Assembly: GCA_022820505.1 (NCBI GenBank)
Contig: JAJEFK010000054.1
Location: forward strand, 62,001-126,000
Source: Acidimicrobiia bacterium
GTDB lineage: Bacteria; Actinomycetota; Acidimicrobiia; Acidimicrobiales; Poriferisodalaceae
Length of the DNA: 64,000 bases
Direction of reading: 5' to 3'
Shown: in pieces, positions 1 through 64,000 of the stretch
How the letters are laid out: each line of letters begins with the position of its first letter
Numbering within the stretch: position 1 is the stretch's first letter
Made by a program: the position numbers and the translations under genes
Notes under the pieces: model-generated
What the model saw: the letters and a program-made list of their open reading frames with translations, nothing else
Database searches by the model: none
Told to the model about the DNA's origin: nothing

Positions 1-3000
1 GCTGCGCTTGCGGGCCGCGACGATGGCGATCGTGTAGCGGCCGTCGACGTCGTCGAACGTCCATTGTTGGGCATTGAGGCACGTGACGACCGTGAGTTGC
101 GCGTGACCGCGGCCAGCACCACCGTGTAGGAGTTGTGGACTCCCTCGAACACCCAGCCCTTGTGATTGATGAGGGTTGAGGTGGCGATGCACTGGATTTG
201 CCCCCCCCCCCCCGTCGATGCTGACAATCTCCTGACGCCAGTTCGCCATGCCCGCGTCAGAGACGGCCGAACGCGGCAAGACGATGCCCAGCCTGCCGCC
301 ATCGCGGCAGAGCGCGAGATTCGCCCACGCGAACGCCTTATACAGGTCGGTCTGGCCGGTGCCGAGATGGGGGAACGCCGCTCGCAGGATCAGCTTGAGA
401 AACTCCGCGCGTTCTCGCTCGGACTCGAACTCCCCTGCGAGATCAGGCCGTTGTGCCTCCAGCGTGTCGATGCGTTCCCGGCGGCGCGCAACCGGCAGCG
501 AGCGCACGCCGGGCAAGTGCATGCCCCACCACACTTCGCGGTCGACCACCACTTTCTCCCACGGCGGGTTGCCAAGCAGGCAATCGAAGCCGCTCCGCCC
601 TGATCTCGCGAATACCTCGGGCCATGTCGTCGGGTAGTGAACGGGCGCCAGTCGTTCGATGACGCTTCGCACCACAGGGTCATCGGCCAGTGCGGCGATG
701 CGAGCCGGGGTGAAGTCAAAATCGCGATGTATCTCGATCATCCCGGCACGGACAGCGGTCGCCACGTCGAACACGTCGTCGATTGGTCGGACTGCTGAAC
801 GAGTGGCGAAGTGAGCTTCCCTCGCCGCCGCCACTTCCGACTTGTCAGCGTCATTCAGCGCAGCGAGCCGAGCCAGCGGCTCGTGGATCGCCTCGATCAT
901 GATCTCCAACTGGTGTACGAACAGCGAGGGTTGCGATGTGTCTCCTTTGGGCCGAACAGCCAACGCGCCGTCCTCCACCGAAGCAACGCCGGTGAGGCTG
1001 TCGCCGTGGACGAGGTTGTGGTCGAGGAAGGACAGCGGGAGGCCGGGCACGAAGGTGTGGACCCAGATGGCGAGACGCGCCAGCTCGACGGCAACGCGGT
1101 TCTTGTCGACGCCGTAGACGCAGTGTCGAGCAATCTGGCGACGCAGTAGCGAGCCAGTCTCGATCTCGATGCCGTCGCCCAGGTCGCCGAGTTCGTCCAT
1201 GGCGACGTTTCGCAGCCTGTTCAGTTCCGCCGTGATCGCCGGAACCGGGTGTAGCGAAAGCCATGCCGACAGACGTGCCTCGATCCGGTCGACTGTCGCC
1301 ACGAGGAAATGAGCGGAACCCATGGCGATGTCTGCACACCGGAAGTCGAAGAACGCCGCAGCCACCCCAGCGTCGTCATCAGCGTTTCGCAGCGTGTCGA
1401 GTCGGGCGAGGTGGTCGTCGAGCGCAGGTTCGAGCGCGTGATCCAGCAAGTGCTCTACCGCGAACGGCTTGGTGAAGTAGGAACCTGTCGCCTTGCGGGT
1501 GCCGGAAAGGTTGTGGAAGTACACCTCGCCGGCCTTCACCACCGCCTCGTCCTTCGCTCCGGCAGGCACATACTGCAGGTCGCTTTTGACTTTCTTGACG
1601 GTCAGATCGTCAGGTGCAACTGACAGCTTCGATTCCAGCAAACCCTCATAGATCGTTCCAAACTCCCGCACCGACAGCGACCGGAAGTCGACGGGACCCA
1701 GCCCCTGAGGGCCGTGGTCGACCAGCGCCGCCGCAAGAGCGGGACCGAACTCGGCGTTAGTGAGGCGCAACTGTGCGATCGCTGCGCCGGTAGGGCTGAC
1801 CTTCGGATCCTCAGAGAACAGGCCTCCGTTGTAGGTCGGCACGCCCCAGTCGGCGTTGCCCTGGTTGACCGCATCCCACAGGCCGCATACGTCATCCCAC
1901 ATGTCGGTGGCGCGCTTGTCGAAATGAGTCCTGGCGTTGTGCTCGCCATCGGCGAGTCGTTGAGCCATGCGCGACAGCGAGTGATCCGCGTAGCGGCCGT
2001 TGCTGCGGTAGGGGAGCAGATCCTTGTCTTCGGCGTAGGCGACGAACAACAGCCGGAACAAGATGACCATGACTTGTTCGTAAGCGTTGTCGAGGACGGC
2101 TTCGCTGATGCCGCCTGCGGGCGAGTTGTCGCCGAGCCGCGTTGCAACAGCCTGAGCCAGCGTCGGAACCGTCTCGTGATAGACCCGTTCGCGCAGCCGG
2201 ACAGCGAGATCGGCGGCAAAGCGCTCGGAGTCGTCGAGAATCTCATGCAGCGAACCGCCACGGGCGATTGCAGTGGCCGAGAACAGCAGGTGCAGGTAGC
2301 CGGCCTGCGCGGCAGCGAGGAGCGACAGGTTCAGCTCGACGTACGTCTCTGCTCGGCCCTTGCGACCCACGCCGACGCCGGGCCGTGCTGAGTAGAGGCG
2401 AATCTCCGAGGCGCGGGTGAGTACCACCCAGTCGACGTTCTCCCGATCCGCCAGCGCCAGAGCTCTCGACACAGGCGACATGCCGTCGAACCGGTCGGAC
2501 GGCGCTTCGAACGGTTCGCTGTCGTCGCAGAACACGGCGATGGCCTCGCGCCGACCGGCGATCGTCAGCAATGAGGCGTTTGTGGCGAGCGTCGCAATCT
2601 CGTAGCCCAATCCTTCGATGAGCCGGCGGCCTCGCTTGTCGAGCAGCGGAGCGGCATCGCCTCTGGCCGATGCCCAGTCGGGGCGCAGCGGGACGCCCGC
2701 GGTGAGTTCCTGGGTTGCGAGCAAGCCCGAGTTATGGAGGCCGGGAAACGGCGAGTCCAGTTCCGGAAGGGCGGCCATCAGCAGGCGGGTGGCCGCATGA
2801 TGATTCGGCTCGCTGAGGGCGACGTCGGCAAGACGCTCGGCTTGGGATACCTCCACATCGAGATGCGGCACCGGATGGTCGCCTGTCGGACCGCATAGGG
2901 CTACGCACTCGCCGCCTGAAGCCTCAGGCGATGGGTAGAACACGATCAGCAGCACCGGTGCAGCCCGCTTGTTCCGTCGGGCCGCCCATGCGGCACGCAG

Positions 3001-3156
3001 ATCGGCCACAGTCGGCTTGCGGGTGGCTGTCGCGACCGCTACCTCTAGGCCATTGCGCCCCGGTTGGACGAACAGTTGTACAGCTGCAAGGGAGTTCGGA
3101 AACCCAGACGGCGCCGTCCACGTCTGCGGCACCCGGTCAATGAGGAACTCCTCCAT
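1..3156 (-). CDS. Eco57I-type N6-adenine DNA methyltransferase (partial, 3' end outside window)
   Basis: This reading frame stays open for 1052 codons from ATG 3156 to the window edge, so the C-terminus is missing. It transfers a methyl group from SAM to adenine in DNA. In order I see an N-terminal part that could hold a nuclease domain I cannot identify, the family motif GSYFTKP (about residues 558-564), the SAM-binding motif DIAMGSAHF (609-617) and the catalytic motif NPPW (863-866). Size and motif order fit Type IIG enzymes and the large methylases of BREX/DISARM-type phage defence; which one cannot be decided without the neighbours to the left. ATG 3156 is the only ATG, GTG or TTG between the upstream stop (3280-3282) and the conserved protein. 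A 13-G tract at codons 982-985 followed by disturbed coding is described separately, so the displayed frame near the window edge may not be the expressed one. Confidence 0.85.
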   Translation of the reverse strand, partial: MEEFLIDRVPQTWTAPSGFPNSLAAVQLFVQPGRNGLEVAVATATRKPTVADLRAAWAARRNKRAAPVLLIVFYPSPEASGGECVALCGPTGDHPVPHLDVEVSQAERLADVALSEPNHHAATRLLMAALPELDSPFPGLHNSGLLATQELTAGVPLRPDWASARGDAAPLLDKRGRRLIEGLGYEIATLATNASLLTIAGRREAIAVFCDDSEPFEAPSDRFDGMSPVSRALALADRENVDWVVLTRASEIRLYSARPGVGVGRKGRAETYVELNLSLLAAAQAGYLHLLFSATAIARGGSLHEILDDSERFAADLAVRLRERVYHETVPTLAQAVATRLGDNSPAGGISEAVLDNAYEQVMVILFRLLFVAYAEDKDLLPYRSNGRYADHSLSRMAQRLADGEHNARTHFDKRATDMWDDVCGLWDAVNQGNADWGVPTYNGGLFSEDPKVSPTGAAIAQLRLTNAEFGPALAAALVDHGPQGLGPVDFRSLSVREFGTIYEGLLESKLSVAPDDLTVKKVKSDLQYVPAGAKDEAVVKAGEVYFHNLSGTRKATGSYFTKPFAVEHLLDHALEPALDDHLARLDTLRNADDDAGVAAAFFDFRCADIAMGSAHFLVATVDRIEARLSAWLSLHPVPAITAELNRLRNVAMDELGDLGDGIEIETGSLLRRQIARHCVYGVDKNRVAVELARLAIWVHTFVPGLPLSFLDHNLVHGDSLTGVASVEDGALAVRPKGDTSQPSLFVHQLEIMIEAIHEPLARLAALNDADKSEVAAAREAHFATRSAVRPIDDVFDVATAVRAGMIEIHRDFDFTPARIAALADDPVVRSVIERLAPVHYPTTWPEVFARSGRSGFDCLLGNPPWEKVVVDREVWWGMHLPGVRSLPVARRRERIDTLEAQRPDLAGEFESERERAEFLKLILRAAFPHLGTGQTDLYKAFAWANLALCRDGGRLGIVLPRSAVSDAGMANWRQEIVSIDGGGGANPVHRHLNPHQSQGLGVRGSPQLLHGGAGRGHAQLTVVTCLNAQQWTFDDVDGRYTIAIVAARKRS
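201..213. repeat. 13-base C tract (G tract in the coding strand) inside the methyltransferase gene
   Basis: Thirteen consecutive C on the plus strand lie in codons about 982-985 of the adenine methyltransferase. Long mononucleotide tracts slip during replication and are a known way to switch restriction-modification genes on and off; pglX of Streptomyces coelicolor is a known case. Upstream of the tract the protein reads normally, ending NWRQEIVSID. Immediately downstream the conserved coding sequence is in the frame that would be reached with 12 or 15 Gs. Sequencing error at such a tract is the main alternative. Confidence 0.8.
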
Positions 3157-3433
3157 GAGAGCGCTGAGCGTAGTTCCGCGGCGAAGTTCAGGTGATTCCG
3201 TGGCGCTTTGGGCTTGCAGGGCGTCGCGTGGGCGCGACTGGTCCGGCTTGGGTGTGAGCGAACAGGCTGATTGCGGGAATCATCGAACCCCGCAATGACT
3301 ACCCGTCAGTGCTTTAGATATGTAATTTACTGACATTGACTATTATAGGCAATAATTAGATGTAACATATCTGTAATGAACTGAATAGCTTTGAATAGGC
3401 GTTCTTGTCACATGCAGCGGCTATGATGAACGT
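3157..3433. promoter_or_regulatory. Divergent intergenic region with an A+T-rich core and an inverted repeat
   Basis: The stretch from about 3290 to 3433 is clearly richer in A+T than the surrounding sequence. It holds an 8-bp inverted repeat, AGATATGT (3316-3323) and ACATATCT (3365-3372), and several TGTAA words. A TATGAT box (3422-3427) ends six bases before ATG 3434, which fits a leaderless transcript for the HNH gene. No tRNA, integrase core or terminal repeat is visible. It separates the methyltransferase from the HNH gene and may mark the edge of an acquired segment, but that is inference. Confidence 0.5.
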
Positions 3434-5056
3434 ATGTTCTCACAAGTGCAGCAGGCGCTTGAATCCCTCAGCGCAGCCCTCGACGGCGTCGAGATGGCAC
3501 CGACCGGCGAACTGCGGCGCGCACTAGGTCTCGCCAAGTCCCTGCGCACCAAGGCTGAGCTGCTGGAGACCCGAGCCGCTTCGCTGGTCGCCCAGCGTGA
3601 ACGGCACGGCGACGGCGGCGCCGGGCTGCTGAGCCAAGTCGGCGGCCGGTCCCGGTCCGAGGCTGCCCGCAACGTCCGGGTCACGGCGGAACTGGCCGCG
3701 CTGCCCGACGCGCAGTCGGCAGTCGCCGAGGGCGAGATCAGCTTCGCGAACGCTGCGAGCCTGGCGCAGGCTGCACGCAAGACCAGCCCCGATGCAGTCC
3801 AAGACGATGCCGGCCTGGTGGAGATGGCCAAGGCACTGCCCGCAGACGAGTTCGCGCAGGCGGCCCAGCGCTGGACGATCCAGCACCAGAGCGCGTCCAA
3901 CCTGGAAGCACAGCACCGCCGGAATCGGCGCAACCGCAGCGTGCGGTTCTGGAACGGCGACGACGGCACCGTCCAGATGCGCGGTGCGTTCGACGCCGAG
4001 ATGGGCGCACGAATCCAGAGCCGCCTGCGCGACACAGCCGAACAGCTTCGACGCGCCGACCGCCGCAAGCTCCGCGACAGCACCCATGCCGCGGGAGGCA
4101 CCGCTGACCCAGGCGAAAACGGAGCTGCCGTCAATGGGACGACGCCTCCTGGCACGCGGGTCGAAGCTGTTGTTCGGACACGTGATCAACGCATGGCCGA
4201 CGCCCTCGACAGGCTGCTCGCCGGCGCCCCGTCGACTGCTACGGCCCCGACAGGCGCTGCTGCTGGCCCTGGCGCTGCTGCGGAGTCCTCTGAGGTACCC
4301 ACGTCGGCAAACCGTCCGTTCGCCGGAGACCACTCCGCAGCGGAGTCTTCTGAGACTTCAGCAGCGCTGATTCGAACGCCGTCGGCGGACGATCAGATTG
4401 GTATTGAGCAGCGTCGCACGGTCACGGAGATCATCGTGCGAGCCGATCTCGACGCACTGCTGGGCAAGCCCGGCGGTATTGCCGAGATCGCCGGCGCCGG
4501 TCCCATCCCACCGAGCACGCTGGATCGGCTCCTCTGCGGCGCCGACCTGTCGTTGGTCTTGTGCGGCGCAGACTTCACACCGCTATACGAGGCCGTTGCC
4601 AGCCGGGCACCAACCGCATCCCAGCGCCGCGCCCTGATCGCCCGCGACGGCGCATGCATCGGCTGCGGCGAACCCCCCGGCGAATGCGAGGCGCACCACA
4701 TCATCCCGTGGAAATCCGGCGGCAAGACACGCGTCGACAACCTCGTACTGGTGTGCTGGTCATGCCACGACCTCATCCACGACCACAACTGGCGAGTGAT
4801 CGTCCGCGACGGCCGGTTTCGGCTGGCCCCACCCGACCCGGCACATCCGCGCAACCCAGCCCGATCACGCAAACCAGTCAGCAAAGTGCGAACAGGCGGT
4901 GCGAACCAGTCGGCGGATAGTCGCGGCCACAGTGAAGGCAGGGAAGCTGCCGGCCCCACTTCGATGGGTCGAGATATGGGTGACGATGGCTCCCCGGCCG
5001 AAGACGACCGATCACCGCCAGAAAGCGATCAACACGACCTTTTCACAGCGGCATGA
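3434..5056 (+). CDS. DUF222 / HNH endonuclease domain protein (13E12-type)
   Basis: This 540-residue protein has the architecture of the actinobacterial 13E12 family: an N-terminal DUF222 region (about 1-330, with a low-complexity Ala/Thr/Ser linker near 240-310) and a C-terminal HNH nuclease domain (about 396-455). The HNH core shows two CxxC-type pairs (CIGCGEPP and CWSCHDLIH) and the catalytic-type histidines of EAHHIIPW. HNH enzymes cut DNA using a metal held in a beta-beta-alpha fold; the biological role of DUF222 proteins is unknown, and many are found in multicopy, mobile settings. The start is supported by TATGAT six bases upstream. The last 28 bases overlap the end of rsmD on the other strand, so the tail beyond the HNH domain may be poorly constrained. 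Together with the methyltransferase it occupies the place where recG often lies beside rsmD. Confidence 0.85.
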   Translation: MFSQVQQALESLSAALDGVEMAPTGELRRALGLAKSLRTKAELLETRAASLVAQRERHGDGGAGLLSQVGGRSRSEAARNVRVTAELAALPDAQSAVAEGEISFANAASLAQAARKTSPDAVQDDAGLVEMAKALPADEFAQAAQRWTIQHQSASNLEAQHRRNRRNRSVRFWNGDDGTVQMRGAFDAEMGARIQSRLRDTAEQLRRADRRKLRDSTHAAGGTADPGENGAAVNGTTPPGTRVEAVVRTRDQRMADALDRLLAGAPSTATAPTGAAAGPGAAAESSEVPTSANRPFAGDHSAAESSETSAALIRTPSADDQIGIEQRRTVTEIIVRADLDALLGKPGGIAEIAGAGPIPPSTLDRLLCGADLSLVLCGADFTPLYEAVASRAPTASQRRALIARDGACIGCGEPPGECEAHHIIPWKSGGKTRVDNLVLVCWSCHDLIHDHNWRVIVRDGRFRLAPPDPAHPRNPARSRKPVSKVRTGGANQSADSRGHSEGREAAGPTSMGRDMGDDGSPAEDDRSPPESDQHDLFTAA

Positions 5057-5589
5057 AACTTGCTGTCTCGCCGCACCAGCAGGGTGACGACGGGCGTGCC
5101 GTAGCGGCGCACGCGATGCGTCTGCCACGCATGGTTCGAACCGGGCTCGATCTCGCGGTCCGACTCGCACACCAGCACCTCGGCGTTGACCGAGTCGAGG
5201 AGTTCGCTCCAGCCTTCGAACTGGTAGGGCGGATCGGCGAACGCAAGGTCGACCAGCTCGCCATGGGCCGCCAGATGCAGGCTGGCGTCGGATCGAACCA
5301 CCGTGGCGCGATCGCCGATGCCGAGTGCTGCCAGGTTCGTTGCGATGGTGCGGCAGGCTGCCGCGTCGGAATCCACGAGCGTGGCATGCGCGGCACCGCG
5401 CGAGAGCGCTTCGATGCCGAGCGCGCCGGAGCCGGCGAACAGGTCCAGCACCATGGCGCCTTCGGGCAATTGCAGGCTCACGAGCATGTTGAAGATGGCC
5501 TCGCGGGCGCGGTCCGACGTCGGCCGGATCGCATCCGTGCCGACTGTCTCCAGGCGGCGGCCGCCCAACACCCCGCCGACAACGCGCAT
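5029..5589 (-). CDS. rsmD: 16S rRNA (guanine(966)-N2)-methyltransferase RsmD
   Basis: RsmD methylates N2 of G966 in 16S rRNA of the small subunit. The 186-residue protein has the family's opening (MRVVGGVLGGRRL, then RPTSDRAREAIFNML), the SAM-binding loop DLFAGSGALGIEALSRG (about residues 48-64) and the catalytic motif DPPY. Length is normal for the family. It is followed, on the opposite strand, by coaD, the classic rsmD-coaD neighbourhood. A TACGGT -10 box on the minus strand (5596-5601) lies six bases before ATG 5589, suggesting a leaderless mRNA. Its end overlaps the HNH gene tail-to-tail by 28 bases. Confidence 0.95.
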   Translation of the reverse strand: MRVVGGVLGGRRLETVGTDAIRPTSDRAREAIFNMLVSLQLPEGAMVLDLFAGSGALGIEALSRGAAHATLVDSDAAACRTIATNLAALGIGDRATVVRSDASLHLAAHGELVDLAFADPPYQFEGWSELLDSVNAEVLVCESDREIEPGSNHAWQTHRVRRYGTPVVTLLVRRDSKFHAAVKRSC

Positions 5590-5595
5590 GGCGTC

Positions 5596-5601
5596 ACCGT
5601 A
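5596..5601 (-). promoter_or_regulatory. -10 box of rsmD (leaderless)
   Basis: TACGGT on the minus strand ends six bases before the rsmD ATG, so transcription would begin at or next to the start codon. The same spacing recurs at many genes in this window. No good -35 box is evident. Confidence 0.45.
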
Positions 5602-5622
5602 CGCGGGTGCGACACTGCGACG

Positions 5623-5802
5623 ATGGACGACATCGCAGTGCCCGCAGAGATCGTTTGCGTCGACTGCGGTGGGCGTTGCGGCCTGCTGAGCGTGCCGGAG
5701 CCGGACTGGGGATTCCAGCCCGGAGATGTCGTGGCCTACCGCTGCGCTGACTGCGGCGACCGCTGGGACCTCATCGTCCCCGACACCGAATCCGCAGGCT
5801 GA
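5623..5802 (+). CDS. Small zinc-ribbon-like protein
   Basis: A 59-residue protein with two cysteine pairs, CVDC (12-15, with C19 nearby) and CADC (41-44), spaced as in a zinc ribbon, followed by DRWDLIVPD. The first half of a longer frame that ends at the same stop overlaps rsmD and is a shadow, so I start at ATG 5623. A GACACT hexamer ends six bases before this ATG, matching the leaderless promoters elsewhere in the window. It sits between rsmD (divergent) and coaD. Function is not recognised; small zinc ribbons often bind nucleic acid or act as assembly factors, but nothing here decides that. Confidence 0.65.
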   Translation: MDDIAVPAEIVCVDCGGRCGLLSVPEPDWGFQPGDVVAYRCADCGDRWDLIVPDTESAG

Positions 5803-5887
5803 TCCGGCTCACGGCTTCACCAGTCAGGCCACGGCTTCGCCCGGAGGTTCAGCGGGGAGGGTCCCTCGATTCGCGACCGTGGCGCGG

Positions 5888-5893
5888 TACGGT
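5888..5893 (+). promoter_or_regulatory. Putative -10 box of the coaD operon
   Basis: TACGGT lies about 40 bases before the coaD start and a Shine-Dalgarno-like GGAGGG (5919-5924) sits between them. It would start the coaD to DUF177 transcript. Confidence 0.35.
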
Positions 5894-5934
5894 CGCCCCA
5901 CTGGACACGGATCGATCCGGAGGGACCGTTTTCG

Positions 5935-6426
5935 GTGGTCATGGCGATGTATCCAGGCTCGTTCGATCCTGTGCACAACGGGCATCTCGACGTGATATCG
6001 GCGGCATCCCGGCTGTTCGATTCGGTCACGGTGGCGGCTATGCGGAATCCGGCCAAGGCCACGCCCCTGTTCTCCGATGACGAGCGGGTCGCGATGATCG
6101 TCGAAGCGACCAGCCATCTCGGCAACGTCTCGGTGGTGCAGTTCGGAGAACTGGTTGTGGACCTCGCTCAGCGCCTTGGTGCCGATGTCATAGTGAAGGG
6201 CCTTCGCAGCCAGAGTGACTTCGAGTCCGAGTTGCGCATGGCGCACATGAATCACTCGGTCACCGGTGTCGAGACCGTCTTCGTCCCGCCGCGGACCGAG
6301 CATCTCTTCATCGCGTCCAACTACATCCGCGAGATCACCAAGTTCGGCGGGGACTGCTCGCATCTCGTTCCGTCCGCCGTCGCCACTCGACTGCGGCGGC
6401 ACATCACGCAGGAGGCGGGCACATGA
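5935..6426 (+). CDS. coaD: Phosphopantetheine adenylyltransferase (CoaD)
   Basis: CoaD transfers AMP from ATP to 4'-phosphopantetheine, giving dephospho-CoA, the penultimate step of coenzyme A synthesis in the cytosol. The 163-residue protein shows the nucleotidyltransferase signature YPGSFDPVHNGH (6-17; the T/HxGH motif) and the C-terminal SNYIREI that matches the ISSTxxR-type loop. Full length for the family. GTG 5935 lies ten bases after GGAGGG; ATG 5941 or 5947 are possible alternative starts and would remove only two or four residues. It overlaps the next gene by four bases (ATGA), so the two are translationally coupled. Confidence 0.95.
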   Translation: MVMAMYPGSFDPVHNGHLDVISAASRLFDSVTVAAMRNPAKATPLFSDDERVAMIVEATSHLGNVSVVQFGELVVDLAQRLGADVIVKGLRSQSDFESELRMAHMNHSVTGVETVFVPPRTEHLFIASNYIREITKFGGDCSHLVPSAVATRLRRHITQEAGT

Positions 6427-7196
6427 GCATGTCCGAGGGCGGCGTCGAGGCGCTGCCACAGTCTGGGGTTCACCCCGCAGCGCCCCAGCCGCAAGCTCCG
6501 TTCGGGCCGCCGTCGTTCGAGCCAGCGGCGCCCACTGAGGAGACGCCGACGTCACCACACGCTCGTGGCCCGGCAACACTCGCCCCGCGCCCCGCGTCGG
6601 TGACGGCCGAGCAGTTCATCCGCGAGGCCATGGAGATCATCGACGCGGCACGCCCGATGCCACTGTCCACCTCGGTCATGATCAACCGGGACGAGGTGAT
6701 GACCTTGCTCGAGTCTGCGCTGGCGGCCGTGCCCGACGAGACACGCCAGGCTCGTTGGCTGTTGCGCGAGCGCGATGAGGTGCTGGCCCAGGCACGCGTC
6801 GATGCCAATCTGGTCATCGATGAGGCACGCAGCCGCGTCGCCCAGATGGTGCAGCGAACCGAGGTCGTGCGCACAGCCGAGCGGCGTGCGCGCCAGCTGC
6901 TCGACGATGCCCGGATCCAAACCCGGCGCCGGCGCCACGAAGTCGACGAGTACTGCGAACGACAGCTCGCGCAGTTTGCGAGCGCTGTCGACCAGGTTCA
7001 GATTGCGGTGCAGGCCGCTCGGCGAAAGCTCGGCAAGCGTGCCGCGACGCCAGTGACACCTGCGTCACCGAGCGCTCCGCTCACGCACAACGGGGGAGAC
7101 GCCGCAGATACCGGGGCGGCCGGACCGACTGGCCGTGGCCCCGACGCTCGACCGCCCGACACCCATCCAGTTGTGTTCGACCAGGACCAGATGTGA
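6423..7196 (+). CDS. Coiled-coil DivIVA-type cell-division protein (SepIVA-like)
   Basis: A 257-residue protein with a Pro/Ala-rich start (1-55), a helical, heptad-rich middle (about 60-205, rich in Arg, Glu, Ala and Gln) and a disordered tail. No transmembrane helix is seen. It sits between coaD and a DUF177 gene upstream of rnc, the position taken in mycobacteria by sepIVA (Rv2927c), a DivIVA-domain protein needed for septation. Proteins of this type are also mis-annotated as ATP synthase subunit b. ATG 6423 overlaps the coaD stop, and the next gene's GTG overlaps this gene's TGA. The assignment rests on position and coiled-coil character rather than on a firm motif. Confidence 0.65.
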   Translation: MSMSEGGVEALPQSGVHPAAPQPQAPFGPPSFEPAAPTEETPTSPHARGPATLAPRPASVTAEQFIREAMEIIDAARPMPLSTSVMINRDEVMTLLESALAAVPDETRQARWLLRERDEVLAQARVDANLVIDEARSRVAQMVQRTEVVRTAERRARQLLDDARIQTRRRRHEVDEYCERQLAQFASAVDQVQIAVQAARRKLGKRAATPVTPASPSAPLTHNGGDAADTGAAGPTGRGPDARPPDTHPVVFDQDQM

Positions 7197-7753
7197 GCAA
7201 GGGGGACCGCCAGCGGTCCCTGTCTGTGCCCTTGCGACTGATTTCGGATGGGCAGTTGAATTGGTCGGCGACAGTGCCAGCGGCAGCGCTGCTCGAGCCT
7301 GAATCACGAGACACTCTGCGCATCGCCGATGTCGAAGTGCCGCTCGACAGCGACGTCGGCGTGGCATTGGCGCTGGAGCTGATCAGCGGCGGTCTCAGCG
7401 TCGCCGGCGAGGTCAGGGCCGCTTGGACGGGTCCGTGCGCTCGTTGCTGGCTGCCGGTCGACGGGGAGGTGCGGACGACGGTCCGCGAGGTGTTCACCGC
7501 CGAACCCCATGAGGGCGAGCAGTACGGGCTCGGCCCTGAATTTGCAGATCTCGCTCCGATGGTGCGAGAGGCGGTGCTGCTCGAGCTGCCCATCGAGGCC
7601 ATCCGGTGTCCGCATCCCGAGCCGTGCCCGAACCTTCCCGCAGAGCTCGCCGAGGCCCACGAAGATGCGGCCGAAGGCGGCCCGGCAGAGTTTGCAGATC
7701 CGCGCTGGGAGGCGCTGGAGGCGTTGCGAGGCCGCTCGGATGAGACCACCTGA
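7193..7753 (+). CDS. YceD/DUF177 family protein
   Basis: The 186-residue protein belongs to the DUF177 (YceD) family, which almost always precedes rpmF and plsX, as here. The family's conserved pair of cysteine motifs is visible: CARC in the middle (about residues 82-85), and CPHPEPC near residue 140, a likely metal site. In plants and bacteria DUF177 proteins have been linked to 23S rRNA maturation; the exact role is unsettled. GTG 7193 overlaps the preceding stop by four bases. The C-terminal acidic tail is ordinary for actinobacterial members. Confidence 0.88.
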   Translation: MSKGDRQRSLSVPLRLISDGQLNWSATVPAAALLEPESRDTLRIADVEVPLDSDVGVALALELISGGLSVAGEVRAAWTGPCARCWLPVDGEVRTTVREVFTAEPHEGEQYGLGPEFADLAPMVREAVLLELPIEAIRCPHPEPCPNLPAELAEAHEDAAEGGPAEFADPRWEALEALRGRSDETT

Positions 7754-7790
7754 AGTCCAGTTCGCGTATCGGGTCAGGAGCGCTAATGGA

Positions 7791-7796
7791 TAGGCT
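7791..7796 (+). promoter_or_regulatory. Putative -10 box upstream of rpmF
   Basis: TAGGCT lies 44 bases before the rpmF GTG. The same TAGNNT form recurs before ribF, dapB, acpP, ftsY, rplS and rpsO. It would give rpmF-plsX a promoter of their own. Confidence 0.35.
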
Positions 7797-7840
7797 GCAT
7801 GGTCCGCTCGAGGAGTCGATCCGATCGAGGAGCCCGAACG

Positions 7841-8020
7841 GTGGCAGTCCCCAAGAAGAAGACATCCAAGAGCAAGACGCGTTCGCGCCGCGCTGCGGCG
7901 TGGCGTCTGGCCGAGGCGCCACGGAGCCTGTGCCCCCGCTGCGGCGCGGCAAAGCTGCCCCACCGAGTCTGCGGGCAGTGCGGTTGGTACGGCGGTCGCC
8001 AAGCCCTCGATATCGCCTAG
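7841..8020 (+). CDS. rpmF: 50S ribosomal protein L32
   Basis: A 59-residue protein of the large ribosomal subunit. It opens with the family's basic start AVPKKKTSKSKTRSRR and has the L32 zinc-binding set, CPRCG and CGQCG, about eleven residues apart. Those cysteines mark the zinc-containing (C+) form. I choose GTG 7841 because it gives the canonical N-terminus; an ATG 42 bases upstream would add 14 unrelated arginine-rich residues. plsX follows after 34 bases, the standard order. Confidence 0.95.
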   Translation: MAVPKKKTSKSKTRSRRAAAWRLAEAPRSLCPRCGAAKLPHRVCGQCGWYGGRQALDIA

Positions 8021-8054
8021 GGCAGAGCCGAATGGCAACCTCGGGACCGGGCTG

Positions 8055-9047
8055 ATGACGCTGCCGGTCGCCGTGGACGCAATGGGCGGCGATGATGCCC
8101 CCGCTGCGGTCGTGGAGGGGGCGCTGGAGGCCGTGCGCGAGGGCCTCGATGTCGTCCTCGTGGGTCGCCGCGATGCGATCGCCGCTGTCGGCGGCGAGTC
8201 GCTCCCCATCATCGAGGCTTCCGAGGTCATCGAGATGTCCGAGGAGCCGAGCCGCGCGGTGCGGACCAAGAGAGACTCGTCGATCAGCCGGGCAGTCAAC
8301 GCCGTGCGTGACGGCGAGGCCTCTGCGGTGGTGAGCGCCGGCAATACCGGTGCCGTGGCGGCAGCGGCGCTGCTGAGGCTCAAGCGCTTGCCCGGCGTTG
8401 CCCGCCCGGCCATAGCAACTGCGTTCCCCGTGCCGGGCGGCCGCACTGCCCGCGTCCTGCTCGATTCGGGCGCGATGGCCGATTGCGACGCCCAATGGCT
8501 GCACCAATTCGCCCGTCTCGGCTCGGCCTACAGCCGCATCCGCTTCGGCGTGGCGGTGCCGAGCGTCGGCTTGCTCTCGATCGGCGAGGAACCCGAAAAG
8601 GGCAGCTTGCTCATCAAGGAGACTCACAAGCTGCTTGCGGTCGACGACGAGATCGATTTCTACGGCAACGTCGAAGGCGGCGACCTCCTCGACGGCCCCG
8701 TGGATGTCGTGGTCACCGACGGCTTCACCGGCAACGTGCTGCTGAAGTCGCTCGAAGGCACGGCGTCGTTCTTCGTGCGTCTGATCCTCGAACGTCTCGC
8801 CGAGGGCGGGGAGGCGGGCGCGGAAGCACTTCGCCTGCTGGCGCCGCTCGCAGACGAAATGAGCGCCGACAACATCGGCGGAGCGATGCTGCTCGGCGTT
8901 CGGGGAGTCTGTGTGATCGCGCACGGTTCGTCGAGTCCGAAGGCCATCACGAGCGCCATCAGGTCTGCCCACCGGATGGTCGAGGCTGATTTGCTGGGCG
9001 AGCTGGCGGCCACGAGCCTCCCGTCTCCTCCTGCGGACCACCGGTAG
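8055..9047 (+). CDS. plsX: Phosphate acyltransferase PlsX
   Basis: PlsX converts acyl-ACP to acyl-phosphate, feeding PlsY at the start of phospholipid synthesis; it is a peripheral membrane enzyme. The 330-residue protein has the family opening VAVDAMGGDDAP, the motif SAGNTGA (about 95-101) and VVTDGFTGNVLLKS (about 217-230), and is normal in length. It lies between rpmF and acpP, its acyl-carrier partner, and the downstream acpP start is only a few bases away. ATG 8055 gives the canonical N-terminus. Confidence 0.95.
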   Translation: MTLPVAVDAMGGDDAPAAVVEGALEAVREGLDVVLVGRRDAIAAVGGESLPIIEASEVIEMSEEPSRAVRTKRDSSISRAVNAVRDGEASAVVSAGNTGAVAAAALLRLKRLPGVARPAIATAFPVPGGRTARVLLDSGAMADCDAQWLHQFARLGSAYSRIRFGVAVPSVGLLSIGEEPEKGSLLIKETHKLLAVDDEIDFYGNVEGGDLLDGPVDVVVTDGFTGNVLLKSLEGTASFFVRLILERLAEGGEAGAEALRLLAPLADEMSADNIGGAMLLGVRGVCVIAHGSSSPKAITSAIRSAHRMVEADLLGELAATSLPSPPADHR

Positions 9048-9050
9048 GCT
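9045..9050 (+). promoter_or_regulatory. -10 box of acpP
   Basis: TAGGCT overlaps the last codons of plsX (stop 9045-9047) and ends ten bases before ATG 9061. Transcription would start just ahead of that ATG. It argues against using GTG 9052, which abuts the box, as the start. Confidence 0.45.
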
Positions 9051-9060
9051 CGTGGCCGCC

Positions 9061-9351
9061 ATGCCCGCCGAAACTCATGTGCGCCAGAGTCCCCCCGAGC
9101 GTGAGGAGGTCTTCGATCTCATCCGCGACCAGCTCGCCGACATCTTGGAGCTGGAGCCGTCCCAGGTCGCCGAGTCGTCCTCGTTCGTGGACGATCTCGG
9201 TGCCGACTCGCTGGCACTGATCGAACTGGTCGAAGCGCTGGAAGAGGAGCTGTCGGACCGCACGGTGGGCTTTCGTATCGAAGACGAGGACCTCGAAGAC
9301 CTCAAGACCGTGCGCGATGCCATCGATTACGTGATGGAGCGCGTCGGCTGA
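9061..9351 (+). CDS. acpP: Acyl carrier protein
   Basis: A 96-residue acidic four-helix carrier protein. The phosphopantetheine attachment motif GADSLALIEL places the modified serine at residue 50. It carries growing acyl chains for fatty-acid synthesis and donates them to PlsX, encoded just upstream. The N-terminus is about 15 residues longer than in compact ACPs. An alternative GTG at 9052 would add three residues. It is followed after one base by rnc, the usual acpP-rnc pair. Confidence 0.95.
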   Translation: MPAETHVRQSPPEREEVFDLIRDQLADILELEPSQVAESSSFVDDLGADSLALIELVEALEEELSDRTVGFRIEDEDLEDLKTVRDAIDYVMERVG

Positions 9352-9352
9352 C

Positions 9353-10117
9353 GTGCAGACCGCTGTCGCCCAACTGGCTGAGCACGACAGCTTTGAGCGG
9401 CGTGTCGGATATCGCTTTGCTGACGCCGGACTTCTGACCGAGGCGCTGTCTCACCGGAGCTGGTGCCACGAGCGCAACGTTGAACAGCCGACGGGATCGC
9501 AGGTGGCCTCCAACGAGCGCTTGGAATTCCTCGGAGATGCCGTGCTCGGTCTCTGTGTCTGCCAGCTCGCAGTGACACGCTGGCCTGATCTCGGACCAGG
9601 CGACCTGAGTGCGGTGCGATCTGCAGTAGTGAACGCCAGCGCGTTGGCCGAAGCCGCTCGACGCTGCGAGCTGGGGCCGGCTTTGCTGCTCGGCAAGGGT
9701 GAGGCCGCGACCGGTGGCGCCGACAAGGAGTCAATCCTGGCCGATGGGCTCGAAGCTGTGCTGGGCGCGATATTCCTCGACGGCGGCCTCGCTGCTGCCC
9801 GCGATGTCGTAGAGCGGCTGCTGGGCGAGCGTCTGGCCGAAGCAGCGAGCGAGCCGGGCACCCGCGAGGCAAAGAACCGGCTGCAAGAGCTCGTGGCGCG
9901 GCAATTCGGCACCGAGCCCATTTACGACGTGTCGAGCTCAGGACCAGCGCACCGCCCTCGATTCGTTGCCGCGGCGCGCATTTGCGATGAGGTCTGGGGG
10001 CGCGGTGAGGGCTCTACCAAGCGCGCGGCCGAACGGCGCGCGGCGCAAGCTGCGTGCACTCGCCTTCAAGATCTCGACGACCCACCTGTTGATGCGGAGG
10101 AGCCTGCTCATGGCTGA
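9353..10117 (+). CDS. rnc: Ribonuclease III
   Basis: RNase III cleaves double-stranded RNA and processes the rRNA precursor. The 254-residue protein has the catalytic signature NERLEFLGDAVL (about 54-65), the second acidic patch around ADGLEAVLGAIFLDGG (about 130), and a C-terminal double-stranded-RNA-binding domain (about 163-235) ending in the expected Ala/Arg-rich helix. GTG 9353 is one base after the acpP stop. The 3' end overlaps the next gene by eight bases. Confidence 0.95.
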   Translation: MQTAVAQLAEHDSFERRVGYRFADAGLLTEALSHRSWCHERNVEQPTGSQVASNERLEFLGDAVLGLCVCQLAVTRWPDLGPGDLSAVRSAVVNASALAEAARRCELGPALLLGKGEAATGGADKESILADGLEAVLGAIFLDGGLAAARDVVERLLGERLAEAASEPGTREAKNRLQELVARQFGTEPIYDVSSSGPAHRPRFVAAARICDEVWGRGEGSTKRAAERRAAQAACTRLQDLDDPPVDAEEPAHG

Positions 10118-10943
10118 GCTGCCGGAGATCGAGATTGCCAAGCGCGATCTGGACAAGGAAGTCGCGACCCCGCGCAAGATCAAGTCGGTCGATGTCCCCG
10201 GCACCAAGAAGGCGCTGCCGGCGATGCGCTCCAAGCAGCAGTTCGCCGACTTGCTGGTTGACAAGAGGATCACTTCGGTGTCCCGCCAGGGAACGCTGAT
10301 TCTCTTCCATCTCGACACAGAGGAGATCATGGTCGCGAACCTCGGCGCGACAGGTTCGTTCAGGCGGGCAACGTCACGCATGCCACAGGATCCCGATACC
10401 AAGGTCGTGCTCACGTTCACAAAGGGCGGGCAGTTGCGCCTGCTCGACTCAGGTGACGAGGCGACGCTGCGCGTACTGTCGTGGTCTCGCTACGACAAGA
10501 TCTACCCGCAGCAGGTCGATCTCGGCTTCGACCCGGTTGACATGCCGATGCCGTGGACTGACTTCGCGCTCATGCTGCGCGGCCGTTCTGACACGATCCG
10601 CGATCTGCTGCTGGACCAGACGTTCGTTGTCGGCCTCGGACCGATGTACTCCGACGAGGTGCTGCATGCGGCGCGGCTCTCCCATGCACGCGTTGCCAGC
10701 GAACTGAACACTCAAGAAGTGCGTCGGCTGTACCGCGCCATCGTCGAAACGGTTCACAACTCCATCAAGTACCGAGGTTCGGGCACCAGCGGCCATCTCG
10801 ACATCTTCGGCAAGTCGGGGGGCTTCGATTCCTATCTCGAGGTCTTCGGGCGGGCGGGCGAGCGATGTCGCAACGGCCGGGGCGATGTCCTCACGACGGT
10901 GATCCGGGGTGTGACGCACCACTACTGCGATTATCAGGTGTAG
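10110..10943 (+). CDS. Degenerate MutM/Nei-family protein lacking the catalytic proline
   Basis: The 277-residue protein has the full Fpg/Nei layout: N-terminal beta-sandwich, helix-two-turns-helix region (DLLLDQTFVVGLGPMYSDEVL) and a C-terminal finger region. Active Fpg enzymes start with Pro-Glu after Met removal; here the start reads MAELPE, so the nucleophilic proline is Ala. The lysine of the RGK loop is Thr (RQGTLIL), the Asn of the usual GIGNIYADE is Pro (GLGPMYSDE), and the finger keeps only two of four cysteines (ERCRN and HYCDYQ). Glu3 is kept. The protein sits in the usual rnc-mutM-smc slot. I infer a DNA-binding protein or an altered lesion reader rather than a normal glycosylase/lyase. 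ATG 10110 overlaps rnc. Confidence 0.8.
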   Translation: MAELPEIEIAKRDLDKEVATPRKIKSVDVPGTKKALPAMRSKQQFADLLVDKRITSVSRQGTLILFHLDTEEIMVANLGATGSFRRATSRMPQDPDTKVVLTFTKGGQLRLLDSGDEATLRVLSWSRYDKIYPQQVDLGFDPVDMPMPWTDFALMLRGRSDTIRDLLLDQTFVVGLGPMYSDEVLHAARLSHARVASELNTQEVRRLYRAIVETVHNSIKYRGSGTSGHLDIFGKSGGFDSYLEVFGRAGERCRNGRGDVLTTVIRGVTHHYCDYQV

Positions 10944-10970
10944 ACGCCGACCTTCACACTTCGAGCTGCC

Positions 10971-13900
10971 GTGTTCCTCCGCTCCCTGACTCTGTCCGGT
11001 TTCAAGTCGTTCGCGGACACGGCCACGCTCACCTTCGAGCCGGGCGTCACCGTGGTGGTGGGCCCGAACGGCAGCGGCAAGTCGAACGTCGTCGACGCGA
11101 TCGCGTGGGTGCTCGGCGCGCAAGGGCCGCGCGCGTTGCGAGGTCAGCGGATGGACGACGTCGTCTTCGCGGGCACTGATCGCCGGACGGCCCTGGGCCG
11201 AGCACAGGTCACCCTGGTCATCGACAACGAGTCGCAGACGCTGCCCACGCAGACGGCAGAAGTAGCCATCACTCGCACGCTGTTCCGCTCGGGCGAGTCC
11301 GAATATGCACTCAACGGAACGCCCTGCCGGCTGCTCGACCTGCAGGAACTGCTCAACGACGCCGGGGTCGGCCGCCAGCAGCACATCATCGTGGCCCAAG
11401 GCCAGATCGAGCAGGTGTTGGCAGCTCGTCCCGAAGAACGGCGAGCGCTGATCGAGGAAGCGGCCGGTGTGCTGAAGTTCCGTCGCCGCAAGGAGCGCGC
11501 CGAACGGCGGCTGGAGGGCACTGAGGCACATGTGACCCGGCTGGTGGATCTGCAGCGCGAGCTGCGTCGCCAGCTGCGGCCGCTGGAGCGTCAGGCCGCC
11601 GCTGCCCGGCGGTATCAGGAGATCAGCGCAGAACTGGTTGAGCTCCAGCTCTACAACGCCGGACGCGAGCTGGCTGCACACCAGGAGGCGCAGCGCGAGT
11701 CCGACGCTCGGCGAGTCACCTTCACAGCCCAGCAGGAAGCGGTGGCGGCATCGATATCCGACATCGACGGGGCGATCGACGATGCGCAGTCCCAGCTTGC
11801 ACAACTGACCGCCGAACCGGCTGATCGGCTGCCGCGGGTGGTGTCGCTGTCGGAGCGGGCGCGCGGCTTGATCGGCCAGACGTATGAGCGAATGCGCTCA
11901 GTCGAGCGAGAACGCAACGCCCTGCTCGATTCCGATGTGGTGGTGACGTTGACCGACGAGCACGCTCGCGTCTCGGCCGAACTGGCCGATATCGACGTCG
12001 CCTCTGCGCAGGCTGCATCGTCAGGCGATCCGGCGGATGACGCCGGCTCGCAGACCGGTGACGGTGCGGACGTCCATACGGCCGAACAAGCCCACGCTGA
12101 GGCCGAGGAGCGTCTCGCCTCTGCAGCCGCATCGCTGTCACAGGCCGACGAGCATCAGAGAGGCACGGCCGAGGAGCTGCAGCACTGGATCGGGCGCTTC
12201 GAGGCGTTGGCGTCCGCGGTCGCCGCTGCGCGCACCGATTCGGGCATCGCTGCGCTGGATGGCGTGACCGGAGTTGTCGGTGTGCTCGGCGATCTGGTGA
12301 CGATTGAGGGCGGCTGGGAAGCCGCTGCCGAGGCTGCCGCGGACGGAGCGCTGTCGGCAGTCGTCGTTCGCGATGACAGAGCAGCTGCAGCGGCCCTTGC
12401 GGCGCTGGCCGACGGCGATTCGCACGGCTCGGTGATCTCGCTCGACAAGCTGCCAGCCGCTCGCGAGCCGAGCCGTCAGGCAGCAGGCGGCGAGTTCGTG
12501 CGACCGCATCTGCAGGTGGCCGCCGATGCTCCGGATTGGTGCCGCAATGAGCTTGAGATGCTGCTGGATGCAGTTGTCGATGAAGCGACCTGTGTCCCGG
12601 GTGACTGGTCGAGCGCGTACGACCGTGCGCTGGCCGACCGCGAAGCAGTCTTTGTGACGGCAAGCGGCGACCGGTTCGGGCCTCGACGTTGGCGGATCGG
12701 CAGCACCGGTCCGGCTGCGGCCACCGCGGCGCTCGATCATGCACGCGGACGGATTGACGAGCTGACCCACGACCATCGTCAGGCGGCCGCAGCTTGGGCC
12801 TCGGCGCAGCAGGCGCATGGGGCCGCACTCGATGGGTTCCAGCAGGCTCAGCGCGCAGCGGAGGCGCTGCGACGCCGTGTCGCCGCTGCTGCCGCCCGGC
12901 AGGCCGCTCAAGCCCAGGCCGCCCACGAGCAGGCCGCCGCGCAGCAGCAGCGCCAGTCGGCGCTCGCCGAGCGGCTCGAGGCCATTTCGCAGCGTCTTGC
13001 AGGTCACCAGAGCTCTCATGCAGCCGCGTCCGCTCGGCTGGACAGGGCCGAGGTCATCGTGTCGGGGTTGGATCGACTCGCGCTGCTGCTCTCACAGCAC
13101 CGTCAGCGCCTCGATGCCGAGGCACGGCACCTGCGTTCTCGCTACGAGGCCCGCACCGAGCTCGTGCGGCAGCTCACGGAGCGCCTCGACGCACTCCGTC
13201 ACGAACGTGACGCGGCGGCCGCCCGCCAAGAGCAGCTGCGCACCGAGCTCGCGGCGCTCGACGTGGCTGATGCAGAACGGCGCACCAAGCGGGACGCCCT
13301 GATCTCGGCGCTGCGTGCGGACTTCGACGCAGACCCTGCGACGGCGCTCGCTGCATCGCCGCCGCCGCTGCCCGACGGCGTCACCGCGGCGGCACACGAG
13401 CGGGCACTGCGAGCGGATCTGAACCGCCTGGGCCCGGTGAACCCGCTGGCGCTGTCGGAGTACGAGGAAGCTTCGGAGCGCTTCGAATTCGTGGCCGCCC
13501 AGCTTGCGGACGTGCGCAACAGCCGCAGGGAGCTGCACAAGGTCATCCGCGCCATCGACGCGGAGATCATCGCCACATTCGCGGACGCATTCGAAGATGT
13601 CGCCCGGAACTTTGCCGAGCTGTTCAGCACGCTGTTCCCGGGCGGCACGGGCCGGCTCTCGCTGACCGATCCCGAAGAGCTCCTCACGTGCGGGGTGGAA
13701 CTTGATGTTCGGCCGGCCGGCAAGCGCGTCGGACGGCTGTCGCTGCTGTCGGGCGGCGAGCGCTCGCTGGTGGCGCTGGCCTACCTCTTCGCCGTCTTTC
13801 GCAGCCGGCCGTCGCCGTTCTACGTCCTCGACGAAGTCGAAGCAGCGCTCGACGACGTCAACCTGCAGCGTTTCTTGGACCTGGTGGCAGAGTTCCGGAG

Positions 13901-14141
13901 GGAGTCGCAGTTGATCATCGTGAGCCACCAACGACGCACGATGGAATCGGCTGATGTCCTGTACGGCGTGTCCATGCCGCCCGGCGGCTCGAGCGTGGTG
14001 GTTTCGGAGCGGCCTTCCCAAGCGGCCGCACTCATCGCTGCTGGCGGCTCACCCGGATCCGAGGGGCCGCTGCCGGAACGGCCGGAGTCGGAACAGCTCG
14101 AATCGGAACACGGCAGGGAGCCCGCGACGGCGCCTCGGTAG
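10971..14141 (+). CDS. smc: Chromosome segregation SMC protein
   Basis: SMC forms the condensin core that compacts and separates daughter chromosomes. At 1056 residues it is shorter than the roughly 1150-1200 usual, the shortfall being in the coiled-coil arms. Seen in order: Walker A GPNGSGKS (31-38), first arm (about 170-425, with a Gly/Asp-rich interruption near 345-365), hinge (about 428-590, beginning DGVTGVVGVLGDLV), second arm (about 600-830), signature LSLLSGGERSLVALAYL, Walker B FYVLDEVEAALDD and a short disordered tail. GTG 10971 gives the canonical start MFLRSLTLSGFKSF. ftsY follows after 11 bases, the usual smc-ftsY-ffh order; kleisin ScpA and ScpB are not in this window. Confidence 0.95.
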   Translation: MFLRSLTLSGFKSFADTATLTFEPGVTVVVGPNGSGKSNVVDAIAWVLGAQGPRALRGQRMDDVVFAGTDRRTALGRAQVTLVIDNESQTLPTQTAEVAITRTLFRSGESEYALNGTPCRLLDLQELLNDAGVGRQQHIIVAQGQIEQVLAARPEERRALIEEAAGVLKFRRRKERAERRLEGTEAHVTRLVDLQRELRRQLRPLERQAAAARRYQEISAELVELQLYNAGRELAAHQEAQRESDARRVTFTAQQEAVAASISDIDGAIDDAQSQLAQLTAEPADRLPRVVSLSERARGLIGQTYERMRSVERERNALLDSDVVVTLTDEHARVSAELADIDVASAQAASSGDPADDAGSQTGDGADVHTAEQAHAEAEERLASAAASLSQADEHQRGTAEELQHWIGRFEALASAVAAARTDSGIAALDGVTGVVGVLGDLVTIEGGWEAAAEAAADGALSAVVVRDDRAAAAALAALADGDSHGSVISLDKLPAAREPSRQAAGGEFVRPHLQVAADAPDWCRNELEMLLDAVVDEATCVPGDWSSAYDRALADREAVFVTASGDRFGPRRWRIGSTGPAAATAALDHARGRIDELTHDHRQAAAAWASAQQAHGAALDGFQQAQRAAEALRRRVAAAAARQAAQAQAAHEQAAAQQQRQSALAERLEAISQRLAGHQSSHAAASARLDRAEVIVSGLDRLALLLSQHRQRLDAEARHLRSRYEARTELVRQLTERLDALRHERDAAAARQEQLRTELAALDVADAERRTKRDALISALRADFDADPATALAASPPPLPDGVTAAAHERALRADLNRLGPVNPLALSEYEEASERFEFVAAQLADVRNSRRELHKVIRAIDAEIIATFADAFEDVARNFAELFSTLFPGGTGRLSLTDPEELLTCGVELDVRPAGKRVGRLSLLSGGERSLVALAYLFAVFRSRPSPFYVLDEVEAALDDVNLQRFLDLVAEFRRESQLIIVSHQRRTMESADVLYGVSMPPGGSSVVVSERPSQAAALIAAGGSPGSEGPLPERPESEQLESEHGREPATAPR

Positions 14142-14144
14142 CCT
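14139..14144 (+). promoter_or_regulatory. -10 box of ftsY (near-leaderless)
   Basis: TAGCCT overlaps the smc stop codon and ends eight bases before GTG 14153, giving ftsY its own start point inside the smc-ftsY junction. Confidence 0.4.
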
Positions 14145-14152
14145 GCCGACCA

Positions 14153-15256
14153 GTGAGCACCACGACAGTTCTCATCGTCATTGTCATCTTTGTCGTGGCA
14201 ACTGTGCTCCTCGCCTCCCTTCCATTCGTTCATCGTGCACGGCAGCGGCGCTCGAGACCGGCGTCACCGCACACCCCTGTTGCCGTGTCCCCACCTGCGG
14301 CACGGACGATCGATGAGCCGGTCGCGGTGCAGGCGCCGACCCCTGCCACCTTCAGCTCGGGACTGGCCTCCTCGCGCCGCACCCTGCGAGACCGGCTGGC
14401 GTCGATGAACCGGCGGCGGCCAGACGAGACCACGTGGGAGAGCCTGGAGGAGGCGCTGCTCGGCGCCGATGTCGGCGTGACGACCACGATGGCCACTCTG
14501 GAACGCCTGCGCACCACTGCCGCCGACCAGGGCATCGTCGACGCGGACGAACTGATGCACGCACTGGCTGAGGGGATGCGCGCATCGCTGGATGCAGATC
14601 GCACGCTGCACGCGACCGCGCCGGAGCGGGAGGGCACCACGCCCGTGTGGCTGTTCGTGGGCGTCAACGGTGTCGGCAAGACCACCACGATCGGCAAAGT
14701 GGGTGCCCGGCTCTCGGCACAGGGTCAAGCTGTGGTGATGGCGGCCGGCGACACTTTCCGCGCGGCAGCGACCGACCAATTGCAAACCTGGGCTGATCGA
14801 TGCGGGGCGGAGCTGATCTCGGGCAGTTCCGGGGCGGACCCCAGCTCGGTCGTGCATGACGCGGTCAGCGCGGCCGCAGCCCGCGGTGCCGACGTGGTGC
14901 TCGCCGACACTGCCGGCAGGCTGCAGAACCGCAAGAATCTGATGGACGAACTCGCCAAAGTCCGTCGAGTCGCCGACCGAGAGCCCGGCGCCGTTGCCGA
15001 GACGCTGCTCGTCATCGACGCCACCACCGGACAGAACGGCTTGAGCCAAGCGCGGGCTTTCGCCGAGGCCACCGATGTCACGGGCGTCGTGCTCACCAAA
15101 CTGGACGGCTCGGCCAAGGGCGGGATCGTGTTCGCCATCGAGGCCGAGCTGGGCCTGCCGGTGAAGCTGGTGGGACTCGGCGAGGGCCCCGACGATCTCG
15201 TCGACTTCGAACCCGACAGCTACATCGACGCGCTGCTCGGCGTCGACGCCGACTAG
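14153..15256 (+). CDS. ftsY: Signal recognition particle receptor FtsY
   Basis: FtsY is the membrane receptor GTPase that docks SRP-ribosome complexes for co-translational insertion. The 367-residue protein starts with one transmembrane helix (about 5-25), then a Pro/Ala linker, the N domain (about 70-155) and the G domain with GVNGVGKTTTIGK (169-181), DTAGR and TKLDGSAKGG. The N-terminal membrane anchor is a usual actinobacterial feature. It lies 11 bases after smc and just before ffh, its SRP partner. GTG 14153 is the start supported by the hydrophobic N-terminus. Confidence 0.95.
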   Translation: MSTTTVLIVIVIFVVATVLLASLPFVHRARQRRSRPASPHTPVAVSPPAARTIDEPVAVQAPTPATFSSGLASSRRTLRDRLASMNRRRPDETTWESLEEALLGADVGVTTTMATLERLRTTAADQGIVDADELMHALAEGMRASLDADRTLHATAPEREGTTPVWLFVGVNGVGKTTTIGKVGARLSAQGQAVVMAAGDTFRAAATDQLQTWADRCGAELISGSSGADPSSVVHDAVSAAAARGADVVLADTAGRLQNRKNLMDELAKVRRVADREPGAVAETLLVIDATTGQNGLSQARAFAEATDVTGVVLTKLDGSAKGGIVFAIEAELGLPVKLVGLGEGPDDLVDFEPDSYIDALLGVDAD

Positions 15257-15268
15257 CAGGGATGGGTG

Positions 15269-16750
15269 ATGTTCGACACGCTGACTGACCGCCTGTCCGG
15301 AACCCTGCGGGGCTTGCGGGGTCGCGGACGCATGCGCCCGGCCGACGTCGACGAGGCATTGGCGGAGATCCGCTTGGCGCTGCTCGAAGCCGACGTCAAC
15401 GTTGCGGTCGTGCGCCGCTTCGTGGAGCGGGTCCGCGAACGCAGCATCGGCGGCGAGGTCACTGCCAGCCTCACACCCGGCCAGCAGGTCACCAAGATCG
15501 TCAACGACGAGCTCATCGACATCCTGGGCACCAGCCCGCTCGACGTCCAGTTCGCGTCCAAGCCGCCCACCGTGGTGCTGCTGGCCGGGCTCCAGGGCTC
15601 CGGCAAGACGACCGCCGCGGCCAAGTTGGCCCAGTGGTGCAAGTCCCAGGGCCGCAACCCGCTGCTGGTCGGAGCCGACCTGCAGCGCCCCGCAGCCGTC
15701 GAGCAGCTGAGGACGCTCGCCCGCAGCATCGATGTGGAGGTCTGGAGCGAAGCGGGCGACCCGGTGGACTGTGCAGCCGGCGGGCTCTCCCACGCCCAGC
15801 AAGCCGGCCGCGACGTGCTCATCGTGGACACGGCGGGCCGGCTGGCGGTCGACGCGGAGCTGATGACCGAGGTGGCCCGCATCTCCGACGCCGTCGAGCC
15901 CCATTACACCTTCCTCGTCGTCGATGCCATGGTGGGCCAGGACGCTGTTGCGACCGCTGAGACCTTCCACGCAACGCTCGAAGTGGACGGGATCATCCTG
16001 ACCAAGCTCGACGGCGACGCCCGCGGCGGCGCGGCCCTGTCGGTCGCCGAGGTCGTCGGCCGCCCGGTGGCGTTCGCATCAGTCGGCGAGAAGATCGACG
16101 ACTTCGAGCAGTTCCATCCGGACCGCATGGCGAGCCGGATTCTCGGCATGGGCGACGTGATGACGCTCATCGAGAAGGCCGAGCGCGTCTACGAGCAGGA
16201 GGAGGCGGAAGCGGCGGCTCAGCGTCTCGTCGAGGGCACATTCACGCTCGACGATTTCGTGGATCAGCTTCGGCAGCTTCGCAAGATGGGCAACCTGCAG
16301 AGCATCGTCTCGATGATGCCGGGCGTTTCCGACCAGGTTCGCAATGCGGAGATCGACGATGATCGCATCACCACCGCTGAGGCCATCGTGCTGTCGATGA
16401 CGCCGGCGGAGCGCGTGTCGCCGGAGATCATCGACGCTTCCCGCCGGGCCCGCATTGCCGCCGGCAGCGGCACGTCGTCAGCGCAGGTCAGCAACCTGCT
16501 CAAGCAGTTCACGCAGATGCGCAAGATGATGGGCGGAATGATGGGTCTGGGCTCGAAGCGCCGGCCGGCCGGCCGGAAGGCTGCTCGCAAGCGTGGAAAG
16601 AGCACCGGTCGTGCCGGCGGCGGCTCGCGCACTGGCGGGGGAGGCAGAGCCACACCCAAGGGAGCATCCCGGACGGGCAAGCCGGCAGGCAAGCCGTCGG
16701 TCGCCGACATCGACTGGGACGCGCTCGACCTGAAGCTGCCCGGCCGCTGA
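15269..16750 (+). CDS. ffh: Signal recognition particle protein Ffh
   Basis: Ffh binds SRP RNA and the signal sequence of nascent membrane proteins, then docks with FtsY. The 493-residue protein has the N domain, the G domain with LQGSGKTTAAAKLA (about 107-120), DTAGRLAVDAEL, TKLDGDARGG, and the methionine-rich M domain ending at MMGGMMGLGSK. After that comes a basic tail of about 65 residues rich in Arg, Gly and Lys, common in high-GC actinobacteria. GTG 15266 directly before ATG 15269 is an alternative; both follow AGCAGGGA. rpsP and the ribosome-maturation genes follow after 139 bases. Confidence 0.95.
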   Translation: MFDTLTDRLSGTLRGLRGRGRMRPADVDEALAEIRLALLEADVNVAVVRRFVERVRERSIGGEVTASLTPGQQVTKIVNDELIDILGTSPLDVQFASKPPTVVLLAGLQGSGKTTAAAKLAQWCKSQGRNPLLVGADLQRPAAVEQLRTLARSIDVEVWSEAGDPVDCAAGGLSHAQQAGRDVLIVDTAGRLAVDAELMTEVARISDAVEPHYTFLVVDAMVGQDAVATAETFHATLEVDGIILTKLDGDARGGAALSVAEVVGRPVAFASVGEKIDDFEQFHPDRMASRILGMGDVMTLIEKAERVYEQEEAEAAAQRLVEGTFTLDDFVDQLRQLRKMGNLQSIVSMMPGVSDQVRNAEIDDDRITTAEAIVLSMTPAERVSPEIIDASRRARIAAGSGTSSAQVSNLLKQFTQMRKMMGGMMGLGSKRRPAGRKAARKRGKSTGRAGGGSRTGGGGRATPKGASRTGKPAGKPSVADIDWDALDLKLPGR

Positions 16751-16807
16751 GCGCTGCCGGCACATACAGCGGGTGCGTCTCCAAGGGGTTAGCGAGCAGC
16801 GGCCCGT

Positions 16808-16847
16808 TAGGATCGTTCGTCGGCGCGGCGGCCTAGCGGCTCGCCGA
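16808..16847 (+). promoter_or_regulatory. rpsP promoter (-10) and leader hairpin
   Basis: TAGGAT (16808-16813) is a good -10 box 76 bases before the rpsP ATG. The leader starts with a hairpin of TCGGCG (16820-16825) and CGCCGA (16842-16847). It likely starts the rpsP-KH-rimM-trmD operon. The leader is short and I do not recognise a known riboswitch in it. Confidence 0.4.
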
Positions 16848-16889
16848 TCCCAACGAGCCCCCATCCGAATTCACCTAACCGGGAGCAAC

Positions 16890-17360
16890 ATGGCCGTTCG
16901 TCTGCGCCTCAAGCGCACCGGCAAGAAGAAGCAGCCCAGCTATCGCGTCGTAGCAGTCGACAGTCGCAAGCCACGCGATGGCCGCGTTCTGGAGATCATC
17001 GGCACCTACGACCCTCGACAGGAGCCCTCTGCGATCTCGATCGCCAATGAGCGCGCTGTCCATTGGCTCAGCCACGGGGCTCAGCCCAGCGACACCGTCT
17101 CCAAGCTGCTGACGATTTCCGGCGCGTGGGACGAATTCCGCTCGCAGGGTTCCTCGGGGCCCGCAGACGGCAGTGATGAGGCTGCGCAAGCTGCACCGTC
17201 CGAGCCCGCACCCGCACCCACGCCCGATCTGGTGCTCGACACCCCCGAGCCGGGCGCAGACGACTCACCAGAGGCTTCCGCAGACGTGCCTGCCGATGAG
17301 CCAGCGCTCCGAGACGGGGAATCTGAGCCGAAGTCTCCTGAACCTGGGGAGGCCCAGTGA
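16890..17360 (+). CDS. rpsP: 30S ribosomal protein S16 with long acidic tail
   Basis: S16 is a primary assembly protein of the small ribosomal subunit. The first 80 or so residues are canonical (AVRLRLKRTGKKKQPSYRVV and EIIGTYDPRQEP). After about residue 85 the 156-residue protein continues into a disordered Pro/Glu/Asp/Ala tail, about 70 residues longer than a typical S16. ATG 16890 follows GGGAG; an in-frame earlier start would add unrelated residues. Its TGA overlaps the next gene's GTG by four bases. Confidence 0.95.
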   Translation: MAVRLRLKRTGKKKQPSYRVVAVDSRKPRDGRVLEIIGTYDPRQEPSAISIANERAVHWLSHGAQPSDTVSKLLTISGAWDEFRSQGSSGPADGSDEAAQAAPSEPAPAPTPDLVLDTPEPGADDSPEASADVPADEPALRDGESEPKSPEPGEAQ

Positions 17361-17629
17361 CCGACGGTCACACCGGCGCAGACACCGAGACCACCACTGC
17401 CGAAGAAGTCTTGCTGTACCTGATCGCCCAGCTCGTCGAGCATCCAGACCAGGTGGAAGTGGAGATCGCCGAATCAGGCTCGAAGCTGAGCCTGACGGCG
17501 ACGGTGAGCTCGGACGACATCGGTCGGGTCATCGGCAAGCGAGGTCGCGTCGCGAACGCCATCCGAACGCTGGTGCGCGCCGCAGCCCATCGCGATGGCG
17601 TCCAGGTCGAAGTCGACTTCCGGGACTGA
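17357..17629 (+). CDS. khpA: KH-domain RNA-binding protein (KhpA/YlqC type)
   Basis: A 90-residue single-KH protein with the RNA-binding loop IGRVIGKRGRVANAIR (GxxG = GKRG). In Gram-positive bacteria KhpA binds RNA together with KhpB and affects cell elongation and translation; its place between rpsP and rimM is conserved. GTG 17357 overlaps the rpsP stop and the 3' end overlaps the rimM start, so rpsP, khpA and rimM are coupled. Confidence 0.9.
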   Translation: MTDGHTGADTETTTAEEVLLYLIAQLVEHPDQVEVEIAESGSKLSLTATVSSDDIGRVIGKRGRVANAIRTLVRAAAHRDGVQVEVDFRD

Positions 17630-18098
17630 TCCAGCAGGCCTGCTGGAGATTGCAACTGTCGGGCGCGCGCACGGTGTGCGCGGCGACGTCGTGCTGCATC
17701 CGGTCACCAACCGGCTGGAGCGATTCGACATCGGCTCGCGGCTCATCACCGCCGCCGGGGAGCGAGCGGTGTCACGTGCCCGCTTCGACGGCAATCGATG
17801 GCTGGTCAGCTTTGAGGGCATCGACGACCGTGATGCCGCAGCAGCGCTGACCGGCACGACGGTGTTTGCTGAGCCGTTGGATGATCCCGACGAGCTGTGG
17901 GTGCACGAGTTGTGCGGAAGCTCGGTCATCGATCAGCACGGCTGCCACGCGGGTGTGATCACCAGTGTGGTGGCGAATCCGGCCGCGGACCTGCTCGAAC
18001 TCGATACAGGGCACCTCGTGCCGCTGACCTTCGTGGTGCGCAGCGAACCCGGTGCGGTCCACGTGGAGGTGCCCGATGGCCTCTTCGAGCTCGGGTAG
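17595..18098 (+). CDS. rimM: Ribosome maturation factor RimM
   Basis: RimM binds S19 and the head of the 30S subunit and helps mature the 3' end of 16S rRNA. The 167-residue protein has the N-terminal RimM domain beginning LEIATVGRAHGVRGDV and the C-terminal PRC-barrel with VPLTFVV. ATG 17595 lies inside the KH gene; a start nearer the conserved core (for instance around 17640) cannot be excluded. The end overlaps trmD by 23 bases. Confidence 0.93.
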   Translation: MASRSKSTSGTDPAGLLEIATVGRAHGVRGDVVLHPVTNRLERFDIGSRLITAAGERAVSRARFDGNRWLVSFEGIDDRDAAAALTGTTVFAEPLDDPDELWVHELCGSSVIDQHGCHAGVITSVVANPAADLLELDTGHLVPLTFVVRSEPGAVHVEVPDGLFELG

Positions 18099-18879
18099 CG
18101 CCCAGTCCACTCCCGCGCAAGCACCGGGTGCCGGGCTGCGCATCGACCTGTTCTCCATTTTCCCTGCCGAGCTCGATGCCATGTGCGCGCTGAGCATTCT
18201 CGGGCGGGCCCGACGCAGCGGCGTGCTCGACATCCGCTGCTGGGACCTGCGGCTGGCGACCACGGACGCCCACCGCACGGTTGACGATGCCCCCTTCGGA
18301 GGCGGTCCGGGCATGATCCTGATGCCTGAGCCAGTCTTCGCGGCCGTCGAGTCGGTCGCGCCGCCGCGGCCGCTGCTGCTGCTCGACGCCGGCGGCCGGA
18401 GATTCGATCAGGCGATGGCCGCCGAGCTGGCAGCCTCAGGCGGCTTCAGCCTGCTGTGCGGCCGTTACGAAGGCGTAGACGAGCGCATTCGCACCGAGCT
18501 GGTCGACGGCTCGGTCTCGGTTGGCGATGTTGTGCTGGCGGGCGGCGAATTCGCCGCCATGGTCGTCGTGGAGGCGGTCGGGAGGCTCGTGCCCGGTGTA
18601 TTGGGCAACGAGGCTTCCAGTGCCGACGAGAGCTTCGCGACCGGGCTGCTGGAGCACCCGCAGTGGACGCGCCCCGCATCGTTTCGCGGACTCGACGCGC
18701 CCGACGTGCTGCGCAGCGGCGACCACGCCCGTGTCGGCCGCTGGCGTCAGGCGATGGCGCTCGTCCGCACTGCTGCAGAGCGACCCGATCTGCTGGCAGC
18801 ACGAGGCCTGAGCGAGGCCGACCGGGAGCTCCTCGCAGAGTTCGGCCTCGAACTCCCGTTGCGGCAATCCGCAGACTGA
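18076..18879 (+). CDS. trmD: tRNA (guanine(37)-N1)-methyltransferase TrmD
   Basis: TrmD adds a methyl group from SAM to N1 of G37 in tRNAs, preventing frameshifting. The 267-residue protein has the trefoil-knot SPOUT motifs: PFGGGPGMI near residue 75, LCGRYEGVDERI (about 127-138) and the loop SVGDVVLAGGE (about 149-159). The Ser/Ala-rich first 20 residues are variable. ATG 18076 overlaps rimM; an upstream ATG eight codons earlier is less likely. Order rpsP-khpA-rimM-trmD-rplS is the standard one. Confidence 0.95.
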   Translation: MASSSSGSAQSTPAQAPGAGLRIDLFSIFPAELDAMCALSILGRARRSGVLDIRCWDLRLATTDAHRTVDDAPFGGGPGMILMPEPVFAAVESVAPPRPLLLLDAGGRRFDQAMAAELAASGGFSLLCGRYEGVDERIRTELVDGSVSVGDVVLAGGEFAAMVVVEAVGRLVPGVLGNEASSADESFATGLLEHPQWTRPASFRGLDAPDVLRSGDHARVGRWRQAMALVRTAAERPDLLAARGLSEADRELLAEFGLELPLRQSAD

Positions 18880-18883
18880 CCAC

Positions 18884-18889
18884 TAGCCT
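18884..18889 (+). promoter_or_regulatory. Putative -10 box of rplS
   Basis: TAGCCT lies 41 bases before the rplS ATG and 5 bases after the trmD stop. A GGGAG ribosome-binding site follows in between, so rplS can be transcribed separately. Confidence 0.4.
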
Positions 18890-18930
18890 GCGGTGTTCGT
18901 CGTCACGCCGATCACGGGAGTCGGATCGCC

Positions 18931-19275
18931 ATGGGCAGCACCGATCTTGTCGACCAGGCTCGTCTTCGAGACGATCATCCCGACTTCGGCCCCGGTGACA
19001 CCGTGCGCGTCCATGTGCGCGTCGTCGAGGGCAACCGTCAGCGCACCCAGGTGTTCGAGGGGTATGTGATCGCACGGCACTCGTCGGGCATCAGCGGGAC
19101 CTTCACGGTTCGCAAGCTCAGCTTCGGCGTGGGGGTCGAGCGGACATTTCCGCTGCACGCTCCCACCATCGCGAAGATCGAGCGTGTGGCGGTCGGCGAC
19201 GTACGCCGAGCGAAGCTGTATTACCTGCGCGACCGTGTCGGCAAGGCAGCGCGTATTCCTGAGAAGCGCTTCTAG
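18931..19275 (+). CDS. rplS: 50S ribosomal protein L19
   Basis: L19 sits at the 30S-50S interface. The 114-residue protein has the family's core: [36 protein letters not shown] and the C-terminal [17 protein letters not shown]. Length is normal. lepB and rnhB, which usually follow rplS in actinobacteria, are absent; yraN comes next after 38 bases. Confidence 0.95.
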
Positions 19276-19313
19276 CGGCACACCGTCGGTCGCGGGCCGG
19301 ATGTGGGCTGCGC

Positions 19314-19658
19314 GTGACCGCTCGGCGTCAAGCACTCGGCAGGTACGGGGAAGGTCTCGTCGAGCGCTGGTATGCCGATCGCGGCTACCGCGTGCTGGAT
19401 CGCAATTGGCGATGCCCGCTCGGGGAGCTGGACCTGGTGGTGACCGACGGAACCCATCTGGTGGTCTGCGAAGTCAAAACACGCTCCACTGATCGCTTCG
19501 GCACGGGCTTCGAGGCGATCACCGCTCGCAAGCAGCAGCAGGTTCGACGACTCGCAGCGCACTACGTGCGCCGGCGGGGCGGCTGGAGCGGTCCGATTCG
19601 CTGTGACGCCGCGTCCGTGATGGGCCGCAAGGTAGAGGTGCTCACGGGCGCCTTCTAG
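19314..19658 (+). CDS. yraN: UPF0102 protein YraN (endonuclease-like fold)
   Basis: A 114-residue member of UPF0102. It shows the PD-(D/E)XK-type core of this family: GRYGEGLVERWY, then CPLGELDLVV and VCEVKTR. Function is unproven; the fold is that of Holliday-junction resolvases, and the gene is usually beside rnhB and comM. GTG 19314 is the only start near the conserved N-terminus. Confidence 0.9.
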   Translation: MTARRQALGRYGEGLVERWYADRGYRVLDRNWRCPLGELDLVVTDGTHLVVCEVKTRSTDRFGTGFEAITARKQQQVRRLAAHYVRRRGGWSGPIRCDAASVMGRKVEVLTGAF

Positions 19659-19671
19659 CCAGCGGCGTCGT

Positions 19672-19890
19672 TCATCCCACCGGCCGGCGCCGATCGCGTG
19701 CCTGCCAACAGCTCCAGTGCCAGTGGCGCCGCAGATCGGGAGCATCGATCGGCACTGCCACTACATGGCCGGTACCGGCCTCGATGGCGTTGCCGCAGCC
19801 GCCGCAGATGTATCGCTTGGCCGCTTCGAAAGGCTGGACCCGGCGCACCTCGAAACCGGGCACAGGCTTGAGCCGGCGCATCGGCGGCAT
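19672..19890 (-). CDS. Small putative zinc-binding protein
   Basis: A 72-residue basic protein with a CGGC pair (residues 29-32), His42 and the cluster HWHWSCW (56-62), together resembling a small metal-binding site. Similar short proteins with a CxxC and a RHWHxxCW ending occur in actinobacteria, often labelled 'ATP/GTP-binding protein' without evidence. ATG 19888-19890 shares its first base with the stop codon of the small membrane protein gene upstream (TGATG), so the two are translationally coupled on the minus strand. Function not known. Confidence 0.6.
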   Translation of the reverse strand: MPPMRRLKPVPGFEVRRVQPFEAAKRYICGGCGNAIEAGTGHVVAVPIDAPDLRRHWHWSCWQARDRRRPVG

Positions 19891-20000
19891 CAGGCCAGCA
19901 CCGCCCACAGCACCAGGCCGAGCGCGACCAGCGACGCTATGGCAACGAGCACGTAGTCGAGCCGGGTGGTGCTGTGCTTGCGATACGGGTCGTATCCCAC
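19890..20000 (-). CDS. 36-residue single-span membrane protein
   Basis: Read from GTG 20000, this tiny protein begins with a charged GYDPYRKHSTTRLDY segment and ends with one hydrophobic helix (about residues 16-36). A GATACT hexamer on the minus strand (20007-20012) ends six bases before the GTG, matching the leaderless promoter pattern of the window. Its stop overlaps the next small gene by one base. The coupling and the clean transmembrane helix support a real gene. Function not known. Confidence 0.55.
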   Translation of the reverse strand: MGYDPYRKHSTTRLDYVLVAIASLVALGLVLWAVLA

Positions 20001-20074
20001 GGATGCAGTATCGCCCGGCGCGGCTCGGCCGCGTGGTGCCCGAAAATGCCGGCCTGCTGCGGAGAGCCCCGGTG

Positions 20075-20244
20075 TACGGTCCTGCCTCGAGGCTGCAGCG
20101 ACGGCTCGAGTGCCGTGATGCAGGCTCTGCAGGTCAGTCGTCACCGGCGCTCCTGTACCGATCGTTGCCCCCAGCGGGCTTCTTCGTCGCATCCGGACTG
20201 CGCCGCCTCGGTGCCGCGTCCGGTCCGAGCTCCGGAGGACGCCC
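20075..20244 (+). promoter_or_regulatory. comM promoter and long leader
   Basis: TACGGT (20075-20080) is a -10 candidate and the comM ATG lies 165 bases further on. The leader contains repeated CTCGAG and GCAGG words that could fold (for example around 20085-20140). I do not recognise a known RNA family. The strip is otherwise without a gene. Confidence 0.3.
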
Positions 20245-21762
20245 ATGCTGGCTACTGCAACTACGGCGACGCTGGTCGGCGTCGACGGTCATGTCGTCAC
20301 TGTCGAGGTGCACACCTCGAACGGACTTCCGTCATTCACCATTGTCGGGCTGCCCGACGCCGCCTGTCGCGAGGCGCGCGACCGGGTTCGGGCCGCGGTC
20401 CTCTCGTCAGGACTCGACTGGCCCGACAGTCGCGTCACCGTCAACCTGGCACCGTCGGGCCTGCGCAAGGGCGGTGCGGTCCTCGACGTGGCCATGGCAG
20501 TGGCCGTGCTCGCCGTGACCGAGCAGGTGCCAGCCGAGTCGCTGCGCGGGAAGGCGTTCCTGGGCGAACTCGGGCTCGATGGCGCCGTCAGGGGCACGGC
20601 CGGAGTGCTGCCGCTCACCGATGCGCTTCGCCACCACGCCGTCGTCGTCGCGTCCGAGGCCTATCACGTTGCATTGGCCGCGAGTCCGCGAGACGTTCAC
20701 GCAGTTCGGACGCTGGGCCAGCTCGCGTCGGTGCTCGCAGGCCGCGCACCCTGGCCCGATCCGCCGCCCGTTCCGCCCCAGCCTCCCTCTGTCCCGGTGC
20801 CTGATCTGAGCGACGTCATCGGGCAGCCCTCCGCCCGACGAGCGGTCGAGGTTGCTGCTGCGGGCGGTCACCACTTGCTGATGCTGGGTCCGCCGGGCGC
20901 AGGCAAGACGATGCTGGCCCGTCGGTTGGTGGGCCTGCTGCCCGAGCTCAGCCGACAGTGCGCGATCGAGGCCACGCGGGTCCAGTCGGCAGCGGGTCTG
21001 CCGCTGCCCACCGGCTTGGCCACCAGGCCGCTTCTGCGCAGCCCGCATCACACCGCCACGGTCACAGCGCTGATCGGCGGAGGCACGAATGCGATACGCC
21101 CTGGAGAGATCTCGCTTGCACACCGCGGTGTGCTTTTCCTCGACGAGCTCGGCGAGTTCGCGCCCAGCGTGCTCGACGCCATGCGCCAGCCGCTCGAAGA
21201 AGGCGTCGTTCGAGTGAGCCGAGCGTTGGGAACGTGTTCGTTTCCGGCTCGCTTCTTGCTCGTGGCGGCCATGAATCCATGTCCGTGCGGGCAGGCCGGT
21301 CGGCCGAACTCGTGCCGCTGTTCGGATCTCGTCCGCCAGCGCTACCTACGGCGCCTCTCCGGCCCACTGCTCGACCGCTTCGATCTCCGCATCCAAGTGC
21401 GGCCGCCCGATCCCGACCAATTGCTCGACGGCATCCGCGGCGAGCCGACTGCCGCGGTGGCCAGCCGGGTGGCGGCGGCGCGCAAGCGGGCCTTCTGCCG
21501 GGGTGTCGAGGCCAACGTCGAGCTGACCGGCGCGCAACTCGAGCAGTTCGCGCCGCTCACGCCCCCTGCCCACGCCGCGCTGCGCGAGCGCCTGCGTGGT
21601 GGCCTGCTCAGCGGCCGCGGATTGCACCGTGTGCGCTGCGTTGCGCTCACTCTGTGTGATCTCGCCGGCGACGAACCGCCCATCGATTCTGAACGTCTCG
21701 CCGAAGCGCTCACGCTGCGTGCCAGCGTCGGCAGGCTGCATGCACCTGCCACGGCGGCGTGA
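20245..21762 (+). CDS. comM: YifB/ComM family Mg chelatase-like AAA+ ATPase
   Basis: ComM-type helicases act at branched DNA during natural transformation in some bacteria. The 505-residue protein has the N-terminal ChlI-like domain (1-190), a proline hinge, Walker A GPPGAGKT (215-222), Walker B-type LFLDELGEF, the family's MNPCPCG cysteine motif and the C-terminal Mg-chelatase domain. Full length. ATG 20245 follows GGAGGA. It precedes dprA, another transformation protein, an order seen in many actinobacteria that are not known to be competent, so a role in general recombination is also possible. Confidence 0.92.
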   Translation: MLATATTATLVGVDGHVVTVEVHTSNGLPSFTIVGLPDAACREARDRVRAAVLSSGLDWPDSRVTVNLAPSGLRKGGAVLDVAMAVAVLAVTEQVPAESLRGKAFLGELGLDGAVRGTAGVLPLTDALRHHAVVVASEAYHVALAASPRDVHAVRTLGQLASVLAGRAPWPDPPPVPPQPPSVPVPDLSDVIGQPSARRAVEVAAAGGHHLLMLGPPGAGKTMLARRLVGLLPELSRQCAIEATRVQSAAGLPLPTGLATRPLLRSPHHTATVTALIGGGTNAIRPGEISLAHRGVLFLDELGEFAPSVLDAMRQPLEEGVVRVSRALGTCSFPARFLLVAAMNPCPCGQAGRPNSCRCSDLVRQRYLRRLSGPLLDRFDLRIQVRPPDPDQLLDGIRGEPTAAVASRVAAARKRAFCRGVEANVELTGAQLEQFAPLTPPAHAALRERLRGGLLSGRGLHRVRCVALTLCDLAGDEPPIDSERLAEALTLRASVGRLHAPATAA

Positions 21763-21796
21763 GTTCGGGCGCAGACGCCCGCGAGAAGGTCACGCC

Positions 21797-22969
21797 GTGA
21801 GCACCCTCGGCCATTCCGATGCCGAGCGAGCGGAACTCGGTGCGCTGATCGAGCTGTGCTCGTTGCCGCACATGGGCCCGGCGCGACTGCGTGCCTTGCT
21901 GACCGGTCGTGACGCGCCCGAAGCCATCGATCAGCTACGTGCCGGTCGCCCTGCTGTACGGGCAGCGCTGCGGTCGTGCCGCGGCGTGGATGAACCGCTC
22001 ATCGCCGACTGGCGGCGGCAGGTCGCATCGGCGTTCGAGCGTGCGGCGATCAGCGGGCATCCAGTCGGCACCGACTTGCTCGCCGCGCATGCGCGTGAGG
22101 GCATCTGGCTGTCTGTGCCGTCTCGCAGCGATGCAACCGAGATCTGGGAGTCGGACCCCGAGCCGCCTGCGCTGCTGTTCGGCCAGGGCGCCGCTATCGA
22201 TCCGGAGATCCGGCGCGTCGGCGTGGTGGGCACACGGAGATGCACTGCGTACGGGCGCACGGTGGCACGACAACTCGGGTCGGGTCTCGCAGCGGCGGGG
22301 GTGGCAGTGGTGTCGGGCCTGGCGACCGGCATAGACGGCATCGCTCAGCGAACGGCGCTCGACGCGGGCGGGCCCGTCATCGGCATCGTCGGCAGCGGGC
22401 TCGACCAGGTGTACCCGGCCGCGAATCGGACGCTGTGGGCCGATGTGGCACGGCGCGGGACGCTGCTCAGCGAGTACCCGCTCGGCCGGCGTGCAGCGCA
22501 CTGGCAGTTCCCGGCGCGCAATCGAATCGTGGCGGCCCTGTGCGAAGTGCTGGTGGTGGTTGAGTCGGGTTCCGCAGGCGGCTCGATGTACACGGTGGAT
22601 GCCGCAGCCGAGCGGAACCGGCCGGTCATGGCGGTACCGGGGCCGATTACCAGCGCTGCCTCGGCCGGCACCAACCGGCTCCTCGCCGAAGGCTGCGCGC
22701 CCGCCTGCGACGTGGCCGACGTATTGACGGCGCTCGGCGAGCCGGGTCGCGCCGATGCGGCACCGGCCAGTTTCGGGCAGCCCGGGCCAGCTATTGCGGA
22801 GCCGCTCGACCAGCGAGTCTTGGACGAGCTCAGCGCCGGCCCGCGCACGCTCGATGAACTGACGCTGCAGACCGGCGCCAGTCTCGGCGAACTGGCGTCA
22901 TCGCTCGGCCGATTGCAGCTGTCAGGGTGGGCCAGCGAGACCGGCGGATGGTGGGAGAAGGCCAGATGA
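21797..22969 (+). CDS. dprA: DNA processing protein DprA (Smf)
   Basis: DprA binds incoming single-stranded DNA and loads RecA. The 390-residue protein has the Rossmann-type DprA fold: VGVVGTRRCTAYG (about 142), SGLATGIDGIAQ (about 175), GSGLDQVYPA and the ESGSAGGSMYT segment, then a C-terminal winged-helix domain (about 330-390). GTG 21797 lies 34 bases after comM. The reading frame is open further upstream, but that part overlaps comM and is not conserved. Confidence 0.93.
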   Translation: MSTLGHSDAERAELGALIELCSLPHMGPARLRALLTGRDAPEAIDQLRAGRPAVRAALRSCRGVDEPLIADWRRQVASAFERAAISGHPVGTDLLAAHAREGIWLSVPSRSDATEIWESDPEPPALLFGQGAAIDPEIRRVGVVGTRRCTAYGRTVARQLGSGLAAAGVAVVSGLATGIDGIAQRTALDAGGPVIGIVGSGLDQVYPAANRTLWADVARRGTLLSEYPLGRRAAHWQFPARNRIVAALCEVLVVVESGSAGGSMYTVDAAAERNRPVMAVPGPITSAASAGTNRLLAEGCAPACDVADVLTALGEPGRADAAPASFGQPGPAIAEPLDQRVLDELSAGPRTLDELTLQTGASLGELASSLGRLQLSGWASETGGWWEKAR

Positions 22970-23019
22970 GCGCCCAGTGTCGCTGTGGCGGGGCTTGCGA
23001 ACCGGTGGGGACCCCTCGG

Positions 23020-23025
23020 TACTGT
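23020..23025 (+). promoter_or_regulatory. -10 box of xerC (leaderless)
   Basis: TACTGT ends seven bases before GTG 23033. It fixes that GTG as the likely start of xerC in preference to the upstream GTG 22985. Confidence 0.45.
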
Positions 23026-23032
23026 GGTTCTG

Positions 23033-23965
23033 GTGACTGCGGGTCTGGCGACGTCGCGTCCCGAGATGGGGACGCCGCCGATGTGGCGAGTCCCCGAATT
23101 CGTTCTGTCGCTGACTGCGGCATCGGATTCCACCAAGCGCGCCTACCGTTCGGATCTGCGCCAGTTCGCCGAATGGGCAGCCCGGGCCGGGCTCGACGAA
23201 CCAGGCGACGTCGATCGGCGCTGGCTGCGCCGATACATCGCATTCCTGTCGGTGCGCGGGCTGTCAAGACGCTCGGTGGCTCGCAAAGCGTCCGCATTGA
23301 GGCGTTACTTCGCTTGGCTGGCGCGCCAAGGCACCATCGAGGCCGATCCAGCGCTCGGACTCGCCGCGCCGGCCGGCTCGGGACGCTTGCCGCGCGTGCT
23401 CGGTTCGGCCGAAGTGTCCGAGATGCTGGGAGACGGCACGGTGCCAAACGATCCGACCGAGCTGCGCGACCGGCTCGTGCTCGAGCTGCTCTACGGCAGC
23501 GGCCTGCGTGTCGCCGAACTCTGCCAGCTCGATCGCGGCGCCTTCCGGCCCGGCAGCGCTCACATCGAGGTGATCGGCAAGGGCGCCAAGCATCGCCGGG
23601 TACCGCTCAGCGAGCCGGCTATGGCCTTGCTCGCGGCATGGCGCGATGGTGGCAGCGACGAGTTCGATGGGCGGCGGCTGAGCGAGCCGGCCGACCGCGA
23701 CCTTGCGGCGCTGCTGGTGAACCTGCGCGGCAACCGGCTCGGCACCCGAGACGTGCAGCGGATCCTGGATCGCTACGCCGCCGCGCCGACCCATCCGCAT
23801 GCCCTGCGACACACCTACGCCACGCACTTGCTGGACGGCGGAGCCGACCTGCGCGTGGTGCAGGAACTGCTCGGTCACGCGCGACTCGCGACCACGCAGA
23901 TCTACACGCGAGTCAGCAGGGAGCGCCTCAGAGAGGTGTACGAGTCGGCGCACCCGCGCGCCTGA
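23033..23965 (+). CDS. xerC: Tyrosine recombinase XerC/XerD
   Basis: This 310-residue tyrosine recombinase has an N-terminal SAM-like core-binding domain (about 20-105) and a catalytic domain with the five key residues: Arg in GSGLRVAEL, Lys in GKGAKHR, His/Arg in [12 protein letters not shown], His in [11 protein letters not shown] and Tyr in QIYTRV. With its partner it resolves chromosome dimers at dif. Its place after dprA is normal, so it is the housekeeping Xer and not an integrase of a mobile element. The start is set by TACTGT just upstream. Confidence 0.9.
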
Positions 23966-24510
23966 CGGCCGCGTTTGCTCTTGCGGGCGCGGCAGTTCTG
24001 GCTGCCGCGAGCGGTCCGGCGCTGGCACAAGCTGTGCCGGCGCTCGCTTACATCTGGCCAGTGCACGGCACCGTCGTGGATCCGTTCCGGCCGCCGGACA
24101 ACCCGTACGGACCCGGCAATCGCGGCCTCGAGTTCGCGACGCAGCCCGGCTCGGCGTTCTGGGCTGCTGCCGACGGAGTCGTCAGCTTCGCCGGGCCGGT
24201 GGGAGGGCGACTGCATGTGACCGTGAGCCATCCCGATGGCCTGAGGGTGTCGTACTCCGGGGTCGCGACCATCGGCGTCCGCCGAGGCGAACGGGTCCAG
24301 CAGGGACAGCAGCTCGGCACGACGGGCGATCGGCTGCATGTCGGTGTGCGTCGGGGCGAGACCTACCTCGACCCGGCTCGGGCCTTTGACAGCAGTCGCG
24401 GCTCAGGCGGACCGTCGCTTGGCCGCCCGCATCTCGTCCCCTCATTGCCCTCCGTGTATCGCCTGCAACTGCGCTGGTTACACTCCGGCGTCGGCAATGC
24501 GGTGCTCTGA
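23962..24510 (+). CDS. Secreted LytM (M23)-like protein without zinc ligands
   Basis: A protein of about 182 residues: a hydrophobic, probably signal, segment (about 2-24) ending in ALAQA, a LytM domain (about 30-145) and a variable tail. Active M23 peptidases bind zinc through HxGxD and HxH; here the first reads NRGLE and the second RLHVGV, so two or three ligands are lost. Such proteins often regulate cell-wall amidases (as EnvC or NlpD do). No ATG, GTG or TTG lies nearby; CTG 23962 overlaps the xerC TGA (CTGA) and is my best start. Position between xerC and rpsB is typical for an M23 gene. Confidence 0.7.
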
Positions 24511-24523
24511 GGCTCACGCCGAC

Positions 24524-24554
24524 GGAGACCTGGCATTCAGGAGGCCAAGTCTCC
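24524..24554 (+). terminator. Strong hairpin after the LytM-like gene
   Basis: GGAGAC, C, TGGC (24524-24534) pairs with GCCA, A, GTCTCC (24544-24554) through ten base pairs with one C-A mismatch and a nine-base loop. It starts 13 bases after the LytM stop. No T tract follows, so it is either a U-less terminator or an RNA stabiliser separating the xerC and rpsB units. Confidence 0.5.
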
Positions 24555-24620
24555 CGGAAGCCCGAGCCTGCGTCGGCGCGTCTCGCCGAGATCGCAATGC
24601 CACCGACCATTCACTGACCA

Positions 24621-24669
24621 GCCGGGGCGACCCCACGGTCGCCGCTGCCCAAGCGGCGTCGTCCCCGGT
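24621..24669 (+). ncRNA. Candidate three-way-junction leader of rpsB
   Basis: An outer stem (24621-24627 with 24663-24669, seven pairs including one G-U) encloses two hairpins: CGACC/GGTCG around CCAC (24628-24641) and CCGCT/AGCGG around GCCCA (24642-24656). It ends 31 bases before the rpsB ATG. Ribosomal proteins often regulate their own mRNA by binding such leaders, and rpsB leaders bound by S2 are known in other bacteria. Identity is inference from structure and position. Confidence 0.4.
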
Positions 24670-24700
24670 GCAGAGATTCGAACCGTGGGGAGGAGCATCC

Positions 24701-25756
24701 ATGTCCGCTGTTGTGACCATGTCCGACCTGCTCGCCGCCGGCGTGCATTTCGGCCACCAGACCCGCCGCTGGAATCCGAAGATGGAACGGTTCCTGTGGG
24801 GCGAACGCAATGGCATCTACATCATCGATCTCCGGCAGACGCTTCAGCTTCTTGAAGACGCCTACGCCTACGTGCGCGACACCGTGGCCCGTGGCGGCAC
24901 GATCCTGTTCGTCGGCACCAAGCGACAAGCCCAGTATCCGATCCAGCGCCACGCCAATGCGTGCGGCATGCCGTATGTGAACCAGCGTTGGCTGGGCGGG
25001 ATGCTGACCAACTTCCGCACGATCCGCGGCCGGGTCACCAAGATGCTCGAGTACGAGCGGATGCAGTCCGCCGGCGACTTCGACAACATGCCGAAGAAGG
25101 AAGCCCTGCTGCACACCCGCGAGCTCACCAAGCTGCAGCGCAACCTGAACGGCATCCGGAACATGGACAAGCTGCCGGACGCCGTTTTCGTGCTCGACAC
25201 CCCGAAGGAGCACATCGCGGTGGCGGAGGCTGTACGGCTGAAGCTGCCGGTGGTCGCCGTCGCCGACTCGAACTCCGATCCCGATCCGATCACCTACGTC
25301 ATCCCCGGCAACGACGACGCCATCCGCTCGACCGAACTGCTGTGCCGTGTCATCGCCGACGCCGCGTTGGAAGGCCGCTACATGGCCGAGCGCAGCGGCG
25401 TGGCGGTGGCCCCGGCAGGCGAGCGCTCGCCTGAGGAGGAGGCGCGCATCGCTGCGCAGCAGGCCGAGGCACAGCGGGCTGCCATGGCCGAGGCTGCGGC
25501 CCGGGAGGCCCGCATTGCCGCCGATCAGGCCAAGAAGGCCGCCGCGGCGGCCGCCGTTCCCGACATGCGGTCGGCCGATGCCCCTGCCGCGCCCGCTGAT
25601 GTCGGCGGTGACGCAGACCCCGCTGCCGAGGCATCAGCGTCGGCTGAGCCCAGCAGCGACACGTCCGCGTCCGCCGAGCCTGCTGCCGAGGCTGCGGGCG
25701 ATGCCGCCGACGCTGACACCCTGGCCCCCTCATCTGCATCACAAGGAGCCGCCTGA
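24701..25756 (+). CDS. rpsB: 30S ribosomal protein S2 with Ala-rich tail
   Basis: S2 belongs to the small subunit and binds S1-region mRNA contacts late in assembly. Residues 1-230 are canonical: [46 protein letters not shown]. The last 110 or so residues form an Ala/Glu/Pro/Ser-rich tail, a coiled section followed by disorder, making 351 residues in total; about 250-300 is usual. ATG 24701 follows GGGGAGGAG. tsf follows after one base, the invariant rpsB-tsf pair. Confidence 0.95.
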
Positions 25757-25757
25757 C

Positions 25758-26564
25758 ATGGCAGCGTTCACAGCGAAGGACGTTCAGGCCCTGCGCCACG
25801 CCACCGGCGCCGGGATGATGGATGCGAAGAACGCGCTGACCCGATGCGATGGGGATGCCGAAGCGGCTGCCCAGTGGCTGCGTGAGAACGGCATCGCCAA
25901 GTCTGCAGCACGAGCAGATCGTGACAACAGCGACGGTGTGGTTGTGGCGCGCGTGGTTGACAGCGGAGAAGGCGCCGTCGGCGCCGTCGTGGAGTTGCGC
26001 TGCGAGACGGACTTTGTCGCCAAGTCTGACGGGTTCCTGTCTATGGCAAACAAGCTGCTGACCGATGTGATCGCCATTGGCCCGTCTGCGGTTGCCGACG
26101 CGGCCGAGGTGATCGACGATCTGAAGATCACGCTCAAAGAGAACATCGCCGTCGGCACGGTCGAGCGCTTCGAGGCCCCTGCCGGATCCTGCATCGACGC
26201 CTACGTCCACCAGCAGAACGGCCGTGGCGTCAATGCTGTACTCGTGGAAATCGAAGGGGCCACGCCCGAGGTTGCCCACGACGTGGCGCTGCATATCGCG
26301 AGCAGCCGTCCCACCTACATCCGGCGTTCTGATGTACCGACGGAGGTCCTCGACCGGGAGCGGGCGACCTTCGAAGCGATCAGCCGGAATGAGGGCAAGC
26401 CCGAGGCTGCGCTGCCGAAGATCGTCGAGGGCCGCCTGACCGGTTACCTGCGCGAGCACACGCTCATGGAGCAGAAGTTCGTGAAGGACGAGAAGCAAAC
26501 GATCGCCGATCTCGTCGGATCAGCGAACGTGACGCGTTTCGCCCAAGTCGAGATCGGCCACTGA
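25758..26564 (+). CDS. tsf: Elongation factor Ts
   Basis: EF-Ts exchanges GDP for GTP on EF-Tu. The 268-residue protein has the UBA-like start [19 protein letters not shown], the TDFVAKSD exchange loop and the coiled-coil/dimer part ending [15 protein letters not shown] 25758 is directly after the rpsB stop and follows AAGGAGCC. pyrH follows after eight bases. Confidence 0.95.
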
Positions 26565-26572
26565 GCATCGCT

Positions 26573-27337
26573 GTGGCCGCGGCGGAGACTCCGGAGCCGC
26601 AGAGGACCCGTCGCTCCGATGCCCCCAAGTGGACGCGGGTGGTGCTGAAGCTGTCCGGCGAGGCCTTGGCCGATGCCGGAGGGAACAACGTCAGCGCTGC
26701 TGTGGTGGACGCGTTGGCTTCGGAGATCGCCGATGTCTGGACCTCGTTGAAGGTCGACATCGCTGTCGTCGTCGGTGGCGGCAACATCTGGCGCGGCATG
26801 GCGGGCTCGATCGGCGGCATGGACCGCGCACAGTCTGACCACATGGGAATGCTCGCCACCGTCATCAACGCGCTTGCGTTGCAAGATGCGCTCGAACGCC
26901 GGGATGTGCCCACCCGTGTGATGACCGCCATCGGCATGGCACAGATTGCAGAGCCCTACATCCGGCGCCGGGCCGTGCGCCACCTGGAAAAAGGCCGTGT
27001 AGTGATCTTTGCGGCGGGCACCGGCAACCCGTTCTTCACGACCGACACTGCGGCGGCGCTACGCGCCGCGGAAGTCGACGCCGATGTCGTGCTGAAGGGC
27101 ACTCATTCCGGTGTCAACGGTGTCTATACGGCCGATCCGCAGACCGATCCGGATGCTCAGCTCCTCAGCGAAGTGACGTTCCTGGAAGTGCTGTCCCGGG
27201 AGCTGGCGGTGATGGACTCCGCCGCGATCGCCGTGTGCAAGGACAATGCCACTCCCATCGTGGTGTTCGACCTCATGACGCAGGGCAATTTCCGCCGTGT
27301 CGTCGAAGGTGAAGCGCTCGGCACGTTGGTGCGCTGA
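26573..27337 (+). CDS. pyrH: UMP kinase
   Basis: PyrH phosphorylates UMP to UDP for pyrimidine nucleotides. The 254-residue protein has a 20-residue disordered start, then [10 protein letters not shown], the [10 protein letters not shown] loop, [13 protein letters not shown] and [15 protein letters not shown] of the amino-acid-kinase fold. Typical length. GTG 26573 lies eight bases after tsf. The tsf-pyrH-frr order is conserved across bacteria. Confidence 0.95.
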
Positions 27338-27368
27338 GGGGTGACGGCCACTCCCGACAGGTCATCGC

Positions 27369-27374
27369 TACGCT
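27369..27374 (+). promoter_or_regulatory. -10 box of frr (leaderless)
   Basis: TACGCT ends six bases before GTG 27381, so frr may also be transcribed without a leader from inside the operon. Confidence 0.4.
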
Positions 27375-27380
27375 GGCCGG

Positions 27381-27947
27381 GTGAGCGAATTCGCCGCTGA
27401 GATCTGTGCGGACGCTCGCGAGCGGATGCGCGGCGCCGTCGAGCACGCCCGCGGCAACTTCGCCACCGTCCGCACGGGCCGTGCAACGCCGGCGCTGGTC
27501 GAGAAGCTGCAGGTCGACTACTACGGCGCAGCCGTCCCGCTGCAGCAGCTCGCGGGGTTCTCGGTGCCCGAGGCACGCATGCTGGTCATCCAGCCGTTCG
27601 ACCGGGGCGCGCTCGACGCCATCTCCAAGGCCGTGATGGAGTCCGACCTCGGCATCAACCCATCGAGCGACGGCCATGTCCTGCGGCTGCTCTTTCCTCC
27701 CTTGACCGAAGACCGGCGCAAGGACCTGGTACGCGTGGTGAAGCAGATGGCAGAGGACGGGCGCGTCGCGGTGCGCAATTTGCGTCGCAGCGCTCGTCAC
27801 GATCTCGATACCCTCGAAAAGGAGAAGGAGATCTCCGCCGACCAGAAGCGCAGCTTCGAACAGGAGCTCGACGCCGACACCGCCAAGTTCGTCGGAGACA
27901 TTGATCGGGCGTTGGACGCCAAGGAGCAGGAACTCCTCGAGGTCTGA
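27381..27947 (+). CDS. frr: Ribosome recycling factor
   Basis: RRF and EF-G split the post-termination ribosome. The 188-residue protein shows the family signature RTGRATPALVEKLQVDYYG, SPDGHVLRLLFPPLTEDRRK-like segment (here starting SSDGHVLRL) and KEKEISADQKR. Full length. GTG 27381 is preceded by a TACGCT box. cdsA follows after 20 bases. Confidence 0.95.
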   Translation: MSEFAAEICADARERMRGAVEHARGNFATVRTGRATPALVEKLQVDYYGAAVPLQQLAGFSVPEARMLVIQPFDRGALDAISKAVMESDLGINPSSDGHVLRLLFPPLTEDRRKDLVRVVKQMAEDGRVAVRNLRRSARHDLDTLEKEKEISADQKRSFEQELDADTAKFVGDIDRALDAKEQELLEV

Positions 27948-27967
27948 CCGAGCAGGTGTGAAGGTAG

Positions 27968-29413
27968 ATGTCCGAAAGCAGCGCGCATCCGCCAGCCCAG
28001 TCCGGTTCCGATCCCAGCGATCCGGCGGGCACAGACGATCCGCTGGGCTCGACCCGGCCGCTGGTGAACTTCGACGCCGACGACGCTCCAGCGCCCGATG
28101 AGCCGGCGCCACCGGCCGCGGCACCCGATCCGGCGGATACGGAGCCAGAACGTCGCGGCGGCTCGCGCCTGTTCCCCCAACTTCCCGACGACCCGCGTCT
28201 GGCCGGCGAGACGCCAGCGGCCCCCGACCCCGACGCCGAAGCACCCGCCGCAGAAAACCTTGAACCGCTGTTCGATTCGCCCGATGCGACAACCCCGCCG
28301 CCGATCCCGCCGGCTGATGGCCCCCCAACGCCGGCCGACCTGCCGGTGGCGCCCCCCGCCGAGGCTGCCGCCCCGTCCGCCGCCGATCCGGCGCCTGTCG
28401 CCGCGGCCCCGACCGCTGCCGAAGTACCGTCGGAGGCTGGTGCAGCGCCATCCGACACTGACCGCTTCGCTCAATGGGCTCAGCTCGATGCGTCTGCATC
28501 ACACTGGCGCGAGGGGAACCAGGACTATGAGGAGCGTGGAGTCGTGAGCGACGAAGCCCGGACTGTCTTGCACAACGCCCCTTCGGACTCCGGCGGCACC
28601 GGTCGCAACCTGCCGGCTGCCATCGCGGTGGGCGCCGTGCTGGCCGCGTTGTTCTTCGGGGCGCTGCGGCTGGGCGAAGCAGCCACCGTCGCGCTCGTTG
28701 CGATCGTGCTGGTGCTGGCCGCAGCAGAGTTCTACCGGGCCGCCCGGCCGCTGGGCTACCGCCCGGCGACGCTGGCAGGTCTTGCGGGCGTCGCAGGCTT
28801 GACCGTCGCCGTGCACCTGCGTGGTGTCGAGGCGTATCCGATCGTGCTGGCCGTTTCTGCGGTGACCATCCTCTGCTGGTTCCTGTTCGGCGTCGAGCGA
28901 GACCACCCCACCGCGAACATGGCCATCACGGCGCTCGGTCTGCTGTGGGTGGGCGGCTTGGGATCATTCGCTGCGCTGATGCTGCGCGAGCCGAACGGCG
29001 ACTCGATGCTGATCGCCGCCGTGATCGGGACCGTGGTGTACGACGTGGGCGGCTATGTCGTCGGTCGAACGACAGGCCAGAGCCGACTCGCGGCGCGGAT
29101 CAGTCCGAGCAAGACGCACGAGGGTCTCATCGGGGGGATCGTGCTGTCGGTGGTGATCACCACGCTGGTGCTGAATCGCTTCCCTGGCGTGTTCCCGTGG
29201 ACCGGAGGCTTGCTGGACGCCTTGTGGCTGAGCCTCGCCGTCGCACTTGCCGCACCGCTGGGCGACCTGACGCAGTCGATGGTCAAGCGCGATGTGTCGA
29301 TCAAGGACATGGGCAGCCTGTTGCCCGGTCACGGCGGTGTCTTCGATCGCTTCGACGCGCTGCTCTTTTCCTTGCCGGCGGCGTACTTCGTCGGCACATT
29401 CGTCGTCGGGTAG
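27968..29413 (+). CDS. cdsA: Phosphatidate cytidylyltransferase with long disordered N-terminus
   Basis: CdsA makes CDP-diacylglycerol from phosphatidate and CTP, the branch point of phospholipid synthesis, in the membrane. The first 210 or so of 481 residues are Pro/Ala/Asp-rich and disordered; the enzyme proper, with about seven transmembrane helices, begins near residue 215. The signature KRDVSIKDMGS, LPGHGG and DRFD is at about 439-463. Other actinobacterial CdsA proteins also have extensions, though this one is long. ATG 27968 follows GAAGGT; a shorter protein from an internal start cannot be excluded. dxr follows after four bases. Confidence 0.93.
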   Translation: MSESSAHPPAQSGSDPSDPAGTDDPLGSTRPLVNFDADDAPAPDEPAPPAAAPDPADTEPERRGGSRLFPQLPDDPRLAGETPAAPDPDAEAPAAENLEPLFDSPDATTPPPIPPADGPPTPADLPVAPPAEAAAPSAADPAPVAAAPTAAEVPSEAGAAPSDTDRFAQWAQLDASASHWREGNQDYEERGVVSDEARTVLHNAPSDSGGTGRNLPAAIAVGAVLAALFFGALRLGEAATVALVAIVLVLAAAEFYRAARPLGYRPATLAGLAGVAGLTVAVHLRGVEAYPIVLAVSAVTILCWFLFGVERDHPTANMAITALGLLWVGGLGSFAALMLREPNGDSMLIAAVIGTVVYDVGGYVVGRTTGQSRLAARISPSKTHEGLIGGIVLSVVITTLVLNRFPGVFPWTGGLLDALWLSLAVALAAPLGDLTQSMVKRDVSIKDMGSLLPGHGGVFDRFDALLFSLPAAYFVGTFVVG

Positions 29414-29417
29414 GCCG

Positions 29418-30572
29418 ATGGGCGCGACGACCGTCGCGGTGCTCGGCTCGACGGGTTCGATCGGTACCCAGACGCTGGAGGTCATGCGCGCCGAGCCGGA
29501 CCGGTTCCGGGCCGTGGCCCTTGCCGCGAACAGCTCGGTGAGCGAGCTCGCAGCCCAAGCCGCCGAGTTTGCGCCCGCCGCAGTCGCCATCGGCGATGCG
29601 CAGCTGGTGCCGGAGCTGCGGGCCGCGCTGCCCGCCGGAGTCGAAGCTCTGGCCGGCGCCGACGCGTTCGCCGATCTCGCAAGCACGGCCGACGTGGTCG
29701 TGAACGGCGTGGTGGGTTTCGCTGGACTGGGTGTCACCCTGTCGACGCTTCGGGCCGGGCGTCGTCTGGCGCTGGCGAACAAGGAGAGCCTCATCGCAGC
29801 GGGGCCGCTGGTGCAGCCCTTGCGGGCAGTGCCCGGCGCCGAGCTCATTCCGGTCGACAGCGAGCACAGTGCCCTGCACCAGTGCCTCGCCGGCCAGTCG
29901 GCACTGCCGGAGCGGCTGATTCTCACCGGCAGCGGCGGACCGTTCCGCGGCCACACCGCCGCCGAACTGCGCGAGGCAACTGTTGAAGACGCCCTGGCGC
30001 ACCCCACGTGGTCAATGGGACCGAAGATCACCGTCGACTCCTCGACCCTCATGAACAAGGGCCTCGAGGTCATCGAGGCACACGAGCTGTTCGGGATCGA
30101 TTACGACCGGATCGAAGTGGTCATCCAGCCGCAGTCGGTGGTTCACTCGATGGTGACGTTCGCCGACGGCAGCACCGTCGCGCAGCTCTCCCTGCCCGAC
30201 ATGCGCCTGCCGATCGGCTACGCCCTCGCCTATCCCGAACGAATCGAGACGCCGTTCGGCGCTGTCGACTGGTCGACGGTCGGCCGCCTCGACTTCGAAT
30301 TGCCGGACACCGAGACCTTCGGCTGTCTGCGCCTGGCGTACGACGCGGGCCGAGCAGGCGGCACCGCACCCGCGTGGCTGAACGGCGCCAACGAGCATGC
30401 TGTTGGTGCGTTTCTGGCCGGACAACTGCGCTGGCATGAGATCGAGCGTGTGATCTCGGTTGCGATGCAGGATCACGATGGAGCCTCGGCGGACAGCGTG
30501 GATGCGGTCATCGCTGCGGATCGTGAGGGCCGCCGTTCTGCGGCTGCTGCAGTGATGGGCATCCGCGTATGA
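29418..30572 (+). CDS. dxr: 1-deoxy-D-xylulose 5-phosphate reductoisomerase
   Basis: DXR converts DXP to 2-C-methyl-D-erythritol 4-phosphate with NADPH, the first committed step of the non-mevalonate isoprenoid pathway. The 384-residue protein has VLGSTGSIGTQTL (8-20), LANKESL, PVDSEHSALHQ, SGGPFRG, PKITVDSSTLMNKGLEVIEAH and the C-terminal helical domain. ATG 29418 gives the canonical start; the open frame upstream overlaps cdsA. ispG, another enzyme of the same pathway, lies two genes downstream. The stop overlaps the next ATG by four bases. Confidence 0.95.
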   Translation: MGATTVAVLGSTGSIGTQTLEVMRAEPDRFRAVALAANSSVSELAAQAAEFAPAAVAIGDAQLVPELRAALPAGVEALAGADAFADLASTADVVVNGVVGFAGLGVTLSTLRAGRRLALANKESLIAAGPLVQPLRAVPGAELIPVDSEHSALHQCLAGQSALPERLILTGSGGPFRGHTAAELREATVEDALAHPTWSMGPKITVDSSTLMNKGLEVIEAHELFGIDYDRIEVVIQPQSVVHSMVTFADGSTVAQLSLPDMRLPIGYALAYPERIETPFGAVDWSTVGRLDFELPDTETFGCLRLAYDAGRAGGTAPAWLNGANEHAVGAFLAGQLRWHEIERVISVAMQDHDGASADSVDAVIAADREGRRSAAAAVMGIRV

Positions 30573-31810
30573 GGGGCCATACCGACGAGCCGCAGGCGCC
30601 GACGCCGAGCTCGGTCGCGCGCACCGTCGGGGGCATGGCAGCGCTCGTGGTGCTTGTGCTGCTGGCATGGGGCTACCCGTTCGCCGTCGGCGCAGCGGTA
30701 GTCCTCGCCGCTGTGCTGTTCATGCACGAGCTCGGGCACTACGTGGCTGCACGTGCTGTGGGCATGAAGGTCACCGATTTCTTCCTCGGCTTCGGCCCGC
30801 GGCTGTGGAGCTTTCGCCGCGGCGAAACCACGTACGGTCTGCGCGCCCTGCCGCTCGGGGCCTACGTGCGCGTGATCGGCATGTCGAGCAGCGATGTGGT
30901 CGAGCCCGGCGACGAGCACCGCGCCTACCGCGTCAAGAGCTACCCCCGCCGGCTGCTTGTGGTGTGTGCCGGCTCGCTCATGCACCTGGTGATGGCGCTG
31001 GTCGCCTACCTGGTGCTGCATGCGGCACTCGGCGCGCCCGCCCTCGAGGAGAACCGCTGGCAGGTTGCTGAGGTGATGAGCCAGCGGGACGGCGTGACGC
31101 TTCCCGCCGGAACGGCGGGCATCGAAGTGGGCGATCGCATTGTGGCCGTGAACGGTGCCGCCACCGAAGACTGGAACGCCTTCGTGTCGCAGGTGCAGGC
31201 TCGGCCCGGCGAACTGGTGCTGCTGGAGATCGAGCGGGACGGTGCCTTCCTCGCTGCCGAGACCACGCTGGCGGCAGACCCGGAGACGGGACGGGGCCTG
31301 CTGGGCGTTCGTGCCGCGCAGGCGGTCACCTACGAGACGGCCGGTCTGCCCACAGCCATGGCCCGCGCGTTCGCCGACCTCGGACAGGCGATTGCCGATT
31401 CGGTGCGTGGCATCTGGTCGCTGTTCGTGAACTTCGGCGACGTGATCGACCGGATCGTGTCGCCGCCTGGTGATTCCACGGCGAACGACGACCTGGGCAC
31501 GCGGCCGCTAGGGGTCATCGGCATCGTGGACTTGGCCTCGGACACCTCCTGGGGGTGGTCCGAGCGGGCATTGATGTTTGCCATGGTCAACGTCTTCCTC
31601 GGCGTGTTCAACATGGTGCCGGTGCCGCCGTTCGATGGGGGCCATGTGGCCATAGCTACCTATGAGCGATGGCGGGAGCGCGGGGGCCGCGATCGGTACT
31701 TCAGCGATCCACGGGCGTTGGCACCGGTTGTCGCCGTGGTGGTGACTGCGCTCGCCCTGCTGGCGGTCGGATTGCTCTACCTCGACATCGCCAACCCGAT
31801 CGATCTGTGA
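30569..31810 (+). CDS. rseP: Site-2 membrane metalloprotease (RseP/Rip1 type)
   Basis: An intramembrane zinc protease that cuts anti-sigma factors and signal-peptide remnants. The 413-residue protein has the zinc motif HELGH (53-57) inside the first core helix, a single PDZ domain (about 165-255) and the third-ligand motif NMVPVPPFDGGH (about 348-359), plus further membrane helices. Rip1 in mycobacteria sits in the same dxr-rip1-ispG order. ATG 30569 overlaps the dxr stop (ATGA). Confidence 0.93.
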   Translation: MRGHTDEPQAPTPSSVARTVGGMAALVVLVLLAWGYPFAVGAAVVLAAVLFMHELGHYVAARAVGMKVTDFFLGFGPRLWSFRRGETTYGLRALPLGAYVRVIGMSSSDVVEPGDEHRAYRVKSYPRRLLVVCAGSLMHLVMALVAYLVLHAALGAPALEENRWQVAEVMSQRDGVTLPAGTAGIEVGDRIVAVNGAATEDWNAFVSQVQARPGELVLLEIERDGAFLAAETTLAADPETGRGLLGVRAAQAVTYETAGLPTAMARAFADLGQAIADSVRGIWSLFVNFGDVIDRIVSPPGDSTANDDLGTRPLGVIGIVDLASDTSWGWSERALMFAMVNVFLGVFNMVPVPPFDGGHVAIATYERWRERGGRDRYFSDPRALAPVVAVVVTALALLAVGLLYLDIANPIDL

Positions 31811-31823
31811 GACCTTTCGCGCC

Positions 31824-33035
31824 ATGAATGCCTCTGCTCGCTACGCCCGACGGCACACCCGACAAGTGCATGTCGGCTCGGTCGCAGTCGGGGGCGGGGC
31901 ACCCATATCGGTGCAGTCGATGACCACCACCAAGACCTCCGATGTCGACGGCACGCTGGCGCAGATCTACGCGCTGGCCGGTGCGGGGGCCGACATCGTG
32001 CGCTGCACAGCCAACGACATAGCGGCCGTCGAGGCGCTTGCGCAGATTGTTCCGCGTTCGCCAGTGCCTCTGGTGGCCGACGTTCACTTCCAGTACCGGC
32101 TCGCGCTCGCCGCGCTCGACGCCGGAGTGGCGTGCTTGCGGCTCAATCCGGGCAATATCCGCAAACCCGACCAGATCCGCGCCGTCGCGACGGAGGCCCG
32201 CGATCGCGGCGTGCCGATCCGCATCGGCGTCAATGGCGGCTCCCTCGACCCCGACATCGAATCACGCTTCGGCATGACGCCTGCCGCTCTGGTCGAGTCG
32301 GCCAAGCGGGAGCTCGGCTACTTCGACGAGGTGGGATTCGATGACGTCAAGATCTCGGTCAAGGCCAGCGACGTGACCTTGATGGTGGAGTCGTACCGGA
32401 TGCTCGCCGACGAGGTCGATTTCCCGCTGCATCTCGGCGTCACCGAAGCCGGCCCCCCGCCTGCCGGCTTGGTGAAGGCGACTGCGGGCATCGCGACCTT
32501 GCTCAACGAGGGCATCGGCGACACCATCCGCTACAGCTTGACCGCCGATCCCGTCCAGGAAGCCACCGCTGGCCAGCAGTTGCTCCAGGCGCTGGGACTG
32601 CGGGAGCGTTCGGGCACCGATCTCATTGCCTGCCCGTCGTGCGGCCGCGCCGAAGTCGACGTGATCTCGGTAGCCCAGGAGGCGCAAGAAGCGTTCCGTG
32701 ACCTTGACCTGCCCGTGCAAGTTGCCGTGATGGGCTGCGTCGTGAATGGGCCGGGTGAGGCACGCAGTGCCGACCTGGGGATTGCCGCGGGCCGATCCCG
32801 CGGTCACTTGTTCGTGAAGGGCCAGGTTGTGTCTGTGGTGCCTGAGGCCGAGATGGTCGCGGCGCTGGTGAGTTGGGCTGAGATCGTCGCTGCCGACGGC
32901 GTCGAGGCGGCGCTGTCGCGGGCGGAGGCCGGCGCAGCGGCAGCCGCCGAAGCCGACCGCGCCGCGCTCGTCAGCGAGCAGGGCGACGACGTCAATCAGG
33001 CCGCCGAGCGCGTCGCCCTGATACGCCGCCGCTGA
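31824..33035 (+). CDS. ispG: 4-hydroxy-3-methylbut-2-enyl diphosphate synthase (IspG)
   Basis: IspG reduces methylerythritol cyclodiphosphate to HMBPP using a [4Fe-4S] cluster. The 403-residue protein has the TIM-barrel start VGGGAPISVQSMTTT, LRLNPGNI, RIGVNGGSLD, and the cluster cysteines in ACPSCGR and VAVMGCVVNGPGEA. The C-terminal 50 residues are Ala/Glu-rich. ATG 31824 is 13 bases after rseP. With dxr it marks use of the MEP pathway. Confidence 0.95.
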   Translation: MNASARYARRHTRQVHVGSVAVGGGAPISVQSMTTTKTSDVDGTLAQIYALAGAGADIVRCTANDIAAVEALAQIVPRSPVPLVADVHFQYRLALAALDAGVACLRLNPGNIRKPDQIRAVATEARDRGVPIRIGVNGGSLDPDIESRFGMTPAALVESAKRELGYFDEVGFDDVKISVKASDVTLMVESYRMLADEVDFPLHLGVTEAGPPPAGLVKATAGIATLLNEGIGDTIRYSLTADPVQEATAGQQLLQALGLRERSGTDLIACPSCGRAEVDVISVAQEAQEAFRDLDLPVQVAVMGCVVNGPGEARSADLGIAAGRSRGHLFVKGQVVSVVPEAEMVAALVSWAEIVAADGVEAALSRAEAGAAAAAEADRAALVSEQGDDVNQAAERVALIRRR

Positions 33036-33245
33036 GGGTCCTGCCGCCCCAACAGCGGGCACACCGACCCGCGCGCGCTGCCGTTTCGAATGCGCTGGTA
33101 GCGTCGTACTTTCAGGACAGTTTCGGTCGGACCTGGGCTCTGCGCCATGTTCTTGTGGGTCGGGTCCTTGTGGCTCGGCCGCAAGGGCTGGTACCGCAGG
33201 CACAGCCCCGAGGGCGGCTGGGGCGACGCGGACAGGGAGGTTGCG
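33036..33245 (+). promoter_or_regulatory. Promoter and leader of the rimP-nusA-infB operon
   Basis: TAGCGT (33099-33104) is a -10 candidate, giving a leader of about 135 bases before rimP. The leader can fold, for example CAGCC (33201-33205) with GGCTG (33214-33218). Leaders before rimP-nusA operons are known in several bacteria and take part in NusA feedback; whether this is one is not settled. An open frame across it is not conserved-looking. Confidence 0.35.
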
Positions 33246-33908
33246 ATGACTGACACCGCTGCGGCCTCGCGCGCCCCCAAGAGCACGGGGTCCCGTGCCG
33301 GTCGCGACAATCGCGCCGCGCGCGAGGCCGAATGTGCCAGCTCGCGCGCCCCGGTGCGCGCCCCGTCTGCCGTTGCCCCTGCGCAGGTGACCGCGCTCGC
33401 CGAGCCGATCGCCGCCGAGGCCGGCTGTGCCCTCTATGACGTGCAGTGGCGGGGCGGCACGCTCGTGGTGCTGGCCACGGCATCGGAGGGTGGCGCCATC
33501 GGCGTTGAGGCGCTGAGCAAGCTGAGCCGCAGTCTGTCCGCCGCACTCGATGCCGCCGACTTGATCAACGGCCGCTACGTGCTCGAGGTGTCCAGCCCTG
33601 GACTCGAGCGCAGCCTGCGCCGTCCAGAGCACTTTGCCGGTGCGGTCGGCGAGCGAGCAGTCATCCGCACGAGCGGACCGCTGCGCCGGCGCATCGTCGG
33701 CGAGATCCTGGAAGCCGACGGATCCGCGGTTTCGATTCGCATCGAGGAGATTTCCGGCGTTGCCGGCGCGGGGCAGGGGATCCAGCCGGGACCTGGTCAG
33801 ACGCTGTCGGTGCCGCTCGGCGATATCGCCAAGGCCCGCACGACATTCGAATGGGGCTCACCGCCGCGACGCACGCCGCGCAGCTCCCCGGGAAGGCAGG
33901 GACGATGA
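33246..33908 (+). CDS. rimP: Ribosome maturation factor RimP
   Basis: RimP binds the 30S subunit and aids the S12 assembly step. The 220-residue protein has a disordered basic first 45 residues, then the N-domain, with ALYDVQWRGG (about 62-71) and YVLEVSSPGLERSL (about 115-128), and a C-terminal Sm-like domain (about 140-205). ATG 33246 follows GGGAGG; an earlier ATG at 33147 would add 33 unrelated residues. The stop overlaps the nusA ATG (ATGA). Confidence 0.93.
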   Translation: MTDTAAASRAPKSTGSRAGRDNRAAREAECASSRAPVRAPSAVAPAQVTALAEPIAAEAGCALYDVQWRGGTLVVLATASEGGAIGVEALSKLSRSLSAALDAADLINGRYVLEVSSPGLERSLRRPEHFAGAVGERAVIRTSGPLRRRIVGEILEADGSAVSIRIEEISGVAGAGQGIQPGPGQTLSVPLGDIAKARTTFEWGSPPRRTPRSSPGRQGR

Positions 33909-35182
33909 ACAGCCCGGAGATCATGGAAGCGCTCCAAGCACTCGCTGCCGAGAAGGGCATGACCACCGAAGTCTTGCTCGAGGCGGTCGCTAACGGCCTC
34001 GAATCGGCCTACAAGCGCCGCGAAGGTGCAGCCGAGCAGGCTTACGTCATCATCGACGAGTCGTTCAACATCACGGTCTACGCCCAAGAAGTCGATGAGC
34101 TGGGCAACGTCGTGCGCGAATGGGACGACACGCCGCACGACTTGGGCAGGATCGTGGCCCAAACCGTTCGGCAGGTCCTGAACCAGCGCATCCGTGAAGT
34201 CGAGCGCGACATGAAGTACGACGAATACGCCGGGCGCGAGGGCGACATCGTCACCGGCATCATCCAGCAGAACGACGCCCGCTACACGTTGCTCGACCTG
34301 GGCCGTGTGGAGGCACTGCTGCCCCAGTCCGAGCAGGTTCCCTACGAGCGGCCCGAGCCCAACAGCCGCCTCAAGGCATACATCGTGGAGGTGCGCAAGA
34401 CCGCCAAGGGTCCGCAGATCGTCGTGTCGCGCACGCATCCTGGACTGATCCGCGAGCTGTTCAAGCTGGAGGTCCCCGAGATCTCCGATGGCGTCGTCGA
34501 ATTGAAGGCCTGTGCGCGCGAGCCCGGCCACCGCACCAAGATCGCCGTCTGGTCGAATGACCCCAATATCGATCCGGTGGGTGCGTGCGTGGGTGCGCGG
34601 GGCAGCCGGGTGCGCCAGGTGGTGAACGAGCTGCGAGGCGAGAAGATCGACATCGTCCCGTTCTCCGACGACCTCCATGACTTCGTGGCGAAGGCGCTGT
34701 CGCCGGCCCGGGTCCGTGAGGTTCGCTTCCATTCCGAAGAGGGTGTTGCCGAGGTGGTTGTGCCCGACCACCAGCTGTCGCTGGCGATCGGCCGCGAGGG
34801 CCAGAATGCACGCTTGGCGGCCCGACTGACCGGCTGGCGCATTGACATCAAGAGCGAAACCCAGATCGCCGAGGAGGAAGCCGGCTACTCAGGGGAAGAG
34901 TGGGCCGAGGGGGAGTGGGTCACGAACCCCGACACCGGCGAGCAGACCTGGGTTCCAGCCGACGGCAGCGAGGCCATCACGGCGGGCCAGTGGTCCGAAG
35001 CCGTCACCGAGCAGCAGGATGGCGACGAAGCCGGCGACGCTGTGCCGGCCGGCGAGTCCGTGCAGACCAGCGAGGCTGCGCAAGCCGACAATGCCGCGCC
35101 GGCCGACGATGCGGTGGCCGAGACCCCCGCAGAGGCCAACACCGACCCCAGTACGCTTCCATCGGACTCGACGGCGCCTTGA
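33905..35182 (+). CDS. nusA: Transcription termination/antitermination factor NusA
   Basis: NusA binds RNA polymerase and modulates pausing, termination and antitermination. The 425-residue protein has the N-terminal domain (1-130), an S1 domain (about 113-190) and two KH domains (to about 340; IGREGQNARLAARLTGW at the second). After residue 345 comes an acidic Glu/Ala/Asp tail of about 80 residues in place of the acidic repeats of proteobacteria. ATG 33905 is coupled to rimP. ylxR, usually between nusA and infB, is missing. Confidence 0.94.
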   Translation: MNSPEIMEALQALAAEKGMTTEVLLEAVANGLESAYKRREGAAEQAYVIIDESFNITVYAQEVDELGNVVREWDDTPHDLGRIVAQTVRQVLNQRIREVERDMKYDEYAGREGDIVTGIIQQNDARYTLLDLGRVEALLPQSEQVPYERPEPNSRLKAYIVEVRKTAKGPQIVVSRTHPGLIRELFKLEVPEISDGVVELKACAREPGHRTKIAVWSNDPNIDPVGACVGARGSRVRQVVNELRGEKIDIVPFSDDLHDFVAKALSPARVREVRFHSEEGVAEVVVPDHQLSLAIGREGQNARLAARLTGWRIDIKSETQIAEEEAGYSGEEWAEGEWVTNPDTGEQTWVPADGSEAITAGQWSEAVTEQQDGDEAGDAVPAGESVQTSEAAQADNAAPADDAVAETPAEANTDPSTLPSDSTAP

Positions 35183-35281
35183 GGCCGATGGCCCGGTTCG
35201 TCGCGTCCCCGTTTCGTTCCCTGAGCCCCGCCGGGCGCCCCGTCAACTCTCGACAGAACTTCCGACAGAAAGACCGACCGC

Positions 35282-38152
35282 TTGCCGAAGAAAGTCCGCG
35301 TTCACGAGCTCTCCAAAGAGCTGGGCATGACGCTCACCGAGGTGCTCGACGTATGCGAGTCGTTGGGCATCGGTGTGAAGACGCACTCGTCCAGCATGGA
35401 GGACGCTCAGGCTGACCGCGTCCGGCGCAAGGCCGCGCGTGAAGGACTGATTCGTGACGAGCCGCCGCCCGAGGCACGCAAGGCTCGTAAAGCGCCGGCG
35501 AAGGCTGCCGCTGCGACCTCGCGCGCAGCCCCGCGTGACGACTCGGCAGAGGCACAGCAGTCGCCGCCGGCGACCCGCCCGGCCCGCAAGGCACCGGCTG
35601 AGTCGAAGCCGGATGCGCAGACGGCACCGGCCCCCGCAGCCGCGCCGACCGCCGGCGCATCGCCCCAGACGGCAACTCCGCCTGCTGCTGCGGCCGAGCC
35701 GGCTCCGCCGAAGGCACCGAGCGCGCCGCCGGACATGCCGCCGCCTGGCTCTCCGCCGCCGAGCACGCTGCCATCGGCGGGTGCCCCGCCGCCGGTGCCG
35801 CCGCCGCCACGGCGGTTGGTCACCTCCAGCGGCCAGGAATCAGCGCGGCCGATCCTGCCGCCGTCCGGGCGTCCGGCAGCGCGCGCCGAGGAACCGGCCG
35901 CGCCGTCAAGGCCAGCGTCGGACGAAGCTGCCGGATCTGCCCTGCCGCCGCCTCCTCCTTCTCGTCTGCCGGTGCCACCGAAATCTGCCGATGGCCGACC
36001 GATCCCGCCCCCGCCGGCGGCGCCTCGCTCGGGATCCGGCAAGCCGATCCCCCCGCCGCCGGGCCCTCCCCGCACATCAGCTCGCAGCGGGGGCCCGTAT
36101 CGCTCGGGTCCCCCCGGCGGGTTCCGGCGTCCCGCGGGCGGCGGTGACCGTCCGCACGGTGGCGGGCCAGGCGGCGGGCGCGCGCACGCGGGAGCGCCGC
36201 CACCCCCCGGCGGCCGTCCGGGCGGACCCCCCGGCGGTGCTCGTCCGGGAGGCCCGCGAGGAGCACCGCGAGGTGGTCCACGAGGCCGGCCGCGCCGCCG
36301 CCGTCGTCGCCAGCGCGAGGAACTGCAGCCTCAGCAGCTCACCGCCTATACGCCGGTAGATGCGCCCGTTCCCGAAGGCGAAATCGTCATCGAGCGGGGA
36401 TCGACGGCTCAAGAAGTGGCCGCCCGGCTGAATCGCTCAGCGGCCGACATCGTGCGATTCCTGCTGCAGCAGGGTGAGATGGTGACGGCCACCCAGTCGC
36501 TCAGCGATGACATGATCGAGCTCTTCGCTGCTGAGCTCGGCGCCGAAGTGCGCATCACCGAGCCGGGCGCGGAGCAGGAAGAGGAGCTGCTGCGGGCGCT
36601 CGAAGTCGACCTGGCTGACGAGGGCGCTCAGATCCGGCCGGCGGTGGTGACGGTCATGGGCCACGTCGACCACGGCAAGACGCTGTTGCTCGACCGCATC
36701 CGTTCCTCGAACGTCGTCGAGGGCGAGGCGGGCGGCATCACGCAGCACATCGGCGCGTACCAGACCACGCGCGGCGATCACCGGATCACGTTCATCGACA
36801 CCCCCGGTCACGAGGCCTTCACGGCGATGCGGGCCAGGGGAGCGCAGGCCACTGATGTCGTCGTGCTGGTGGTGGCCGCCGATGACGGCGTCATGCCGCA
36901 GACGGCCGAAGCCATCGACCACGCGCAGGCGGCCGACGTGCCGATCATTGTGGCCATCAACAAGATGGACCGGCCCGGTGCCGACGCTGATCGGGTGCGG
37001 GCCCAGCTCGCCGAGCGGGGCCTGGTGCCCGAATCGTACGGCGGCGAGGTGATCACCGTGCCCATGTCGGCGATGACGGGCGAGGGCATCGACGAGCTGC
37101 TGGACCAGATCCTGCTCGTCGCCGAGCTCGAGGAGCTCACGGCCCCCGCGTCCGGGCGCGCAGTGGGCATCGTGCTCGAGGCCCATCTCGACCGCGGCCG
37201 CGGCCCGGTTGCGACAGTGCTGGTGCAGCGCGGCACGCTGCGCATCGGCGAGCCGATGGTCGCCGGCGCCGCGTGGGGTCGCGTGCGTGCCATGACTGAT
37301 GATCGCGGCGCCCCGCTCAGCGAGGCGGGGCCGTCCATGCCCGTGGAAGTGCTCGGTCTCGGCGAGGTGGCGCGCTCGGGCGACTTGTTCGTCGTGGCAC
37401 CCGACGAGAAGACTGCGGGCAAGGTGGCGGAGACCCGCGAGCACTGGCAGCGCCAGGCCAGCCTGGCCGGCACCGCCGGCGGCAGCGGCGGTGGAGCCCG
37501 TCTGGAAGACATCTTCAAGCAGGTGCAGGCCGGCGAGACGGCCACCCTCAACCTGGTGCTCAAGGCGGATGTCCACGGCTCGCTCGAGGCGGTCACCGAC
37601 AGCCTGCGCAAGCTCGAGCGCGAGGACGTCAAGCTTTCCTTTGTGAGCCGGGGTGTCGGCGGCATCAATGAGAACGACGTACAGCTCGCAGCTGCTTCGG
37701 AAGCCACGATCATCGGCTTCAACGTGCGTCCCGACCGCAATGCGCGCCAGACGGCCGAGACCGAGGACGTAGAAGTCCGGCTGTACGAGATCATCTACGA
37801 CCTCATCTCCGATGTGCAGAACGCCATGGTCGGCCTGCTCGAGCCGGAATTCGAGGAGATCGTGGTGGGCGAGGCACAGGTGCGTCAGGTCTTCCGTATC
37901 TCCGGCGTGGGACCCGTGGCAGGCTGCGTCGTGGAGCACGGCAACGTGCGCAGCGGTGCCAAGGTCAGGTTCCTGCGAGACGGCACGATCATCTGGAAAG
38001 GCGCGATCTCTTCGCTGCGGCACTTCCAAGACGACGTCGCTGAGGTGTCCGCAGGCATGGAGTGCGGTATCGGTCTCTCTGACTTCTCCGATCTGAAGGA
38101 GGGCGATGTGATCGAGACCTACACCGAGCGCGAGATCGCCCGCGTCGCCTGA
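35282..38152 (+). CDS. infB: Translation initiation factor IF-2
   Basis: IF-2 is the GTPase that brings initiator tRNA to the ribosome. The 956-residue protein has a short winged domain (1-50), a long Pro/Ala/Gly/Arg low-complexity linker (about 55-350), the IF2-N domain (about 375-430), the G domain with VTVMGHVDHGKT (about 457-468), FIDTPGHEAF and NKMD, then domains II-IV. The start is TTG 35282, giving MPKKVRVHELSKELGM. The linker DNA is of extreme composition and produces long shadow frames on the other strand. rbfA follows after 15 bases. Confidence 0.95.
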   Translation: MPKKVRVHELSKELGMTLTEVLDVCESLGIGVKTHSSSMEDAQADRVRRKAAREGLIRDEPPPEARKARKAPAKAAAATSRAAPRDDSAEAQQSPPATRPARKAPAESKPDAQTAPAPAAAPTAGASPQTATPPAAAAEPAPPKAPSAPPDMPPPGSPPPSTLPSAGAPPPVPPPPRRLVTSSGQESARPILPPSGRPAARAEEPAAPSRPASDEAAGSALPPPPPSRLPVPPKSADGRPIPPPPAAPRSGSGKPIPPPPGPPRTSARSGGPYRSGPPGGFRRPAGGGDRPHGGGPGGGRAHAGAPPPPGGRPGGPPGGARPGGPRGAPRGGPRGRPRRRRRRQREELQPQQLTAYTPVDAPVPEGEIVIERGSTAQEVAARLNRSAADIVRFLLQQGEMVTATQSLSDDMIELFAAELGAEVRITEPGAEQEEELLRALEVDLADEGAQIRPAVVTVMGHVDHGKTLLLDRIRSSNVVEGEAGGITQHIGAYQTTRGDHRITFIDTPGHEAFTAMRARGAQATDVVVLVVAADDGVMPQTAEAIDHAQAADVPIIVAINKMDRPGADADRVRAQLAERGLVPESYGGEVITVPMSAMTGEGIDELLDQILLVAELEELTAPASGRAVGIVLEAHLDRGRGPVATVLVQRGTLRIGEPMVAGAAWGRVRAMTDDRGAPLSEAGPSMPVEVLGLGEVARSGDLFVVAPDEKTAGKVAETREHWQRQASLAGTAGGSGGGARLEDIFKQVQAGETATLNLVLKADVHGSLEAVTDSLRKLEREDVKLSFVSRGVGGINENDVQLAAASEATIIGFNVRPDRNARQTAETEDVEVRLYEIIYDLISDVQNAMVGLLEPEFEEIVVGEAQVRQVFRISGVGPVAGCVVEHGNVRSGAKVRFLRDGTIIWKGAISSLRHFQDDVAEVSAGMECGIGLSDFSDLKEGDVIETYTEREIARVA

Positions 38153-38167
38153 CGGAGCACCCGCCCG

Positions 38168-38602
38168 ATGGCACGTCGCTCCCGCCGCCGGCGGCACACG
38201 ATGCCGACTGCGCACGGGTACGAGCGGACCGATCGGGTTGCCCAGCTCGTGCGTGGCGTCGTGGCATCGGAGATGGAGCGGCTCGACGAGTCGTTCGAGG
38301 GCATCGTGATTGCCGGCGTGGATGTCGATCGTGAGCTGAGCGTCGCCGTGGTGCACTACGACGTGCGCGACGACGATGCTGCAGACAGGGCGGCCGCGGC
38401 GTTCGATGAGCACCATCACCGGCTGCAGCGGGCGTTGGGTGCGAGCACCAGCCTGAGACGCACTCCCACGCTTCGCTTCCGCCGCGACCGGGGGGCCATT
38501 GCCGCCGAGCGGATCGACGACCTGCTGGCGGGCCTCTCCGACCTGCAGTACGAGCCGCCGCCGTCGTCCGACGCTGGCGATGAGCGGGACGAGAGGCCCT
38601 GA
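38168..38602 (+). CDS. rbfA: Ribosome-binding factor A
   Basis: RbfA binds the 30S subunit and matures the 5' end of 16S rRNA. The 144-residue protein has a basic start (MARRSRRRR), the KH-type fold and the typical PTLRFRRDRGAIAAERIDDLL ending in the family's 'P.l.F..D' pattern. ATG 38168 follows GGAGCACC. truB follows after five bases, without the DHH phosphatase that often lies between. Confidence 0.92.
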   Translation: MARRSRRRRHTMPTAHGYERTDRVAQLVRGVVASEMERLDESFEGIVIAGVDVDRELSVAVVHYDVRDDDAADRAAAAFDEHHHRLQRALGASTSLRRTPTLRFRRDRGAIAAERIDDLLAGLSDLQYEPPPSSDAGDERDERP

Positions 38603-38607
38603 ACGGC

Positions 38608-39471
38608 ATGGCGCGACGCCGCCCGGCCGCCGTTCATGGCAGCGTCATCGTCGACAAGCCGCACGGGCCCACCTCGCACGACGTCGTGGCCCTGCTGCGT
38701 CGCCGCTTCGGCGAGCGGCGCATCGGCCACGCCGGCACGCTCGACCCGTCCGCAACGGGCGTCCTGGTGGTCGGCATCGGCAGCGCGACGCGCCTGCTGC
38801 GCTTCGCCACCGCGGGCCGCAAGAGCTACGAGTGCGAGATCGTGTTCGGGGTCGAGACCAGCACGCTCGATGCTGCCGGCGAGACCGTCGCCACCTGGTC
38901 CATGGACCTCGATCCGGCCGAGGTCGCCGGCGCGGCTGCGGGCTTCGTCGGCTCGATCTCCCAGCTGCCGCCGATGGTGTCCGCCGTCCGTGTGGGCGGC
39001 CGCCGCCTGCACGAGATCGCCCGGTCGGGCGAAGCTGCGGAACGCGTGCCGCGCGATATCGAGGTCTACCGATTCGAGGTGGCGCCCACCGGTGACCCGC
39101 AGGTGTACCGGGCCTCGGTCGACTGTTCCGCAGGCACCTACGTCAGGACGCTCGGCGCCGACTTGGGGAGTGCGCTGGGCGGCGGTGCCCACATCCGAGC
39201 GCTCCGGCGGACGCGCAGCGGCTCGTTCTCGCTGGCCGAGGCCCAATCTCCCGAAGAGGCGGCCCTGCGACCGCCCGGCGAGCTGGTTCGTGATCTGCCG
39301 CAAATCCATCTGTCCGACGACGACACCGCCAAGGCTCGCCAAGGCGCTCATCTGGCCGCTCATCGCTACCACGGCTCGGGCCCGTGGACGCTCTTCGATC
39401 CCGAAGGCTGGCTCGTAGCGGTGCACGAGCGCGCTGACGGTCGCCTGCGGGCGACGGTGCTGCCCTCGTAG
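38608..39471 (+). CDS. truB: tRNA pseudouridine(55) synthase TruB
   Basis: TruB makes pseudouridine 55 in the T-arm of tRNAs. The 287-residue protein has GSVIVDKPHGPTSHDVV (about 11-27), GHAGTLDPSATGVL with the catalytic Asp at about 47, and a C-terminal PUA-like part. ATG 38608 lies five bases after rbfA. Length is usual. ribF follows with its own promoter. Confidence 0.94.
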   Translation: MARRRPAAVHGSVIVDKPHGPTSHDVVALLRRRFGERRIGHAGTLDPSATGVLVVGIGSATRLLRFATAGRKSYECEIVFGVETSTLDAAGETVATWSMDLDPAEVAGAAAGFVGSISQLPPMVSAVRVGGRRLHEIARSGEAAERVPRDIEVYRFEVAPTGDPQVYRASVDCSAGTYVRTLGADLGSALGGGAHIRALRRTRSGSFSLAEAQSPEEAALRPPGELVRDLPQIHLSDDDTAKARQGAHLAAHRYHGSGPWTLFDPEGWLVAVHERADGRLRATVLPS

Positions 39472-39495
39472 AGCGTGCGCGGACCGGCCTCTGAG

Positions 39496-39501
39496 TAGCG
39501 T
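39496..39501 (+). promoter_or_regulatory. -10 box of ribF (leaderless)
   Basis: TAGCGT ends seven bases before ATG 39509, one of the clearest examples of the leaderless pattern in this window. Confidence 0.45.
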
Positions 39502-39508
39502 TGCGCGC

Positions 39509-40453
39509 ATGGAGGTCATCCGCGACTTGGATTGGTGCCCGGTGCTCGAGCACGGCAGCGTCGTGACCGTGGGGGAGTACGACGGCGTCCACCGCGGACA
39601 CCGGACCGTGATCTCCGAAATGCACCGCCTCGCAGCGGAGCGGGGATGCGCGACAGCCGTCGTGACCTTCGACCGTCACCCCGCCACCGTGGTGCGACCC
39701 GAATCCGCCCCGCTGCTGCTGTGCGACCTCGACCACAAGCTCGAGCTGCTGGCCGAGACCGGCGTCGACTTCACGCTGGTGGTCACCTTCGACGAAGCAC
39801 AGGCGGCGGTGCCTGCCGAGCAGTTCGCGCACGAGATACTCGTGCGATGCCTGACCGCACGGGCGATCGTGGTCGGCGCCGACTTCCATTTCGGCAAGGG
39901 ACGCCGGGGCAATATCGAGACGCTCCGCCAGGTCGGCGCCGAGTACGGCTACGAAGTGGTCGGGCTCCCGCTGGTGAAGCAGATGACCGGCGACGGCGAC
40001 GTGATCTCGTCCACATCGATCCGCGAAGCGCTTGCCGCGGGGGATGTGGAACGAGCCCATCGGCTGCTCGGGCGGCCGTTCGAAGTCCGTGGCGTCGTCA
40101 CGCTCGGCGACCGCCGCGGCCGCCAGATCGGCGTGCCCACCGCCAACCTGCCCACCACTCCCGACCTGCAGATTCCTGCCGACGGTGTTTATGCCGCGTG
40201 GTACGTGCGCCCCGACGGCGCCCAATACCCAGCGGCTGTCAACATCGGCCGCCGCCCGACGTTCTACGAGTTCGCAGAGCGCTCGCTCATCGAGGCGCAC
40301 CTGATCGGCTTCCGCGGCGATCTCTACGACGAGACCGCCAAGGTCCGCTTCGTCCGCAGGCTGCGGCCCGAGCGCCGCTTCGACGGCATCGACGAGCTGA
40401 AGGCTCAGCTTCGCCGAGACATCGAAGACGCCGCAAAATGCCTGCACACGTGA
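39509..40453 (+). CDS. ribF: Bifunctional riboflavin kinase / FAD synthetase
   Basis: RibF phosphorylates riboflavin to FMN and adenylates FMN to FAD. The 314-residue protein has an N-terminal nucleotidyltransferase domain (about 18-165: VTVGEYDGVHRGHR, GADFHFGKGRRGN, ISSTSIREAL) and a C-terminal kinase domain (about 185-305: GVPTANLPTTPD, PAAVNIGRRPTF). Position between truB and rpsO is the common one. The TAGCGT box sets the start. Confidence 0.95.
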   Translation: MEVIRDLDWCPVLEHGSVVTVGEYDGVHRGHRTVISEMHRLAAERGCATAVVTFDRHPATVVRPESAPLLLCDLDHKLELLAETGVDFTLVVTFDEAQAAVPAEQFAHEILVRCLTARAIVVGADFHFGKGRRGNIETLRQVGAEYGYEVVGLPLVKQMTGDGDVISSTSIREALAAGDVERAHRLLGRPFEVRGVVTLGDRRGRQIGVPTANLPTTPDLQIPADGVYAAWYVRPDGAQYPAAVNIGRRPTFYEFAERSLIEAHLIGFRGDLYDETAKVRFVRRLRPERRFDGIDELKAQLRRDIEDAAKCLHT

Positions 40454-40496
40454 GGGTCGTGCCGCCTCCCCAGCGGGTGCACCACAGTTCTGCTGG

Positions 40497-40611
40497 TAGC
40501 CTCCACGGCTGACAAGAGACAGAAGACCACGGCCGGGTTGTCCGGCCGGCTCGTCGCAGCAGGCCTCCCATCGGCTCTGCGACGGCAACACAGAGGGAAT
40601 ACAGCAAAGGC
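40497..40611 (+). promoter_or_regulatory. rpsO promoter and structured leader (candidate S15 autoregulatory site)
   Basis: TAGCCT (40497-40502) gives a leader of about 100 bases. It holds a hairpin GGCCGG/CCGGCC with loop GTTGT (40531-40547) and a second one, CGTCGCAG (40552-40559) with CTGCGACG (40577-40584) around a 17-base loop. GAGGGAA before ATG 40612 is the ribosome-binding site. S15 represses its own mRNA through such leaders in several phyla using unrelated structures; assignment here is inference. Confidence 0.45.
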
Positions 40612-40884
40612 ATGAGTGCCAAGAGATCAAGTCCTGCGGCCTCGGCGATCGACGAACATCGCCATTCCGAGGCCGACACCGGATCGCCAGAGGTGCAGGT
40701 CGCTCAGTTGAGCGCCCGCATTGACCACCTCACCGAACACCTCCAGACCCACCACAAGGATCACCACAGCCGCCGAGGGCTGTTGAAGCTCGTCGGACGA
40801 CGGCGCAGGTTGCTCGACTACCTGAACGCCAACGACGTCGAGCGGTACCGGGCTTTGATCGCAAAGCTCGGCCTCCGGCGCTGA
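40612..40884 (+). CDS. rpsO: 30S ribosomal protein S15
   Basis: S15 binds the central three-way junction of 16S rRNA early in assembly. The 90-residue protein shows [22 protein letters not shown]-type helix (start DTGSPEVQ), [12 protein letters not shown] and [12 protein letters not shown], full length. ATG 40612 follows GAGGGAA. pnp follows after 32 bases, the classical rpsO-pnp operon. Confidence 0.96.
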
Positions 40885-40916
40885 CCACCGATCCCCACCC
40901 CACAACAGGAGCAGAC

Positions 40917-43439
40917 ATGGCTGAAGCCATTTCGGTCACCGGTCCCATCGCGGGCACCGACAAGACCATCACCTTCGAGACCGGCGTGCTTGCCGGGCTC
41001 GCAAACGGGGCGGTCACGTCCCGCATCGGCGACACGCAAGTGCTCGTCACCGCAACCGCGTCGAACCGCCCACGCGACGGCGCATCGTTCTTCCCGCTCA
41101 CCGTCGACATCGAGGAGCGCATGTACGCAGTGGGCCGGATTCCCGGCTCATTCTTCCGGCGAGAGGGGCGTGCGTCCGACGACGCGATCCTCACGTGCCG
41201 GCTGATCGACCGCCCGCTGCGGCCGAACTTCCCGGGCGACTACCGCCACGACACCCACATCGTGGGCACGATCCTCGGCGCCGACCACGTCAACCCGTAC
41301 GACCTGGTGGCGCTGAACGGGGCATCGGCGGCTCTGTGGCTGAGCGGCATCCCGTTCGACTGCCCGATCGCCGGCGTGCGGATCGCCTGGTCCACCGACG
41401 GCGAGTGGATCCCCTTCGCCACCCACGAGGAGTCCGAGGCCGCCACGTTCGAGATGGTGGTGGCCGGTCGCCAGCTCGACAGCGGCGACATCGCCGTGAT
41501 GATGGTGGAGGCCGGCGGCACCGAGAAGGCCTTCGAGTACTACGCCGAGGGCGCGCCGAAGGTCAGCGAGGACGTGCTTGCGAGCGGTCTCGAAGCCTCC
41601 AAGCAGTGGATCGACGACATCATCGAGATGCAGAAATCGCTGCGCCGGCTGGTCGAAGAGCAATCCGGCCCGATCTCAGTGATGGAGTACACGTCCAGCA
41701 AGGACTACTCCGACGAGGTGCTCGATCGCGTGCGCGAGGTCGCGTCCGATCGCATGCGTGAGGTGATGGCCATTGCCGACAAGGCTGAGCGCGAGGCCGC
41801 CCAGTCTGAGACCAGCAGCGCGGTGGTCGACGAGGTTGCCGCAGAGTTCGATGACCTCGACGGCGCCAAGGATCAGATCCGTGAGGCCGTCAGGTCGCTG
41901 TCGAAAGAGATCGTGCGCGAGCGCATCGTGGCCGACGGCTTCCGTATTGACGGACGCGCCACGGATGAGGTCCGGTCGCTCTCGTCGGTCGCGGGCTACC
42001 TCGGTCGCACCGCTCACGGGTCGGGCCTGTTTCAGCGCGGCGAGACCCAGGTGCTGAACGTCACCACCTTGGCGATGTCCCGGATGGAGCAGATCGTCGA
42101 CACGCTGAACCCTCAGGACCGGCGCAGGTTCATGCATCACTACAACTTCCCGCCGTTCTCCACCGGCGAGGCCGGCTTCATGCGTGGCCCCAAGCGGCGC
42201 GAGATCGGCCACGGCGCACTCGCCGAGCGAGCGATCTTCCCGGTCATCCCGTCCAAGGAAGACTTCCCGTACGCCATCCGGCTCGTGTCCGACGTGCTCA
42301 GCTCCAACGGCTCCACCTCGATGGGGTCGGTGTGCGCATCGTCGCTGTCGCTGATGGATGCCGGCGTTCCGATCGTGGACCACGTCGCCGGCGTGGCGAT
42401 GGGCCTGGTGTATGCCGACGGCAAGTACGTGACGCTCACCGACATCCTGGGCGCCGAAGACGCCTTCGGCGACATGGACTTCAAGGTTGCCGGCACCGAA
42501 GATGCGATCACAGCGCTCCAGCTCGACACCAAGATCGACGGCATTCCCGCCGAGGTGCTGGCCCAGGCGCTGCAGCAGGCCCGGCAGGCTCGCCTGCAGA
42601 TCCTCGAGGTCATGCGCGCTGCGATCGCCGAGCCGAGGCCCGACGTGGGCGAGACGGCGCCGAAGATCACCAGCTTCGAGATCCCGATCGACAAGATCGC
42701 CGAGGTCATCGGACCGCGGGGCAAGGTCATCAACTCCATCCAGGAGGAGACCGGCGCCGACATCAACGTCGACGACGACGGCACCGTGGGCACCGTCAGC
42801 ATCGGCGCAACCGACCGTGAGGTCGTTGAAGAGGCCGAGCGGCAGATCCGGCTGATCGTCAACCCGCCGACGCCCGACGTGGGTGCCACCTACGAAGGCC
42901 GCGTGGTCAACATCACCAAGTTCGGCGCCTTCGTGAACGTGCTGCCCGGCACCGACGGGTTGCTGCACATCTCCAAGCTGGGTGGCCGCCGGCGGCTGAA
43001 CTCGGTCGAGGAAGTGCTCGAGCTCGGCGATGTGGTGAGCGTGATCGTCGAGGAGATCGACCCCAACGGCAAGATCAGCCTCTCGCCAGCCGATCCGACG
43101 CAGGTCGGCGGCTCCGAGGGCGACGCCGACGGGGCGGACGACGATGCGCCGCCGCGGCGTGAACGCGGCCGCGACCGGGACAGGGGCAGCAGCGGCAACG
43201 GCACACGCCGGTCCCGCACGCCGGTGGCCGCCGCGGTGCCGGCAGGCGATGGTGCAGATGCACCCGCTGCAGACGGCGACGGCGAGGGCGGCGTTGCATC
43301 GGCACCGAGCGGCACTGCCCGTGAGGACGTCTCGTTCGGCGAGCATTTCGAGCAGATCGCGAAGGACGTCTACGGCGACCTCGGCCCCGAGCTCGAGCAG
43401 TCCGGACGGGGTTCAGGCCGCCGCCGCGGCCGCCGCTGA
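40917..43439 (+). CDS. pnp: Polynucleotide phosphorylase
   Basis: PNPase degrades RNA from the 3' end with phosphate. The 840-residue protein has two RNase PH domains (about 15-230 and 335-560; RDGASFFPLTVD and GRTAHGSGLFQRGETQ), a helical linker, a KH domain (about 585-645; IGPRGKVINSIQEETG), an S1 domain (about 655-725) and a disordered acidic/basic tail ending GRRRGRR. It may also make RNA tails. ATG 40917 follows ACAGGAGC. The gene ends near a dapB promoter; thyX and the M16 peptidase often found next are absent. Confidence 0.95.
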   Translation: MAEAISVTGPIAGTDKTITFETGVLAGLANGAVTSRIGDTQVLVTATASNRPRDGASFFPLTVDIEERMYAVGRIPGSFFRREGRASDDAILTCRLIDRPLRPNFPGDYRHDTHIVGTILGADHVNPYDLVALNGASAALWLSGIPFDCPIAGVRIAWSTDGEWIPFATHEESEAATFEMVVAGRQLDSGDIAVMMVEAGGTEKAFEYYAEGAPKVSEDVLASGLEASKQWIDDIIEMQKSLRRLVEEQSGPISVMEYTSSKDYSDEVLDRVREVASDRMREVMAIADKAEREAAQSETSSAVVDEVAAEFDDLDGAKDQIREAVRSLSKEIVRERIVADGFRIDGRATDEVRSLSSVAGYLGRTAHGSGLFQRGETQVLNVTTLAMSRMEQIVDTLNPQDRRRFMHHYNFPPFSTGEAGFMRGPKRREIGHGALAERAIFPVIPSKEDFPYAIRLVSDVLSSNGSTSMGSVCASSLSLMDAGVPIVDHVAGVAMGLVYADGKYVTLTDILGAEDAFGDMDFKVAGTEDAITALQLDTKIDGIPAEVLAQALQQARQARLQILEVMRAAIAEPRPDVGETAPKITSFEIPIDKIAEVIGPRGKVINSIQEETGADINVDDDGTVGTVSIGATDREVVEEAERQIRLIVNPPTPDVGATYEGRVVNITKFGAFVNVLPGTDGLLHISKLGGRRRLNSVEEVLELGDVVSVIVEEIDPNGKISLSPADPTQVGGSEGDADGADDDAPPRRERGRDRDRGSSGNGTRRSRTPVAAAVPAGDGADAPAADGDGEGGVASAPSGTAREDVSFGEHFEQIAKDVYGDLGPELEQSGRGSGRRRGRR

Positions 43440-43508
43440 GCGGCTCGACCAGCGGGCGGGCCCGTACTGCGTCCTGCTCGCACACAACGGGGCGTTCTGA
43501 CGCGCTAC

Positions 43509-43514
43509 TAGCGT
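43509..43514 (+). promoter_or_regulatory. -10 box of dapB (leaderless)
   Basis: TAGCGT overlaps the GTG at 43513 and ends seven bases before GTG 43522, which favours 43522 as the start of dapB. Confidence 0.45.
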
Positions 43515-43521
43515 GACCACC

Positions 43522-44289
43522 GTGAGAGTGCTGGTGTTCGGCGCGGGCGGGCGTATGGGCGCAACCGTCTGCGAGGCGGTTGCCGCTGACGATGACCTGG
43601 AGTTGGCGGCCGGTGTGGATCCCGGTGCGCCGGGCCGGCGAGACGTCACCGACAGCATCGACATCGTCGCATCGGTCGCCGCCGTCGACGCGGCGGCCGT
43701 CGACGTGGCTGTCGATTTCACGGTTGCCGCGGCAGCCCGCGAGAACTTGGCATGGTGCGCGGAGAACGGCGTGCATGCCGTTGTGGGCACGAGCGGCCTC
43801 GATCCCGACGATTACGAGAGGTGCCGGGCTGCGTTCACCGCCAGCAATTGCCTCATCGCCCCGAACTTCGCCATCGGTGCGGTGCTCATGATGCGCTTTG
43901 CCGAGCTCGCCGCTCCGTTCTTCCCGACGGCCGAGGTCATCGAGCTGCATCACGACAACAAGGTGGATGCGCCCTCTGGAACTGCCATGCAGACCGTGCG
44001 TGCGATGGCAGAGGCCTCCGATGACTGGGGGCCAGATCCCACCCGTGACGAGGTGGTGCCGGGCGCCCGCGGCGGCAAGGGCCCCGGCGGCATTCCGGTT
44101 CACTCCGTCCGGCTGCGGGGGCTGGTGGCGCACCAGCAGGTGCTGCTGGGCACGGCCGGCGAGACGCTCACCATCCGCCACGACAGCCTGGACCGGGTGT
44201 CGTTCATGCCGGGTGTGCTGCTCGCCTGCAAGTCCATCGGCGAGTACCCCGGCGTCACGATCGGCCTCGATACGTACCTGCAGCTCTAG
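43522..44289 (+). CDS. dapB: 4-hydroxy-tetrahydrodipicolinate reductase
   Basis: DapB reduces HTPA to tetrahydrodipicolinate with NAD(P)H, in lysine and diaminopimelate synthesis. The protein of about 255 residues has the Rossmann motif VFGAGGRMG (5-13), the catalytic ELHHDNKVDAPSGTA and the C-terminal GVLLACKSIGEYPGVTIGL. GTG 43522 (rather than 43513) gives the usual start MRVLVFGAGG and matches the -10 box. dapA, the preceding enzyme, is at 47.4-48.3 kb on the other strand, so the pathway is split here. Confidence 0.93.
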   Translation: MRVLVFGAGGRMGATVCEAVAADDDLELAAGVDPGAPGRRDVTDSIDIVASVAAVDAAAVDVAVDFTVAAAARENLAWCAENGVHAVVGTSGLDPDDYERCRAAFTASNCLIAPNFAIGAVLMMRFAELAAPFFPTAEVIELHHDNKVDAPSGTAMQTVRAMAEASDDWGPDPTRDEVVPGARGGKGPGGIPVHSVRLRGLVAHQQVLLGTAGETLTIRHDSLDRVSFMPGVLLACKSIGEYPGVTIGLDTYLQL

Positions 44290-44303
44290 TTCGTGCGGGG
44301 CCA

Positions 44304-45539
44304 ATGGTGACCGGGGCCGCGCAACCTCGACCGCTCTGGGAGTTCGCCCACGAGCGGGGGATGAGCCGGCGCCGGTTCCTCTGGCTGCTGTCGGCCGGCG
44401 GGGCATCGGCCGTGCTGGCCGCATGCACGGGGACCCGGGTTCCGCTGGAGACTCCGGCGTCGACGGCCCCGGCCGTCGGGACGGCGCCATGGTTCAAGGA
44501 TCCGGCGCCGTTCATCGTACGCGGTACCGCAGGCCTCGAAGCCCGTCTCGAGAACATGGACGGACTGATCACGCCGGAGCGGTTCTTCTTCGTGCGGAAC
44601 AATTCGGTCAGCCTCGATGTCGACGTCGACGACTGGTCGCTGAGCATCACCGGCGACGCCGTCCGTTCTGAGACTGCGCTGGCCTATGACGACGTGCTCG
44701 CCATGGAGAGCCGAACGCTGGAGGCGTACCTCGAATGCGCCGGGAACCACCGGGCCATGTTCGACCTGGTCAACGGCCAGGCGGCCGAGGGCACGCAGTG
44801 GGGCACCGGTGCTGTCGGCAATGCGACCTGGGCCGGCGTGCCGCTCGCAGACGTGCTGCGCGAGGCGGGCGTCAGCGACGACGCCGTCAGCGTGATGCTG
44901 ATCGGCATGGATGTCGACTCACCCGAGGCGGGTTTTCGCCGTGTGATCCCGGTGGCCAAGGCGATGGACCCCGACACGCTGCTGGTGCATGGCATGAACG
45001 GCGCCACGCTGCCACGCGACCACGGCTACCCGCTCCGGGCGCTCGTCCCGGGCTGGGTGGGCAGCACAAGCATTAAGTGGCTGCGCCAAATCGTGGTCTC
45101 GACAGATCAGCAGTGGGCGCGAAACAACACCACGTCCTACGTGCTGATCGGCGATGCCTACCCGCCCGAGGGCCAAGCCGACGGCAAGGTAGCGACCACC
45201 CAGACCATCAAGAGCGCGCTAGCGCTGCCGTGGCCGGCCGAACTCGACGCCGGCGAGCACCGCATCGGCGGCTACGCGCATTCACCCGCGGGCAGGATCG
45301 CCGCGGTGGAATGGAGCGACGATTCGGGCCAATCGTGGCGCGAAGCGCAACTCGTGGGTCCACAGACGCGCCTCGGCTGGGCCCGATTCGAGTTCACCTG
45401 GGATGCGCCCGCGGGCCGCCACACCGTGATGACCCGAGCCGCCGATACCGCCAGCAACACCCAGCCCAAAAAGGTCCCCTACAACCGCAAGGGCTACCTC
45501 TTCAACCAACCGGTGCCACACCCCATCCGCATCGTGTGA
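44304..45539 (+). CDS. Tat-exported molybdopterin-dependent (sulfite oxidase-like) oxidoreductase
   Basis: A 411-residue protein of the sulfite oxidase fold. A Tat signal, SRRRFLWLL (21-29), precedes a hydrophobic stretch and a lipobox-like VLAAC (Cys41), so it may be an exported lipoprotein. Cys145 in YLECAGNHR is the molybdenum ligand, then come the pterin-binding WAGVPLADVL, GMNGATLPRDHGYPLR and WVGSTSIKWL, and a C-terminal dimer (Mo-co dimerisation) domain (about 295-410). Substrate is unknown; no haem domain or partner cytochrome lies beside it. ATG 44304 lies 14 bases after dapB. Confidence 0.88.
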   Translation: MVTGAAQPRPLWEFAHERGMSRRRFLWLLSAGGASAVLAACTGTRVPLETPASTAPAVGTAPWFKDPAPFIVRGTAGLEARLENMDGLITPERFFFVRNNSVSLDVDVDDWSLSITGDAVRSETALAYDDVLAMESRTLEAYLECAGNHRAMFDLVNGQAAEGTQWGTGAVGNATWAGVPLADVLREAGVSDDAVSVMLIGMDVDSPEAGFRRVIPVAKAMDPDTLLVHGMNGATLPRDHGYPLRALVPGWVGSTSIKWLRQIVVSTDQQWARNNTTSYVLIGDAYPPEGQADGKVATTQTIKSALALPWPAELDAGEHRIGGYAHSPAGRIAAVEWSDDSGQSWREAQLVGPQTRLGWARFEFTWDAPAGRHTVMTRAADTASNTQPKKVPYNRKGYLFNQPVPHPIRIV

Positions 45540-45577
45540 CCTCAGCCAGGCGCAGCTGAAGTACTGCTCGCCTGCGA

Positions 45578-47383
45578 TCAGGTGAGGGGGATCACGGTGG
45601 CCGAGATTGCTGGGCGGCGGCGTGTGCGGTTGCCGACGAAGCGGCCGGCGGCGCGGCGGATGACGCGCTCGATCTCGTCGGTGTCACGGCTGACTTGTGA
45701 CGTCTTGGCGCTCTGTTCGACGGCTTGGGCGATCTCGTCGGAGAGGGCCTTGACGACATCGGCGTGCTTGGTCACGTCGAGCCAGCCTCGTGAGGCGACG
45801 TCGGGTGTTGCCGCCAGATGGCCCTTCCGGTCGAGCACCACCGTCACATGCACGAATCCTGCTGTCAGGGCCAAGCGCGCGTCGATGACCTCAGTGTCGG
45901 GATCGTCGAGTGTCCCGTCTACGTAGTGGTACGGCGCCGGAACGCCGGCACGAACTTGGAGTTCATTGCCCTTGAGCGTGATCTGGGCCCCGTCGGTCAG
46001 CGTCAGCACCCGCTTGGCCTTCATCCCCACCTCACGGGCAAGTCCGGCATGGCGAGCCAGCATGTGGAACTCGCCCTCGATCGGCACGAACCAGCGCGGG
46101 CGGCATGCCTGATGCAGCTCGCGGAGCTCGTCGCGCTGGGCGTGCCCGGACGTGTGCACCAACTCGTGTCCGTCGTGGATCACGTCGGCACCCAGTCGCG
46201 CCAGGCGGGACACCATGCGGAACACGGCGCGCTCGTTGCCCGGGATCGGATGGCTCGACAGGATCACCGTGTCGTCGGAGCCGGTCTTCACGTCGGAGTG
46301 CGCTCCGCTGGCGATCTGCGACAGTGCCGCGCCAGGCTCGCCCTGGCTGCCGGTGCAGACGATGCAGACTTCGTCAGGGTCGAAGCGGTCGAGCTGCTCG
46401 ACAGCGAACAGCGCACGGTCTGGCACATCGAGCACGCCGAGCTGGCGTGCGATGCGGACGTTGTTCACCATCGAACGACCTACCGGGACCACCACGCGGC
46501 CTTCGGATATGGCGGCGTCGCAGATCTGCTGGACCCGGTGCAGGTGGCTGGCGAAGCAGCTCACGATCAGTCGCCGGTCCGGGCGCTCGCTGAACAGCCG
46601 GCGAAGCGTCGCGCCGATCTCGGTCTCCGACGCGCTGCGGCCCGGCCGGTCGGCGTTGGTGGAATCGGCCATCAGCAGGGCGATGCCCTCGTCGCCCAGC
46701 CCCCGCAGGCGCTCTAGGTCGGTCAGCCGACCATCCACCGGAGAGGGGTCGATCTTGAAGTCGCCCGTGTGCACCAGTGCGCCGACTGGCGTGTGCAGCA
46801 CGATGCACAGGCTCTGGGGCACCGAGTGGGTGATCGGCAGTGCTTCGACATCGAACGGGCCGATCTTGCGGCGCTCGCCGTCGCCGATGACATGGAACGA
46901 CGTGCGGTCTGCCAAGCGTGCCTCGGTCACCTTGTGCTCGGCGAGCGCCATAGACAGGGCCGACCCGTACAGAGGAACCTCGATGCTGCGCAGGAAGTGG
47001 GGCACGCCGCCGAGGTGGTCTTCGTGGCCGTGGGTGACCACCAGTCCGACGATGTCGCGGGCACGCGAGTTAAGCCAGCCCATGTCGGGCAGCACGTGCT
47101 GGACGCCCGGCATGATCGCCGGGTCAGGAAACATCACCCCGAAATCGATGACGAGAAGCTTGCCGCTCTGCTCGACCACGGTGCAGTTGCGCCCGACGTC
47201 GCCGAGCCCGCCCAGAAACGTGACAGTGACGCTGCCGCTGTCGCCGCCACCCTTGGCGCTGTGCGCAGGCGCTTGCCGTGTTCGGCGCGCGCGGCTGCTT
47301 CGTTGTGACCGTGCGCGGTCGTTGCGGCCGTCAGACCCGGCGGGCGGGCCCTCGGCAGGGGAGCGGCGCTTGCGGCGGCTCAA
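45578..47383 (-). CDS. rnj: Ribonuclease J
   Basis: RNase J is an endo/5'-exonuclease of the metallo-beta-lactamase class that matures rRNA and mRNA. The 601-residue protein has a basic, Pro-rich first 45 residues, then FLGGLGDVGRNC, the zinc motif THGHEDHLGG, HTGDFKID, beta-CASP motifs (LLMADSTNAD, IVCTGSQGEPGAAL, HTSGHA) and a C-terminal domain. ATG 47383 overlaps the dapA stop (ATGA), forming the dapA-rnj operon of actinobacteria. Confidence 0.95.
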   Translation of the reverse strand: MSRRKRRSPAEGPPAGSDGRNDRARSQRSSRARRTRQAPAHSAKGGGDSGSVTVTFLGGLGDVGRNCTVVEQSGKLLVIDFGVMFPDPAIMPGVQHVLPDMGWLNSRARDIVGLVVTHGHEDHLGGVPHFLRSIEVPLYGSALSMALAEHKVTEARLADRTSFHVIGDGERRKIGPFDVEALPITHSVPQSLCIVLHTPVGALVHTGDFKIDPSPVDGRLTDLERLRGLGDEGIALLMADSTNADRPGRSASETEIGATLRRLFSERPDRRLIVSCFASHLHRVQQICDAAISEGRVVVPVGRSMVNNVRIARQLGVLDVPDRALFAVEQLDRFDPDEVCIVCTGSQGEPGAALSQIASGAHSDVKTGSDDTVILSSHPIPGNERAVFRMVSRLARLGADVIHDGHELVHTSGHAQRDELRELHQACRPRWFVPIEGEFHMLARHAGLAREVGMKAKRVLTLTDGAQITLKGNELQVRAGVPAPYHYVDGTLDDPDTEVIDARLALTAGFVHVTVVLDRKGHLAATPDVASRGWLDVTKHADVVKALSDEIAQAVEQSAKTSQVSRDTDEIERVIRRAAGRFVGNRTRRRPAISATVIPLT

Positions 47384-48264
47384 GTCTGCTTCAGACGGGC
47401 GTAGACCTCTCGGGCGCGGTCCTCCAGACCGTCGGGCGTCGGGCCCATGGGCAGGCGCGGCTCGCCGACCGGCAGTCCCAGCGTGCGCAGCATGGCCTTG
47501 GCGGGCACTGGATTGGGTGCCTCGTCGCCGGTCTCGAAGTCGTAGCTCTCCAGCAGAGCGGCGTTGATCTCGCGGGCCTTGGTGGCGTCGCCGGCATCCC
47601 AGGCATCGAACATCGCCACGTGCTCGGGAATGCTCCAGTGCGCCGCCACGCTGATCACGCCTACAGCGCCGACAGCCAGCAGCGGCAGCGTGAAGGTGTC
47701 GTCGCCGCTGTACACCTCGAAGCCTTCGGGCGCCTCGGCGATGACCTTCGCGGTTTCACCCGGATTCGCTGCAGCATCTTTCACCGCCACGATGTTCGGG
47801 ATCTGCGCCAGCTCCAGCAGCGTCGGCGTGTTGATCTTGCGCCCCGTGCGGATCGGGATGTCGTACATGATGATCGGCAGGTCGGTGGACTCGGCAACGG
47901 CGGCGAAGTGCGCTGCGATGCCGGCTTGGGAGGGCCGGTTGTAGTACGGCGTGACGGCCAGGATGCCGTCCACGCCCAGCTCGGCGGCCTTGCGGGTCTG
48001 GCTCACCGAATGCGCCGTGTCGTTCGTGCTGGTGCCGGCCACAACCGGCACCGTGACGGCCTCCGCCACGGCGCGCCACAGCTCCCAATCTTCCTCGTCG
48101 GTGATGGTGGGTGCCTCACCGGTCGTGCCGGTGATCACGAGGCCCTCGGCGCCCTCGCCGACGAGCCAGCGTGCCAGTGTCACCCCAGCATCCACGTCCA
48201 GCGATCCATCTGCCGCGAAGGGCGTCACCATCGCCGGAACCACTCGTCCGAATCGCGCGCTCAT
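47380..48264 (-). CDS. dapA: 4-hydroxy-tetrahydrodipicolinate synthase
   Basis: DapA condenses pyruvate with aspartate semialdehyde, the first step committed to lysine and diaminopimelate. The 294-residue TIM-barrel protein has GTTGEAPT (46-53), PYYNRPSQ, the catalytic Tyr in MYDIPIRTG (134) and the Schiff-base Lys162 in IVAVKDAA. ATG 48264 gives the canonical N-terminus; a longer open frame upstream is a shadow. The stop is coupled to rnj. Confidence 0.95.
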   Translation of the reverse strand: MSARFGRVVPAMVTPFAADGSLDVDAGVTLARWLVGEGAEGLVITGTTGEAPTITDEEDWELWRAVAEAVTVPVVAGTSTNDTAHSVSQTRKAAELGVDGILAVTPYYNRPSQAGIAAHFAAVAESTDLPIIMYDIPIRTGRKINTPTLLELAQIPNIVAVKDAAANPGETAKVIAEAPEGFEVYSGDDTFTLPLLAVGAVGVISVAAHWSIPEHVAMFDAWDAGDATKAREINAALLESYDFETGDEAPNPVPAKAMLRTLGLPVGEPRLPMGPTPDGLEDRAREVYARLKQT

Positions 48265-48335
48265 GGCTCCGAGACTACTGCTGCGCCCTGACAACGCTGG
48301 TCTTGATTTTCCTGCGCGCGGACGCCGTAACCACC

Positions 48336-49040
48336 TCAGACGCTGCCCTCGTCGGCGCGGTTGATGCCGAGGGTTGCCAGCAGATCCTCGTGCAGCTCGA
48401 ACCACACCGTGTGGTAGCTGGGCATCATCGGCTTGGTGAGGTAGTCCAGCTCGCCGTCCTGCAGCCGGCTGAGCGCCTCGGCGAACCTGGGCGCGTAGTT
48501 GTCGTAGCGGGCCATCACGCTGCAGAGCTGGTCGAGCACCCCGCCAAGTTCGCCATGCAGGTCGTCCAGCCGGCTGATGATGGCCGCGTCGTAATCCGGA
48601 TCACCGTGGTCATTGAGCCGCCCGCCGTCGCCGGGACCCGCGTCAGCCACAGCCGGGTGATCTTCGGGAAGCACCTGCCAGTCGGTGCACAGCTGCAGCA
48701 TCTTGGGGTTCAGTGCCAGGAAGTCCCGGTAGGCCGCCGTGACGGCGTCGCGGGCACCGGCCGCATCCAGCTCAGCGGCCAGCGCGGTCTCGCCGTCGTC
48801 GCGGCCGGTTGGGGTGAGGATGAACTTCGGCACCCCGCCGACCTCGCGGAACATGCAGTGCCCGGCAGCGTCCAGCTCCGCCAGCAGCCACTCGGTGTCG
48901 TCGGGCTCGAGCCCGTGGATCGCAGCGACGTCATCGATCTCGCCCAGGCCCTTCAAGCGCAGGGCCAGCCAAACGAGCAGGCGCGGTTCGGAGCGGTGTG
49001 GACCGCTCGCATCAGACTCGGAGCGGTGCGGGGTGCTCAC
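48336..49040 (-). CDS. Putative winged-helix protein of unknown function
   Basis: A 234-residue protein. After 20 variable residues it has a helical, winged-helix-like part (about 20-75: LLVWLALRLKGLGEIDDVA, then a helix and FILTPTG), a middle helical domain and a C-terminal segment with many acidic and aromatic residues (YHTVWFELHEDLL). Helix-turn-helix regulators downstream of acyl-CoA synthetase genes are common in actinobacteria, so a transcription regulator is plausible but unproven. GTG 49040 is seven bases after the acyl-CoA synthetase stop. Three GAGCGGT words lie within the first codons. Confidence 0.6.
   Translation of the reverse strand: MSTPHRSESDASGPHRSEPRLLVWLALRLKGLGEIDDVAAIHGLEPDDTEWLLAELDAAGHCMFREVGGVPKFILTPTGRDDGETALAAELDAAGARDAVTAAYRDFLALNPKMLQLCTDWQVLPEDHPAVADAGPGDGGRLNDHGDPDYDAAIISRLDDLHGELGGVLDQLCSVMARYDNYAPRFAEALSRLQDGELDYLTKPMMPSYHTVWFELHEDLLATLGINRADEGSV
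48991..49027. promoter_or_regulatory. GAGCGGT hairpin and repeat at a gene start
   Basis: GAGCGGT (48991-48997) pairs perfectly with ACCGCTC (49002-49008) around GTGG, and a third GAGCGGT lies at 49021-49027. The set sits in the first 17 codons of the winged-helix-like gene. It could be an operator or an RNA hairpin. Confidence 0.35.
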
Positions 49041-49047
49041 GCCCGGC

Positions 49048-50673
<1,626 letters not shown>

Positions 50674-50759
50674 GACGCCGCAGGCTAGAGGGCATGGGGC
50701 GTCGCCTCGAAGGGCGTGCCGGCGCACTTGAACACCGGCGCTTGGGGTGCGCCGGTGCG

Positions 50760-50765
50760 TAGCCT
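50760..50765 (+). promoter_or_regulatory. -10 box of the DedA-like gene
   Basis: TAGCCT ends eight bases before GTG 50774 in the 100-base divergent region. Confidence 0.4.
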
Positions 50766-50773
50766 CGGCCGCG

Positions 50774-51505
50774 GTGGCTGACGACGGCGGGGACGAATCA
50801 ACGGCAGCCGAAGCCGCCGCTGCCGACGGAGCATCGTCGGGCCCGGTGATCACCGATGCAGACCGACGGCGGATGCAGCTGCTGGCTGCGGTGCCGGTGG
50901 GCTTCGCCTTGGCGGCCTATGCGGGGCAGATCTTCTTCGCGGCGCTCATTGCGCGGGCGCCGCTGCTGTTGCTGTCGCTGAACGCCACCGACCCCATCTT
51001 GCTCGGCGTGGCCCATCAGGCCCCGCTGTGGGCATTCATGGCCATCGGGCTGACCCGCCTGTTCATCACCGACCCGTTCCTGTACCGGCTCGGCTACGAC
51101 TACGGACCCAATGCCAAGGCCTACCTGGCAGCCGAGATGGGACCCCGCAGCCGCGTCATCCGCACCATGGACTGGCTGGAACGCTGGTTCCCGCGCGCCG
51201 GCTGGCTGCTGCTGTTCGCCATTCCCGGCTACCCGATGTGCTTGCTCTCGGGGATTGCGCGCATGCGCCAGCCGCTGTTCGTGGTGGTGAACCTCGCCGG
51301 CACCTTCACCCGCCTGGCGCTGGTGTGGTGGGTTGCCGATCTGTTCGCTGGCCCCCTCGGAGCGGTGATCAGGTTCATCAATCGCTACTCGATCCCGTTC
51401 ACCGTGGCGATGTTTGTGCTGGTTGCGGTGCAAACCGTCCGCAACCAGCGCCGGAATGCGGCCGCAGAGCAGCGTTCGTTCGAGGCAGGAACAGACGACG
51501 CATAG
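50774..51505 (+). CDS. DedA/VTT-like membrane protein
   Basis: A 243-residue integral membrane protein. Four or five hydrophobic helices are seen (about 38-60, 63-85, 135-155, 160-185, 200-222 after a charged start). The stretch RWFPRAGWLLLF, IPGYPMCLLSGIARM and VVNLAGTFTR resembles the VTT/SNARE-associated core of DedA proteins, which act in lipid translocation and membrane homeostasis. Key DedA residues are only partly kept, so identity is provisional. ftsK follows after 48 bases. Confidence 0.6.
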   Translation: MADDGGDESTAAEAAAADGASSGPVITDADRRRMQLLAAVPVGFALAAYAGQIFFAALIARAPLLLLSLNATDPILLGVAHQAPLWAFMAIGLTRLFITDPFLYRLGYDYGPNAKAYLAAEMGPRSRVIRTMDWLERWFPRAGWLLLFAIPGYPMCLLSGIARMRQPLFVVVNLAGTFTRLALVWWVADLFAGPLGAVIRFINRYSIPFTVAMFVLVAVQTVRNQRRNAAAEQRSFEAGTDDA

Positions 51506-51540
51506 TCGGCGGGGTCTCCAAAGGCCCGGCCCGGCCTCGG

Positions 51541-51546
51541 TACTCT
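51541..51546 (+). promoter_or_regulatory. -10 box of ftsK (leaderless)
   Basis: TACTCT ends seven bases before GTG 51554. Confidence 0.4.
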
Positions 51547-51553
51547 CGCTGAG

Positions 51554-53920
51554 GTGAGTATGCGCGGTACCGCCGGGGCGAATGGCTCAACGGACGCGTC
51601 CAAGTCGTCGAATGCGAAAGACGGCCGCAGCGGGTTCTCGCGGGTCGTTCGCAATGCCCTGAGCGGCCGATCCCGCGAGATCGTGGCGCTGTCGCTGTTC
51701 GCTCTCGCTGTGATCTGCGCGCTGGGGCTGCTGGGCGACCGAGCGGGCGTCGTGGGCCGAGTTTTGGAGAGCGCGCTCGCAATTCTGCTGGGCGTGTTCC
51801 GGTACGTCGTGCCGATCCTGCTGGTCTGGATCGGCGTCGCGCTCGCCCGCATGACCGCTTCGGAGCGGAGCGGCCGAGCCGCCTTCGGACTGAGCATGCT
51901 CACGGTTGCATTCGCTGCGGCCGCACACCTGTCCGGATCCGCCGACGGCTTCGGTTCGCTGGAGGACCTGCGAAGCAGCGGGGGAGTGCTGGGTGCCGTC
52001 GTTGCCGAGCCCCTGCGGCGCCTGATCGACGATCCCGCGACATGGGTTCTGCTGCTGCTGGTGATGGTGTTCGCCGTCATGATCGTCGCCAACATCGGCC
52101 TCGGCCAGGTCTTGCGATGGATATGGACCGGTCTGTCTGCACTCGGTCAGAAGCTGAGCGGCTCGCTGTCGAAGGGTGCCCGAAGCCTGCAGCGCGTCGG
52201 CGAGGATCCCGAACCGCCGTCGTTCGGGGAAGAGCAGTACGACCTAGAGGCTGAGTCAGCAGGCCAGATTCCGGGTCTGGAACTGGGCGCCTCGGATGCC
52301 AGCGAGGCGGCATCCGACGAGGCTGTCTTCGAGCCATCGCCCCCGCAGTTCGTGGAGCCACCCGGCGATGATCCAATCCCGACACCTGTGCCAGCGGCCC
52401 TCGCGGCCAGCAAGGGCGCTGGATCTGGCAGCCAACGTCCACGTTGGAAGCTGCCGAAGAAGTCGATGCTGAAGCGCAGCGGCACCCAGCAGTTCGACCG
52501 GGCGCAGCTGTCGGCGGGCGCTGCAGCACTGGTGGCGGCACTGGCCAGTCACGGCGTGGAAACTCAGGTCACCGGCTGGGAACCCGGACCTACGGTCACG
52601 CGCTACGAGCTGAAGCTCGGCCTGGGCGTGAAGGTGTCGCGCGTCACTGCGCTCCACAAGGACATCGCCTACGCCATGGCCGCCGCCGATGTCCGGATCC
52701 TCGCGCCGATCCCCGGCCGGTCGGCGATCGGCATCGAGGTTCCCAATTCTGACCGTCACCTGGTCGCGCTCGGCGACATCCTGTCCGCCAAGGCTGCAAC
52801 CGAAGCCATGCACCCGCTCGAAGTGGCGATGGGCAAGGACATCTCGGGCCGCGAGGTCATGCTCAATCTGGCCACGATGCCCCACGTGCTCATTGCCGGC
52901 GCGACCGGCTCGGGGAAGTCGTCGTGCATCAACTCGATCATTGCGTCGCTGCTCATGCGATCCACGCCCGATGAGGTGCGGATGATCCTCGTCGACCCCA
53001 AACGGGTGGAGCTCGGGCAGTACGACGGCCTGCCGCACCTGCTGACGGCCGTGGTGACCGAGCCGCGCAAGGCGGCGAATGCCTTGGCGTGGGCCGTCAA
53101 GGAGATGGAGCGTCGCTACGACGTGCTGTCGGAGGCGGGCTTTCGCGACATCACCGGGTACAACGCGGCCGTGCTCGACGGGGCGCTGCACAGCGACGAG
53201 AGCGAGCTGCTGGGCAACGACCAGCCGCACGAGTCAATGCCCTTCATCGTCGTGGTCGTCGACGAGCTGAACGACCTCATGATGGTGGCGGCCCGCGACG
53301 TCGAGGAGTCCATCACCCGCTTGGCTCAGATGGCCCGTGCCGTCGGCGTCCACCTCGTCGTAGCCACTCAGCGCCCGAGTGTGAACGTCATCACCGGGGT
53401 GATCAAGGCCAACATCCCCAGCCGGCTGGCATTCGCCGTGTCCAGCCTGGCCGACAGCCGGGTCATCCTCGACCAGCCCGGCGCTGAGCGGTTGGTGGGC
53501 CAGGGCGACATGCTGCTGCTGTCGGCGAACTCCAGCACGCCGCGCCGCATCCAGGGCGCGTGGGTGAGCGAGTCGGAGGTTGCCCACGTGGTGGCTCACT
53601 GGCGCCGGCAGGCGCCCGAGGTCGAATACGTGGAAGGTGTGGAGGGCAGCGACGACTCGGACGGCAGCAGCATCCTGCCGGGCGGCACCACCGGCGATGC
53701 CGACGACGACGAGCTGCTGCGCCAGGCAATGGCCATCGTCGTCGAGACACAGCTCGGCTCGACGTCCATGCTGCAGCGGAAGCTGAAAGTGGGCTTCGCT
53801 CGCGCCGGACGGCTGATGGACTTGCTTGAGCAGCGAGGCGTGGTGGGTCCGTCGCAGGGCTCCAAGGCCCGCGACGTGCTGATGACACCCGAGGAACTGT
53901 CGAACGCGCTGGGAGAGTGA
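51554..53920 (+). CDS. ftsK: DNA translocase FtsK
   Basis: FtsK pumps DNA through the closing septum and activates Xer recombination. The 788-residue protein has an N-terminal membrane domain with about four helices (about 35-200), an acidic Pro-rich linker (about 205-300), and the RecA-like motor with Walker A GATGSGKSS (449-457) and Walker B FIVVVVDELNDLMM, followed by the gamma winged-helix domain (about 715-785) that reads KOPS. GTG 51554 is fixed by the -10 box. In actinobacteria ftsK usually follows dapA-rnj; here about 3 kb of other genes lie between. Confidence 0.94.
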   Translation: MSMRGTAGANGSTDASKSSNAKDGRSGFSRVVRNALSGRSREIVALSLFALAVICALGLLGDRAGVVGRVLESALAILLGVFRYVVPILLVWIGVALARMTASERSGRAAFGLSMLTVAFAAAAHLSGSADGFGSLEDLRSSGGVLGAVVAEPLRRLIDDPATWVLLLLVMVFAVMIVANIGLGQVLRWIWTGLSALGQKLSGSLSKGARSLQRVGEDPEPPSFGEEQYDLEAESAGQIPGLELGASDASEAASDEAVFEPSPPQFVEPPGDDPIPTPVPAALAASKGAGSGSQRPRWKLPKKSMLKRSGTQQFDRAQLSAGAAALVAALASHGVETQVTGWEPGPTVTRYELKLGLGVKVSRVTALHKDIAYAMAAADVRILAPIPGRSAIGIEVPNSDRHLVALGDILSAKAATEAMHPLEVAMGKDISGREVMLNLATMPHVLIAGATGSGKSSCINSIIASLLMRSTPDEVRMILVDPKRVELGQYDGLPHLLTAVVTEPRKAANALAWAVKEMERRYDVLSEAGFRDITGYNAAVLDGALHSDESELLGNDQPHESMPFIVVVVDELNDLMMVAARDVEESITRLAQMARAVGVHLVVATQRPSVNVITGVIKANIPSRLAFAVSSLADSRVILDQPGAERLVGQGDMLLLSANSSTPRRIQGAWVSESEVAHVVAHWRRQAPEVEYVEGVEGSDDSDGSSILPGGTTGDADDDELLRQAMAIVVETQLGSTSMLQRKLKVGFARAGRLMDLLEQRGVVGPSQGSKARDVLMTPEELSNALGE

Positions 53921-53947
53921 CGGCGAGCGGCGCCGGTCGCCACTGGC

Positions 53948-55186
53948 TCAGATGCCGACGCGGATCTGCAGGTTGCGGGGGCCGCGCACCTGCACGCCGC
54001 CCCATTCCACGCCGCCGTGGCCGACATCGGTGGCGAGCTCGAAGTTCGGGAACCGGGCCAGCCACTCCTCGATGGCGACCTTCAGCTCCATGCGGGCCAG
54101 ATTCGAGCCCAGGCAGCGGTGGATCCCGAGCCCGAAGGCGAAGTGGCGGTTCTCGGCGCGGTCGATGACGACCTCGTCGGGACGGTCGAACTTGGACGGA
54201 TCGCGGTTGCCGGCGCCGAATGGGAGCAGCACCTTGTCGCCCTTGGCCACGGGGCATCCGCCGATCTCGGCATCGTCCGTGGCAGTGACGCGGGCCATGG
54301 TGACGGGGGAGTAGGCACGCAGGAACTCTTCGATGGCCACCGGGATGAGCTCGGGTTCGGCCACGAGCCGCTCGCGGTCAGCAGGGTTCATGGCCAAGTG
54401 CATCAAGCTGGCCGAGATCGAGCTCCACGTGGTGTCGATTCCCGCCAGCAGCAACAGGAAGCTGGCACCAGTGATGTGGTGGTTGGCCAGCGGGTCGCCG
54501 TTGGGCAGCTCCATGTCGAGCAGCTTCGACGGCAGGTCGTCTGCGCGTTCCCGGCGCCGCTGGTCGGTGAGCTCGCCGAAGTAGTGGAGCACCTCACGGG
54601 TCGCATTTGCCCGCCGGTCGAACTCGTCGCCCTTGGACTGCAGAACGTCGACCGCCCAGCGGGTGAACTTGGGCTCGTCCGACTCGGGCAGTCCCAGGAT
54701 GCGGGCGATGACCCGCACGGGAATGTGCTTGGAGTAGGTGTCGGCGGCATCCGTCACGCCGCTGCGACCCGCATCGGCCCCGGTTTCGGCTGCGATGGCG
54801 TCGATGCGCTCGCGGGCGATGCTGCGAGTGACCTCGACCATTTCCTCCACGGCTGTCGGCCCGAAGAACGGCAGCAGCAGGCGGCGGGCGTCGGTGTGGA
54901 ACGGCGGGTCCGAGGTGATCGGCGGGGCGGTGAGCAGCCCGACGCCTTCAGGCGTGGGCGCCACGGCGATGTCGCGGGAGCTGAAGTTCTCGGTGTCGTA
55001 AGCGACCGCGGCGATGTCGTCCCACGTCGTAGGCATCCAGTGCCCGTCATTGTGGGGGCTGTGGGCGACGGGACACTCCGCGCGCAGCTCGTCCCACACG
55101 TCTGCGGCGCCCTGGATGTACTCGTCGCTGTAGACGTCGAAGTCCCGCTCTGCAGAAGCGCTGTCGGTGTCAGCAGTCGTGCTCAT
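53948..55186 (-). CDS. Cytochrome P450
   Basis: A 412-residue bacterial class I P450 monooxygenase. The I-helix motif LLAGIDTTWSS, the ExxR motif in EEFLRAYSP and the haem-binding FAFGLGIHRCLG (Cys358) are all present. It needs a ferredoxin and reductase encoded elsewhere. Substrate cannot be told; related actinobacterial enzymes act on terpenes, steroids or fatty acids. ATG 55186 faces the MBL-fold gene across a 125-base divergent region that carries two -10 boxes. It converges on ftsK. Confidence 0.92.
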   Translation of the reverse strand: MSTTADTDSASAERDFDVYSDEYIQGAADVWDELRAECPVAHSPHNDGHWMPTTWDDIAAVAYDTENFSSRDIAVAPTPEGVGLLTAPPITSDPPFHTDARRLLLPFFGPTAVEEMVEVTRSIARERIDAIAAETGADAGRSGVTDAADTYSKHIPVRVIARILGLPESDEPKFTRWAVDVLQSKGDEFDRRANATREVLHYFGELTDQRRRERADDLPSKLLDMELPNGDPLANHHITGASFLLLLAGIDTTWSSISASLMHLAMNPADRERLVAEPELIPVAIEEFLRAYSPVTMARVTATDDAEIGGCPVAKGDKVLLPFGAGNRDPSKFDRPDEVVIDRAENRHFAFGLGIHRCLGSNLARMELKVAIEEWLARFPNFELATDVGHGGVEWGGVQVRGPRNLQIRVGI

Positions 55187-55231
55187 GGCGGCTCCCTTGA
55201 GTGCCCGCGGGCGCGGTCCGAGGCGCTTCCC

Positions 55232-55255
55232 AGCGTAGGCGACGGGTTCTACGCT
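55232..55255. promoter_or_regulatory. Divergent promoter dyad AGCGTAG-N10-CTACGCT
   Basis: AGCGTAG (55232-55238) and CTACGCT (55249-55255) form a perfect inverted repeat between the P450 and MBL genes. Each arm is also a TACGCT -10 box, one on each strand, placed 46 bases from the P450 ATG and 56 from the MBL ATG. It is either two back-to-back promoters or an operator covering both. Confidence 0.5.
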
Positions 55256-55311
55256 GCGCCGTAGTACTGACCAAGCACGAGCGGCCGCTTCGGCCGGTTC
55301 GAGGGGGGCAC

Positions 55312-56265
55312 ATGTCGGCACACGCAGGTCATGGAGCGCACGCGTCAGTCGAAGCGGCGCAGCTCAGCGAGGTAGCCCCGGGCGTGTACAGCTACGTGCA
55401 GCCCGATGGCACCTGGTTCATCAACAACATGGGGTTCGTCGCCGGCTCCAGCGTTGTGGTGTCGATCGACACCACCTCGACGGAGCGCCGCAACCGGGCT
55501 TACCTGGAGGCCATCGCGTCGGTGACGTCGAACCCCGTGAGGGTTGTGGTCAACACGCATCATCACGCCGACCACACCCACGGCAACTACCAGTTCACTG
55601 ACGCCACGATCATCTCGCACGCCAGGTGCCGTGACGTGATGGTGGCTGCCGGCATCCCCGACTACAGCGCTGTCTTTCCCGGCGTCGAGTGGGGGGACCT
55701 GCAGTTCCGGGCGCCTGATGTGACCTTCGAGGGCTCGATGGTGCTGCATCTCGACGACCGTCGCATCGAACTGTCGGACCTGGGCTTCGTAGCCCACACC
55801 GATGGCGACATCGTGGCGTGGCTGCCCGATTGCCGCGTGCTGTTCTGCGGCGACCTGATCTTCCACGGCGGCACGCCGTTCGCGCTGTTCGGATCGGTGT
55901 CGGGGACGATCCAGGCGATGGATGTCATCGAGAGCTTCGGAGCAGACGTGATCGTGCCGGGCCACGGCCCGCACTTCGGCGGCGACGACATCGCTCGCGT
56001 GCTCGACGAACAGCGCTCCTACCTGCGCTTCGTGCAGGAAGCGGCCGCCGAGGGGCTCGCAGCAGGCAGAACGCCGCTCGAGCAGGCCCAGGCCACCGAC
56101 CTCGGCCCGCACGGCCGCTACACCGACCCCGAGCGTCTCGCCGGCAACCTTCATGTCGCCTACCGCGAGGCAGCTTCAGGCGGCTACGAATTCCCCGGCG
56201 TCCCCCAAGCGATCATGGACATGGTCGCCTACAACGGCGGTGCGTTGCCGCGTTGTGTGGCGTAG
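55312..56265 (+). CDS. Metallo-beta-lactamase-fold hydrolase
   Basis: A 317-residue MBL-fold enzyme with the zinc motif THHHADHTHGN (His83-His88) and later metal ligands in FCGDLIFHGG and VPGHGPHFGG. The C-terminal helix region ends YNGGALPRCVA. Homologues cover lactonases, glyoxalases and alkyl-sulfatase relatives; no substrate can be named. ATG 55312 follows GAGGGGGG. It lies on the same strand as the iol-like cluster and opposite the P450. Its last codons and stop are copied 77 bases further on, as described separately. Confidence 0.85.
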   Translation: MSAHAGHGAHASVEAAQLSEVAPGVYSYVQPDGTWFINNMGFVAGSSVVVSIDTTSTERRNRAYLEAIASVTSNPVRVVVNTHHHADHTHGNYQFTDATIISHARCRDVMVAAGIPDYSAVFPGVEWGDLQFRAPDVTFEGSMVLHLDDRRIELSDLGFVAHTDGDIVAWLPDCRVLFCGDLIFHGGTPFALFGSVSGTIQAMDVIESFGADVIVPGHGPHFGGDDIARVLDEQRSYLRFVQEAAAEGLAAGRTPLEQAQATDLGPHGRYTDPERLAGNLHVAYREAASGGYEFPGVPQAIMDMVAYNGGALPRCVA

Positions 56266-56367
56266 CAGCTTGCGCCGGCCGTAGGCGGCCCATCAGACAC
56301 GTCGCCCACTACGGCGGTGCCCCGCCGCGCTTTCTGGCCTAGGAGTCGCTGCCAGCCGTAGGCGAAC
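56224..56367. repeat. Decayed tandem copy of the MBL gene tail
   Basis: The last 14 codons, the stop and 25 bases after it (56224-56290) recur at 56301-56367, period 77 bases, about three-quarters identical. Both copies spell a similar peptide ending: VAYNGGALPRCVA in the gene and VAHYGGAPPRFLA in the copy, each followed by TAG. The copy is out of frame with the gene. It looks like a duplication or replacement of a gene end that has since drifted. Confidence 0.7.
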
Positions 56368-56390
56368 GTGTCGGGGTTGCGTCGGCATGT

Positions 56391-56404
56391 CGTTCCGTGG
56401 AACG
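56391..56404. promoter_or_regulatory. Palindrome CGTTCC-GT-GGAACG before the iol-like operon
   Basis: Perfect six-base arms flank a two-base centre, directly before a TTGAC -35-like element (56406-56410) and about 55 bases before iolE. A matching -10 box is unclear. A LacI, GntR or RpiR-type regulator of inositol genes would fit, but no such gene is in the window. Confidence 0.35.
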
Positions 56405-56457
56405 GTTGACGAAATCGTGCAACTATCGGCCGGTCTCGGTTCGGCCGGCTTCGGGAG

Positions 56458-57357
56458 GTGTCGATGAGAAGGCCACTGCGCGAACGCCTGGCTGCCGCCC
56501 CAATCACTTGGGGTGTGTGCGAGGTACCGGGGTGGGGATACCAGCTCACCCCCGACGAGGTGCTCTCCGACATGGCTGCGCTGGGCTTCACGCACACGGA
56601 GTTCGGCTCGGTGGGCTTCCTGCCGGCCGACGGCCGCGAGCTGCGAGCAGTGCTGGCACGCCACGGGCTCTCGCTGCTCGGTGGGTTCGTTGCCGTGGTG
56701 CTGCACGATCGCGACCGATTCGAGGCTGAGATGGCACGCGTCGCTGCAGTGGTCGACCAGATGGCCTCTGCGGGCGGGACGTGGTTCGTCAGCTGCCCCG
56801 TGTACGACCACGACGACTGGCAGCGCCCCGAGCTGGACAACTCCCAGTGGAACCATATGTTCCGCGGCTTTGCGGAGATCGACGGCATCACCGCCGGGTC
56901 GGGCATGAAGCATGCATTCCATCCCCATGTCGGATCCCTCGTCCAAGACGATGTCGAGACGCGGGCAGTGCTCGAGCACACCGGCACGCAGCTCGTGCTC
57001 GATACGGCGCACCTCACGCTGGGCGGCAGCGACCCTGCGGCGCTGGTGGCGAGCCATGCCGATCGCATCGGGCTGGTGCACCTCAAAGATGTCGATCCCG
57101 ACGTGGCCGTACGGCTTCGCTCCGGCGAGGTCACCCTGATGCAAGCCGTCCAGCAGGGGCTCTTTCCCCCGCTCGGCGATGGCTCGGTTCCACTCGCCGA
57201 GATCATCAGTGCGCTGGAGCATGCGCGCCCCGAGCTGTGGTACGTGCTGGAGCAGGATGCGGCCCTCAGCGGTCCCGACGCCGCTGATGTGGAACGGTTG
57301 CGGCGCGGCGTCGTCAAGAGTCTCAGCTTTGTGCAAGAATTCGACGCAGTGCGCTAG
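56458..57357 (+). CDS. iolE: Sugar-phosphate isomerase/epimerase, IolE-like
   Basis: A 299-residue TIM-barrel protein of the AP-endonuclease-2/xylose-isomerase-like family. It resembles IolE, which dehydrates 2-keto-myo-inositol: PITWGVCEVPGWGYQL near residue 15-30, metal ligands in HAFHPHVGSLV, LDTAHLTLGG and VHLKDVD. Metal-binding His, Glu and Asp are kept. GTG 56458 or ATG 56464 is the start, after GGGAGG. It opens the cluster with a transport system, a Gfo/Idh dehydrogenase and IolD. Confidence 0.8.
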   Translation: MSMRRPLRERLAAAPITWGVCEVPGWGYQLTPDEVLSDMAALGFTHTEFGSVGFLPADGRELRAVLARHGLSLLGGFVAVVLHDRDRFEAEMARVAAVVDQMASAGGTWFVSCPVYDHDDWQRPELDNSQWNHMFRGFAEIDGITAGSGMKHAFHPHVGSLVQDDVETRAVLEHTGTQLVLDTAHLTLGGSDPAALVASHADRIGLVHLKDVDPDVAVRLRSGEVTLMQAVQQGLFPPLGDGSVPLAEIISALEHARPELWYVLEQDAALSGPDAADVERLRRGVVKSLSFVQEFDAVR

Positions 57358-57420
57358 CACTCCCACGAACGCGGGTGTTGGCGCTCACGCCATTCACGTC
57401 TTCGGGAGGAAGAACAGAAC

Positions 57421-58455
57421 ATGAGGCGCATTACACGACTTCTTGCATTGCTCGCAGCGATGACATTGTTCGCTGCAGCGTGCAGCAGCGACAGCTCCGA
57501 CGAAGTCGCGGACGAGCCGGACGCCCCGGCACCCGCGGAGACGACCGAGGCCGCTTCGGATGCGACCGAGGTCACGCTCACGCAGAGCGACTGCGACAAG
57601 ACCTATCACGTGATCACCCACGGCGACTCGGGAACCTTCTGGTCAGTCGTAGAGGTGGCCGTAGCGGATGCGGCCGAAGCCATCGGCTGCGACGTCGTCT
57701 ATTTCGGCGCGAACAACGACGCGCAGGCGCAGTCACAGGCCATCGAGGGTGCGATCGCCGACGGTTCCGACGGCATCGCCATCTCGCTGGCGGACCCCGC
57801 AGGTCTCGAATCCGCCGCCCGTGCAGTCGTGGCAGCAGGCATCCCGCTGTACACGCTGAACTCCGGCGTCAACAACTACAAGGACCTCGGCGCGGTGACC
57901 CACATCGGCCAGACCGAGATCGTGGCCGGCAATGGCGCCGGCGAGCGTTTCAACGCCTTGGGCGCCACGCATGTGCTGTGCGCTCGCCAGTAGCAGGCCA
58001 ACATTGGCCTCGAGGAGCGCTGCCAGGGTCTCGCGGAGACCTTCGACGGCCAGGTGACCTCGGAATTCGTCGGCCTCGACGCCAATCCCGATGAGCAGGA
58101 GCAGACCATCGCCTCGATCCTCACCGCGGATTCCAGCATCGATGCAGTGCTGGGCGTCGGGCCGAACCTGCCGCTGCGGGCGCTCGACGCTGCCGAGTCG
58201 GCTGGGCGCACGCTGCACATCGGCGGTTTCGACCTGTCTTCCGACCTCATCTCCGCGATCGAAGCCGGCGACATCGCCTTCACCGTCGACCAGCAGCAGT
58301 ACCTGCAGGGATACATTCCGGTGATCCTGATGCACCTGCAGGCAACGAACCAGAACACTGCCGGCGGCGGCCTGCCGATCCTGACGGGTCCCGGCTTCGT
58401 CACGCCTGACAACGCTGCAGAGGTCGCAGCGCTCGTCAGCGCCGGCACGAGGTAG
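57421..58455 (+). pseudogene. Sugar/inositol ABC substrate-binding protein with in-frame amber codon
   Basis: The full frame has 344 sense-or-stop codons and codon 191 (57991-57993) is TAG. Before it: lipoprotein signal with LFAAAC (Cys21), an Asp/Glu/Ala linker and the first half of a periplasmic-binding-protein type I fold (VVYFGANNDAQAQSQAI, ITHIGQTEIVAGN-type). After it, in the same frame, the second half: NIGLEERCQGLAETF, GGFDLSSDLISAI, TVDQQQYLQGYIPV. Homologues have a glutamate near codon 191, so GAG to TAG is the simplest change. It is a pseudogene, a sequencing error or a readthrough case; the surrounding CAG TAG CAG resembles known leaky contexts. It precedes its permease. Confidence 0.8.
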
Positions 58456-58462
58456 CCCTCCC

Positions 58463-60745
58463 TTGGCGGCCGACACCGCCGGCGGGGCCGACGAACGGCT
58501 CGCATATCGCGGGCCGATCCAACAGCTGCTCACCCGTCCTGAGATTGGTGCGCTGCTGGGCCTCGCCGGCGTGTGGCTGCTGTTCTGGCTGACATCTGAA
58601 GCATTCGGCACAGCAGGGGGTACAGCCAACTTCCTGGATGTCGCGGCGCTGCTGGGCATCATGGCGGTGCCGGTAGCGCTGCTGATGATCGGCGGCGAGT
58701 TCGACCTGTCGTCGGGCGCGATGACGGGCGCCACCGCCATCTTCGTCATCCTGATGAGCCGCGAGGTGGGCGAGCTGGGCGGCGCCGGGTTCAGCCTGCA
58801 CCTCGCCGTGCCGCTGTCGCTGTGCTTCGCGCTGGCGATCGGCTGGTTCAACGGCACGCTGGTCGAGCGCACGTCGCTGCCGAGCTTCATCGTCACGCTG
58901 GGCACGTTCTTCATCCTCATCGGCGCCAAGCTCGGCTTCGGCAAGCTGTTCACCAACAAGGTCATCGTCGAGGGGCTCGACGAGGCGCAGGGCTACGAGT
59001 TCTGGGACGACATCTTCGGCGCGGAGTGGATCCGCAACCAGCACATCTGGGACGGCCGGGATTGGGCGTGGGCGGGGCTGCTCGTGCTGGCCGGCGTCGC
59101 CCTGCTGTTGGGGCTGCTCGAGATGAGCTACACGCGTCGGCCCGACCCCCCGCCGTGGGCAGCGGCAGGCTCGTTCATCGGGGCCGTCGCGGTGCCGCTG
59201 TTCGGCTTCGTCATGCTGCTCACCACCGACGGCACCGCCGCGAACTGGCTGTGGGGTGCCGTCATCGCCGCAGGCACCTTGGCGGGAGTGTCGATCTGGT
59301 GCTCTTCCCGCTACGAACGGGTGCAGCAGCGCCGAACGGCGCCCGACAACCGCACGATGCGGATGATCGGCATCGGCGTCGGCGCTGTCGTGGTTGCCGT
59401 GGTGCTGGCATTGGTCATGGATGCGACCAACTCAGACCAGCTCGGATTCCTCGGGGGCGGTCTCGGGCGTGCGATCTTCGCCATCGGCATCGCTGGCACC
59501 GGTGTGCTGGCAGCGCTGGCCGCAACCGGCCATGTCCGTTCGAGCGCGCCGGTCATCGGCGTGGTCGTGGCGCTGCTGCCCGCGATCAGCTTCATGATGA
59601 CCGTCCAGGCCGCCCGGGCGCTGCTGTTCGGCGGCCTCGCCGTGGCCGGCGTAGTGGCGCTGATGCTGGTGGCAGCGCGAACCGGCCTCTCGCTGTGGCT
59701 GCCGATGGCGACCGCAGCCATCGTGGCTGTCGCTGCGTTCGTGGTGCAGGCCGAGTCTGAATCGCGCAAGCTGCGCGTCGAACTGTTCTCGGTGCTGCTG
59801 CTGATCGCGCTCGCGCTCGCAGCCACCGCAGCGGCCCGGGCCCTCGCACAGCGACGCAGCACGGCAGTGCCCGTGCCGCAGATGGGGCTGTGGCCGCGTG
59901 TCGCTGCGGCGGCCGGCGGAGCTGCGGCAGTCGTGTTCGCGGTGATCGAGCTGATCGACGGCGACGGCCTGCTCTACGCCCTCTCGACCGGAGTCGCCAA
60001 GGGCGGCGCGATAGCGCTCGGCATCTTCGCCCTCGGCACGTTCTACCGGTTGCTGTTCAGCAGCGACGAAGGCATGGGCCGACCGCTCGTGACGGTCGGG
60101 CTGGCGGCAGCGGGCCTGGCACTCGCGGTCAAGCTGATGTTCATCACCACCCTGGAGGAAGAGGCGACCCAGGCGGTGACCCGGTTCCGGGTCTCGGTGC
60201 TCTTCTACCTGCTGTTCGCGGCCATTGGCGCGTGGGTGCTGGCCAAGACGCGCTTCGGCAGCTGGACCTTCGCCGTGGGCGGCAACAAGGACGCGGCCCG
60301 GTCGGTGGGCGTGCCGGCTGCCCGCACCAAGACGACGCTGTTCATGCTGGTCTCGGTCTGTGCCTGGGTCGCGGGCATGCTCATCGCGTTCCGCCTCAAT
60401 TCGGTGCAGGCCAATGTCGGCGACGGCAACGAATTCCGCTACATCATCGTCGCCGTCGTCGGCGGCAACCTGCTGACCGGCGGCTACGGCTCGGCGATCG
60501 GCGCCGGGATCGGCGCGCTGATCTGGGGGATGATCAGCCAGGGCATCGGCTTCGCGCGATGGAACACCGACTGGCGCTTCCTCGTGCTCGGCGGGCTGCT
60601 GGTGGTGGCGGTGATCGTCAACAACTACGTACGCCAGCGGGCAGAGCGATCCCAGGCGGCGCGGGGCGATCCAGACGACGACGAGCCGCCGGGCGGCGAT
60701 GCCGACGCGGCCGATGAATCTGTCTCGGCAGGAGCTGAGCCATGA
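58463..60745 (+). CDS. Ribose/inositol-type ABC permease with large membrane insertion
   Basis: A 760-residue protein of the BPD_transp_2 (RbsC) family. Residues about 30-220 match the first half of the permease ([32 protein letters not shown]) and 580-725 the last half ([32 protein letters not shown]). Between them (about 225-575) are around ten additional hydrophobic helices with no permease motif. Ordinary RbsC proteins are 320-400 residues. The C-terminal 35 residues are acidic and disordered. TTG 58463 is seven bases after the binding-protein gene. The stop overlaps the ATPase ATG. Confidence 0.85.
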
Positions 60746-61518
60746 GCGACTCGCTGATCGAACTGCGGAACATCTCGAAGTTCTACGGCAACATCATCGC
60801 CCTCACCGGGGTATCCACCACGGTCAATCCCGGCGAGGTGACGTGCGTGCTGGGCGACAACGGTGCCGGCAAGTCGACGTTCATCAAGATCCTCGCCGGC
60901 GTGCACCAGCACGACGAGGGGGAGCTGCTGCTCGAAGGGGAGGAGGTCAAGTTCTCTTCGCCGCGGGCAGCCCTCGCTGCTGGCATCGCCACCGTGTACC
61001 AGGACTTGGCCATGGTGCCGCTCATGTCGGTCTGGCGGAACTTCTTCCTCGGCGCTGAGCCCACAAGGGGATTCGGGCCATTCCGCCAGATCGACATCGA
61101 GAAGGCAAAGCAGATCGCCAAAGAGCAGCTCGCGGAGATGGGCATCGACATCCGTGATACCGAGCAGCCGGTCGGCACGCTGTCGGGCGGTGAGCGTCAG
61201 TCAGTGGCGATTGCCCGGGCCAGCTACTTCGGCGCTCGCGTGCTGATCCTCGACGAGCCCACCTCGGCGCTCGGCGTCAAGCAGTCCGGCGTCGTGTTGC
61301 GGCGCATCGTGGAGGCGCGTGACCGGGGGCTTGCAGTGATCTTCATCACGCACAATCCGAACCACGCGTACCCCGTCGGCGACCGCTTCGTGATTCTCAA
61401 CCGCGGTCATTCGATGGGCAATTTTGCGAAGGAAGACATCTCGCAGGCCGAGCTGACCCAGATGATGGCCGGCGGCGCCGAGCTCGAAGCACTGCAGCAC
61501 GAGCTGGCGACGCACTGA
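60742..61518 (+). CDS. ABC transporter ATP-binding subunit (single NBD)
   Basis: A 258-residue ATPase that powers the permease. Walker [10 protein letters not shown] (38-46), signature [14 protein letters not shown] (about 147), Walker [13 protein letters not shown] and the His of ITHN are all there. RbsA-type partners usually contain two such domains in about 500 residues; this one has a single one, as in the fructose FrcA system. ATG 60742 is coupled to the permease stop (ATGA). Confidence 0.93.
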
Positions 61519-61526
61519 ACCGATCG

Positions 61527-62756
61527 ATGCGACAGCGCTTGGGCATTGCCGTGGTCGGCTTCGGCTGGATGGGCCAGGCGCATGCGCGCTCGGTCATGCG
61601 CATCCCGAGCCTGTTCGACGACCGCAGCTACACGCCCGAACTCGTGGTTTGCGCTGACACGGTCGGCGAACGGCGCGAGATGGCCAGCGAGGGCTTCGGC
61701 TTCAGTGAGGCAACCGACGACTGGCGGCCGGCCGTGGAACGTCCTGATGTGGAAGTCGTATACGTCACGGCGCCGAACATGCTGCACGAGGAGATCGTCA
61801 CGGCGGCTGTGGCCGCCGGCAAGCACGTGTTCTGCGAGAAGCCGGTCGGCGGCACGCCGGCGCAGACGGTGCGCTGCTTCGAGGCTGCAAGAGCGGCGGG
61901 CAGCATCACGGGAGTTGGCTACAACTACCGGTACGCGCCGCTCGTGCAGCACGCCAAGGCGCTCATCGACGAGGGCGCGCTCGGATCGATCACCAACTAC
62001 CGGGGACGCTTCTTCTCGATGTTCGGAGCCGATCCGCTGGGGCTGCTCTCGTGGCGCTTCGGGCTGGATCAAGCGGGCCACGGTGTCACCAGCGACATTC
62101 TCAGCCATGCCATCGACTTGGCCATGATGCTGAACGGGCCGATTGCCAGGGTGATCGGCAGCGGTGCCACGTTCATTGCCGAGCGGCCGGTCGCGGCAGC
62201 CGGGGCAAGCCACTACGCCCGCGGGCGGCCGGGCGACCCGACCGGTCCGGTCACCAACGAGGACTACTTCGGTGCCCTCGCCGTGTTCGCCAACGGCTCG
62301 CGGGGAACGTTCGAGGTCAGTCGCACGATGGTGGGACCCGAGAGCCAGATGGCATTCGACATCTACGGCACCGAGGGCGCACTGGGCTGGAATCTGGAGA
62401 CCATGAACGAGCTGCGGTTGTATCTGGCACCAGAGAACGGGAGCACGTCTGAGCGTGGTTACACGACGGTCCGGGCCGGCGAACGGCACCCCGGCCACAG
62501 CGCCTTTGTTCCCGGCGACGCCAATGCCATCGGGTTCGAAGACCTCGTCGCGCTCGAGGATCACCAGTACCTCTCGGCGGTCAGCGACGGTCGCCCGCAT
62601 TGCGCAGGCTTCGCCGAAGCGGTGGCCTACGTCAGCGTGCAGGCCGCCCTGCTGCGGAGCTGGATGAGCGGTGCCTGGGAGGACGTGATCCCGCTCACCG
62701 CCGACAACGTCGAGGAGCTGGCACCGCGCGATCCTGCTGACACAGCAGGCAGGTGA
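61527..62756 (+). CDS. Gfo/Idh/MocA oxidoreductase (inositol dehydrogenase-like)
   Basis: A 409-residue NAD(P)-dependent dehydrogenase. Rossmann motif VVGFGWMGQAHARS (9-22), EKPVGG (104-109; the catalytic Lys of the family) and the C-terminal substrate-binding domain with GVTSDILSHAIDLAM. Sugar alcohols and inositols are common substrates; in this cluster oxidation of myo-inositol or an inositol-derived ring is likely. ATG 61527 lies eight bases after the ATPase stop. The gene could equally be iolG-like or iolW/iolX-like. Confidence 0.85.
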   Translation: MRQRLGIAVVGFGWMGQAHARSVMRIPSLFDDRSYTPELVVCADTVGERREMASEGFGFSEATDDWRPAVERPDVEVVYVTAPNMLHEEIVTAAVAAGKHVFCEKPVGGTPAQTVRCFEAARAAGSITGVGYNYRYAPLVQHAKALIDEGALGSITNYRGRFFSMFGADPLGLLSWRFGLDQAGHGVTSDILSHAIDLAMMLNGPIARVIGSGATFIAERPVAAAGASHYARGRPGDPTGPVTNEDYFGALAVFANGSRGTFEVSRTMVGPESQMAFDIYGTEGALGWNLETMNELRLYLAPENGSTSERGYTTVRAGERHPGHSAFVPGDANAIGFEDLVALEDHQYLSAVSDGRPHCAGFAEAVAYVSVQAALLRSWMSGAWEDVIPLTADNVEELAPRDPADTAGR

Positions 62757-62804
62757 ATCGAGCCCACGCGGCAACGGAGAGGCCGCACTGAAGGGAGGCT
62801 TGCG

Positions 62805-64000
62805 ATGGCAGACATCGAGCTGACGGCCGCCGGCGCAATCGTCCGCTATCTCGCAGCTCAGCGGATTGCACTGGATGATCTCGACCCGGCGGCAGGCGGT
62901 CAACTGGCTGCCTCCGGCGTTTCCGACGGCGACTCGGTGCCGCTGTTCGGGGGCGTCTACGCGATCTTCGGCCACGGAAATGTGACATGTCTCGGGCCTG
63001 AGCTGCACAGCGCACGTCACGCGCTCCCGACATGGCGCGGGCAGAACGAGCAGGGCATGGCCTTGGCGGGCGTCGGCTTCGCACGGGCGATGAGACGCCG
63101 CAGGATCATGGCGGCGACCAGCTCCATCGGCCCGGGCGCCACCAACATGGTCACCGCCGCAGCGGTGGCCCACGCGAACCGCATGCCGCTGCTGCTCCTG
63201 TCGGGAGACACCTTCAGCCATCGGCTCCCTGACCCGGTGCTGCAGCAAGTGGAGCACTTCGGCGATCCATCGATGACGGTCAACGACGCCTTTCGATCCG
63301 TGGTCCGCTACTGGGACAGGCTCACGACGCCCGCGCAGGCGCTGGGGAGCCTGCCGAACGCAGTGGCGACGATGCTGGATCCGGCCGACTGCGGCCCCGC
63401 CTTCATCGGGCTGCCGCAAGACGTCCAGGCGCAGACGTATTCATTTCCGGAGCGGTTCTTTGAGCCGGTCGTGCACCGGGTGCGACGTCCACGCCCCGAC
63501 CGGCGCGAGCTCGCAGCCGCTGCAGCGGCGCTGTCGGCAGCGAATCGCCCGCTGCTCATCAGCGGCGGCGGCGTGCGCTGGTCGATGGCCGAGGCCGAGC
63601 TGCGGGCGTTTGCAGAGCGCCACGGCATCCCGGTGGTCGAGACGGTGGCCGGCCGCACCAGCTTCCCGTCCAGCCATCCGCTCGGCTGCGGGCCGATCGG
63701 CGTGACGGGCTGTGTCTCAGCGAACGCGATGGCCGATGCTGCCGACGTGATCGTGGCGGTGGGCACACGGCTGGGCGACTTCGCCACCGGCTCGTGGACC
63801 GTGTTCGATCATGACTCGACGTTCATCGGGCTGAACACGGCACGGTTCGATGCATCCAAGCACGGCAGCCTGCCGCTGGTGGCCGACGCCCGAGAAGGGC
63901 TGGTTGAGCTGGCATCCGCGATCGGGGGTTATGTCGCACCGGCCGACTGGACGGCGCGCGCCGAGACCGAAACAGCGCAATACCACGCGTACATCGACAA
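62805..64000 (+). CDS. iolD: 3D-(3,5/4)-trihydroxycyclohexane-1,2-dione hydrolase IolD (partial, runs off the window)
   Basis: IolD is a thiamine-diphosphate enzyme that opens the ring of the inositol breakdown product. The visible 398 residues include the N-terminal TPP domain with catalytic Glu82 in WRGQNEQGM, ATSSIGPGATNM and the central domain (about 200-345: PLLISGGGVRWSMA, VGTRLGDFATGSWTVF). The 3' third is outside the window. ATG 62805 follows AAGGGAGG. With iolE and the dehydrogenase it marks a myo-inositol pathway. Confidence 0.9.
   Translation, partial: MADIELTAAGAIVRYLAAQRIALDDLDPAAGGQLAASGVSDGDSVPLFGGVYAIFGHGNVTCLGPELHSARHALPTWRGQNEQGMALAGVGFARAMRRRRIMAATSSIGPGATNMVTAAAVAHANRMPLLLLSGDTFSHRLPDPVLQQVEHFGDPSMTVNDAFRSVVRYWDRLTTPAQALGSLPNAVATMLDPADCGPAFIGLPQDVQAQTYSFPERFFEPVVHRVRRPRPDRRELAAAAAALSAANRPLLISGGGVRWSMAEAELRAFAERHGIPVVETVAGRTSFPSSHPLGCGPIGVTGCVSANAMADAADVIVAVGTRLGDFATGSWTVFDHDSTFIGLNTARFDASKHGSLPLVADAREGLVELASAIGGYVAPADWTARAETETAQYHAYID

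Follow-up and report, generated by a model that had tools for sequence, protein, structure and literature searches.

MutM (Fpg) is among the best studied repair enzymes, and it has been assumed to be purely a repair protein. Passages of PMC3188539 describe Lys60, Asn174, and Arg264 as holding the phosphates around the lesion and Pro2 and Glu3 as catalytic; key sites are numbered here according to Bacillus stearothermophilus (Bst) MutM, by alignment. Among its relatives, the AP-lyase activity of M. smegmatis Nei2 requires Pro2 and Lys51, according to the portion of PMC11323726 that concerns this enzyme. Zincless fingers and N-termini other than Pro are already known in active relatives. In the open-licence papers searched, nothing relevant beyond background on active enzymes was found on a bacterial dead Fpg/MutM or on an rnc-MutM-smc cluster, and a joint loss of key residues with long retention of the gene was likewise not found in these papers.

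Here, a window of 64,000 nucleotides from an Acidimicrobiia bacterium (contig JAJEFK010000054.1), in which a MutM-like gene lies between rnc and smc, was compared with its counterparts in the same order and phylum. The window protein resembles MutM of B. stearothermophilus (1r2y) in the whole fold, both domains, the H2TH motif, and the place between rnc and smc. Unlike MutM, it lacks the N-terminal Pro, Lys60, Asn174, Arg264, the residues Met77/Arg112/Phe114, and a complete zinc site. Slot copies of MutM that have lost such key residues are called dead below, and those that keep them are called live.

A MutM-like gene between rnc and smc

The MutM-like open reading frame (10110..10943 of the window, + strand, including the stop codon) encodes 277 amino acids and was assigned to the MutM/Fpg fold from Pfam, NCBIfam, alignment, and an AlphaFold model. 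It overlaps the end of rnc, the RNase III gene (9353..10117, +), by 8 bases, and smc (10971..14141, +) starts downstream at 10971. The first-pass annotation of this DNA had stated that the slot between rnc and smc is kept, and this was found to hold in all 53 aligned copies (rows) of the dead clade described below: an rnc match lies upstream in 52/53 rows, an smc match within ca. 3 kb downstream in 51/53, both in 50, and one of the two in the other 3. In some of these rows, a further gene is perhaps present between MutM and smc.

The gene begins with MAELPE (10110..10127, +), and alignment to B. stearothermophilus MutM bore out the earlier reading that Pro2 is replaced by Ala; Glu3 is kept. 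Orthologues sharing this start, which the annotation had proposed to look for, were found, the start being identical in 11/11 rows (the window copy and 10 near relatives, which are MAGs named Microthrixaceae, Acidimicrobiales, or Acidimicrobiia). The alternative of a start further upstream that would give MP-E was rejected for the window gene, as the in-frame residues there vary and provide none. A sequencing or frameshift artefact was also rejected, because another MAG carries a copy with 98% identity (L034) and nine further copies are 83-88% identical. Internal stops were absent from every listed match of the order-wide genome search.

Fold and key residues of the window protein

Both Fpg domains were detected in the window protein by Pfam (PF01149, 66 bits; PF06831, 63.6 bits). 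The AlphaFold model, computed with an alignment of 54 sequences, had a mean pLDDT of 92.8 and a pTM of 0.88, and its best match in the PDB was MutM on 8-oxoguanine DNA (1r2y; Z 33.0, 2.3 Å, 272 residues), in agreement with the earlier view that the fold is kept. The score against the NCBIfam fpg model (TIGR00577) was 164.9 bits, below the equivalog cut-off of 203.3. Membership of Nei (endonuclease VIII) was rejected, with a Nei equivalog score of 49.2 bits against a cut-off of 252.

In the alignment with Bst MutM, Thr62 (10293..10295, +) stands at the catalytic and phosphate-binding Lys60, and Pro178 (10641..10643, +), in the H2TH motif, stands at the phosphate-binding Asn174; these are the losses of Lys and Asn that had been noticed at first. 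The C-terminal finger (10866..10937, +) has two of the four zinc Cys, also as first described: Cys253 and Cys273 are kept, and Gly256 and Gln276 replace the other two. This finger is still predicted as a two-stranded hairpin in the model. The alignment added losses that were not on the earlier list, namely Arg264 to Val (Val268, within the finger), Met77 to Ala (Ala80; 10347..10349, +), Arg112 to Gly and Phe114 to Glu (Gly115-Asp116-Glu117 in place of Arg112-x-Phe114; 10452..10460, +), and His74 to Asn; Met77, Arg112, and Phe114 are the insertion residues of MutM. The catalytic Glu3 is retained, together with Glu6, Tyr176, and Glu179.

The change of Pro to Ala was rejected as sufficient proof of a dead enzyme, since NEIL3 works with Val after Met removal, as reported in the relevant part of PMC11323726. 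The window protein shares with NEIL3 the replacement of the N-terminal Pro by a small residue that Met removal can expose, but NEIL3 is active, whereas the window protein also lacks the active-site Lys, Asn, and Arg. It is because of this joint loss, and not of the Pro to Ala change alone, that activity as a MutM glycosylase appears very unlikely. The finger invites a similar comparison with the zincless Fpg/Nei enzymes (PFNei, NEIL1, and the mimivirus enzymes), as the four zinc Cys are all present in 19/53 dead-clade rows, while losses of zinc Cys are seen in 34/53. However, in the zincless enzymes the finger keeps its role and its Arg is conserved, as stated in the section of PMC3188539 on these proteins, whereas this Arg is lost or variable in the dead clade. 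As far as alignment and model can tell, the window protein is a MutM in fold and ancestry, and it falls outside the enzyme on the defining features tested, since it lacks Pro2, Lys60/Asn174/Arg264, the insertion residues, and a complete zinc site and scores below the NCBIfam cut-off.

The same start, as MAELPEIE, was also seen in Fpg-like proteins of Acidithiobacillus and its relatives (L050-L062). Their losses are similar, Lys60 being Thr, Gln, Gly, or Ala and Asn174 being Pro, Gly, or Ala, and their Tyr176 is replaced by Trp. Unlike the window protein, they have no rnc or smc seen alongside, keep four Cys, and occupy a separate branch (3 rows in the tree); for these reasons, they are probably an independent case of a dead MutM.

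Live and dead slot copies within the order

A draw of 118 genomes of the order was searched, and matches were found in, and fetched from, 117 of them. To these were added 30 named loci, which had been found with peptides of the window protein and are hence biased towards its kind, while the genome draws are unbiased. Rows with rnc and/or smc adjoining were taken as slot rows, and the 125 rows so counted in the order were scored for six key residues (Lys60, Met77, Arg112, Phe114, Asn174, and Arg264). All six were present in 62 rows and zero to two in 60 rows, no row had three to five, and three rows were incomplete (two fragments with 2/2 and one row with 0/5). One copy fetched after this count (L196 of G031) had 5/6, with Asn changed to Ser, so intermediates are not wholly absent. 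This copy and L198, L199, and L202 stand outside the 125-row count and were scored live in the genome table, in which the scores for two of the 68 live-slot genomes (L130, L136) and for one dead-slot genome out of 45 (L117 of G012) came from fragments.

Fragments and near-identical rows were left out of the trees, as were rows of the Nei type. When the key columns were masked, 53 dead rows formed a single clade (clade A) nested among live slot copies (SH-aLRT 97), and in a tree of 159 rows clade A, at 44 rows, had a support of 99. The 44 genome-draw rows of the 53-row clade span 20 family codes, and the loss is therefore old. Two separate catalytic losses lie outside clade A (L010 of G005 and L147 of G074). 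The loss, as read from the alignments, is thus seen at the family level and is not an oddity of one genome. The first-pass annotation was right but understated.

Loss of the canonical residues could also be compatible with a protein that is still a glycosylase or lyase and works by altered chemistry, with the amine of Ala as the nucleophile and other residues in place of Lys, Asn, and Arg. Glu3 is present in 43/53 dead-clade rows, the second-shell residues Leu4, Glu8, Arg57, and Asp178 are kept and Lys160 mostly so, and Pro is dispensable in NEIL3, again according to part of PMC11323726. Against this, residue 2 varies widely across the 53 rows (Ala 14, Leu 11, Ile 9, Pro 8, Arg 3, Phe 3, Val 3, Thr 1, and Asn 1). 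Leu, Ile, Arg, or Phe at this position normally blocks removal of Met. Moreover, Lys60, Arg112, Phe114, and Arg264 have no common replacement, so that no new shared active site is visible. We regard altered chemistry as highly unlikely.

A second, canonical Fpg in genomes with dead slot copies

The window genome carries two further Fpg/Nei genes, one of which (L001) has every key residue, and L001-like copies (9 rows) form one clade apart from the slot copies (support 99). When the 118 order genomes were searched with one of these copies of the second Fpg as query, 42 matched at E <=4.8e-63, and the next best match (1.1e-48) was a slot copy. The second Fpg was present in 41/45 dead-slot genomes (44 in the clade and G012, a fragment) but in 0/68 live-slot genomes; the 42 genomes consist of the 41 and G070, in which no slot copy was found. 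The slot copy was also not found in G047 and G092, the latter showing a contig-edge scrap of an Fpg. Replacement is not universal, since the second Fpg is missing from four dead-clade genomes (G054, G017, G058, and G099), all of which have other Fpg/Nei-family genes, and it is absent from G005 and G074, the genomes of the two separate losses.

The second Fpg copies fetched from the order had 6/6 key residues in 30/30 cases; of those from other classes, 29/30 were complete for seven residues and one for six. The copies that accompany the two dead clades (clade A and clade B, described below) form one clade (support 99), which fits either a horizontal transfer or an old paralogue that would have been lost in the live-slot lineages.

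A third Fpg/Nei subfamily with a VPEILE-type start was observed in several genomes of the order (L203-L205, L209, L211-L213, L215, and L221). In this subfamily, His74 is mostly Arg, Phe114 mostly Leu, and Tyr176 Leu or Ile, and the second zinc Cys is replaced by Asp.

Dead slot copies in other classes of the phylum

A draw of 296 genomes across the phylum gave matches in 246, and 63 rows, mostly the strongest matches, were fetched and scored. The 37 dead rows all came from other classes, and five of the 26 live rows came from the window's own class; since mostly the strongest matches were scored, this ratio is no frequency. The second Fpg was found in 34/37 of the dead-slot and 0/26 of the live-slot genomes, those dead-slot genomes without a whole copy being G226, G349, and G155. 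In G226, the second Fpg lies in two overlapping pieces (G226:C3:132573-133174), perhaps as a result of a frameshift or an assembly error. Among all 296 genomes, 44 had the second Fpg, and all 44 also had a dead slot copy, one of them as a contig-edge fragment only. One of these genomes (G195) was included on the strength of a partial match (51%, E 7.8e-58). The remaining 43 had E values of 4.8e-63 or better, as against 7.4e-59 for the nearest other Fpg. Over both draws, a dead slot copy was retained in 82 of the 83 different genomes with the second Fpg, the exception being G070, an 80% complete assembly.

In the 159-row tree, the live/dead state requires four changes. A second dead clade (clade B) comprised 36 rows from other classes (SH-aLRT 97) and stood beside live rows from other classes. 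A single dead clade was not rejected by an AU test on a set of 51 rows, thinned from 152 eligible rows by taking every third (p 0.325), whereas it was rejected on 47 rows chosen together with their nearest live relatives (p 0.014), a value weakened by the fact that these rows were picked after the trees had been seen. In the 47-row tree, L048, a dead row, was placed outside clade A. An independent origin of the two big dead clades is thus supported in part: taxonomy, the 159-row tree, and one AU test would favour it, and the other AU test does not.

Ten slot MutMs of three families (f73, f107, and f115; L223-L229 and L275-L277) showed Met or Val directly before ELPE, encoded by an ATG or GTG that is apparently the start codon. 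The initiator Met would occupy the place of Pro2 in these proteins, their other key residues are canonical, and 0/10 of the genomes have the second Fpg. Met may possibly act as the nucleophile in these copies.

Selection on the gene and conservation of a predicted outward face

The median dN/dS of the MutM-like gene among the window and 11 relatives was 0.139 (55 usable of 66 pairs), close to the values of 0.182 for rnc (56 pairs) and 0.197 for smc, of which the first 600 codons were used (55 pairs). Purifying selection on the dead slot gene is thus strong, and these values, together with the retained fold and slot, strongly support the earlier proposal of a maintained, changed protein. If the gene were a slowly decaying relic without function, held only because it lies between two important genes, drift at the cleft residues would be expected, and these residues have indeed drifted and are freely variable. 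However, the dN/dS is not above that of rnc and smc, the listed matches are free of internal stops, a residue signature is kept over two clades (see below), and the gene is retained in nearly every genome with the second Fpg. Such a relic is extremely unlikely, and this reading is close to refuted.

The variation at the cleft was examined at 11 DNA- or lesion-contact positions, nine of which are named in the sections of PMC3188539 on lesion contacts. In clade A, these positions had a median entropy of 2.74, while the median over all positions was 1.84 (p 0.036 for the comparison with the rest); in the 43 live copies compared, 10/11 were invariant. Two of the contact positions, His74 and Met77, we take to be such, the latter also from PDB titles. 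The median net charge was +8 in live copies but had fallen to 0 in one dead clade and to -7 in the other. These values bear on the suggestion of the first-pass annotation that the protein is a lesion sensor or a non-catalytic DNA-binding factor, which would use the MutM cleft to recognise DNA that is damaged or structured and would recruit other proteins. In favour of this role, the protein keeps its H2TH domain and two-lobed fold, and the equivalents of Tyr242 and Arg244 are fairly conserved in the dead clade. Nevertheless, the contact positions are more variable than the rest, the positive charge has gone, and it is a different face that is invariant; the suggested role is therefore not supported, and we consider it unlikely.

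The face in question marks a branch of MutM, defined in the present analysis by the rnc-smc position together with W149, R205, R206, and R209, and the window protein belongs to this branch by both position and residues. The four residues, most of which lie on this face, occur together in 42/44 rows of dead clade A, 36/36 of dead clade B, and 49/52 live copies of the branch, but in 0/24 other MutMs. Within this set, W149, which forms part of the signature stretch Trp149...Phe152 (10554..10565, +), is found in 43/44, 36/36, and 49/52 rows, respectively, and K25, G107, and Lys or Arg at 220 have roughly the same distribution as the set. The helix 201-220 (10710..10769, +), delimited from the DSSP of the model, carries a conserved stripe of R205, R209, E213, (H216), and K220, with E203 and R206 as neighbours. 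On a helical wheel, the angles between R205, R209, E213, 216, and K220 and the hydrophobic side, which was computed without the stripe residues, ranged from 97 to 179 degrees; both dead clades and the live copies gave this outcome. Since the stripe lies opposite the hydrophobic side, it should face outward, as judged from the helical wheel and the predicted secondary structure. The conserved residues could alternatively form a salt-bridge network for stability; contact of this face with RNA or another polymer is less likely given the change in charge.

The co-occurrence of dead copies with the second Fpg would be in line with a role as a regulator or subunit of this canonical enzyme, a part often played by the inactive paralogues of active enzymes. 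However, live slot copies from genomes that lack the second Fpg conserve the face equally, which argues that it did not evolve for the second Fpg, and four dead-clade genomes of the order lack the second Fpg altogether. Such a role is, in our estimate, quite unlikely. The presence of the signature in these live-slot genomes suggests instead that the function of the face predates the loss and is independent of catalysis.

Discussion

The alignments, trees, and substitution rates show that the slot MutM long ago lost the residues for catalysis and lesion recognition, in a lineage in which most members have a second, canonical Fpg at another place in the genome, and that the gene has been maintained by purifying selection. 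From these losses, we infer that base removal and MutM-style DNA binding have gone from the dead slot protein. The residues have been lost across many related bacteria, and yet the gene persists there, conserved, at an unchanged position, which suggests a second, non-repair job of the slot branch.

The explanation that we favour, and hold to be moderately probable, is that the window protein is a MutM/Fpg pseudo-enzyme retained because of an older function, one that is non-catalytic and probably involves protein binding. The slot MutM branch would already have had this second function while still active, and the function would most likely be a protein-protein contact made by the outward face of helix 201-220 through R205, R206, R209, E213, and K220, perhaps with W149/F152 and K25/G107/R110. 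The second Fpg may then have taken over the glycosylase activity, after which only the second function would have held the old slot gene; the catalytic surface would thus have been released from selection, with a different surface still constrained. RNase III and SMC are candidate partners, a guess from their location in the same gene cluster only. The broader proposal that the slot MutM is bifunctional, combining the removal of oxidised purines with an older non-repair function on an outward face of the C-terminal domain, and that this function persisted at least twice after the glycosylase was lost, in each case where a second Fpg is present, is put forward more tentatively, at a little below an even chance.

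If this explanation is true, an ancient family of pseudo-glycosylases would be hidden by the name Fpg. The dead copies are also a warning that the capacity of these bacteria for 8-oxoguanine repair would be overestimated from the number of their fpg genes. The dead MutM can be compared with live sisters in the same slot that have the same conserved face, and the residues to mutate are named above. The branch would thus point to a function of MutM that is independent of catalysis and offer a clean case of a displaced enzyme being kept.
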